Assembly: GCA_029257065.1 (NCBI GenBank)
Contig: JARIDA010000031.1
Span: 1 to 33,477, forward strand
DNA: 33,477 nt
Direction: 5' to 3'
Source of the DNA: Tissierellaceae bacterium
GTDB lineage: Bacteria > Bacillota > Clostridia > Tissierellales > Tissierellaceae
Shown here: piece after piece, positions 1 through 33,477 of the stretch
Layout of the letters: each line of letters opens with the position of its first letter
Position numbering within the stretch: the first letter of the stretch is position 1
Made by a program: the position numbers and the translations under genes
Notes under the pieces: generated by a model
What the model was told of the DNA's origin: nothing
What the model saw: the letters and a program-made list of their open reading frames with translations, nothing else
Databases searched by the model: none

Positions 1-301
1 AATATATGGGAATTTTAATAATATCACCTGGATGTATATTTGCATTTGAAATTCCATTTATAAATTCTATATCATATACAACTTTTCTCAAATCATAATT
101 TTTTGAATTATGTTCTTTAGCTATATCCCATAAAGTATCTCCTTTAGATATATGTACCTTAGAATATGAAGATTTTTGAATATTACCATAAACTAATTGA
201 CTTGGTAAAATCAAACTAATAATACAGTTGATTAAAAATATTAAAAAGAAAATAAATAACGTGAATCTAAACTTGCTAATAATTACATATCTCTTGTTCA
301 T
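1..301 (-). CDS. yneA: YneA-like LysM cell-division suppressor (partial, C-terminus beyond window)
   Basis: Not in the ORF track because it runs off the left edge. Reading the minus strand from the ATG at 299-301 gives an open frame of 100 residues. A basic N-terminus (MNKRYVIISK) is followed by one hydrophobic membrane segment at about residues 12-34, then a LysM domain beginning around residue 50 with the typical GDTLWDIAKEH and NIHPGDIIKIP motifs. A GGAGGG ribosome binding site lies just upstream. In Bacillus, YneA is a membrane-anchored LysM protein, divergent from lexA and induced by DNA damage to delay septation. Here the gene is likewise divergent from lexA and has LexA boxes in its promoter, so the same role is inferred. 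It could instead be a generic LysM envelope protein, but the context argues against that. The end is not visible. Confidence 0.8.
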   Translation of the reverse strand, partial: MNKRYVIISKFRFTLFIFFLIFLINCIISLILPSQLVYGNIQKSSYSKVHISKGDTLWDIAKEHNSKNYDLRKVVYDIEFINGISNANIHPGDIIKIPIY

Positions 302-321
302 AAAATCCCTCCAAATATTCC

Positions 322-335
322 TGAACGTTTGTTCG
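322..335. promoter_or_regulatory. LexA (SOS) box 1
   Basis: tGAACgtttGTTCG matches the Firmicute LexA operator CGAAC-N4-GTTCG at all but one fixed position. It lies between the yneA-like -10 element and its start codon. Confidence 0.85.
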
Positions 336-345
336 GTATACATAT

Positions 346-374
346 ATTCTATAAGAACTCTTGTTCGATGTCAA
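346..374 (-). promoter_or_regulatory. SigA-type promoter of the yneA-like gene, with a LexA box in the spacer
   Basis: On the minus strand, TTGACA (369-374) and TAGAAT (346-351) are separated by exactly 17 bases. The spacer contains the second LexA box (354-367), so repressor binding would block RNA polymerase directly. Confidence 0.75.
354..367. promoter_or_regulatory. LexA (SOS) box 2
   Basis: aGAACtcttGTTCG matches the operator CGAAC-N4-GTTCG with one mismatch. It sits within the -35/-10 spacer of the leftward promoter. Confidence 0.85.
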
Positions 375-390
375 TAGTTATTGAGCAAAA

Positions 391-404
391 AGAACATTTG
401 TTTG
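391..404. promoter_or_regulatory. LexA (SOS) box 3, weaker
   Basis: aGAACatttGTTtG matches the operator with two mismatches. It overlaps the -35 region of the lexA promoter, which fits autoregulation by a lower-affinity site. Confidence 0.65.
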
Positions 405-429
405 AAATATATTATTAATATGTTATAAT
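402..429 (+). promoter_or_regulatory. lexA promoter
   Basis: TTGAAA (402-407) and TATAAT (424-429) are spaced by 16 bases and lie about 25 bases upstream of the lexA start. The -35 element overlaps LexA box 3. Confidence 0.7.
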
Positions 430-453
430 TACATAAAGGAAGAGGTGTAACAT

Positions 454-1074
454 ATGTTTGAGAATTTAAGTCAGAAGCAAATAGAAATACTATTATATAT
501 AAAGTCGGAAATACAAAGACAGGGTTACCCCCCTGCAGTTAGGGAGATCTGTAAAGGAGTTGGATTAAAGTCAACTTCAACGGTACATGGTCACTTGGAA
601 AAATTAGAATCAAAAGGATATATAAGAAAAGATCCTACCAAGCCACGTGCTATAGAGATATTAGATCAAAACAACGAGGAGGACATACTAAGCGTTAAGA
701 AGACTGTTGATGTACCTATAATGGGAAAAGTGACCGCAGGGGCTCCTGTTTTAGCGGTTGAAAACATCGAGGATACAATGCCCATACCATATGATCTGGT
801 AAAAGATAAAGAAGTTTTTATCTTAAACGTAAGTGGGGATAGTATGATAAATGCTGGAATCTTAGATGGAGATAAAGTGCTTGTTAAAAAACAAGATATT
901 GCTGAGAATGGTGATATAGTCGTTGCTCTTTTAGGCGAAGAAGCAACTTTAAAAAGATTCTTTAGAGAAAAGGATCATGTTAGATTGCAGCCAGAAAATG
1001 ATTTTATGGACCCTATAATAACAACTAGTATTTCCGTCATAGGAAAAGTTATTGGTGTTTATAGAATAATTTAA
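454..1074 (+). CDS. lexA: LexA repressor, SOS regulator with S24 autopeptidase
   Basis: LexA represses SOS genes and cleaves itself when RecA filaments form on damaged DNA. The 206 residues are the usual Firmicute length. The N-terminal winged helix-turn-helix covers about residues 1-70 ([40 protein letters not shown]). The self-cleavage bond is Ala95-Gly96 in [10 protein letters not shown]. The catalytic dyad is Ser130 in SGDSMINAG and Lys167 in EEATLKRFF. The start has a good AGAGGTG ribosome binding site. The gene stands alone, divergent from the yneA-like gene, with three LexA boxes between them and a strong hairpin terminator after it. All catalytic residues are intact, so it should be functional. 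Confidence 0.97.
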
Positions 1075-1086
1075 TAATAACATATA

Positions 1087-1132
1087 AAAAATGCGCATCA
1101 AGAAAATAAAAGTTTTCTTGATGCGCATTTTT
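1087..1132 (+). terminator. lexA intrinsic terminator
   Basis: A perfect 20-bp stem (AAAAATGCGCATCAAGAAAA and its complement) with a 6-base loop ends in a T run. The A-rich left arm means it could also work for leftward transcripts. Confidence 0.9.
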
Positions 1133-1149
1133 AAATCACTCTAATTAAA

Positions 1150-1192
1150 CCTCATTTAGTTTACATATTATAATTACGTCAACTAAATGAGG
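1150..1192. repeat. 12-bp inverted repeat
   Basis: CCTCATTTAGTT and AACTAAATGAGG are perfect complements around a 19-base spacer. There is no T run, so a terminator is unlikely. It may be an operator, a recombination site or an RNA hairpin. Confidence 0.6.
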
Positions 1193-1334
1193 TGACTCAT
1201 AAAAATTCATTAACTTTACTTGAATTAATCGACCCCCTCTGTCAAACAGCTAAAAGCAGCTAAATTAGAACTTTAGTTCCATACCTATACATTTCCATTA
1301 GATGGTCCATAATATTACATCGGAAAGGGTGTTT

Positions 1335-1392
1335 TAGAGGCGGATATTCTCCACCTCTACGAGTTTCATACAATGGTAATTATATGAAACTC
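1335..1392. repeat. Two adjacent hairpins
   Basis: TAGAGG-c-GGA pairs with TCC-a-CCTCTA (1335-1359). Directly after it, GAGTTTCATA pairs with TATGAAACTC (1361-1392). Neither is followed by a T run. Confidence 0.6.
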
Positions 1393-1588
1393 AATTAAAT
1401 AAGGCACATATTTAAGAACGTCTATAAATACAGCTTTGAAGAGGTTTTTAAATATGCTGCATGTATTATGGTTAAATTCAATAGCTAGAGATTCCCTAAA
1501 CGAGCCTATAGGTAAACTAAGTTTCCTTAAACGAGAGGAAGTTTTAGAATAAGTTTTAAGTCTTTTTACTTGTATAAATTAACTGATT

Positions 1589-2152
1589 CTATAAATAAAA
1601 TGATTCCATTGATTCTTCTACTGCTTCATCTGTCATTCCAATATATTTCATGGTTACGCTTTGACTGCTATGATTAAAAATATACATAAGTTTTGCTATA
1701 TCTTTTGTTTGTTTATAAAAATGGTAACCAAAAGATTTTCTAAGTGAGTGAGTTCCAAAATTATTAATACCAAGATCTTCTGCAACTATCTTCAATCTAT
1801 TATAAGCCTGCCTAGTTGTAATATTTCTTAAATTACCATCTTCATCTTTTTCTCTACTAGGGAATAAAGGATCATTTAATTCCAATCTATTGTTTTCTAT
1901 ATATCTATCTATCTCTACTCCTATATGTCTTATGGGAAATCTTTTAAATTTCTTGGTTTTCTGTTCTCTTAGTTCTATAAAATCTTTCCTGTATATATCC
2001 TTTACTTTAAAGGATAGGATATCTCCTATTCTAAGTCCTGTATTAAATCCCATTAAAGATATTATGTAATCTCTCTCACTCCTATATCTTATCTCTTCTT
2101 TATACTTATCTATTAAATCCATATCTTTTATCGGTTCAACTAATCTCATCAT
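1589..2152 (-). CDS. Small tyrosine recombinase (catalytic domain only)
   Basis: The protein has 187 residues, whereas typical phage/transposon integrases exceed 300 and have an N-terminal core-binding domain, which is absent here. All catalytic positions can be placed: Arg41 in NTGLRIGDIL, a lysine within QKTKKFKRFP (about 65-70), His135 and Arg138 in THSLRKSFG, His161 in FNHSSQSV and the nucleophile Tyr170 in MKYIGM. It should therefore be an active strand-exchange enzyme, perhaps one that inverts or excises local DNA. The start at 2152 has an AGGAG ribosome binding site and its own promoter. Neighbours are a hairpin-rich non-coding stretch downstream and two unknown small genes upstream on the other strand. 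The set interrupts the usual lexA to miaA region and is likely an acquired island. Its substrate is unknown. Confidence 0.85.
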   Translation of the reverse strand: MMRLVEPIKDMDLIDKYKEEIRYRSERDYIISLMGFNTGLRIGDILSFKVKDIYRKDFIELREQKTKKFKRFPIRHIGVEIDRYIENNRLELNDPLFPSREKDEDGNLRNITTRQAYNRLKIVAEDLGINNFGTHSLRKSFGYHFYKQTKDIAKLMYIFNHSSQSVTMKYIGMTDEAVEESMESFYL

Positions 2153-2174
2153 ATCACCTCTCCTCTTAGTATAT

Positions 2175-2203
2175 ATTATAACACAAGACCTAAAATCTCA
2201 AAA
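2175..2203 (-). promoter_or_regulatory. Promoter of the small recombinase
   Basis: On the minus strand TTTTGA (2198-2203), a 17-base spacer and TATAAT (2175-2180) with a TG extended -10 precede the recombinase start at a normal distance. Confidence 0.65.
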
Positions 2204-2218
2204 CAAGCAAAATGAAGT

Positions 2219-2239
2219 TTACATAATAATTTTATGTAA
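2219..2239. promoter_or_regulatory. Palindrome between divergent promoters, possible operator
   Basis: TTACATAA-TAATT-TTATGTAA is a perfect 8-bp inverted repeat. It sits between the recombinase -35 (2198-2203) and the rightward -35 (2242-2247), the position of a shared operator. The binding protein is unknown. Confidence 0.5.
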
Positions 2240-2241
2240 GT

Positions 2242-2270
2242 TTGACTTTTTTTTAGTAAAGGAGTATATT
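2242..2270 (+). promoter_or_regulatory. Promoter of the two small unknown genes
   Basis: TTGACT (2242-2247) and TATATT (2265-2270) are separated by 17 bases, followed by an AGGAGGAG ribosome binding site and the ATG at 2304. Confidence 0.65.
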
Positions 2271-2303
2271 ATATATAATGAATATAGGAGGAGAATCAAA
2301 TAT

Positions 2304-2621
2304 ATGTTTACAAAAGACGAAAAGAATAATATATTTCTAAAACTATCAATAGATAAAAATATCCTAGATGAAAAAATAAAAGAAGATAAATTAATAATTT
2401 TTAATAATCCTAAGGATGCTTTATATAAAGCCTATAATATAAATATTAATAATATTAAAGGCGATAAGAATTCTAAACAATTAATTCTTAATTTATTAAA
2501 ATTAGACAAAGAACAATGTATAGGATTAGATGGTGAGCTAACATTAGCAGATGCATTTATAGCTTTTCACCACAAAACATGTAGAGCTTCAGACAATAAG
2601 TTTGTAGTAATCTTAGATTAA
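2304..2621 (+). CDS. Small protein of unknown function (105 aa), related to the next gene
   Basis: I do not recognise a family. The protein is soluble-looking, lysine and asparagine rich, with no signal peptide or membrane segment. A strong AGGAGGAG ribosome binding site and a promoter with ideal spacing show that it is a real gene. Its C-terminus (ADAFIAFHHKTCRASDNKFV) aligns without gaps to the C-terminus of the following protein, sharing the pattern DA-[FY]-I-x6-C-x2-S-x-N-[KR]-[FY]. An upstream L-x-I-F motif and a leucine-rich helix also correspond. The two thus look like diverged copies of one family. They form a bicistron (20-base gap) divergent from the recombinase. The conserved Asp, Cys and Ser could be structural or catalytic; no function is inferred. 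Confidence 0.8.
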   Translation: MFTKDEKNNIFLKLSIDKNILDEKIKEDKLIIFNNPKDALYKAYNININNIKGDKNSKQLILNLLKLDKEQCIGLDGELTLADAFIAFHHKTCRASDNKFVVILD

Positions 2622-2641
2622 GAACAGGAGAGTAATTAAAA

Positions 2642-2962
2642 ATGATTATAAATAAATTTCTTTCAATAGAAGAGATAGAAATGATTGAGAATTATTATGG
2701 TGAAAATGTTAATGAATTGTCAAATGCTTTCAACAATAGAAAACTCCAAATTTTTGAGTCTAAAGAGCATTTAGTAACCTGGTTAGCTACTTCAAGTGAA
2801 TCCAATGCATCTAATTTATTGAATTCCCTATTAGATTTGAAAATAAAAAAAATAAGAGAACCATATATTGAAAATTCTAGAGATGCATATATACATCTAG
2901 ATCCTAATATATGTGTAGTTAGTAATAACAGATATATACATTATAAAAATAAAGAAGATTGA
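2642..2962 (+). CDS. Small protein of unknown function (106 aa), related to the previous gene
   Basis: No family is recognised. A good AGGAG ribosome binding site precedes the ATG, and the gene follows its relative by 20 bases, so they are co-transcribed. The C-terminal segment SRDAYIHLDPNICVVSNNRY carries the same DA-[FY]-I-x6-C-x2-S-x-N-[KR]-[FY] pattern as the neighbour, and LQIFESKEHL matches LIIFNNPKDA. About seven residues fewer lie between the two blocks. No membrane segment or signal peptide is visible. The stop codon lies inside the left arm of the terminator hairpin, so the last codons and the terminator share sequence. Role unknown; the neighbouring recombinase suggests a mobile or defence-type accessory island, which is only inference. 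Confidence 0.8.
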   Translation: MIINKFLSIEEIEMIENYYGENVNELSNAFNNRKLQIFESKEHLVTWLATSSESNASNLLNSLLDLKIKKIREPYIENSRDAYIHLDPNICVVSNNRYIHYKNKED

Positions 2963-2988
2963 TTATAAAATCAATCTTCTTTATTTTT
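2945..2988. terminator. Bidirectional terminator between the small-gene pair and the ynbB-like gene
   Basis: A 19-bp perfect stem (AAAAATAAAGAAGATTGAT and complement) ends in T runs on both strands. It serves the rightward bicistron and the leftward miaB-mutS operon, whose last stop is at 2991. Confidence 0.9.
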
Positions 2989-2990
2989 AT

Positions 2991-4280
2991 TTATATTCTA
3001 ATTAAGTTATCATCTATTAAATTACTTAAAGATTTATATATTCCTAATTTACAATGGGAATATGTAAGTCCACCTTGATAATATGCATAGTAGGGATCTC
3101 TCATAGGTGCATCTGCACTTAATTCTATTGATGATCCCTCTATAAAACTTCCTGATGCCATTATTACTTCGTTTTCATAACCTGGCATTTCTGATGCAAT
3201 TGGAGTAAAATGAGCATCTACTGCTGCTGCATCTTGAATACCTTTACAAAATGCTTTTACCTTTTTAGGATCCTTAAACTCGATTGCTTGAATTATATCA
3301 CTTCTCTCATCATCGACTTTAGGTATTACTTTGTAACCTAAAGAACTAAATACTTGACCTACTAATAAAGCTCCTTTAACAGCCTCCGATGTTATTAGTG
3401 GAGCTAGGAAAAGCCCTTGTAATATATTTCTAGTTTTCCCAAATGTTAATCCTGAATCTTTACCTAATCCTGGTGCAGTTAATTTATTAGCAATTCTTTC
3501 TATTAGTTTTTCTTTCCCAGCTATATATCCACCAGAAATAGCTATTCCTCCACCAGGATTCTTTATAAGAGAACCTGCTATAATATCAGCACCTACTTCT
3601 GTAGGTTCTTTATAGTCTAAAAATTCACCATAGCAATTATCTACCATTATATATATATTTTCATTAATAGTCTTGATTTTTTTAATTGCTTCATCTATTT
3701 CCTCTATAGTAAAAGCATTTCTATCACTATAGCCTGTTGATCTTTGGATCATTATTAATTTAGTATTTGCCTTTATATATTTTTCAATACTACTTAAATC
3801 TATTTTCCCATTAATTAAATCAATTTCATCATACTTGACACCCATTTCTATTAAGTTACCAGCTTCACTACCCTCTATACCTATTACCTGTTGTAATGTG
3901 TCATAAGGTGTACCAGTAATTGATAGTAAATGATCTCCAGGTAAAAGAATACCATTTAAAGCTAAACTCAAAGCATGAGTCCCTGACGCAATAGTAGGTC
4001 TAACTATTGCATCCTCTGAATTGAAAACTAACGAATATATTCTTTCTGTTTTTTCTCTACCCATGTCATTATATCCATAGCCAGTTGTCCAATTAAAATC
4101 TGTAGCTCCTAGTTTGACCTCATGCATTGCTCTTATTACTTTATATTGATTAAATTCTTTAATTTCATCTATTTTTTTAAATTTATTTATTATATAATTC
4201 TCTTCCTTTTTTACAAAATCTATAACTTCTTTAGATATATCAAAGTTATCCATTAGAAATTTCTCTGTGTGATTGATCAT
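2991..4280 (-). CDS. ynbB: PLP-dependent methionine gamma-lyase family protein (YnbB/aluminium-resistance family)
   Basis: The protein is a fold-type I PLP enzyme of the family named after aluminium resistance protein or methionine gamma-lyase-like. Its 429 residues match the family length. Visible motifs are RPTIASGTHAL (about 94-104, cofactor phosphate region), VDNCYGEF with Asp214 (pyridine nitrogen) and GSLIKNPGGG with the probable Schiff-base Lys240. The substrate is not proven for this family; sulfur amino acid cleavage is an inference from homology. The gene is the last of the operon miaB-mutS-mutL-miaA, 18 bases after miaA, where Clostridia commonly carry it. The hfq gene often found between miaA and this gene is absent. 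Confidence 0.88.
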   Translation of the reverse strand: MINHTEKFLMDNFDISKEVIDFVKKEENYIINKFKKIDEIKEFNQYKVIRAMHEVKLGATDFNWTTGYGYNDMGREKTERIYSLVFNSEDAIVRPTIASGTHALSLALNGILLPGDHLLSITGTPYDTLQQVIGIEGSEAGNLIEMGVKYDEIDLINGKIDLSSIEKYIKANTKLIMIQRSTGYSDRNAFTIEEIDEAIKKIKTINENIYIMVDNCYGEFLDYKEPTEVGADIIAGSLIKNPGGGIAISGGYIAGKEKLIERIANKLTAPGLGKDSGLTFGKTRNILQGLFLAPLITSEAVKGALLVGQVFSSLGYKVIPKVDDERSDIIQAIEFKDPKKVKAFCKGIQDAAAVDAHFTPIASEMPGYENEVIMASGSFIEGSSIELSADAPMRDPYYAYYQGGLTYSHCKLGIYKSLSNLIDDNLIRI

Positions 4281-4298
4281 AATTAGTCTATTACCCCT

Positions 4299-5243
4299 TT
4301 ACATTATCTTTGTTTTAATATAATTTAATATTGCCTTATTTAACTCTGTCTCTGTATTAAATTCATCTCTATTAAACCACTTTATTCTATTATCTCTTCT
4401 AAACCATGTTAGTTGTCTTTTTGCATAATTTCTACTTTTTTGTTTAATAAGATTTATAGATTCTTCCAGGCTAATCTCATCTTCTAAATACATAATAATT
4501 TCTTTATAACCTATACCTTGAAGCGCCACTAAATCTGGGTCATAACCCATATTAATAATAGATTTAACTTCTTCTATTAAACCTTTGTCAATCATATTAT
4601 CAACTCTCTTATTAATTCTATTGTAAAGTGCCTCTCTATCCATATTCAATCCAATCATAGCTAAGTTGTATCTACTAACTGGTGTCCTAAAGTTTTTATT
4701 ATAATAAGTCATTGTATTTCCAGTTTCATTATATATTTCAAGAGCTCTTATAACTCTCTTAATGTCATTAGGATGTATTCTTTCAGCACTTTTAACGTCT
4801 ATTATTTCTAGTTTTTTATGAAGAGCTTTATTTCCATTTTCTTTTACAAAGTCTTCCATTTTTCTTCTGAAATTTTCATTTGCAGCAACTTCTGTAAAAT
4901 TAAGATCATATACCAATGAATTTATATAAAGTCCAGTACCTCCTGTAACTATTGGAACTTTATCTCTTTTATTAATGTCTTTTATATACTTTTCAGCTTT
5001 TATTTTATAATCAGACACACTGAATTCTTCATCTATATCAATTAAATCTACTATATAATGAGGGATACCTTTCTTTTCTTTATTCAATATCTTTGCAGAA
5101 CCTATATCCATATATTTATAAATCTGCATAGAATCAGAAGAAATTATTTCCCCATTTAAAGACTTAGCTAATTCAATAGAAGTACTAGTTTTACCAATGG
5201 CTGTAGGTCCTAACAATATAACCAAGTTATCTTTTTTTTTCAT
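4299..5243 (-). CDS. miaA: tRNA dimethylallyltransferase MiaA
   Basis: MiaA transfers a dimethylallyl group from DMAPP to N6 of A37 in tRNAs reading UNN codons; MiaB, in the same operon, then methylthiolates the product. The P-loop GPTAIGKTST lies near the N-terminus, followed by DSMQIYKYMDIGSAK, the GGTGLYINSL motif and KRQLTWFRR near the end. I place the start at the ATG at 5241-5243 (protein MKKKDNLVILLGP, 314 aa) rather than the upstream ATG at 5258. A GGAG lies nine bases before the former, whereas nothing usable precedes the latter. The upstream part touches the mutL stop, indicating translational coupling. Length is normal for the family. Confidence 0.96.
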   Translation of the reverse strand: MKKKDNLVILLGPTAIGKTSTSIELAKSLNGEIISSDSMQIYKYMDIGSAKILNKEKKGIPHYIVDLIDIDEEFSVSDYKIKAEKYIKDINKRDKVPIVTGGTGLYINSLVYDLNFTEVAANENFRRKMEDFVKENGNKALHKKLEIIDVKSAERIHPNDIKRVIRALEIYNETGNTMTYYNKNFRTPVSRYNLAMIGLNMDREALYNRINKRVDNMIDKGLIEEVKSIINMGYDPDLVALQGIGYKEIIMYLEDEISLEESINLIKQKSRNYAKRQLTWFRRDNRIKWFNRDEFNTETELNKAILNYIKTKIM

Positions 5244-5261
5244 TATACATATCTCCATCCT

Positions 5262-7124
5262 TTACAGGGTTCTTAAAAATTCTTTTTCAATATCTCTCTT
5301 ACTCATCTCTATCATAGTGGGTCTTCCATGAGGGCAACTATGAGGATTTTCACACTGTTTAAGCTGCTCAAAGAGAGCTAGCATTTCTTTCTCTTCCATA
5401 TTGTCACCACTTTTTATTGAATTGACACATGCAATCTTCATTATTTTTTCTACTCTTAAATCATAACTACTAGAAGGCTCTATATCTATATTATCTAATA
5501 CATCCATAAATAAATCTTTTATATCAGGATGTCCAAATATTATAGGAACACCTCTTATAATAATACTATTATTTCCAAAAACATCTAATTCAAAACCTAA
5601 TTTAATAAAGATTTTTTTATTGTTTTCAAGTTTACTAATTTCATTACTAGTAAGTTCAATAATTTCAGGAGCTATCAGCTGTTGAATATTTATACTCTCA
5701 TTTTTGAATTCGTTTAAATATCTTTCATACATAACTCTCTCATGAGCTGCATGTTGATCAATAAAATAAAATTTTCCATTTAATTTATCTTCAGCTAATA
5801 TATAAGTGCTAAATATTACTCCTATCGGTTTAATATTATCTAAAGTTTCTTTTACATTTATTTCATTATCTTCATTATAATTTTTCTCATTTATATTATC
5901 ATTTTTAATTTCTTGTAATTCTTTTTTAGAATATAATTTTCTACCTGTTTCTTTTATATAAATATCTTCATTTAATCCAATGTGATTATCTCTTAAATCT
6001 CTAATCACTATAGTATCTTCTTTACTTGAGTTGGTCTGTCTATTTTTTTTATCTAAATCAAATAACATAGGAATATCTTCTATTTCTTCATTTTTATTAT
6101 TTTTATTTCTCTGAAAATTTGCTTTTGGTATAAATATGTTATCATTTAATTTTTTATCTACAGTTTCTATTATAGTATTTAATATTGTTTCGTGGTTAGA
6201 AAATTTAATTTCCTGTTTAGTAGGATGAATATTAACATCAATTTTTGAAGGATCTATATCTAAAAACAATATATAGCTTGGAAATCTATTTAAGGGTATT
6301 ATGCTCCTATATATTTTTTCAATATTTCTAGATATATCTTTATTATCTATATATCTTCCATTTATATATAAATATTGATGACTCCTATTAGCTCTATACA
6401 GCTTGTTATTTGATATATATCCTTTTATAGAGAATTCTTCATTTTTATATTCAATAGCAATTAAATTTTTAGCAAAATCTGAACCCAATATACTATATAT
6501 ATGGTTTTTAAAATCACTATTTTTAGAAGTGGTTAAAATTACTTTACCGTCATTTATATATCTAAATGTATGATTAGGGTTTCCCAGTGCAATCTTATAA
6601 ATAATTTCAGTAATTCTATTAGTTTCAATTCGATTTGATTTTAAGAACTTTTCTCTTACAGGCAAATTATAGAATAAATTTTTTACTATCATAGTAGTTC
6701 CCCTAGGAGCTCCAACCAAATTTCTAGATATAATTTTCGATTCATCTACCTCAGCTTGAACACCACCATTAGAATTTTTAGTTTTTGTAATTATTTCAAC
6801 TTTAGCAACTGTAGATATACTTGATAATGCTTCTCCTCTAAATCCAAGAGAGGTTATTTTGTATAAATCATCTATAGTATTTAATTTTGAAGTTGAGTGT
6901 TTTTTAAAAGCATTTTCAATATCTTCTGATAAAATCCCATCTCCATCATCTGTTACACGTATATAGCTTTTACCACCATTTTTTATCTCTATAACAATAT
7001 TTCTAGAATTAGCGTCTAATGAATTTTCTATTAATTCTTTTACTATAGAAGCTGGCCTTTCTACAACTTCTCCTGCCGCAATCTTTTGAACAGTTATATC
7101 ATCTAAAATCTTAATTCTACCCAA
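5262..7124 (-). CDS. mutL: DNA mismatch repair protein MutL with endonuclease motif
   Basis: MutL couples mismatch recognition by MutS to strand incision. The N-terminal GHKL ATPase shows KIAAGEVVERP, ENSLDANS, DDGDGI and GFRGEALSSI. The C-terminal domain has DQHAAHERVMYERY, the DQHA-x2-E-x4-E metal site of endonuclease-type MutL, plus CVNSIKSGD and CPHGRPT, so it should nick DNA as in Bacillus rather than need MutH. The track starts at a GTG (7133) only one base after the AGAGG; a TTG at 7122-7124 has proper spacing and gives the family-typical N-terminus GRIKILDD, so I prefer it. Length is about 620 aa. It starts at the mutS stop (coupled) and its own stop touches miaA. The middle linker is Asn/Lys/Glu rich and poorly conserved. 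Confidence 0.96.
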   Translation of the reverse strand: MGRIKILDDITVQKIAAGEVVERPASIVKELIENSLDANSRNIVIEIKNGGKSYIRVTDDGDGILSEDIENAFKKHSTSKLNTIDDLYKITSLGFRGEALSSISTVAKVEIITKTKNSNGGVQAEVDESKIISRNLVGAPRGTTMIVKNLFYNLPVREKFLKSNRIETNRITEIIYKIALGNPNHTFRYINDGKVILTTSKNSDFKNHIYSILGSDFAKNLIAIEYKNEEFSIKGYISNNKLYRANRSHQYLYINGRYIDNKDISRNIEKIYRSIIPLNRFPSYILFLDIDPSKIDVNIHPTKQEIKFSNHETILNTIIETVDKKLNDNIFIPKANFQRNKNNKNEEIEDIPMLFDLDKKNRQTNSSKEDTIVIRDLRDNHIGLNEDIYIKETGRKLYSKKELQEIKNDNINEKNYNEDNEINVKETLDNIKPIGVIFSTYILAEDKLNGKFYFIDQHAAHERVMYERYLNEFKNESINIQQLIAPEIIELTSNEISKLENNKKIFIKLGFELDVFGNNSIIIRGVPIIFGHPDIKDLFMDVLDNIDIEPSSSYDLRVEKIMKIACVNSIKSGDNMEEKEMLALFEQLKQCENPHSCPHGRPTMIEMSKRDIEKEFLRTL

Positions 7125-7125
7125 T

Positions 7126-9738
7126 TTAATCACCTCTTAAATCTTGAGCTTCTTTTACGATATCATTTAATCTATTTAAAGCTTCTATAGGAGATAAATC
7201 ATTAACATTTATTTTTGATAAATTATCAATATAATAATTTGTTCTAAAATCTTCTAATTTTAATTGTTTGCTTTCTACTTCATTTACTTTATCTAAATTA
7301 ATATCATTACCGTCTTCAATTGTATATAAAATTTCACTAGCCCTGTCTATTATTTTTTTGTGAACCCCTGCCAATCTAGCTACTTGTATTCCATAACTTT
7401 TATTAGTACTTCCCTCTATAACTTTTCTTAAAAAAACAATATCTTCACCTTTTTCCTCTGCAACAATAGTCAAATTATTCACTTCATTATAATTATCTTC
7501 CAATTGTGTCAACTCATGATAGTGTGTTGCAAATAAGGTCTTAGCTTTAATATCCTCTGCTATATATTCAATTAATGACCAAGCAATACTTAACCCATCA
7601 TAGGTACTAGTTCCTCTTCCAACTTCATCTAGTATTATAAGACTTCTATTTGTAGCAGATTTTACTATATTAGATACTTCATTCATCTCTACCATAAAAG
7701 TACTCTCTCCCTGTGATAGATTGTCTGCAGCACCTATCCTAGTAAAAATTCTATCAACTATTGATATATTAGCTGATGTAGCTGGTACGAATGATCCTAT
7801 ATGAGATAATAATGTTATTATAGCTACTTGTCTCATATAAGTAGATTTACCCGCCATATTAGGTCCTGTTATTATTTGGATCATATCATTTTCTAAATCT
7901 AAATAGGTATCATTTGGTATAAATAAATTATTTTCTATATTATTTTCTACAACAGGATGTCTCCCATCCTTTATATCTATTACCCCATTAATATTCATTT
8001 TAGGTTTAGAAAAATTTGATTTAAAAGCAGTTTCAGCAAAAGAATTCAAAACATCTATTTTAGATATTTCTCTACTAACTCTTTGTATTCTATCTACTTC
8101 TTTTTTTATAGTTTCTCTAATTTCAATGAAAATTTTATATTCGAATTCAAGTAGGTCATCTTCAGCAGATAAGATTTGATTTTCCATTTCTTTTAATTCA
8201 TCAGTGTAATATCTTTCAGAATTTGTCAGGGTTTGCCTCCTGTGAAAATGATCTTGTACTTTAGGTATATTAGACTTAGTTACTTCAAAATAATATCCTA
8301 ACATTTTGTTAAATCCAATTTTCAAATTATTAATTCCAGATTTTTTTCTTTCTTTTTCCTCTAAATCACTTAGCCATTGCTTTCCTTTAAAAGCTATTTC
8401 TTTGATTTTATCTAGTTCAGAATCATAGCCTTTCTTTATAATTCCCCCTTCAGTAATTAAAATAGGAGGTTGTTCAACTATAGATTTATCTATTAAACTA
8501 TATACATCCTGTAATGAATCTATATTCTTATTTATAGCCATTAACTCTTTATTATTTGTGCCCTTCAATATGGCTTTTAATTCAGGAAGTTGTCCTATTG
8601 AATTTTTTAAAGATATTAATTCTCTAGCATTACAGTTACCAGTGGATATTTTACTAGATAAACGTTCTATATCATAAATACCTTTTAATGATTTTTTAAC
8701 ACTATCTTTAATGTCTAAATTATTTATGAAATATTCTACAATTAAATGCCTTATATTTATTTTTTCTATATTTATTAGAGGTTGTTCAAGCCACTTTCTT
8801 AATAGTCTTCCCCCCATTGAAGTAGATGTATTATCTAAAAAACCTACTAATGAACCTTTCTTATCTCTACTTATAATTGTCTGGTGTATTTCTAAATTTG
8901 TTCTAGTACTAAAGTCCATAACCATATAATTATTCGCCTCATAAAAAAATAATTCATTGATGTGATTTAATGCGTTTTTCTGTGTTTCTTCTAAATATTC
9001 TATCAGTTTATAGGTTGCCATATTTGATAGTATTCTATCTTTATTATTAAACTCATCTATAATTAAAAGATGAAAATGTTTTTCAAATTTTTTTCCCCAT
9101 TCAGATAGATCATCATCCTTCTCTTTAAAAACATTGAAATATGGATTTAAATTATTTTTTATTATATTTATTATTTTTTTATTTTTATAGAAGTTTTCAT
9201 TACAAATGATTTCAGAAGGATATATCTTACTAATTTCATTTAACGCAAAATTTAACATATCTTCTTTAGATGAGTATAAATTAGTTGTATATAATTCTCC
9301 CGTTGAATTATCTACATAGGATATACCTATCCCTATTTCATCTAAATAAATAGAAACTAAATAATTATTTGATTTTTCATCAAGTATAGTTTGATCTGTT
9401 ATAGTTCCAGGGGTTACAACTCTTACTACTTCACGCCTTACTATTCCCTTTGCTTCAGATGGGTCTTCAACCTGTTCACATATAGCTACTTTATAGCCTC
9501 TTTCAACAAGCTTTGCTACATAGCTATCTGATACATGGTGTGGTATTCCACACATTGCAGCTTTTTCCTTTAAACCAACACCTCTTTGAGTTAATGTTAT
9601 TTCAAGTTCTTTGGATGCAATTTCTGCATCTTCAAAGAACATTTCATAAAAATCTCCTAATCTAAAAAACAAGATAGAATCAGTATACTCCTTCTTAATA
9701 TCCATATATTGTTTCATCATAGGTGTTAATTCTGCCAA
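7126..9738 (-). CDS. mutS: DNA mismatch repair protein MutS
   Basis: MutS recognises mismatches and small loops. At 870 residues it has family length. The N-terminal mismatch-binding domain has the Phe-x-Glu motif in GDFYEMFFEDA (about residues 28-37). The C-terminal ABC ATPase has Walker A GPNMAGKSTY (about 625-634), a SQGESTFMVEM signature region, Walker B SLIILDEVGRGTSTYDG and the FATHYHEL switch. The start MAELTPMMKQYM is typical. It lies 28 bases after miaB and overlaps the region of the mutL start, so the repair pair is translationally linked. Nothing is missing. Confidence 0.98.
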   Translation of the reverse strand: MAELTPMMKQYMDIKKEYTDSILFFRLGDFYEMFFEDAEIASKELEITLTQRGVGLKEKAAMCGIPHHVSDSYVAKLVERGYKVAICEQVEDPSEAKGIVRREVVRVVTPGTITDQTILDEKSNNYLVSIYLDEIGIGISYVDNSTGELYTTNLYSSKEDMLNFALNEISKIYPSEIICNENFYKNKKIINIIKNNLNPYFNVFKEKDDDLSEWGKKFEKHFHLLIIDEFNNKDRILSNMATYKLIEYLEETQKNALNHINELFFYEANNYMVMDFSTRTNLEIHQTIISRDKKGSLVGFLDNTSTSMGGRLLRKWLEQPLINIEKINIRHLIVEYFINNLDIKDSVKKSLKGIYDIERLSSKISTGNCNARELISLKNSIGQLPELKAILKGTNNKELMAINKNIDSLQDVYSLIDKSIVEQPPILITEGGIIKKGYDSELDKIKEIAFKGKQWLSDLEEKERKKSGINNLKIGFNKMLGYYFEVTKSNIPKVQDHFHRRQTLTNSERYYTDELKEMENQILSAEDDLLEFEYKIFIEIRETIKKEVDRIQRVSREISKIDVLNSFAETAFKSNFSKPKMNINGVIDIKDGRHPVVENNIENNLFIPNDTYLDLENDMIQIITGPNMAGKSTYMRQVAIITLLSHIGSFVPATSANISIVDRIFTRIGAADNLSQGESTFMVEMNEVSNIVKSATNRSLIILDEVGRGTSTYDGLSIAWSLIEYIAEDIKAKTLFATHYHELTQLEDNYNEVNNLTIVAEEKGEDIVFLRKVIEGSTNKSYGIQVARLAGVHKKIIDRASEILYTIEDGNDINLDKVNEVESKQLKLEDFRTNYYIDNLSKINVNDLSPIEALNRLNDIVKEAQDLRGD

Positions 9739-9766
9739 ATCAATTACCTCCGTTTAAATATTATAT

Positions 9767-11170
9767 TTAAATAAGTTTTCCTTCCATAGAGAATGTTTTA
9801 GCTCCAGTAATTTCTACTAATACCATTTTTCCAATTAAAGATTCATCTCCCTGAAAATGAACTATTTTAAAATCATCAGTTCTTCCACTCATTTTATTAT
9901 CATCATTTTTGCTCAATTCCTCAACTAAAACTCTAATTTCTTTACCTATTAACTTTTCATTGTTTTTTAAAATTATTTGATTAATTTCACTACTTAATTT
10001 TTCAAATCGTTTATGTTTAACTTCATATGATAATTGATTATCCATATTCTCTGCTTTAGTTCCTTCTCTTAAAGAAAATATAAAATTATATACAAAATCA
10101 AATTCTACTTCTTTAATTAATTCAACAGTGTCTTTAAAATCTTCTTCTGTCTCTCCTGGAAATCCTACCATTATATCAGTAGTTATAGATATATCTGGTT
10201 TCACTTCTCTGATCTTTTTTATTTTTTCTAGATAATCTTCTCTAGTATAATTCCTATTCATTCTTTTTAATACATTGTTACTACCAGACTGTATTGGAAG
10301 ATGAAGGTGATTACTTAATTTATCTAAACTTCCATAAGCATTTATTAATTCATCTGATAAATCTTTTGGATGAGATGTCATAAATCTAATTCTTTCTATT
10401 CCATCTATCTCATTAATATCAGTTAATAAATCTGTAAAACTATAATCATTATTTAAAGTTTTTCCATATGAATTAACATTTTGTCCTAATAACATTATTT
10501 CTTTATATCCATTCTTTGCTAACTCTTTAATCTCTTCCAATATATCATCTGGTTTTCTACTGATTTCTCTTCCTCTAGTATAAGGAACTACACAATATGT
10601 GCAAAAATTATTACAGCCGAAAATTATATTTACATAAGCCTTATAATCTGATTCCCTATTATTATTTAAACCCTCTACTAAGTCTAAATTATCTTCTAAT
10701 ATATCTATAATAGGTCTATCTTCATTTAAATGTTTATTAAATAATATAGGTAGTTTATCTATATTATGTGTACCGAATATTACATCTACATGTTGATGTT
10801 TTTTTTCAATTGTTTCTCTAATTTCATCTAATTGCATCATACAACCACAAACTGCTATCTTTAAATTTGGATTTTGTTCTTTTATTGTTTTAAGAGATCC
10901 TACCTTACCATAAACCTTTAGCTCTGCATTTTCTCTTATAGCACAAGTATTATATATTAAAAAATCAGCTTCACTTTCTTCAGTTGTTGGTTTATATCCC
11001 ATAAGTTCTAATATCCAAGAAATTTTTTCTGAATCATGTTCATTCATTTGACAACCATAAGTTCTAATAAAACTAGTTTTTTGTTTTCCTGTTCTTTTGT
11101 AATACTCATCATTTTTTTCCTTGATTTTATTAATTGAGTCCCAAAAATTCTTATCTATATTTTGCTTCAT
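9767..11170 (-). CDS. miaB: tRNA-2-methylthio-N6-dimethylallyladenosine synthase MiaB
   Basis: This radical SAM methylthiotransferase converts i6A37 made by MiaA to ms2i6A37. The auxiliary iron-sulfur cluster cysteines are in TYGCQMNEHDSE, NTCAIRENAE and VCGCMMQ. The radical SAM motif CxxxCxxC is in FGCNNFCTYCVVPYTRGRE. A C-terminal TRAM domain of about 60 residues ends the protein (VLVEELSKNDD to MEGKLI). Length 467 aa fits MiaB and exceeds the related MtaB/RimO. It is the first gene of the operon with mutS-mutL-miaA and has its own extended -10 promoter. Confidence 0.97.
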   Translation of the reverse strand: MKQNIDKNFWDSINKIKEKNDEYYKRTGKQKTSFIRTYGCQMNEHDSEKISWILELMGYKPTTEESEADFLIYNTCAIRENAELKVYGKVGSLKTIKEQNPNLKIAVCGCMMQLDEIRETIEKKHQHVDVIFGTHNIDKLPILFNKHLNEDRPIIDILEDNLDLVEGLNNNRESDYKAYVNIIFGCNNFCTYCVVPYTRGREISRKPDDILEEIKELAKNGYKEIMLLGQNVNSYGKTLNNDYSFTDLLTDINEIDGIERIRFMTSHPKDLSDELINAYGSLDKLSNHLHLPIQSGSNNVLKRMNRNYTREDYLEKIKKIREVKPDISITTDIMVGFPGETEEDFKDTVELIKEVEFDFVYNFIFSLREGTKAENMDNQLSYEVKHKRFEKLSSEINQIILKNNEKLIGKEIRVLVEELSKNDDNKMSGRTDDFKIVHFQGDESLIGKMVLVEITGAKTFSMEGKLI

Positions 11171-11202
11171 TTATAATTTCCACCTTTCGTTAATCTTAAT
11201 AT

Positions 11203-11211
11203 ATTATATCA
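11203..11211 (-). promoter_or_regulatory. Extended -10 promoter of the miaB-mutS-mutL-miaA-ynbB operon
   Basis: On the minus strand TGA-TATAAT lies about 35 bases before the miaB ATG, with a GAAAGGTGG ribosome binding site between. No good -35 element is visible, as expected for an extended -10. Confidence 0.6.
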
Positions 11212-11298
11212 TAAATCTTTTTTGTATGTTATTTCTTATTTTATAATGTATCTATTTTGATAACATCTTCTTAGATTGTCTCCTACTAATATTTAGTA

Positions 11299-11307
11299 TG
11301 ATATAAT
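11299..11307 (+). promoter_or_regulatory. Extended -10 promoter of mtnA
   Basis: TG-A-TATAAT (TATAAT at 11302-11307) precedes the AGGAGGG ribosome binding site of mtnA by a normal distance. A clear -35 with proper spacing is not seen. Confidence 0.6.
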
Positions 11308-11336
11308 GTTATTAAATATTAATAGGAGGGATCGTT

Positions 11337-12380
11337 TTGAATCAAATTAAAACAATTGAATGGAGAAATGATAGTTTAATATTAATTGATTGTAGAGAAT
11401 TACCTATGAAAGAAGAATATTTGGTATGTAATAATTATAATACTCTTGCTATGGCTATAAAAAACCTTGCTGTTAGGGGAGCACCAGCAATAGGGGTTTC
11501 TGCAGCATATGGAGTAGTTTTAGCTTCAATAGAAGCTAAAAATAGAGATAAAGAGTCCTTTGTTGATTATATTAAAAAAGCTATTCTAGAACTCTCAGAA
11601 ACTAGGCCTACTGCAGTTAACTTATTTTGGTCTCTAAATCGTATGGATAATAAGTTAAATACTCTTTTATCTTTGAATAATGAAGATATTAAAAAAGAAC
11701 TACTAAAGGAAGCTCATAAAATTTATAATGAAGATATTAAAACTAATATAAAAATAGGTATATATGGCAATGAAGTTGTAGATTTAAATTCTAATATAAT
11801 TACTCATTGCAATGCTGGAGCTTTAGCTACTGCTGGATATGGTACGGCTTTAGGAGTTATTAGAGCAGCTCATAAAGACAATAAGAATATCCATGTCTAT
11901 GTTGATGAAACTAGACCTTTATTACAAGGTTCTAGAATGACAGCATGGGAGTTACTGAAAGAGGGTATCCCCAGTACACTTATAGCAGATAGTATGGCCG
12001 CACATGCTATGAAATTAAATAAAATAGATATGGTTATTTTTGGAGCTGATAGAATTGCTACTAATGGAGATGTTGCTAATAAAATAGGTAGTTATTCTTT
12101 GTCTATTGTAGCTAAGGAGCATAATATTCCTGTATATGTTGCAGCTCCAATTTCTACTATAGACCCTAATATTAGCTCAGGAGATGATATACCTATAGAA
12201 ATAAGAGATGATCGAGAAATCATAGAATTTCATGGAGTTCAAACAGCACCTAATGAAATCAATGTATATAATCCCGCTTTTGATATAACTCCTTCTCATC
12301 TTATAGCTGGAATAATCACTGAAAAAGGTATATTAAGACCACCATATAAATTAAGTATAAAGAAAGCTTTAGAATTTTAA
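11337..12380 (+). CDS. mtnA: S-methyl-5-thioribose-1-phosphate isomerase MtnA
   Basis: MtnA isomerises methylthioribose-1-phosphate to methylthioribulose-1-phosphate in methionine salvage; members can also act on 5-deoxyribose-1-phosphate in the disposal of 5'-deoxyadenosine from radical SAM reactions. The catalytic Cys158 is in THCNAGALATAGYG and the catalytic Asp238 in IFGADRIATNGDVANKIG; NLAVRGAPAIG and YVDETRPLLQGSRMT are the substrate-binding signatures. At 347 aa the length is standard. The start is a TTG six bases after AGGAGGG. It is monocistronic with its own promoter and terminator and no other salvage gene adjacent, so the pathway partners must be elsewhere or only part of the pathway operates. 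Confidence 0.95.
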   Translation: MNQIKTIEWRNDSLILIDCRELPMKEEYLVCNNYNTLAMAIKNLAVRGAPAIGVSAAYGVVLASIEAKNRDKESFVDYIKKAILELSETRPTAVNLFWSLNRMDNKLNTLLSLNNEDIKKELLKEAHKIYNEDIKTNIKIGIYGNEVVDLNSNIITHCNAGALATAGYGTALGVIRAAHKDNKNIHVYVDETRPLLQGSRMTAWELLKEGIPSTLIADSMAAHAMKLNKIDMVIFGADRIATNGDVANKIGSYSLSIVAKEHNIPVYVAAPISTIDPNISSGDDIPIEIRDDREIIEFHGVQTAPNEINVYNPAFDITPSHLIAGIITEKGILRPPYKLSIKKALEF

Positions 12381-12393
12381 TTTAAATATATAA

Positions 12394-12415
12394 AAACCAC
12401 CCATATGGGTGGTTT
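12394..12415. terminator. Bidirectional terminator between mtnA and cheR
   Basis: AAACCACCC-ATAT-GGGTGGTTT is a perfect 9-bp stem with T-rich flanks on both sides. The cheR stop lies within the right arm. Confidence 0.85.
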
Positions 12416-13190
12416 ATTTTATTTTCTTATAAAAGAAAGTTTTAAATGTTTCAAAATTATATCTTTCAGGCATTATAATTTGTTCAGTACTACCTACAAA
12501 AAATATACCATCTTTTTTAAGTGATTTGTTAAATTTTTCATATAAGTTTTCTTTTGCCTCATCTGTAAAATAAATCATAACATTTCTACAAGTTATAAGG
12601 TCGAAATTAGAAGGAAATCTATCTTTCAAAAGATCTATTTTTTCAAATTTAACTCTATTTTTAATTTCATCAGATATTTTAAAAAGACCACCTTCTTCTT
12701 TGAAATAATTACTTTTAAATTCTCTTGGAAGGTTTGCTAAAGCTTTTTCAGTATAAATTCCTTTTTTAGCTTTTTCAATAGCTCCAAGATCAATATCAGT
12801 AGCTAATACTTCTATATCTCTTAAATTATAAAATTTTGACAAAAGCATAACCAATGAATAAGGTTCTTCCCCTGTAGAACAAGCAGAACTCCAAATTTTT
12901 AATTTATTAGAATTGTATTTTTGTAGCTCTGGTATTATTGTTTTTTCTAACTCATCCCATTGCGATTTATTTCTATAAAATTCCGATACATTTATAGTTA
13001 AATAATTTATAAAATCTTTTAACAATTCTTTATCTTTTTCCAATGCTGTGAAATAATCATCAAAATCTTTATATTTATTTCTTTTCTTTAAAGAAGTTAT
13101 TCTTCTCTTCATTTGAGCTTCTTTATAGTAATCTAAATTGATTCCTATTAATCTATCAATTTTTCTTTTAAAAGATTCATACTTTGCCAT
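12414..13190 (-). CDS. cheR: CheR-type protein-glutamate methyltransferase
   Basis: CheR uses SAM to methylate glutamates of chemoreceptors. The N-terminal helical domain spans about residues 1-70, and the SAM-binding Rossmann domain begins with KIWSSACSTGEEPYSLVML, with an acidic motif in EVLATDIDLGAIE, ITCRNVMIYF and FVGSTEQI further on. I prefer the ATG at 13190 (MAKYESFKRK, 258 aa) because GGAGG lies five bases upstream; the track's start at 13202 overlaps that ribosome binding site. No other chemotaxis gene is in the window, so this is an orphan cheR. It follows the ispH-rpsA gene after a large hairpin, so it either receives read-through or has an unseen promoter. Confidence 0.93.
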   Translation of the reverse strand: MAKYESFKRKIDRLIGINLDYYKEAQMKRRITSLKKRNKYKDFDDYFTALEKDKELLKDFINYLTINVSEFYRNKSQWDELEKTIIPELQKYNSNKLKIWSSACSTGEEPYSLVMLLSKFYNLRDIEVLATDIDLGAIEKAKKGIYTEKALANLPREFKSNYFKEEGGLFKISDEIKNRVKFEKIDLLKDRFPSNFDLITCRNVMIYFTDEAKENLYEKFNKSLKKDGIFFVGSTEQIIMPERYNFETFKTFFYKKIK

Positions 13191-13204
13191 AAAAACCTCC
13201 ATAT

Positions 13205-13244
13205 AAATTAAAGTATGAGGTGAATTTACCTCATACTTTAATTT
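13205..13244 (-). terminator. Hairpin between ispH-rpsA and cheR (terminator or attenuator)
   Basis: A perfect 17-bp stem (AAATTAAAGTATGAGGT and complement) with a 6-base loop follows the ispH-rpsA stop. The trailing T tract on the minus strand is imperfect and is followed within a few bases by the cheR ribosome binding site, leaving no room for a separate cheR promoter. Confidence 0.75.
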
Positions 13245-13258
13245 TAAACCAGATTCAA

Positions 13259-15229
13259 TTATTCTATTATATCTCCTATAGTTACATCTTCTTCTTCTGT
13301 TTCTATTTCTTCTGATTTTACATCAGTTTTTTCATCTTCTTCTGATTTAGTACTTAAACTAATTTTCTGTTCTTCTTTATCTATATTTATTACTCTAACT
13401 TCTACATCATCACCTATTGCAAAAACATCTGCAGGTTTATCTATATGATCACTAGAAATTTGAGAAACATGAAGCAATCCATCTACTCCTTGTCCTAATC
13501 TAACGAAAGCACCGAAGTCTAATAAATTAACTATCTTACCAGGAACTGTATCCCCTTCTTCAACTTCTCTTACAAATACATCCCAAGGTTTTTCCATAGT
13601 TTGCTTAAGACCTAAAGAAATTCTATTTCTTTCTTTGTCTAAACCTAGAATTTGTACTTCTACTTCCTCATCAGCCTTAACTATTTCTGAAGGATGTTTA
13701 ACTCTATGCCAAGCTAAGTCAGATATATGAATTAAACCATCTAATCCACCTAAGTCAACAAAAGCACCAAAGTTTGTAAGTCTTCTAACAACACCTTTTA
13801 TTAATTGACCTTCTTCTAATTCTTTCCATAATTCTACTCTTTTTTCTTCTAATTCTTCTTTTTCAACTTCTTTTCTTGATAATATTATTCTTCTTTTAGT
13901 TTTATCAAAATCAATTATTTCTGATTCTAATTCTTTTCCCTTATAAGCTTTTAAATCACTTACAAAATTTACAGAAACATGAGATGCTGGCATGAAAGCA
14001 TTTAAACCTTCTACTAATACAGCTAGACCACCTTTTACGTCTCTTATTACTGAAGCTACTACTCTTTCTTTATTTTCATATTTTTCTTCTAATTCTTCCC
14101 AACTTTTTGACTCTTCCACTCTCTTAGCTGAAAGAACTACATTACCATCACCATCGTCCATTCTCATTACATAAACTTGAATTTCTTCACCTGGCTCAAA
14201 AAGATCTCTTGGTTCTACATCAGGATCATTTGATAATTCATCTCTATCTATTATTCCATCTGACGTGTAGTTTATATTAACCATAACCTCTGTATCGGTT
14301 ACAAATAAAACCTCACCTTTTAGGACATCTCCCCTGTGTATTTTTGTAAAGGAGCTATCGATAGCCTCCATCATTTCATTTGTCATTTCCATATCATTTT
14401 CACTATTCATAACTTGAATAACCTCCTTAATTATACAGTCAGGCGTTGAAGCACCTGCTGTTACACCTATTGTATTAAATTTTGCAATTTCTTGCAAAGG
14501 TAAATCTTTAATTGTTTCTATATGATAAACATTTTTACAATGTTTTTCACTAACTTCTTTTAATTTAGTAGTATTTGAGCTATGAAAACCTCCAATTACT
14601 ACCATAGCATCAACTTCAATAGATAATTGTTCACATGCTTTTTGCCTATTCGTTGTTGCACTACAAATTGTATTTAGAGTTTTTACCTCTTTGTTATTTG
14701 CTTTAATAATATCTACAATTTTTAAAAAATGATCTTCTTTATTTGTTGTTTGAGATACTATTAATACTTTATTTAATTTTATAATCTTATGAGCATCTTC
14801 TATATTATTTATAATAATAGCTTTATTCTTACACCATCCATTAATTCCAATAACTTCTGGATGATTAGAATCTCCAATTATAATTATATTATATCCCTTT
14901 TCCATAAATAATTGTACATTAGAATGAATTTTTTTTACATAGGGACAAGTTGTATCTATTATTTCTATATTTTTATTCTTAAAATCATTAATAACTTCTT
15001 CTCCTACACCATGGGATCTTATAATTATACGACCTGATTCAATCTCCGATATATTTTTAATAGGTATAATTCCTTTTTTAGTCAAAGCTTCTACTGCTTG
15101 ACTATTGTGTATTAATGGTCCATATGAATATAGGTTTTTATTAGATTGATTGACTTCTAAAACAGCTAGTTCTATAGCTCTTTTAACGCCAAAACAAAAA
15201 CCAGAATGTTCTGCTTGTATTATTCTCAT
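13259..15229 (-). CDS. ispH: Fusion of HMBPP reductase (IspH) and ribosomal protein S1-like domains
   Basis: The N-terminal part (about residues 1-280) is the iron-sulfur enzyme that makes IPP and DMAPP in the MEP pathway: cluster cysteines Cys12 (GFCFGVKRA), Cys95 (DTTCPYVKKIH) and Cys189 (NTICSATTNRQ), with His41, His73 and the NHPE motif at 122-125. From about residue 296 four S1 RNA-binding repeats follow, each with the GAFV/GLIHIS-type core (for example LTNFGAFVDLGG and LLDFGAFVRLGQ; the first two are more divergent), and then an acidic tail. The fused protein is common in Clostridia and was long annotated as S1. Its ATG overlaps the plsC stop (ATGA), so translation is coupled. Product DMAPP is the substrate for MiaA encoded in this window. 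Confidence 0.96.
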   Translation of the reverse strand: MRIIQAEHSGFCFGVKRAIELAVLEVNQSNKNLYSYGPLIHNSQAVEALTKKGIIPIKNISEIESGRIIIRSHGVGEEVINDFKNKNIEIIDTTCPYVKKIHSNVQLFMEKGYNIIIIGDSNHPEVIGINGWCKNKAIIINNIEDAHKIIKLNKVLIVSQTTNKEDHFLKIVDIIKANNKEVKTLNTICSATTNRQKACEQLSIEVDAMVVIGGFHSSNTTKLKEVSEKHCKNVYHIETIKDLPLQEIAKFNTIGVTAGASTPDCIIKEVIQVMNSENDMEMTNEMMEAIDSSFTKIHRGDVLKGEVLFVTDTEVMVNINYTSDGIIDRDELSNDPDVEPRDLFEPGEEIQVYVMRMDDGDGNVVLSAKRVEESKSWEELEEKYENKERVVASVIRDVKGGLAVLVEGLNAFMPASHVSVNFVSDLKAYKGKELESEIIDFDKTKRRIILSRKEVEKEELEEKRVELWKELEEGQLIKGVVRRLTNFGAFVDLGGLDGLIHISDLAWHRVKHPSEIVKADEEVEVQILGLDKERNRISLGLKQTMEKPWDVFVREVEEGDTVPGKIVNLLDFGAFVRLGQGVDGLLHVSQISSDHIDKPADVFAIGDDVEVRVINIDKEEQKISLSTKSEEDEKTDVKSEEIETEEEDVTIGDIIE

Positions 15230-15819
15230 ATTACCTCCATATTATCTTTTAAACTATATATTTCTTTAAGAACTTTTTCTCCTTTTAACTTATAATCTTC
15301 AGAAGAGAGTCTTTTGTTATAGCTTTCAGTAAATTCTAACTTTTCTCCGATATAAATATTAATCTTTGAAAAAGGTTTATAACTGGTTTCTATATATATT
15401 GGTAATATTGGAGTTTGTGTTCTTATACTTATTAAAGCTATTCCTGGTTTTGCATTATTTAAGTCCAATTTTTCAACTCTTGTTCCTTCTGGAAATATTC
15501 CTAAAGTTGAATCATTATTTAAAATTTTAGTAGAAGTTCTTATTGTAGAAAGACCAACACCATCTCTATCTACAGGAAAAGCTCCTAATTTCAAAAAAAT
15601 ATAATTTAAAAATTTATTTTCAAACAGTTCTTTCTTTCCCATCCAATGAATTTGATTTGGAAATATTATCGTTAAAATAATTGGATCAAAAATATGAATA
15701 TGATTTGAACAAATAATTAATTTTTCATTATTTATAAGTTCGTTTTCGTTTATTATATTTATTCTATATATTATTTTAAACAATACTGATACTATTGATT
15801 TTATTATTTTATAAAACAT
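15226..15819 (-). CDS. plsC: 1-acyl-sn-glycerol-3-phosphate acyltransferase (PlsC family)
   Basis: Membrane-associated acyltransferase that adds the second acyl chain to make phosphatidic acid. It has the NHx4D-like motif in CSNHIHIFDP (about 37-46), the glycerol-3-phosphate site FPEGTR and a hydrophobic N-terminus (IIKSIVSVLFKIIYRI). At 197 aa it is the short PlsC form usual between cmk and ispH in Firmicutes. It starts within the last codons of cmk (11-base overlap) and its stop overlaps the ispH start. Substrate preference is not visible. Confidence 0.9.
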   Translation of the reverse strand: MFYKIIKSIVSVLFKIIYRINIINENELINNEKLIICSNHIHIFDPIILTIIFPNQIHWMGKKELFENKFLNYIFLKLGAFPVDRDGVGLSTIRTSTKILNNDSTLGIFPEGTRVEKLDLNNAKPGIALISIRTQTPILPIYIETSYKPFSKINIYIGEKLEFTESYNKRLSSEDYKLKGEKVLKEIYSLKDNMEVI

Positions 15820-16480
15820 AAGAATTACTCTCTATTATATTTAATATTTTCAATATAGATTCACTTTTTGTTAAATTTGTATTATCTATTAATATAGCAT
15901 CTTCAGCTTTCTTCAATGGTGCTATTTTACGATTACTATCTTTACAGTCTCTTTCTTCAATTTCTTTTTTTAATTGGTCTAAAGATACACTTGCATCTTC
16001 TTTTTCTAAGTCATTAAAACGTCTCTTTGCACGTTCTTCAAGACTAGCAGTTATAAAAAATTTGAAGTCTGCATTTGGTAGAACCACTGTACCAATATCT
16101 CTACCATCCATAACTATTGATTTATTAGATGCTATTTCTCTTTGTAGCTTTAACATATAATTTCTTACATTTTTTAAACTTGCTACCGTAGAGACTTTTT
16201 TACTAATTATATTTTTTCTTATTTCTTTATTAATATTAATGCCATCTAAATAAATTTCATTATCTTTAAAACTTATTTTAGTGCTATTGAGTAGATTGTT
16301 CATTTCGAACTCATTTTTAATATCAACATTGTTTTCTAATATCTTATATGTTAGTCCTCTATACATTGCTCCAGTATCTATATAATTTATATTCAATCTA
16401 TTAGCTATTTCTTTTGCTATAGTACTCTTACCTGAACTGGCAGGACCATCTATAGCTATAGATATTTTATCTCTTATCAT
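15809..16480 (-). CDS. cmk: Cytidylate kinase
   Basis: Phosphorylates CMP and dCMP with ATP. The P-loop is DGPASSGKST (about 11-20); IDTGAMYRGLTYK, MDGRDIGTVVLPNADFKFF and the lid region RAKRRFNDLEKE are characteristic. At 223 aa it has normal length. A GAGGAGAG ribosome binding site precedes the ATG, which is only two bases from the aroH stop. The order cmk-plsC-ispH-S1 is the conserved Clostridial arrangement. Confidence 0.96.
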   Translation of the reverse strand: MIRDKISIAIDGPASSGKSTIAKEIANRLNINYIDTGAMYRGLTYKILENNVDIKNEFEMNNLLNSTKISFKDNEIYLDGININKEIRKNIISKKVSTVASLKNVRNYMLKLQREIASNKSIVMDGRDIGTVVLPNADFKFFITASLEERAKRRFNDLEKEDASVSLDQLKKEIEERDCKDSNRKIAPLKKAEDAILIDNTNLTKSESILKILNIIESNSYVL

Positions 16481-16482
16481 AT

Positions 16483-16848
16483 CTACTCTCCTCTTATATC
16501 AGGTCTTAGTTTTTTTGCATCTTTTAAGTATATATGTTTTGCTTTTTTTTGTTTTAAATTACTCTTATAAAGCAAATTAACTCTAATACACTTATTTAAA
16601 CTGTTTTCAACATTCATTTCTTGAAAACACATAAGACCTGCCGAAGTATATCCTAGCTCTCTAGCAGCCCTTGCAGGATAGACCTTGTTTAAGTCTTCCG
16701 TGCAAGTAAAAAATATACTTATAACATTTTCTCTTTTTATGTTATTAGTTTTTTCTATAATCTCTATCAATTCTTTAGTACCCTCTAATATTTCTTTTTT
16801 ATCATTAAAAGAAACAGTAGTAGCACCTCTTATTGATATAATACTCAA
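16483..16848 (-). CDS. aroH: Chorismate mutase, AroH type
   Basis: Converts chorismate to prephenate, the branch point to Phe and Tyr. The protein matches the trimeric AroH fold: IRGATTV at the N-terminus, CTEDLNKVYPARAARELG in the middle, CFQEMNVENSLNKCIRV and LRPDI at the end. I place the start at the TTG 16846-16848 (MSIISIRGATTV), eight bases after AAGGAG; the track's GTG at 16857 touches that ribosome binding site. Length is then 121 aa, typical for AroH. It is the first gene of the operon with cmk, plsC and ispH-rpsA and has a good promoter. Confidence 0.93.
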   Translation of the reverse strand: MSIISIRGATTVSFNDKKEILEGTKELIEIIEKTNNIKRENVISIFFTCTEDLNKVYPARAARELGYTSAGLMCFQEMNVENSLNKCIRVNLLYKSNLKQKKAKHIYLKDAKKLRPDIRGE

Positions 16849-16868
16849 AAAAACCACTCCTTCTTATA

Positions 16869-16897
16869 ATTATATAATAAAAACATGAATTAAACAA
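16869..16897 (-). promoter_or_regulatory. Promoter of the aroH-cmk-plsC-ispH/rpsA operon
   Basis: On the minus strand TTGTTT (16892-16897), a 17-base spacer and TATAAT (16869-16874) lie just upstream of the aroH ribosome binding site. Confidence 0.7.
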
Positions 16898-16929
16898 GTT
16901 TTTATATAGAATAGATTCTTATAATAGGT

Positions 16930-18150
16930 CTAAATGCTATTTCCTGCTAAATATCCTGTGGAATATGCTATTTGTAAATTATATCCACCAGTTAAAGCAT
17001 CTACATCTATTATTTCACCTGCAAAATATAAACCTTCAATTATCTTAGATTCCATTGTTGAAGGATCTATTTCTAAAGTATCTATTCCACCAGAGGTTAC
17101 TATGGCCTCTGAGATATCCCTAAATCTTTTGAAAGTCATAGGTAACCCTTTTAACAAATTCAAAAGTTCCTTTCTTTCATCCTTATTAATTTGGTGAACT
17201 GGTTTATCAAGATCTATATTTGCTTTATTTAAAATAGGCTCTCTTAATTTCATAGGCAATAAATCATCTAAAGAGTTCTTTACAAATTTATTGTTATATT
17301 TATCAAAATCTCTTAGAATTCTATTATCAAGTTTTTCAAAATCTAATGCTGGTTTTAAATCAATATATATATTGATTTCTGAGTTTAAGTACTTATATAG
17401 ATATGTGCTCATAGATAGTACTATGGGACCAGATATTCCATAATGAGTAAATACCATTTCTCCAAAATCATTATATATTTTCTTACCATTTGATTTTGCT
17501 GTTATTTCTACATTTCTTAAAGAAAGCCCTTGTAATTTCTTTATATAACTATCATGAACTTCAATTGGGACTAATGATGGCAATAATGGTGTTATATTAT
17601 GTCCTAATCTTTTTGCAATTCTCAATCCTTCACCATCAGATCCTGTTTTAGGATAACTAATACCCCCAGTACATAAAACAACATTATCATAGATGAAAGT
17701 ATTCTTGTTGACTTTTATCTTGAATTTATCTTTTTCTCTTTCAATAGTTTTTATATTAGAATTTAATCTTATATCAACATTTCTTTCTTTTAGTAATTTC
17801 CAAAATACATTTATTACATCAGAGGATTTATTACTCTGTGGAAAAACTCTATTACCTCTTTCAACTTTTGTTTTTAATCCATTATCATTTAATAATTTTA
17901 ATATATCCTTATTTGTGTAAGTATATAGACTACTATACATAAATTCTTTGTTACTCATAATATTATTAAAAAAGTCTTCTATGGGACTTGCATTAGTTAT
18001 ATTACATCTACCTTTTCCAGTAATAAATAATTTCTTCCCAATCCTATCATTCTTCTCAAATAATGTCACATTATGTCCCTTATCCGATGCTGTAATTGCT
18101 GCCATTATACCAGCTGGTCCTGCACCAATTACAGCAATCTCTTTATTCAT
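16930..18150 (-). CDS. NAD(P)/FAD-dependent oxidoreductase, HI0933/BaiN-like family
   Basis: A flavoprotein with the N-terminal dinucleotide-binding motif VIGAGPAGIMAA (about 7-18), the family signature KKLFITGKGRCNITN (about 44-58) and the second flavin motif GGYNLQIAYSTG near the C-terminus. At 406 aa the length is typical. Members are widespread and mostly uncharacterised; BaiN, a bile-acid oxidoreductase, is one studied member, but no bile-acid role is implied here. The gene overlaps the preceding phosphatase gene by eight bases and is the last of the scpA cluster. Confidence 0.9.
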   Translation of the reverse strand: MNKEIAVIGAGPAGIMAAITASDKGHNVTLFEKNDRIGKKLFITGKGRCNITNASPIEDFFNNIMSNKEFMYSSLYTYTNKDILKLLNDNGLKTKVERGNRVFPQSNKSSDVINVFWKLLKERNVDIRLNSNIKTIEREKDKFKIKVNKNTFIYDNVVLCTGGISYPKTGSDGEGLRIAKRLGHNITPLLPSLVPIEVHDSYIKKLQGLSLRNVEITAKSNGKKIYNDFGEMVFTHYGISGPIVLSMSTYLYKYLNSEINIYIDLKPALDFEKLDNRILRDFDKYNNKFVKNSLDDLLPMKLREPILNKANIDLDKPVHQINKDERKELLNLLKGLPMTFKRFRDISEAIVTSGGIDTLEIDPSTMESKIIEGLYFAGEIIDVDALTGGYNLQIAYSTGYLAGNSI

Positions 18151-18772
18151 TTAAATCTCCTTCTAAATGAGAAGTATCATTATAAGTAATCAATACATTA
18201 TTATAATCTCTAACTTCTACAATACTTAAACTAACATTACCCATAGCTAGATTTTTATAATTATTTAAAGAAGTATTTAATAAACTAAGTATCATAGTTT
18301 TTAAAGCTGTTCCATGAGATACAATTAAAATATTTTTACCTTTATTTACATTTATTATTTTTTTAACTTCACTTCCAACTCTATTTTCTAAATCATGGAT
18401 TGTTTCACCCTTAGGTATCTCTAATAATTCTGGTGATTTTACCCACTTCAAATAATCTTCTTTATGTTCTACTAGTATATCATTAAATAATTCACCTTCC
18501 CATATTCCAAAATTCATTTCTTGCAAATTAGAATTTTTAATTGGAATCATATTCTTTTCATTTGCAATGGTTAATGCTGTCTCATAAGCTCGGGTTAAAT
18601 CACTGGAATATATAATATCTATATCATGATTTTTTAGTCTGTTTGCTAATTTAGCTGCTTGTAATTTACCATTTTCCGTTAATAATGAGTTCTTTTGACC
18701 TTGAACCTTATTTATTATATTCCATTCTGATTCACCATGTCTTACAAAGTAAATTCTTGTTGTTTCTGCCAT
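18143..18772 (-). CDS. Histidine phosphatase family protein
   Basis: The phosphohistidine motif is VRHGESEWN (His11 in IYFVRHGES), with the second catalytic histidine in LIVSHGTAL and the acid in QEMNFGIWEGE. At 209 aa it belongs to the small phosphoglycerate mutase-like or CobC/GpmB-like phosphatases. The substrate cannot be told from the sequence; no cobalamin genes are nearby. It follows mnmM by 16 bases and overlaps the flavoprotein gene. Confidence 0.9.
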   Translation of the reverse strand: MAETTRIYFVRHGESEWNIINKVQGQKNSLLTENGKLQAAKLANRLKNHDIDIIYSSDLTRAYETALTIANEKNMIPIKNSNLQEMNFGIWEGELFNDILVEHKEDYLKWVKSPELLEIPKGETIHDLENRVGSEVKKIINVNKGKNILIVSHGTALKTMILSLLNTSLNNYKNLAMGNVSLSIVEVRDYNNVLITYNDTSHLEGDLNE

Positions 18773-18788
18773 AATTACACTTCCTTTA

Positions 18789-19367
18789 TTAATTATTATT
18801 AGATTTTTCTAAACAATACAGTATTGGAGGATTATTTATTTGGTTTATAAATTCATTTTTTAAAACATTATAATCTTTTTGATTTATTTTTCTTAAATAT
18901 TCTTCCAATAATTCCTTTTCATCCATACCTGTCTTATGACCTGGATATGCAACTATTAATAACAATCCATTGTTTTTTAGTATTTTAAGAGTTTTTTCAA
19001 TGCTTTCCAAAGTTGTATTAATACTAGTTGTAATGCTCTTATCTCCCTTAGGTAAATAACCCAAATTATATATTGCTAAATCTATATTTTTATTTATATA
19101 TCTATCTATATTTTCATGACCATCTAATATTAATTCTACTCTGTTAATTAGTCCTTTTTTATTTAATTTAGAATAAGTATTATCAATTGCGGTTTGTTGA
19201 ATGTCAAAAGCGATTACCTTACCTTTTTCACCAACTTCTTTTGCTAACAATAAAGTATCATTTCCATTGCCCATAGTGCAATCAACAACTGTCATTCCTT
19301 TTTTCACATATTCTTTAATTAATTTTCTTGATAACTTTAATACACTGTAGATTTTATCATAAGCCAT
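18789..19367 (-). CDS. mnmM: SAM-dependent methyltransferase of the YtqB/MnmM family (tRNA mnm5s2U34)
   Basis: A small class I methyltransferase with SAM motif DCTMGNGNDTLLLA (about 29-42) and KVIAFDIQQTAI, then AIYNLGYLPKGD as the motif IV equivalent. These features and the length of 192 aa match Bacillus YtqB, shown to be MnmM, which performs the last methylation forming mnm5(s2)U34 in Gram-positive tRNAs. Older annotations call it rRNA methylase. It lies eight bases after rluB, another RNA modification gene. The assignment rests on family similarity read by eye. Confidence 0.85.
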   Translation of the reverse strand: MAYDKIYSVLKLSRKLIKEYVKKGMTVVDCTMGNGNDTLLLAKEVGEKGKVIAFDIQQTAIDNTYSKLNKKGLINRVELILDGHENIDRYINKNIDLAIYNLGYLPKGDKSITTSINTTLESIEKTLKILKNNGLLLIVAYPGHKTGMDEKELLEEYLRKINQKDYNVLKNEFINQINNPPILYCLEKSNNN

Positions 19368-19376
19368 TAAAACACC

Positions 19377-20084
19377 TCATATCTTTTTTAAAAAATCCAC
19401 TTCTTCATTATTAAGATGTCTCCACTTTGATTCCTGTAAATTTCCAAGTTTTAGATCTCCCAAGCTAATTCGCTGAAGTTGTTTAACAGGATGTCCTATT
19501 GCTGCACACATTTTTCTAACTTGTCTATTTCTTCCTTCGTGTATTGTTATTTCTAAAACAGATTCATTTTTATTTTTATTTAATATTTTAATTTTAGCCG
19601 GAGCAGTAACATAGTCTTCAATATCTAATCCTTTAGAAAAAATCTCTAATTTATTTTCATTAGGTATTCCTTCAACTAATGCTAAGTATGTTTTATCCAC
19701 TTCAAAACTTGGATGAGTAAGTTTATGTGTTAGTTCACCATCATTTGTAATCAGCAGAAGTCCACTTGTGTTTTTATCTAATCTACCTACAGGGTAAATC
19801 CTTTCATTTATACCATCTATTAAGTCTGTAACTATTTTTCTATCTTTTTCATCTCTCAAAGTAGTTACATATCCTACCGGCTTATTTAGTAATATATAAA
19901 CCTTGTTTTCCTCTAATTCTATATATTTGTTATCAACTTGTACTTTGTTTTTTGTTTTATCAATTTTTGTTCCTAACTCAGTTACTATATTTCCATCAAC
20001 TTTTACTCTTCCATCTGTTATTAGTTTCTCTGCTTTTCTTCTTGAGGTAATGCCACATCTGGAAATATATTTTTGTAAACGCAT
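19377..20084 (-). CDS. rluB: Pseudouridine synthase RluB family (23S rRNA)
   Basis: The S4 RNA-binding domain covers residues 1-60 (MRLQKYISRCGITSRRKAE). The catalytic domain has the aspartate in GRLDKNTSGLLL and the RQVRKMCAAIGHPV motif, placing it in the RsuA/RluB/E/F family; Firmicute members beside scpB are RluB-type and modify 23S rRNA helix 89 region. The start is the ATG at 20082-20084, five bases after GGAGGG; the 12 extra residues in the track lie inside the scpB end and should be dropped. Stop-to-start distance from scpB is one base. Confidence 0.94.
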   Translation of the reverse strand: MRLQKYISRCGITSRRKAEKLITDGRVKVDGNIVTELGTKIDKTKNKVQVDNKYIELEENKVYILLNKPVGYVTTLRDEKDRKIVTDLIDGINERIYPVGRLDKNTSGLLLITNDGELTHKLTHPSFEVDKTYLALVEGIPNENKLEIFSKGLDIEDYVTAPAKIKILNKNKNESVLEITIHEGRNRQVRKMCAAIGHPVKQLQRISLGDLKLGNLQESKWRHLNNEEVDFLKKI

Positions 20085-20085
20085 C

Positions 20086-20658
20086 TTAACCCTCCTCAGA
20101 AACTTCTTCTTTAAATACATCTTCTTTTATTTTATCCTCTATTTCTAGTTCATCTATTAGTGGAGGCAATCTATCTAAATTTTCTAATCCAAAAGTTTTA
20201 AGAAATTTATCTGTTGTTCCATAAATTATAGGCTTACCAACTCTATCTAATCTCCCTCTTTCTTCAATCATCTCTTTATCTAAAAGAGTATATATTGCAG
20301 TATCACATTTAACACCACGTATAGTTTCTATTTCCGATTTAATTACTGGTTGTTTATATGCTATTATGGAAAGTGTCTCTAATGCTGCATTTGATAAACT
20401 ACGTTCTTTTTTAGGTCTTTTTAATTTTTTTATCCATTTGTAGTGTTCCGATCGAGTACCAATCTGATAAGAATCATTTATTTTTATAATTTGTAATCCT
20501 CTCATATTATAATTAAATTCATCTTTCATCTCATCTATTATTTCTTTTGCTTCTTTTTTGGATAAATCTAATACAGAAGAAATATCTGAAATTTCTAATG
20601 GATCACCCCACGTAAAAAGTAATGCTTCTATTATAGCTTTAATTTCTTTTTTATCCAA
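20086..20658 (-). CDS. scpB: Segregation and condensation protein ScpB
   Basis: ScpB is the tandem winged-helix kleisin-interacting subunit of the SMC condensin. The sequence shows the typical KAIIEALLFTWGDPLEI N-terminus, LSNAALETLSIIAYKQPV in the second winged helix and RVGKPIIYGTTDKFLKTFGL near the end. Length 190 aa is normal. The start is a TTG eight bases after AAGGA, one base from the scpA stop, so the two subunits are translationally coupled. Confidence 0.96.
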   Translation of the reverse strand: MDKKEIKAIIEALLFTWGDPLEISDISSVLDLSKKEAKEIIDEMKDEFNYNMRGLQIIKINDSYQIGTRSEHYKWIKKLKRPKKERSLSNAALETLSIIAYKQPVIKSEIETIRGVKCDTAIYTLLDKEMIEERGRLDRVGKPIIYGTTDKFLKTFGLENLDRLPPLIDELEIEDKIKEDVFKEEVSEEG

Positions 20659-20659
20659 T

Positions 20660-21397
20660 TTACGTATCCTTATCCTTTCTTTTTATAATTAATATATCAG
20701 TAAAATCTTTTTTTTGTTTTACTTCAATAAATTCAAGTCTAATCAATTCTAACAAGGAAAGAAAATAAGTTATTACTTCTTCCACATTACTATTAGAATC
20801 TAGTAGTTCTGTAAAATTAATATTATCTTTTAAAGTTAACTGATGTCTAATAGATTCAATACAGTCTTCTAATGTATACTCTTCTCTTTGTATTTCATTT
20901 ATAGATAATAATATTTCTTTTTTTTCTCTGTTTTTAAGTATATTATTAACAGCTTTTAATAACATTGATATGTCCATATTCTCTACTACTATTTCAATGT
21001 TATTTTCAAATATATCTTCTTTTGGCTTATAGTATACTTTTCTTTGAACCACTTCTTTAACTCTAAGTTCTTTAGAAACCGTTTTATATTTTTTATACTC
21101 TATTAGTCTTTTAACTAATTCTATTCTAGGGTCTATCTCTTCTATTTCCATTTGTTCATCAATTGGCTTTTTAGGCAAAAGCATTTTAGATTTTATTTCT
21201 ATTAGAGTTGATGCCATAATCAAAAATTCACTTGCTATCTCTAAATCTAATTCTTCCATTCTCTTTAAATATACTAAAAATTGTTCTGTTATAGTATTTA
21301 TTGGTATATCATAAATATCAATTTCCGCTTCATTTATCAAATGAATTAGTAGGTCCATTGGTCCTTCAAATATATCTATATCTATTTTATAACTCAT
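20660..21397 (-). CDS. scpA: Segregation and condensation protein ScpA (kleisin)
   Basis: ScpA bridges the SMC heads and binds ScpB. The N-terminal signature IFEGPMDLLIHLINEAEIDI, then FLVYLKRMEELDLEIASEFL and MASTLIEIKSKMLLP, are diagnostic. I choose the ATG at 21395-21397 (MSYKIDIDIFEGP) with GAGGT seven bases upstream; the track adds 17 residues not typical of the family. Length is about 245 aa. It heads the scpA-scpB-rluB-mnmM-phosphatase-flavoprotein series. Confidence 0.95.
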   Translation of the reverse strand: MSYKIDIDIFEGPMDLLIHLINEAEIDIYDIPINTITEQFLVYLKRMEELDLEIASEFLIMASTLIEIKSKMLLPKKPIDEQMEIEEIDPRIELVKRLIEYKKYKTVSKELRVKEVVQRKVYYKPKEDIFENNIEIVVENMDISMLLKAVNNILKNREKKEILLSINEIQREEYTLEDCIESIRHQLTLKDNINFTELLDSNSNVEEVITYFLSLLELIRLEFIEVKQKKDFTDILIIKRKDKDT

Positions 21398-21504
21398 TTT
21401 ATCAACCTCTATCCTTAAAAGACAATATTTATTAAATAAGTATTTCACTTTAATAATTCATAGAATTTATTGGCACAGGCTTACCCAATCAAATCTATAT
21501 ATTA

Positions 21505-21522
21505 ATTGGATTCGAATCCAAT
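21505..21522. repeat. 18-bp perfect palindrome between pdp and scpA
   Basis: ATTGGATTCGAATCCAAT is a perfect self-complementary sequence in the 109-160-base gap after pdp. It may be the pdp terminator (poor T tract) or an operator for the scpA series. Confidence 0.6.
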
Positions 21523-21557
21523 CTCTCTTATTATTTTGCTAAAGTCCAAGGTTTAAC

Positions 21558-22862
21558 TCATACTATTCTTTTATAAATCATTTTTTTATTATTATTCGCT
21601 TTTTTCGAAATAATAAATGATTGCTCAACTTTTTCCTTTGCTTTCAATAAACTTGGCTTGTCATTTGTATATAGGGTAAATATTTTCTCATTAATTGAAA
21701 TCTTATCATTAACTTTTTTATTTAATAAAATCCCAGCAGCTAAATCAATCTTAGAAGACATATCTTCTCTGCCAGCACCTAGTATCAATGAAGCCTTGCC
21801 TATATCTTCTGCATCTATTGATGAAATATAACCTTCTTCTTTACTTTTAATTTCCATTGAATATTTACCCTTATCAAGTAATTGAGTATCTTTAATATAT
21901 AAACTATCTCCACCTTGAAGCTCTACCATTTCTATTAATTTATTATATGCTTTCTTATTTTCTATAACTTCTTCTAATTGGATTCTAGCTTGTTCTCTTT
22001 CTTTAAATTTTCCAGATAATAATAATATTTCTATACCTAGTGCCATGCAGAGTTCATATAAATCTTCTGGTCCATTCCCTTTCAATGTCTCTATGGCCTC
22101 TATAACTTCCAAATTATTACCTACAGCATAGCCTAAGGGTTCATCCATATTTGTTATTAAAGCTGTGGTATCTCTTCCATAAGCCTTGCCAATTCTCACT
22201 AATTCATTAGACAATTGAATGGCATCATCTAAGTTTTTCATAAATGCTCCAGATCCTAATTTTACATCAAATACTATTCCATCAGATTTTATTGCTAGTT
22301 TTTTACTCATTATACTACTAGCAATTAATGGTATACTATCCACAGTAGCTGTTACATCTCTTAATCCATATATTTTTTTATCCGCAGGAGCTATATTACC
22401 TGTTTGACTTACTATAGATATATTTATATTATTTATATTATTTATAAATTCTTCATAATTCAATTCAAGATTTATTCCTTTAATAGCTTGTAACTTATCT
22501 ATTGTTCCACCTGTATGGCCTAATCCTTTTCCAGACATTTTTGCAAATGGAATACCACAGGCTGCTATCATAGGGCCTAATATAAGTGTAACAGTATCCC
22601 CTACGCCCCCTGTAGAGTGTTTGTCAATTACTCTGCCATTAATCCCAGACATATAAAATATATCACCAGAATCAATCATAGATTTAGTCATATTAAAAGT
22701 TTCTTCTTCATTCATTCCATTTAAATAAATAGCCATTAATAATGCTGACACTTGATAATCTGGGATTAAACTCTTAGTATAATCCTGAATAAAAAAATTC
22801 ACTTCTTTTTCTGTTAAGGGATTACCGTCTCTTTTTTTTTCTATAATATCATACATTCTCAT
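21558..22862 (-). CDS. pdp: Pyrimidine-nucleoside phosphorylase
   Basis: Phosphorolysis of uridine and thymidine (deoxy)nucleosides to the base and (deoxy)ribose-1-phosphate. The N-terminal helical domain (MRMYDIIEKKRDGNPLTEKE) is followed by the phosphate-binding KHSTGGVGDTVTL (about 82-94), the family signature SGKGLGHTGGTIDKL (Arg of the usual SGRGLGHTGG is Lys here) and DVKLGSGAFMK. At 434 aa the length fits. A GAGGTGATAAT site precedes the start. It is the last gene of a nucleoside salvage pair with punA, as in Bacillus (drm-pupG-pdp); no phosphopentomutase is present here. Confidence 0.95.
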   Translation of the reverse strand: MRMYDIIEKKRDGNPLTEKEVNFFIQDYTKSLIPDYQVSALLMAIYLNGMNEEETFNMTKSMIDSGDIFYMSGINGRVIDKHSTGGVGDTVTLILGPMIAACGIPFAKMSGKGLGHTGGTIDKLQAIKGINLELNYEEFINNINNINISIVSQTGNIAPADKKIYGLRDVTATVDSIPLIASSIMSKKLAIKSDGIVFDVKLGSGAFMKNLDDAIQLSNELVRIGKAYGRDTTALITNMDEPLGYAVGNNLEVIEAIETLKGNGPEDLYELCMALGIEILLLSGKFKEREQARIQLEEVIENKKAYNKLIEMVELQGGDSLYIKDTQLLDKGKYSMEIKSKEEGYISSIDAEDIGKASLILGAGREDMSSKIDLAAGILLNKKVNDKISINEKIFTLYTNDKPSLLKAKEKVEQSFIISKKANNNKKMIYKRIV

Positions 22863-22873
22863 ATTATCACCTC

Positions 22874-23683
22874 TTACATTCGATTAAGTGTATTAAGAAC
22901 TAATTGCTGGAACTCCTTTTTTACTTTTTGTGAAGTTTCAACTACTTCTTCATGATTCAATGGTTTATCTAATATACCTGCTGCCATATTTGTAATACAA
23001 GAGATTCCTAATACTCGAACATTCTCATGATTCGCAACTATTACTTCTGGTACTGTTGACATTCCAACAGCATTAGCTCCAAGAATTCGTGAGAGTTTAA
23101 CCTCTGCAGCTGTTTCATAAGTAGGTCCTGTAAACCAAATATAATTCCCCTCTCTTATATTTAAATTTAGTTTTCCTCCTTCTTCTTTAGCTATCTCTAT
23201 ATATTTCCTATCATATGGATTAGACATATCAAGAAATCTAGGTCCTAATTCCTCATAATTTTTTCCTATTAATGGATTTTGACTAGTATAGTTTATATGA
23301 TCCTTTATTATCATAAGGTCTCCTGGTTTAAAGTTTTTATCCACTCCTCCTGCAGCATTGGTAACAATTAAGCTTTTTATGCCTAAACGAATTAAAACTC
23401 TAACAGGTAAAACAACTTCTTTTATATCATAACCTTCATAAAAATGAAATCTCCCTTGCATAGCAACTACATTTTTTCCTGATAATTTACCAAACACCAA
23501 TTGACCTTCATGTCCTTCCACTGTTGATATAGGAAAACCTGGTATATCTTCATATTTTATTTTTATAGGGTTTTCTATCCTATCAGCTAAGTCACCTAAC
23601 CCTGAACCCAATATAAGTCCTATTTCTGGCTTTATATCTATTTTTGTTTTTATAAAATCATTCGATTGAACTATTTTATTCAT
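22874..23683 (-). CDS. punA: Purine-nucleoside phosphorylase (trimeric type)
   Basis: Phosphorolysis of guanosine/inosine-type nucleosides. Motifs are LILGSGLGDLADRI (phosphate site), STVEGHEGQLVFG with the catalytic histidine region, VTNAAGGVDKNFKPGD, and GMSTVPEVIVANHENVRV near the C-terminus. At 269 aa it is the Firmicute PNP I/MTAP-family form; the GMSTVPE sequence favours PNP over MTA phosphorylase. It follows the xerD-like gene by nine bases with an AGGAGG site and precedes pdp by 11 bases. Confidence 0.95.
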   Translation of the reverse strand: MNKIVQSNDFIKTKIDIKPEIGLILGSGLGDLADRIENPIKIKYEDIPGFPISTVEGHEGQLVFGKLSGKNVVAMQGRFHFYEGYDIKEVVLPVRVLIRLGIKSLIVTNAAGGVDKNFKPGDLMIIKDHINYTSQNPLIGKNYEELGPRFLDMSNPYDRKYIEIAKEEGGKLNLNIREGNYIWFTGPTYETAAEVKLSRILGANAVGMSTVPEVIVANHENVRVLGISCITNMAAGILDKPLNHEEVVETSQKVKKEFQQLVLNTLNRM

Positions 23684-23692
23684 AATAACCTC

Positions 23693-24568
23693 CTAAGCTC
23701 TTGGATGAGTATTTTTGTATATTTCTCTAATGTTTTTATTTTCAGACGTTAATGCATATAACTGAGTTGTAGATATATCTGAATGACCTAATATTTTCTG
23801 TACCGTTTTCAAATCAGCACCATTTTCTATCATATGTACAGCAAAAGATTGCCTTAATATTTGTGGTGTAACTTTTTTTTCCAAACCTGACTTCTTCTCA
23901 TATTCTTTTATATTTTTCCATAAACCCTGTCTACTTATTCTTGCTTTATTTCTATTTAAGAAAAGAGCTTCTGATTTAGAGTTTTCTTTATATACTTTTA
24001 AATATCTTTCAAGATAGTTAATTGCTATACTACCTATCGGAATTGTTCTTTTAACTCTAGAATTTATTTTTATAATCTCTAAATCAAAATCTATGTCTGA
24101 TCTATCTAATGATATTAATTCATTTATACCTATTCCTGTAGAATAGATCAACTCTAACATAGCTCTGTCTCTTAGGCCTTTTAAAGTATTTAAATCTGGC
24201 TGTTCTAATACTAACTCAATTTCTTCTATTGTTAAAACTTCTGGTATTTTCTTTTGAATTTTAGGTGTTTTTAAATTAATCATTGGATCTTCTGAAATAT
24301 AACCATTATTTAATAAGAATTGATAAAAAGATCTGATAGAAGATATATTTCTAGCTATTGTTGATGTTGCCTTTCCATCTTTTTGTAACTTCATTAAATA
24401 TTTAAGCACAATAGTTTTATTTGTTTTTTTAATATCCTTAATATCTTCATTATTTAAGTAGTCTCCATATCCACCAATATCTCCTATATATGAATTCATA
24501 GTGTTTTTGCTAGTATCACTATTATTTCCCATATAAATAGTATATTCATTTATTAAATTCTTTAGCAT
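23693..24568 (-). CDS. xerD: XerD-like tyrosine recombinase with degenerate active site
   Basis: Full-length XerC/D architecture: SAM-like core-binding domain (about 1-95) and catalytic domain (about 110-291). Location between nudF and punA is that of xerD in Bacillus. The nucleophile Tyr271 (TTQLYALTS), His262 (LGHSDIS) and Arg239 are present. However, the first catalytic arginine of GLR[VI]SEL is replaced (TGIGINEL, Gly147), and HxLRH is QILRQ, so the second-box histidine is Gln236. The lysine beta-hairpin is short (SRVKRTIPIG). Strand cleavage is thus doubtful. Streptococci have a XerD-like protein lacking catalytic residues near scpAB, a possible parallel. The ATG overlaps the nudF stop. 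Whether it acts at dif, supports a partner recombinase, or has only a structural role is open. Confidence 0.88.
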   Translation of the reverse strand: MLKNLINEYTIYMGNNSDTSKNTMNSYIGDIGGYGDYLNNEDIKDIKKTNKTIVLKYLMKLQKDGKATSTIARNISSIRSFYQFLLNNGYISEDPMINLKTPKIQKKIPEVLTIEEIELVLEQPDLNTLKGLRDRAMLELIYSTGIGINELISLDRSDIDFDLEIIKINSRVKRTIPIGSIAINYLERYLKVYKENSKSEALFLNRNKARISRQGLWKNIKEYEKKSGLEKKVTPQILRQSFAVHMIENGADLKTVQKILGHSDISTTQLYALTSENKNIREIYKNTHPRA

Positions 24569-25116
24569 ATAATAATACCTTTTTCTTCTAAGAAATTACG
24601 AGCCATGTGTAATCCTATAATTGTTTTACCATCTGCTATTTCTCCTCTTTTAATTTTTAAGAATATATCTTTAAATTTCATAGAAGAGTTCTCTATATAT
24701 TCCCCTTTTTCCAAATTTCTTTCCCCTTTTATCAAGTCGGTTGCTAAAAATATATGCATTTTTTCAGTTGTTATTCCAGGAGATGGGTAAAACTCAAAAA
24801 GATATTCTAGTTTACCCGCATCATAACCTGTTTCTTCTTTTAGTTCTCTCTTTGCAGTTTCCCTCGGTTCTTCATTGATTTCTAATTTACCTGCTGGTAT
24901 CTCCAATAAAAACTTCTCTATAGGTTTTCTATACTGCTTAACCAATAAAACCTCTTTCTCATCAGTTATAGCTACTATAGCTACTGCGCCTGGATATTCA
25001 ACAATCTCTCTTTTTGAATATCTCATATTAGGTAACTCAACAGTGTCAACTCTTAATCCTAATATTCTGCCATCATATATTTTCTCTGATTTCATAGTTT
25101 TTTCTTCTTCTAACAT
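24562..25116 (-). CDS. nudF: Nudix hydrolase, ADP-ribose pyrophosphatase
   Basis: Hydrolyses ADP-ribose to AMP and ribose-5-phosphate. The Nudix box G-x5-E-x7-REUxEExGU is seen as GKLEINEEPRETAKRELKEETGY, preceded by EIPA as usual for ADP-ribose members, with YPSPGITTEKMHIFLA downstream. Length 184 aa is typical. The start has a GAGGGGGA site. It overlaps the xerD-like gene by seven bases; a nudF-xerD linkage is known in Firmicutes. Confidence 0.93.
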   Translation of the reverse strand: MLEEEKTMKSEKIYDGRILGLRVDTVELPNMRYSKREIVEYPGAVAIVAITDEKEVLLVKQYRKPIEKFLLEIPAGKLEINEEPRETAKRELKEETGYDAGKLEYLFEFYPSPGITTEKMHIFLATDLIKGERNLEKGEYIENSSMKFKDIFLKIKRGEIADGKTIIGLHMARNFLEEKGIIIC

Positions 25117-25132
25117 AAAATCCCCCTCTAAC

Positions 25133-26206
25133 TTATTTAAATAACTTTAATACATAATTTCCTACAGCACCAAATGTTTGAAAATATTCATTATCCGAAT
25201 GGATATTGCGTCCCATTGTTTTTATATCTAGTTCAAAAAAATCTAAAGCTTCATCAATTCCTTCAGTATTTTCAAATATTAAATTGTGTTTTTTATTTAA
25301 ATCATTCTCATCTATTTGCTTTTTTATTTTATCACTATTTATTTTTTTAAGTTTTGGTAAAACAACATTTGATTTTGTTTTAGCTATTTCTTTTAATACA
25401 GTTATACTATGATGACTTAGGCCATTATGCCTATCTCTTTTGTCTTTAAAACTAATCCTAGGAACAACTATAGGATCCCCGCCTAATGTGTTTACAGCAT
25501 CTATTTGTGTTCCCTGATCTATACCTGAAAAACCATATTTCGTTCCAGTTCCAACTATCCCAGGGCCCATGGTAATAATAGTAAGATCACCTTTTAAGAT
25601 TTCTTTTGATGCAATAAGACCTGTATATATATTTGTACATTCAAAGTCCCCACCAAAAGCATGTCCTATAGTTATAGTATTATCTATAATTTTTTTGTTT
25701 TTCAAATCTCTAACCGTATTACTAAAACCTATAGGTAATGCTCCTGAATCAGTCATAATATAATTAATTTTAATATCCCTTTTATTATATTTCATCATAG
25801 CAGCTATGGGTGCTAACATACTATGTAATGTACCTATTATTACAGGATGTTTATTTAATGTTTTAAAGTTTTTTATACTATCATGATAAGGACTATCTTC
25901 TTCTTCAACTGTCAAAAATCTCATTTGATTTGGTGTATATCTATTTTTCATAATATGTCCCTTACCATTTAATTGCTTTGAGGGATTAGAATGATTATAC
26001 ATGACAAAGTGTTGTCCTCCTGTACCTAGTCTTAAATTGACTGCCGTAGTGTTTAATACAACTATATCATCTAATTCAACTTCTCCTGTTATTTGATTGT
26101 AATTAATCGCTTTTGATATTTTATTTCCAATTTCTACTTGTATCCATGTAACATCTTTATATTTTTCTTCTATGGATTTAACTATTCCATTTTCATAACT
26201 AATCAT
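25133..26206 (-). CDS. DUF3866 family protein
   Basis: I recognise the DUF3866 family, mostly from Clostridia and Actinobacteria and of unknown function. The 357-residue protein starts MISYENGIVKSIEEKY, then has the conserved NTTAVNLRLGTGGQHFV, TDSGALPIGFS, GHAFGGDFECTNIYTGL, GPGIVGTGTKYGFSG and RDRHNGLSHHS segments. The many glycine, histidine and aspartate motifs suggest an enzyme. No membrane segment is seen. It lies between the MraY-like gene and nudF with gaps of 3 and 16 bases, so it belongs to the same operon. Confidence 0.88.
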   Translation of the reverse strand: MISYENGIVKSIEEKYKDVTWIQVEIGNKISKAINYNQITGEVELDDIVVLNTTAVNLRLGTGGQHFVMYNHSNPSKQLNGKGHIMKNRYTPNQMRFLTVEEEDSPYHDSIKNFKTLNKHPVIIGTLHSMLAPIAAMMKYNKRDIKINYIMTDSGALPIGFSNTVRDLKNKKIIDNTITIGHAFGGDFECTNIYTGLIASKEILKGDLTIITMGPGIVGTGTKYGFSGIDQGTQIDAVNTLGGDPIVVPRISFKDKRDRHNGLSHHSITVLKEIAKTKSNVVLPKLKKINSDKIKKQIDENDLNKKHNLIFENTEGIDEALDFFELDIKTMGRNIHSDNEYFQTFGAVGNYVLKLFK

Positions 26207-26209
26207 ATT

Positions 26210-27025
26210 TTATCTTCCTATCATATCTATATAGTTTAATACTTTTGAATTTTTTATTATTTTTGTAAAAGATACTTTTTCTGCTATTAGATGTAAAATC
26301 AACAAAATTACAACTATAAGTAATTTTGTATATATATTAAATGTATTTGCAAAATAAAATCCCAGTGTATATCCTAAAACATTAGATCCTGTATCCCCCA
26401 TCATAACTTGAGCTTTCAAATCATATTTCATATATATTATTAAACTTCCAATTAAAGAATATAATATATAGTTATACTCTACATTAAAATTTAAGATTAT
26501 TGACACAAATGATATGGATATAAATAGCTTTCCTGCTCTTCCTGGTCTTAAATCAAATAAATTCATAAAGTTTGTTAATAAAGCTATTAATAAAGCATTA
26601 ATAACTATATTAAACAAACTATTAGAGAGGTAAGTACTTACATACATAGCTATAAATCCACCTAATAGCGCTTTAATATTCCCAGTAGTTAACTCTCCTT
26701 TTAAAAAAGCACCTAAATGACCTCTCAACCCTTTATATTTATCATCACCTATTGTATCATCAATTAATCCTAATAATCCTATGAATATAAAACCAATTAA
26801 ATATACAATTAGAAACTCATCCTCTAAAGATAGAAATATTTTCAATATTCCCAATGTAAGAGTTTGAGAAAATAAGAAAGTTAATCCCATAGCTGTTGGT
26901 ATTTTTATATTTTTATAATTCAAACACACTAAATTACTCTCCCCTACCATTTTTATTAACATTGGTAGAAATAGATGTGTTAGAATTATGGATATAAAAA
27001 AGCTAAATAAAAAAACAAAATTCAT
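26210..27025 (-). CDS. MraY/WecA-like polyprenyl-phosphate sugar-1-phosphate transferase homologue
   Basis: An integral membrane protein of 271 residues with about eight to nine hydrophobic segments. It keeps the superfamily's catalytic signatures: the DD pair in LGLIDDTIGDD (Asp89-Asp90), an Asn-x2-Asp box in TNFMNLFDLRPGR (155-158) and GDTGSNVLGYTLG (Asp211). It is shorter than MraY (about 320) and DLRPGR replaces the usual DGLDG, so it is not the peptidoglycan enzyme itself but a paralogue of unknown sugar specificity. It lies between a family 2 glycosyltransferase and DUF3866 in the steA-steB operon, suggesting a lipid-linked envelope glycan step. Confidence 0.88.
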   Translation of the reverse strand: MNFVFLFSFFISIILTHLFLPMLIKMVGESNLVCLNYKNIKIPTAMGLTFLFSQTLTLGILKIFLSLEDEFLIVYLIGFIFIGLLGLIDDTIGDDKYKGLRGHLGAFLKGELTTGNIKALLGGFIAMYVSTYLSNSLFNIVINALLIALLTNFMNLFDLRPGRAGKLFISISFVSIILNFNVEYNYILYSLIGSLIIYMKYDLKAQVMMGDTGSNVLGYTLGFYFANTFNIYTKLLIVVILLILHLIAEKVSFTKIIKNSKVLNYIDMIGR

Positions 27026-27029
27026 CTAA

Positions 27030-27734
27030 TCACCTTCCATATCCTTTAAATTTCATTATCATAAGAGTCTTTAGTATATCTTTAAATTGTTTACCCCTAT
27101 GAATAAAACCTTTTATACTTCTATCTGTATATCTATGACTCATAATAACTGGAATTTCTAAAATTTTAAAGCCCATATTCAAACTTTGAATAGTCATTGC
27201 AATCTCGATTCCATAACTGTCAGGAATATATTTAATTTTCTCTAAAACTTCTTTCGTATAAAATCTTTGACCTGATAGTGTACTGTCTATTTCTTTACCA
27301 GTGAAATATTTAACACCTTGCTTTGCAAGACTCTTAACCAGTCCTAATCCACCTTTTTTATCTGTCATTGTCTTTGCTTCTGGAAATTTTGCAATAGTAA
27401 TATCTGATTTACCCTCTATAACTGGCTTTATTAATTTTAATGCTTCACTACTAGTTTCCCTAAGATCACCATCTATTAAAAGTAAATAATCATAATTAAT
27501 ATTACTTAAAGCATATTTTATAGCATATCCTTTACCCTTGTTTTTTTCGTAACTTAATGTTAATATTCCATCTATCTTGTTTAAAACGTCTATAGTATTA
27601 TCTGTTGACCCATCATTAACAATGACAAGTTCATCAACCTCTTTTATCTTTTTTAAAAATTGTATAGTTTCTTCAATAGTATCTTCTTCATTATATACTG
27701 GTACTATACAAACTATTTTTTCTTTTTTTTTCAT
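27030..27734 (-). CDS. Family 2 glycosyltransferase
   Basis: GT-A fold protein of 234 residues with the nucleotide-binding start CIVPVYNEEDTIEET, VNDGSTDNTIDVL and the metal motif LLIDGDLRE. It resembles dolichyl/undecaprenyl-phosphate sugar transferases (DPM1-like) but has no visible C-terminal membrane segment. Donor and acceptor cannot be told. It lies between steB and the MraY-like gene; the two probably act in one pathway. Confidence 0.9.
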   Translation of the reverse strand: MKKKEKIVCIVPVYNEEDTIEETIQFLKKIKEVDELVIVNDGSTDNTIDVLNKIDGILTLSYEKNKGKGYAIKYALSNINYDYLLLIDGDLRETSSEALKLIKPVIEGKSDITIAKFPEAKTMTDKKGGLGLVKSLAKQGVKYFTGKEIDSTLSGQRFYTKEVLEKIKYIPDSYGIEIAMTIQSLNMGFKILEIPVIMSHRYTDRSIKGFIHRGKQFKDILKTLMIMKFKGYGR

Positions 27735-27743
27735 ATTAGCTCC

Positions 27744-28553
27744 TTATTTAATAGGTAAAATACTTTCTGCTGTACCCTTTATCCCAAAATGACCTCCTTT
27801 ACCTTGTAAAGACAATATCATTGCTATTTTTCCTATTTTTGTTTCCACATTATCTATTGTTGATATATTGTATTCCTTATATTTTCCTATATAAGATTTT
27901 TCTGATATAGATTTCTCAACACCTAATATTTGAATGTTTTCTTTTTTACAGAAATCTATTATATTTTTATCTATAGATGTGTCACTGGAATTTTTATTAA
28001 AAGATCCTCCAGCTATTATTATAATATCTATTTTATCTGAATAATTACCCAGTATATCAATATATCCTTCTTCTTCTAATTTAATTAGCTCTTCTTGATT
28101 TCCCCCATAAACAATATTACTCATAATATTATTTATTAGTTTTTTGTCCATATTTTCTTTTATTAATTTATTATTTATTGTAGTTATATTAGATAAATTC
28201 GCCCCTGCAAATTCTAAATCTCTACCTATTCCTGAAATAACATAATCAGAATTACTTTCAATTATAGCTATATTAAATCCAGATAATCTCTCAGGTAAAA
28301 TATAATTATAACTACTGTCTATAAACTCATTTTTATTTTTCTCATTAGCTTCTAGTTTTTCATTAATAGATATAAGATTTTGGTTTTCTTCGGTTATTGT
28401 TTCAAAATTAGATTCCACAATTTCAATTAAACCTTCTTGTCTTTCTGTTATAAAATCCTCTGTATCCATTGCAAATCCTATATATATACCTAGTCCTAAG
28501 GCTGTAAAAATTGCTACTATGGATACTACATAAAATTTCATACTTGGTAACAT
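27744..28553 (-). CDS. steB: SteB/MctB-like membrane protein (copper transporter MctB family)
   Basis: One membrane segment near the N-terminus (about 6-28, VVSIVAIFTALGLGIYIGFA) is followed by a coiled-coil region (about 35-80) and a soluble domain, giving the topology of the MctB/SteB family. Databases often call such proteins copper transporters after mycobacterial MctB. Beside steA, the better parallel is corynebacterial SteB, paired with SteA at the division site. The start has AAGGAGG seven bases upstream. No copper-binding Cys/Met clusters are evident, which argues against a copper role here. Confidence 0.82.
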   Translation of the reverse strand: MLPSMKFYVVSIVAIFTALGLGIYIGFAMDTEDFITERQEGLIEIVESNFETITEENQNLISINEKLEANEKNKNEFIDSSYNYILPERLSGFNIAIIESNSDYVISGIGRDLEFAGANLSNITTINNKLIKENMDKKLINNIMSNIVYGGNQEELIKLEEEGYIDILGNYSDKIDIIIIAGGSFNKNSSDTSIDKNIIDFCKKENIQILGVEKSISEKSYIGKYKEYNISTIDNVETKIGKIAMILSLQGKGGHFGIKGTAESILPIK

Positions 28554-28565
28554 TTGATTTCCTCC

Positions 28566-29687
28566 TTAAATTCCTAATAATAATCTTATTCTTATTTTCA
28601 TAAGAGTTATAAAGCTCCTAGTAATTGGATTCAATAATGTTAGTACTATTACTGGTATTAATGCTGCTAATATTATGAATCCTAAATATTTAGGATCAAA
28701 GCTTGATCCATATAACTTATTTACCCCTCTTGCATCCACCAATCTATCTCCCACTTTAAGTCTTACTAAAAATGTACTAGCCATACCTGGTCTTCCTTTT
28801 TCTAGAAAATCAATCATATTTGTATGAGTTCCCAATGCAACTATTAAATCTGCATTTTTTTCATAAGATAAAAGAAGAGCTATATCTTCACTAGTTCCAG
28901 GTGAAGGATATATAATTGGTTTTATACCTAGTTTTTCAACTCTATCTACACCAGGTGCTTCACCATCTTTAAAAGCATGAACTATAACTTCTTTGGAAGC
29001 TTTTAAGCATTCATCAGAAACACTATCCATATCTCCTATTATTATATCAGGAATATATCCAAATTCCATAAGTGCATCACCCCCACCATCAACACCAATC
29101 AATATAGGTTTTATTTCATCAATATAGGTTTTAATGGTTGCTAAATCTCTTTTATAATCCATACCTCTAACCACAATTAAAACATGTTTGGAATCTATAT
29201 TCGTTTTAATTTTAGGAACTTTAACATGTCCAGTAACCAATCCTTTTTCTTTTTTAGCATATTCTAAAGTATTCTCTATAAATCTATCTAATTCTAAATC
29301 TAAATTATCTGTACCTTCTTCCAACATACTATATATATCATCTTCTTTTAGATGCCTGTAATTTGTTATTGTTTTATCATTTAATAGTATCCTTCCACCC
29401 CATATCTCTATAATATCTCCCTCTTTAATAGACTCTAATTCTTTGAGATTTTCAACCTCAAAAATAGGTATAGAATTTTTAATTAAAACTTCTGGACCAC
29501 GATTAGGATATTTTCCACTAATAGTTTTTTCTGTATTTATTATACAGGAAATACCTTTTTCAACCAAGGACAAGGCTGCTATTTCATCTAAGTCTTTATG
29601 AGATATTAAAGCTATATCTCCAGAATCCAGTCTATCTGTTAGATTCTTAGTCACTTTATCCCTTTTAACTCTTCCTTTAATATACAT
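28566..29687 (-). CDS. steA: SteA-like protein (putative cytokinetic ring protein, thiamine pyrophosphokinase-like fold)
   Basis: The protein has 373 residues. The central part (about 165-300) resembles thiamine pyrophosphokinase catalytic domain: VDGGGDAL (199-206), IIGDMDSVS (217-224) and TSEDIALLLS (265-274). A C-terminal membrane segment (about 334-353, YLGFIILAALIPVIVLTLL) anchors it. This architecture and the order recN-steA-steB are those described in Corynebacterium, where SteA and SteB affect septation and cell-wall hydrolase control. Whether it binds a nucleotide or thiamine is not known. It lies 24 bases after recN. Confidence 0.85.
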   Translation of the reverse strand: MYIKGRVKRDKVTKNLTDRLDSGDIALISHKDLDEIAALSLVEKGISCIINTEKTISGKYPNRGPEVLIKNSIPIFEVENLKELESIKEGDIIEIWGGRILLNDKTITNYRHLKEDDIYSMLEEGTDNLDLELDRFIENTLEYAKKEKGLVTGHVKVPKIKTNIDSKHVLIVVRGMDYKRDLATIKTYIDEIKPILIGVDGGGDALMEFGYIPDIIIGDMDSVSDECLKASKEVIVHAFKDGEAPGVDRVEKLGIKPIIYPSPGTSEDIALLLSYEKNADLIVALGTHTNMIDFLEKGRPGMASTFLVRLKVGDRLVDARGVNKLYGSSFDPKYLGFIILAALIPVIVLTLLNPITRSFITLMKIRIRLLLGI

Positions 29688-29711
29688 AGATTACCTCCAT
29701 TATGTATGATT

Positions 29712-31406
29712 TCAACCCTTTAAACTTTCAGACATCTGAATCATTTCTAATGCATGTTTAAGTGTAGTGTCTGTTAGGTCTACCCCACCAATTAATCGGG
29801 CTAATTCTTCGACTCTTTCCTCAAGATTTAACTTGTGTATATAAGAGCCAGTCTTATTATCAGATACCTCTTTACCTATTACATAATGACTATCAGCTAA
29901 GGCTGTAATCTGCGGTAAGTGAGATATACAAATTACTTGATGATTCTGTGAAATATTATAAATTTTTTCTCCTACTATTTGAGCTGTTCTACCTGAAATA
30001 CCCGTATCAATTTCATCAAATATCATGGTTTGAATATTATCATATTTTGCCAAAATACTTTTAAAAGCTAACATTATTCTAGACATTTCTCCTCCTGATG
30101 CAATCCTAGAAAGAGGTTTCAAACTTTCACCTATATTAGGTGAGATTAAGAATTCTATTCTATCCAATCCGTTTAATACATAATTATCTAATCTTTTAAA
30201 GTCAACTTTAAATTTAATTTCATCCATATTTAATAATTCTAACTCATTTTGAATTAAAACTTCTAATTTTTTTGCAATATCTTTTCTCATACTTGTTAAA
30301 TTTTCACCCTTGGAATTTAATATAGATTCTATTTTTAAAATCCTAGACTTAACTTCTTTTATTTCCTTTTCTTGATTTAATAGAACTTCTAATCTCTTTT
30401 TTGCATTGGATTCATAATCCAATATTTCTTCTATTGTATTTCCATATTTGTTTTTCAATCTATTTATAAAATCTAGTCGTTTTTCTAATTCCATAAGTTG
30501 TTCATTACTAAAATTTATATCTTCTATGAAATTTATACATTCTAAGTTTAAATCCTTTAATTCATATTGTAAACTTTTGAATCTTTTAAATATTTTATAA
30601 ATATCTTTATCTAAATCATTAATTTTCTCTAATTCAATAGAATGACTATTTATTTTATCAATTATTCCAATTGACTCAAAGTCATTGCCATTAAAAGAAT
30701 TAAATACATTTGAAAATACTTCTATTATATTATTAACGCTCTTCATTTTTTTATATTCATTTTCAATATTTGCATCTATTGCAATATCCAAATTAGCTTC
30801 CTGTATCTCATCAATTTGAAAGTTAAGCATATCAATTTCTCTATCTCTTTCCATAAGATTCAAGGAGATACTATCTAAATGTTGTTTTTCTTTTTCTAAT
30901 AATTCATAATTATATTTAAAAGCTTCTTTAACTTCCCTAAAAGATTTATCTCCAAAAGAATCTAAAAGTATTCTATGATTACCTATATTTAATAATGATT
31001 GGTTTTGATGTTGTCCAAAAATATCAACTAAATTCCTTGTTATATTGTTTAGCATTGATAAATTTACATTTTTACCATTAATCTTCGAAAGACTTGGTCC
31101 TGTTTTAGAAATTTCCTTGCTTATTATTAATAATCTATCAGAATCTACTATAATTCCATATTCTTCCAACAAGCAATCTAAATCATTAATATTATCTAAA
31201 AAAAATACAGCTTCTAATAATGATTTTTCTTCACCAGTTCTTATGAAGTCTTTATTAGATCTAGAACCTAGTAAGATACCTAATGCATCTATTAATATGG
31301 ATTTACCTGTTCCAGTTTCTCCTGTTATTATATTAAGTCCTTTAGTAAATTTAACATTTAAATCTTCTATTATTGCAAAATTACTAATATTAAGTTCTAG
31401 TAACAT
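29712..31406 (-). CDS. recN: DNA repair protein RecN
   Basis: SMC-like ATPase that acts early at double-strand breaks. The Walker A is ITGETGTGKSILIDALG (about 28-44), followed by a long coiled-coil middle, the signature SRIASGGEMSRIMLAFK, Walker B TMIFDEIDTGISG and the ISHLPQI switch. Length 564 aa is normal. The start has GGAGG. It follows tlyA with a 19-base gap; the argR gene that usually separates them in Firmicutes is missing. I see no LexA box nearby, but the gene may be transcribed from far upstream. Confidence 0.97.
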   Translation of the reverse strand: MLLELNISNFAIIEDLNVKFTKGLNIITGETGTGKSILIDALGILLGSRSNKDFIRTGEEKSLLEAVFFLDNINDLDCLLEEYGIIVDSDRLLIISKEISKTGPSLSKINGKNVNLSMLNNITRNLVDIFGQHQNQSLLNIGNHRILLDSFGDKSFREVKEAFKYNYELLEKEKQHLDSISLNLMERDREIDMLNFQIDEIQEANLDIAIDANIENEYKKMKSVNNIIEVFSNVFNSFNGNDFESIGIIDKINSHSIELEKINDLDKDIYKIFKRFKSLQYELKDLNLECINFIEDINFSNEQLMELEKRLDFINRLKNKYGNTIEEILDYESNAKKRLEVLLNQEKEIKEVKSRILKIESILNSKGENLTSMRKDIAKKLEVLIQNELELLNMDEIKFKVDFKRLDNYVLNGLDRIEFLISPNIGESLKPLSRIASGGEMSRIMLAFKSILAKYDNIQTMIFDEIDTGISGRTAQIVGEKIYNISQNHQVICISHLPQITALADSHYVIGKEVSDNKTGSYIHKLNLEERVEELARLIGGVDLTDTTLKHALEMIQMSESLKG

Positions 31407-31425
31407 TTATTTCCTCCAATAATCT

Positions 31426-32232
31426 TTATTTTAAACTCCTATGAGATTTTTCTATAACATCTAATATATCTCTATCTTTTAATTTCTCTTGATTTATATC
31501 CTCTTTATTCTTAAAGTATAATAAAAATTCTATATTACCTTTTGCACCTGTTACGGGAGAGAAATCCAGTTTTTTTACATAGAAATCTATAGAGTCAATA
31601 AACTCTAATATTTCTTTTAAAACTTTAAAGTGAATATTTTTATCATTTATAATTCCACCTTCACCAACCTCTGATTTTCTAGCTTCAAATTGTGGTTTGA
31701 CCAATGCTACTATCTCACCTGATTCCTTTAATAGTTCTTTTAATACTGGTAATACAAGTTTCAATGAAATAAAAGATACGTCTATTGTTATAAAATCCAG
31801 GTCTTCTTTTATATCCGATCTTTTAACCTCCCTAATATTAGTTCTCTCCATAACAACAACTCTTTTGTCATTTCTTAACTGCCAAGCTAACTGACCATAT
31901 CCCACATCAACAGCATATACTTTTTTAGCACCCTCTCTTAACATGCAGTCTGTAAAACCTCCTGTCGAAGATCCTACATCCATTGTTACTTTATCCTCTA
32001 ATCTTATATTGAAAAGTTTTATGGCTTTCTCTAATTTTAGCCCTCCCCTTGATACAAAATCATGTTTACCTTTTTTAATATATAAATCAGAGTTATTATC
32101 TATATTATGTCCTGGTTTATCTACTTTTTCATCATCAGCATAAAATAATCCTTGCATTATTAAACTTTGAGCCTCTTTTATATTTTTTACCATTCCACTT
32201 TCCAAAAGTACTTTATCCGCTCTCTCTTTCAT
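31426..32232 (-). CDS. tlyA: TlyA family rRNA 2'-O-methyltransferase
   Basis: S4 RNA-binding domain (about 1-60, ERADKVLLESGMVKNIKEAQ) joined to an FtsJ-like methyltransferase with SAM motif MDVGSSTGGFTDCML and VKPQFEARKSEVG. Characterised TlyA proteins 2'-O-methylate cytidines of 23S (and some 16S) rRNA and in mycobacteria govern capreomycin sensitivity; hemolysin is an obsolete name. Length 268 aa fits. The ATG follows the oapA stop directly, with AAGGAGA inside the oapA end. The order oapA-tlyA-recN is that of OLE loci. Confidence 0.95.
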   Translation of the reverse strand: MKERADKVLLESGMVKNIKEAQSLIMQGLFYADDEKVDKPGHNIDNNSDLYIKKGKHDFVSRGGLKLEKAIKLFNIRLEDKVTMDVGSSTGGFTDCMLREGAKKVYAVDVGYGQLAWQLRNDKRVVVMERTNIREVKRSDIKEDLDFITIDVSFISLKLVLPVLKELLKESGEIVALVKPQFEARKSEVGEGGIINDKNIHFKVLKEILEFIDSIDFYVKKLDFSPVTGAKGNIEFLLYFKNKEDINQEKLKDRDILDVIEKSHRSLK

Positions 32233-32859
32233 CTATTTCTCCTTATTATTTTTTCTCATCTTTTTATCTTTTTTTTCTTTTATATCTTTCTTGTCCTTTA
32301 ATAAATTTATACCAAATTTTTCATCTAAAAAATATAATATTTTAGACACAAAGAATATTATTTCTTCATTATAATTCATTCCTAGGTCTTTTCCAAAAGC
32401 TTTTCCCCCAACTGTTAATGAAGCTACTAATGAGGTTAACAATATTGACAATACAACACCATTTAAGTCTTTATATATCGTTATTACATTAAACATTATA
32501 TTTGTACTTATAGCCCCAGAAATTATTCCACTTATATCTCCTATAACATCATTACAAAAGTTTGATACCTGTGATGCATTTCTTACCAATTTTATTGCAT
32601 GTCTGGCTTCTTTGATTCTATTTGAAGCCATTGAGTGAAAAACTTGTTCTCCACCAGTTGCCACAGCAATACCTATGACATCAAAAACTATACCTATTAA
32701 AACAATCGATAATAAAACTATAAATGACATAAATACATTTAAATTTTCCACTAGTCTCTCACTCACTACAGTAAAAACTATAGCCATTAAAAAAGTCCAA
32801 ATACTTATTAAAACAATCCATTTTATATTATATTTCTCTTTAAATGATTTTTTTTTCAT
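32233..32859 (-). CDS. oapA: OLE-associated membrane protein OapA (DUF21/CorB-like)
   Basis: A 208-residue membrane protein with hydrophobic segments at about 13-33, 40-66, 104-127 and 131-152, and a strongly basic tail (KDKKDIKEKKDKKMRKNNKEK). The stretch VATGGEQVFHSMASNRIKEA resembles the DUF21/CNNM (CorB) magnesium transporter region, which explains older Mg/Co transporter annotations. Its place directly downstream of a large structured RNA and upstream of tlyA and recN is that of OapA, which binds OLE RNA at the membrane and is linked in Bacillus halodurans to ethanol, cold and magnesium stress. The start has a strong AGGAGG. Identification rests on topology, tail and synteny. Confidence 0.88.
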   Translation of the reverse strand: MKKKSFKEKYNIKWIVLISIWTFLMAIVFTVVSERLVENLNVFMSFIVLLSIVLIGIVFDVIGIAVATGGEQVFHSMASNRIKEARHAIKLVRNASQVSNFCNDVIGDISGIISGAISTNIMFNVITIYKDLNGVVLSILLTSLVASLTVGGKAFGKDLGMNYNEEIIFFVSKILYFLDEKFGINLLKDKKDIKEKKDKKMRKNNKEK

Positions 32860-32875
32860 TTAATCCTCCTTCAAA

Positions 32876-32915
32876 AATAAATAGCTGATAGCCCTAGGGC
32901 TATCAGCTATTTATT
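32876..32915 (-). terminator. Terminator hairpin at the 3' end of OLE RNA
   Basis: A perfect 40-bp palindrome (centre GCCCTAGGGC) is followed on the minus strand by TTTTTG, then directly by the oapA ribosome binding site. It would end OLE RNA while allowing some read-through into oapA. Confidence 0.85.
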
Positions 32916-33477
32916 AAAGTGGTAATAATAAGTGTAAATCTTACGGCTTTGGTCCAGTAGGATTTCCCTAACAAAAACTATTTGTCGCCATAATAGCGGT
33001 TTCCCTTTAATTTCATTACTATCCTGTCACCACAGATAGAACTGGATTACCACTTAGGCCGCACTGTAATCCACAAATTATTTCTCTTTGAACAGTCTAG
33101 GAGTTTTCCTCAACAGCCATACTATCTCCTTAGCCTCTTTTGCAAAATAGGTTTCGGCAACAAAACCCAGAAGATTTTGGGCCCTGCTAAATCCTCTGGA
33201 TGACCTGCCATCTGCCTGATTTCACTCAAGGCAGGCTACTCTGTTACTTTGTAACCTAGTACGTAACAGGTGTATCACATCTATTTTCTAGATATGTCTC
33301 CACGAAGGTAGGGTCATCGCCCGCATGCCTTTGCAGATCGCCCCATCCCCCTTACTCCCCACATAGACCCCCGACTGGGCGTCGCAAGCCTATACAAGAA
33401 ACTTCATCGATATGCCCTTCAACGGATTTTTAGCCCCGTCTTCCAGAGTAGTTGTACTGACTAGAATACTGCACCAC
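32916..33477 (-). ncRNA. OLE RNA (ornate, large, extremophilic), 5' end beyond window
   Basis: About 560 bases without coding potential and clearly richer in G+C than the surrounding genes. Many local hairpins can be read: 33019-33039 (CTAT-c-CTGT/ACAG-ATAG), 33044-33072 (GGATTAC/GTAATCC), 33212-33234 (CTGCCT/AGGCAG) and 33241-33269 (CTGTTAC/GTAACAG). The strand follows from its position upstream of oapA-tlyA-recN and from the terminator after it. OLE RNAs are about 600 nt, co-encoded with oapA, and form a membrane-associated complex with OapA and other proteins; the RNA's biochemical task is not settled. Probably a few tens of bases at the 5' end are missing. I could not compare it with the Rfam model, so the call rests on size, structure and context. 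Confidence 0.85.

Follow-up and report, generated by a model that had tools for sequence, protein, structure and literature searches.

The question raised by this locus of an anaerobic bacterium is what two small adjacent genes are, and how they came to lie beside a recombinase gene in a gap between lexA and alu that is mostly short in the relatives. In the window (the whole stretch of 33,477 nucleotides analysed here), the earlier note had described a pair of ORFs of 105 and 106 amino acids with a common C-terminal pattern, and both were confirmed: ORF1 at 2304..2621 and ORF2, its probable sibling, at 2642..2962, both on the plus strand with 20 bp between the ORF1 stop and the ORF2 start. The in-frame codon scores are 0.49 bits/codon for ORF1 and 0.38 for ORF2, against -0.75 to 0.13 in the other frames; the neighbouring (housekeeping) genes in the window score 0.49-0.74. 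Ribosome-binding sites precede both genes (AGGAGGAG before ORF1 and AGGAG before ORF2), and a hairpin of 20 pairs (2943..2990), which overlaps the ORF2 stop, would be the terminator common to ORF2 (plus strand) and the convergent alu gene (minus strand). The codon usage, the ribosome-binding sites and the shared terminator make ORF1-ORF2 credible as an operon. A candidate sigma-A-like promoter for the two genes, TTGACT-17-TATATT with 10 of 12 matches, lies at 2242..2270 on the plus strand. Note that the number of such sigma-A-like sites is not above the expectation from shuffled DNA.

The left boundary of the locus is lexA (454..1074, plus strand; Pfam LexA_DNA_bind and Peptidase_S24), which has a match in 92 of 100 relatives. 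The right boundary is a methionine gamma-lyase-like gene (2991..4280, minus strand), which we take to be the gene named 'aluminium resistance' (alu), with a match at E<=0.001 in 95 of 100 relatives, a count that includes a few distant aminotransferase-type matches. In the relatives these genes are convergent neighbours, mostly separated by 50-150 bp with one shared hairpin, whereas the gap in the window is about 1.9 kb and each gene has its own hairpin, the terminator behind lexA being at 1087..1132 (20 pairs, loop of 6). The extra DNA contains a stretch of about 400 bp in which no ORF reaches 60 amino acids (1194..1588), a minus-strand gene for a recombinase of 187 amino acids, and ORF1-ORF2; this block of about 1.8 kb is a lineage-specific insertion relative to the relatives. 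The ORF-free segment gave no Rfam hit at the gathering score and no second long copy in its own genome, and the relatives show only short matches to it. In one relative (G019; L072 612-2474) the lexA-alu gap is likewise enlarged, to 2.4 kb, by an unrelated gene of 621 amino acids, presumably S41-protease-like, so that the gap accepts different insertions. On the other side of lexA, between it and a divergent LysM gene, two LexA-box-like sequences (GAACGTTTGTTC and GAACTCTTGTTC) at 310-375 would fit the expected lexA autoregulation. At the far end of the window, an OLE RNA (RF01071, 450 bits) occupies 32903-33477 on the minus strand and is cut by the contig end.

No published family had been recognised for the pair in the earlier note, and our searches agreed: neither protein had a match in Pfam or PADLOC, even at E-values up to 10, or a match of note in NCBIfam, and PHROGs gave only matches at E>0.08. 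Comparison with PDB sequences yielded no homologue, and that with phage and plasmid records no significant match. Neither protein had a homologue in 199 relative genomes, nor did ORF1 in 391 from the class or ORF2 in 399 from the phylum; GTDB contigs and IMG/VR, scanned by pattern in a way that detects close relatives only, likewise gave none. ORF1 and ORF2 are orphans in all the sets searched, and neither protein sequence allows a function to be read. Weak matches to phage MT835828 (E=0.4), CsvR (E=0.046), HA2 (E=0.5) and the genome G458 (E=0.008) were rejected, as each was a short part of a larger protein that seemed unrelated. A degenerate DNA version of the common C-terminal pattern matched four times in viral contigs, each time with stops in the motif frame. 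The single-sequence AlphaFold2 models were poor (pLDDT 40.5 for ORF1 and 47.3 for ORF2); Foldseek found no match for the former, and for the latter a protein from Bacillus phage Riley (80 aa, uncharacterised; E=0.006, probability 1.0, TM 0.45), which was set aside on account of the model.

The two proteins share DA[FY]I-x6-C-x2-S-x-N-[KR]-[FY], a pattern matched by 0 of 603 comparison ORFs of 85-130 amino acids. A KLxIF block is found at residues 29-33 and 34-38 in the two proteins, with an unbroken 5-residue offset from there back to the N-terminus, and the order of the blocks is colinear (KLxIF, a Leu-rich segment, then the C-terminal pattern). BLASTP of ORF1 against ORF2, as a single comparison, gave E=0.008 across 19 C-terminal amino acids, and shuffle tests ranged from p=0.006 (PAM250, local) to p=0.16 (BLOSUM62, global). 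When each ORF was scored against 603 length-matched ORFs from other loci, its partner ranked at about 1-12. The similarity of the two is therefore above chance (E=0.008 and the rank among the 603), but it is weak to marginal and falls short of proving homology. That they are ancient tandem duplicates nevertheless appears the likelier history. The alternative, that ORF1 and ORF2 are two unrelated orphan genes and that their common pattern arose by chance in AT-rich proteins, is rather unlikely and yet a serious contender: the BLOSUM62 shuffles gave p=0.08 locally as well as the global value above, MAFFT misses the KLxIF block when aligning the full-length pair, and the predicted secondary structures of the C-termini differ, with very low confidence. 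Against it stand the colinear blocks, the partner ranks and the adjacency of the two genes, which favours duplication.

The tandem, sibling-like genes were said to lie beside a recombinase, and the neighbour is indeed a tyrosine recombinase (1589..2152, minus strand). It consists of a catalytic domain only, with R..K..HxxR..H..Y readable in the translation, and matches the phage family phrog_216 with E=6.5e-52 and NCBIfam PRK09871 with E=8e-4. Many viral contigs carry copies roughly 40-45% identical to it. Its closest relative (61% identity, 186/187 aa), also a catalytic domain only, is encoded in G002 at C1:179128-179682; there the recombinase and dif-like sites are present, and the ORF pair was not found beside them. 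In another genome (G001, C18; L180), perfect 28-bp inverted repeats (8105-8132 and 8975-9002) enclose a related recombinase. This segment, which lies 85 bp from a gene for a methyl-accepting chemotaxis receptor, is likely to be an invertible switch.

In the window, the recombinase gene has on either side a 27-bp dyad of 11-5-11 design. Site A (1149..1193) has its 27-bp core, AGTTTACATAT-TATAA-TTACGTCAACT, at 1158-1184 within a longer palindrome, ACCTCATTT...AAATGAGGT; a core with an extended palindrome is also seen at Xer-adjacent sites in the relatives. Site B (2216..2242), AGTTTACATAA-TAATT-TTATGTAAGTT, lies between the recombinase gene and ORF1, has no extended palindrome, and ends on the first base of the -35 box of ORF1. 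As inverted repeats the two sites are about 20/27 identical, judged by eye, with different centres (TATAA and TAATT), and they are the only copies of the dyad in their own genome (27-bp pattern, at most 3 mismatches). In G002, six dyads surround the recombinase gene, and the better-matching ones are confined to this locus except for two stray matches. Four dyads of the same plan, spaced 45-46 bp, form an array-like series upstream of that gene (C1; L176 10381-10544).

The consensus of the dyad, [AG]GTTTACATAA-N5-TTATGTAAAC[TC], is nearly perfectly symmetric and occurs in 46 of 100 relatives with 63 copies, or about one per genome (for example at G003 C21:291053, G053 C7:56944 and G057 C1:1723823). 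Forty-six of the 63 copies are within 6 kb of lexA, compared with 0.3 expected under uniform placement, and most of these are located upstream of a recombinase gene linked to lexA, at a distance of about 0.3-1.9 kb. The encoded protein, of about 320 amino acids, scores against the XerC, XerD and XerA models. The arms often co-vary (GGTTTAC/GTAAACC, AGTTAAC/GTTAACT, AGTTGAC/GTCAACT) and the centre is free; arms that change together are expected for symmetric binding by one recombinase. Single-recombinase Xer systems are characterised by genetic linkage between the site and the recombinase gene (PMC5357621), and the dyads, at about one Xer-linked copy per genome, conform to this. The 27-bp dyad looks like a candidate for the single-recombinase dif site, the site of chromosome separation, in this order. 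Dyads are also present in the lexA-alu gap of G014 (C215:2016-2042) and of G038 (C19:23581-23607, where the dyad is the shared hairpin itself), so that the gap holds a site in other lineages too.

The explanation that we tentatively favour, at somewhat less than an even chance, is that a two-gene operon of orphan, probably duplicated proteins is accessory cargo in a lineage-specific insertion at a dif-type locus. The pair would have arrived, perhaps together with the recombinase, or been retained as cargo beside this locus, with its own candidate promoter at 2242-2270 driving transcription; its products would probably act jointly, forming a small hetero-oligomer whose function is dispensable. 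The pair is situated directly beyond site B and hence outside the A-B segment (1158-2242), so that it could be independent of the recombinase element, and with their different central bases A and B are not obviously an active recombination pair. Further points against this explanation are the marginal sibling similarity and the case of G002, where recombinase and sites occur with no ORF pair.

The interpretation in the earlier note was supported in part. A defence role, a toxin-antitoxin role and a phage origin had been suggested there for such tandem genes. Neither protein had a PADLOC match to speak for defence, and no phage homologue of either was found in PHROGs, viral contigs or phage records; a defence or toxin-antitoxin role is possible, with no positive support in our results. 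A toxin-antitoxin pair, in which one protein inhibits growth and the other neutralises it, is improbable. In its favour are the small size (about 100 amino acids), adjacency and common orientation of the two ORFs, within an insertion beside a recombinase, and the LADAFIA stretch of ORF1, which by eye is superficially like the C-terminal part of PIN nucleases; a PIN domain in ORF1 was tried and had no profile match. However, siblings of equal size are unusual for a toxin and its antitoxin, no DNA-binding domain was recognised in either protein, and the Pfam, NCBIfam and PADLOC searches described above revealed no toxin or antitoxin domain.

Equally improbable is that the recombinase controls the pair, with occupancy or rearrangement of site B switching ORF1-ORF2 in the manner of invertase-like phase variation. 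The contact of site B with the -35 box is consistent with such control, and the related recombinase of G001, with its perfect inverted repeats close to the chemotaxis-receptor gene, resembles RecV-type switches (PMC5386303). However, an invertible switch at A and B was rejected, as these sites are imperfect repeats with differing centres, and both the -35 and the -10 boxes are outside the A-B segment, so that inversion would leave the promoter in place.

Slightly less probable again is that in this genome and in G002 the phage-type recombinase has replaced the lexA-linked Xer and works the dif-like sites, with ORF1-ORF2 as its new two-protein accessory module or as cargo. With the 187-aa protein as the query, the lexA-linked Xer of the relatives was usually found, mostly at E-values of 1e-4 to 1e-8, and the second match in this genome and in G002 was only XerD-like. 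No Xer was found in G002 beyond the LysM gene, where the others carry the lexA-linked one; the contig of the present genome begins inside the LysM gene, so that the absence of this Xer is less certain here than in G002. A takeover of the dif-like sites by the small recombinase would be compatible with these data. If confirmed, it would be a natural case of a rebuilt Xer/dif system, and of a dif locus at which small accessory operons can land. Comparably improbable is that the pair serves the recombinase as a directionality factor or as an Xer-activating or anti-Xer factor, given that it is absent beside the closest recombinase in G002, shows no DNA-binding signature and is not markedly basic in composition, even though it lies directly behind a recombination site and mobile elements at dif may encode an Xer activator of their own (XafT, as cited in PMC9765430).

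Orphan small operons are numerous, and taken alone the ORF pair would be just another; where it lies is of greater importance, and the dif-like locus around it is the lead of more interest. This locus suggests that across the order a dif-like site is linked to an Xer next to lexA, and that one lineage has a minimal phage-type recombinase on those sites instead.

Several known systems resemble parts of this arrangement. Invertases of the FimB/FimE and RecV types are likewise small tyrosine recombinases, as the PRK09871 match and the G001 relative with flanking inverted repeats recall, but the sites in the window are imperfect and no invertible promoter was recognised. The dif modules (pdif) of Acinetobacter also combine small pairs of genes with adjacent Xer sites (PMC6449649); such a module is bounded on both sides, whereas the ORF pair has a site only upstream (2216-2242), with no 5-bp-centre dyad of at most 8 mismatches between 2243 and 6774. 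In the mobile elements integrated at dif (IMEX), such as LME-1 of Legionella and GGI of Neisseria, extra DNA is likewise flanked by a site with the complete extended palindrome on one side and a shorter dif-like site on the other; once LME-1 has integrated, the dif of Legionella is present as an intact copy and a modified one (PMC9765430). These elements are far larger and LME-1 uses the host Xer, whereas in the window the two sites enclose a segment (1158-2242) with a phage-type recombinase gene and leave the ORF pair outside. In XerS/difSL, XerH/difH and XerL, as at the present locus, a dif-like dyad shows genetic linkage to the gene of the recombinase (PMC5357621). The site described here differs from theirs in its 27-bp length, 5-bp centre and nearly perfect symmetry, and while XerS, XerH and XerL are Xer proteins of 320-360 amino acids, the linked recombinase in this genome and in G002 is the 187-aa type with a catalytic domain only.
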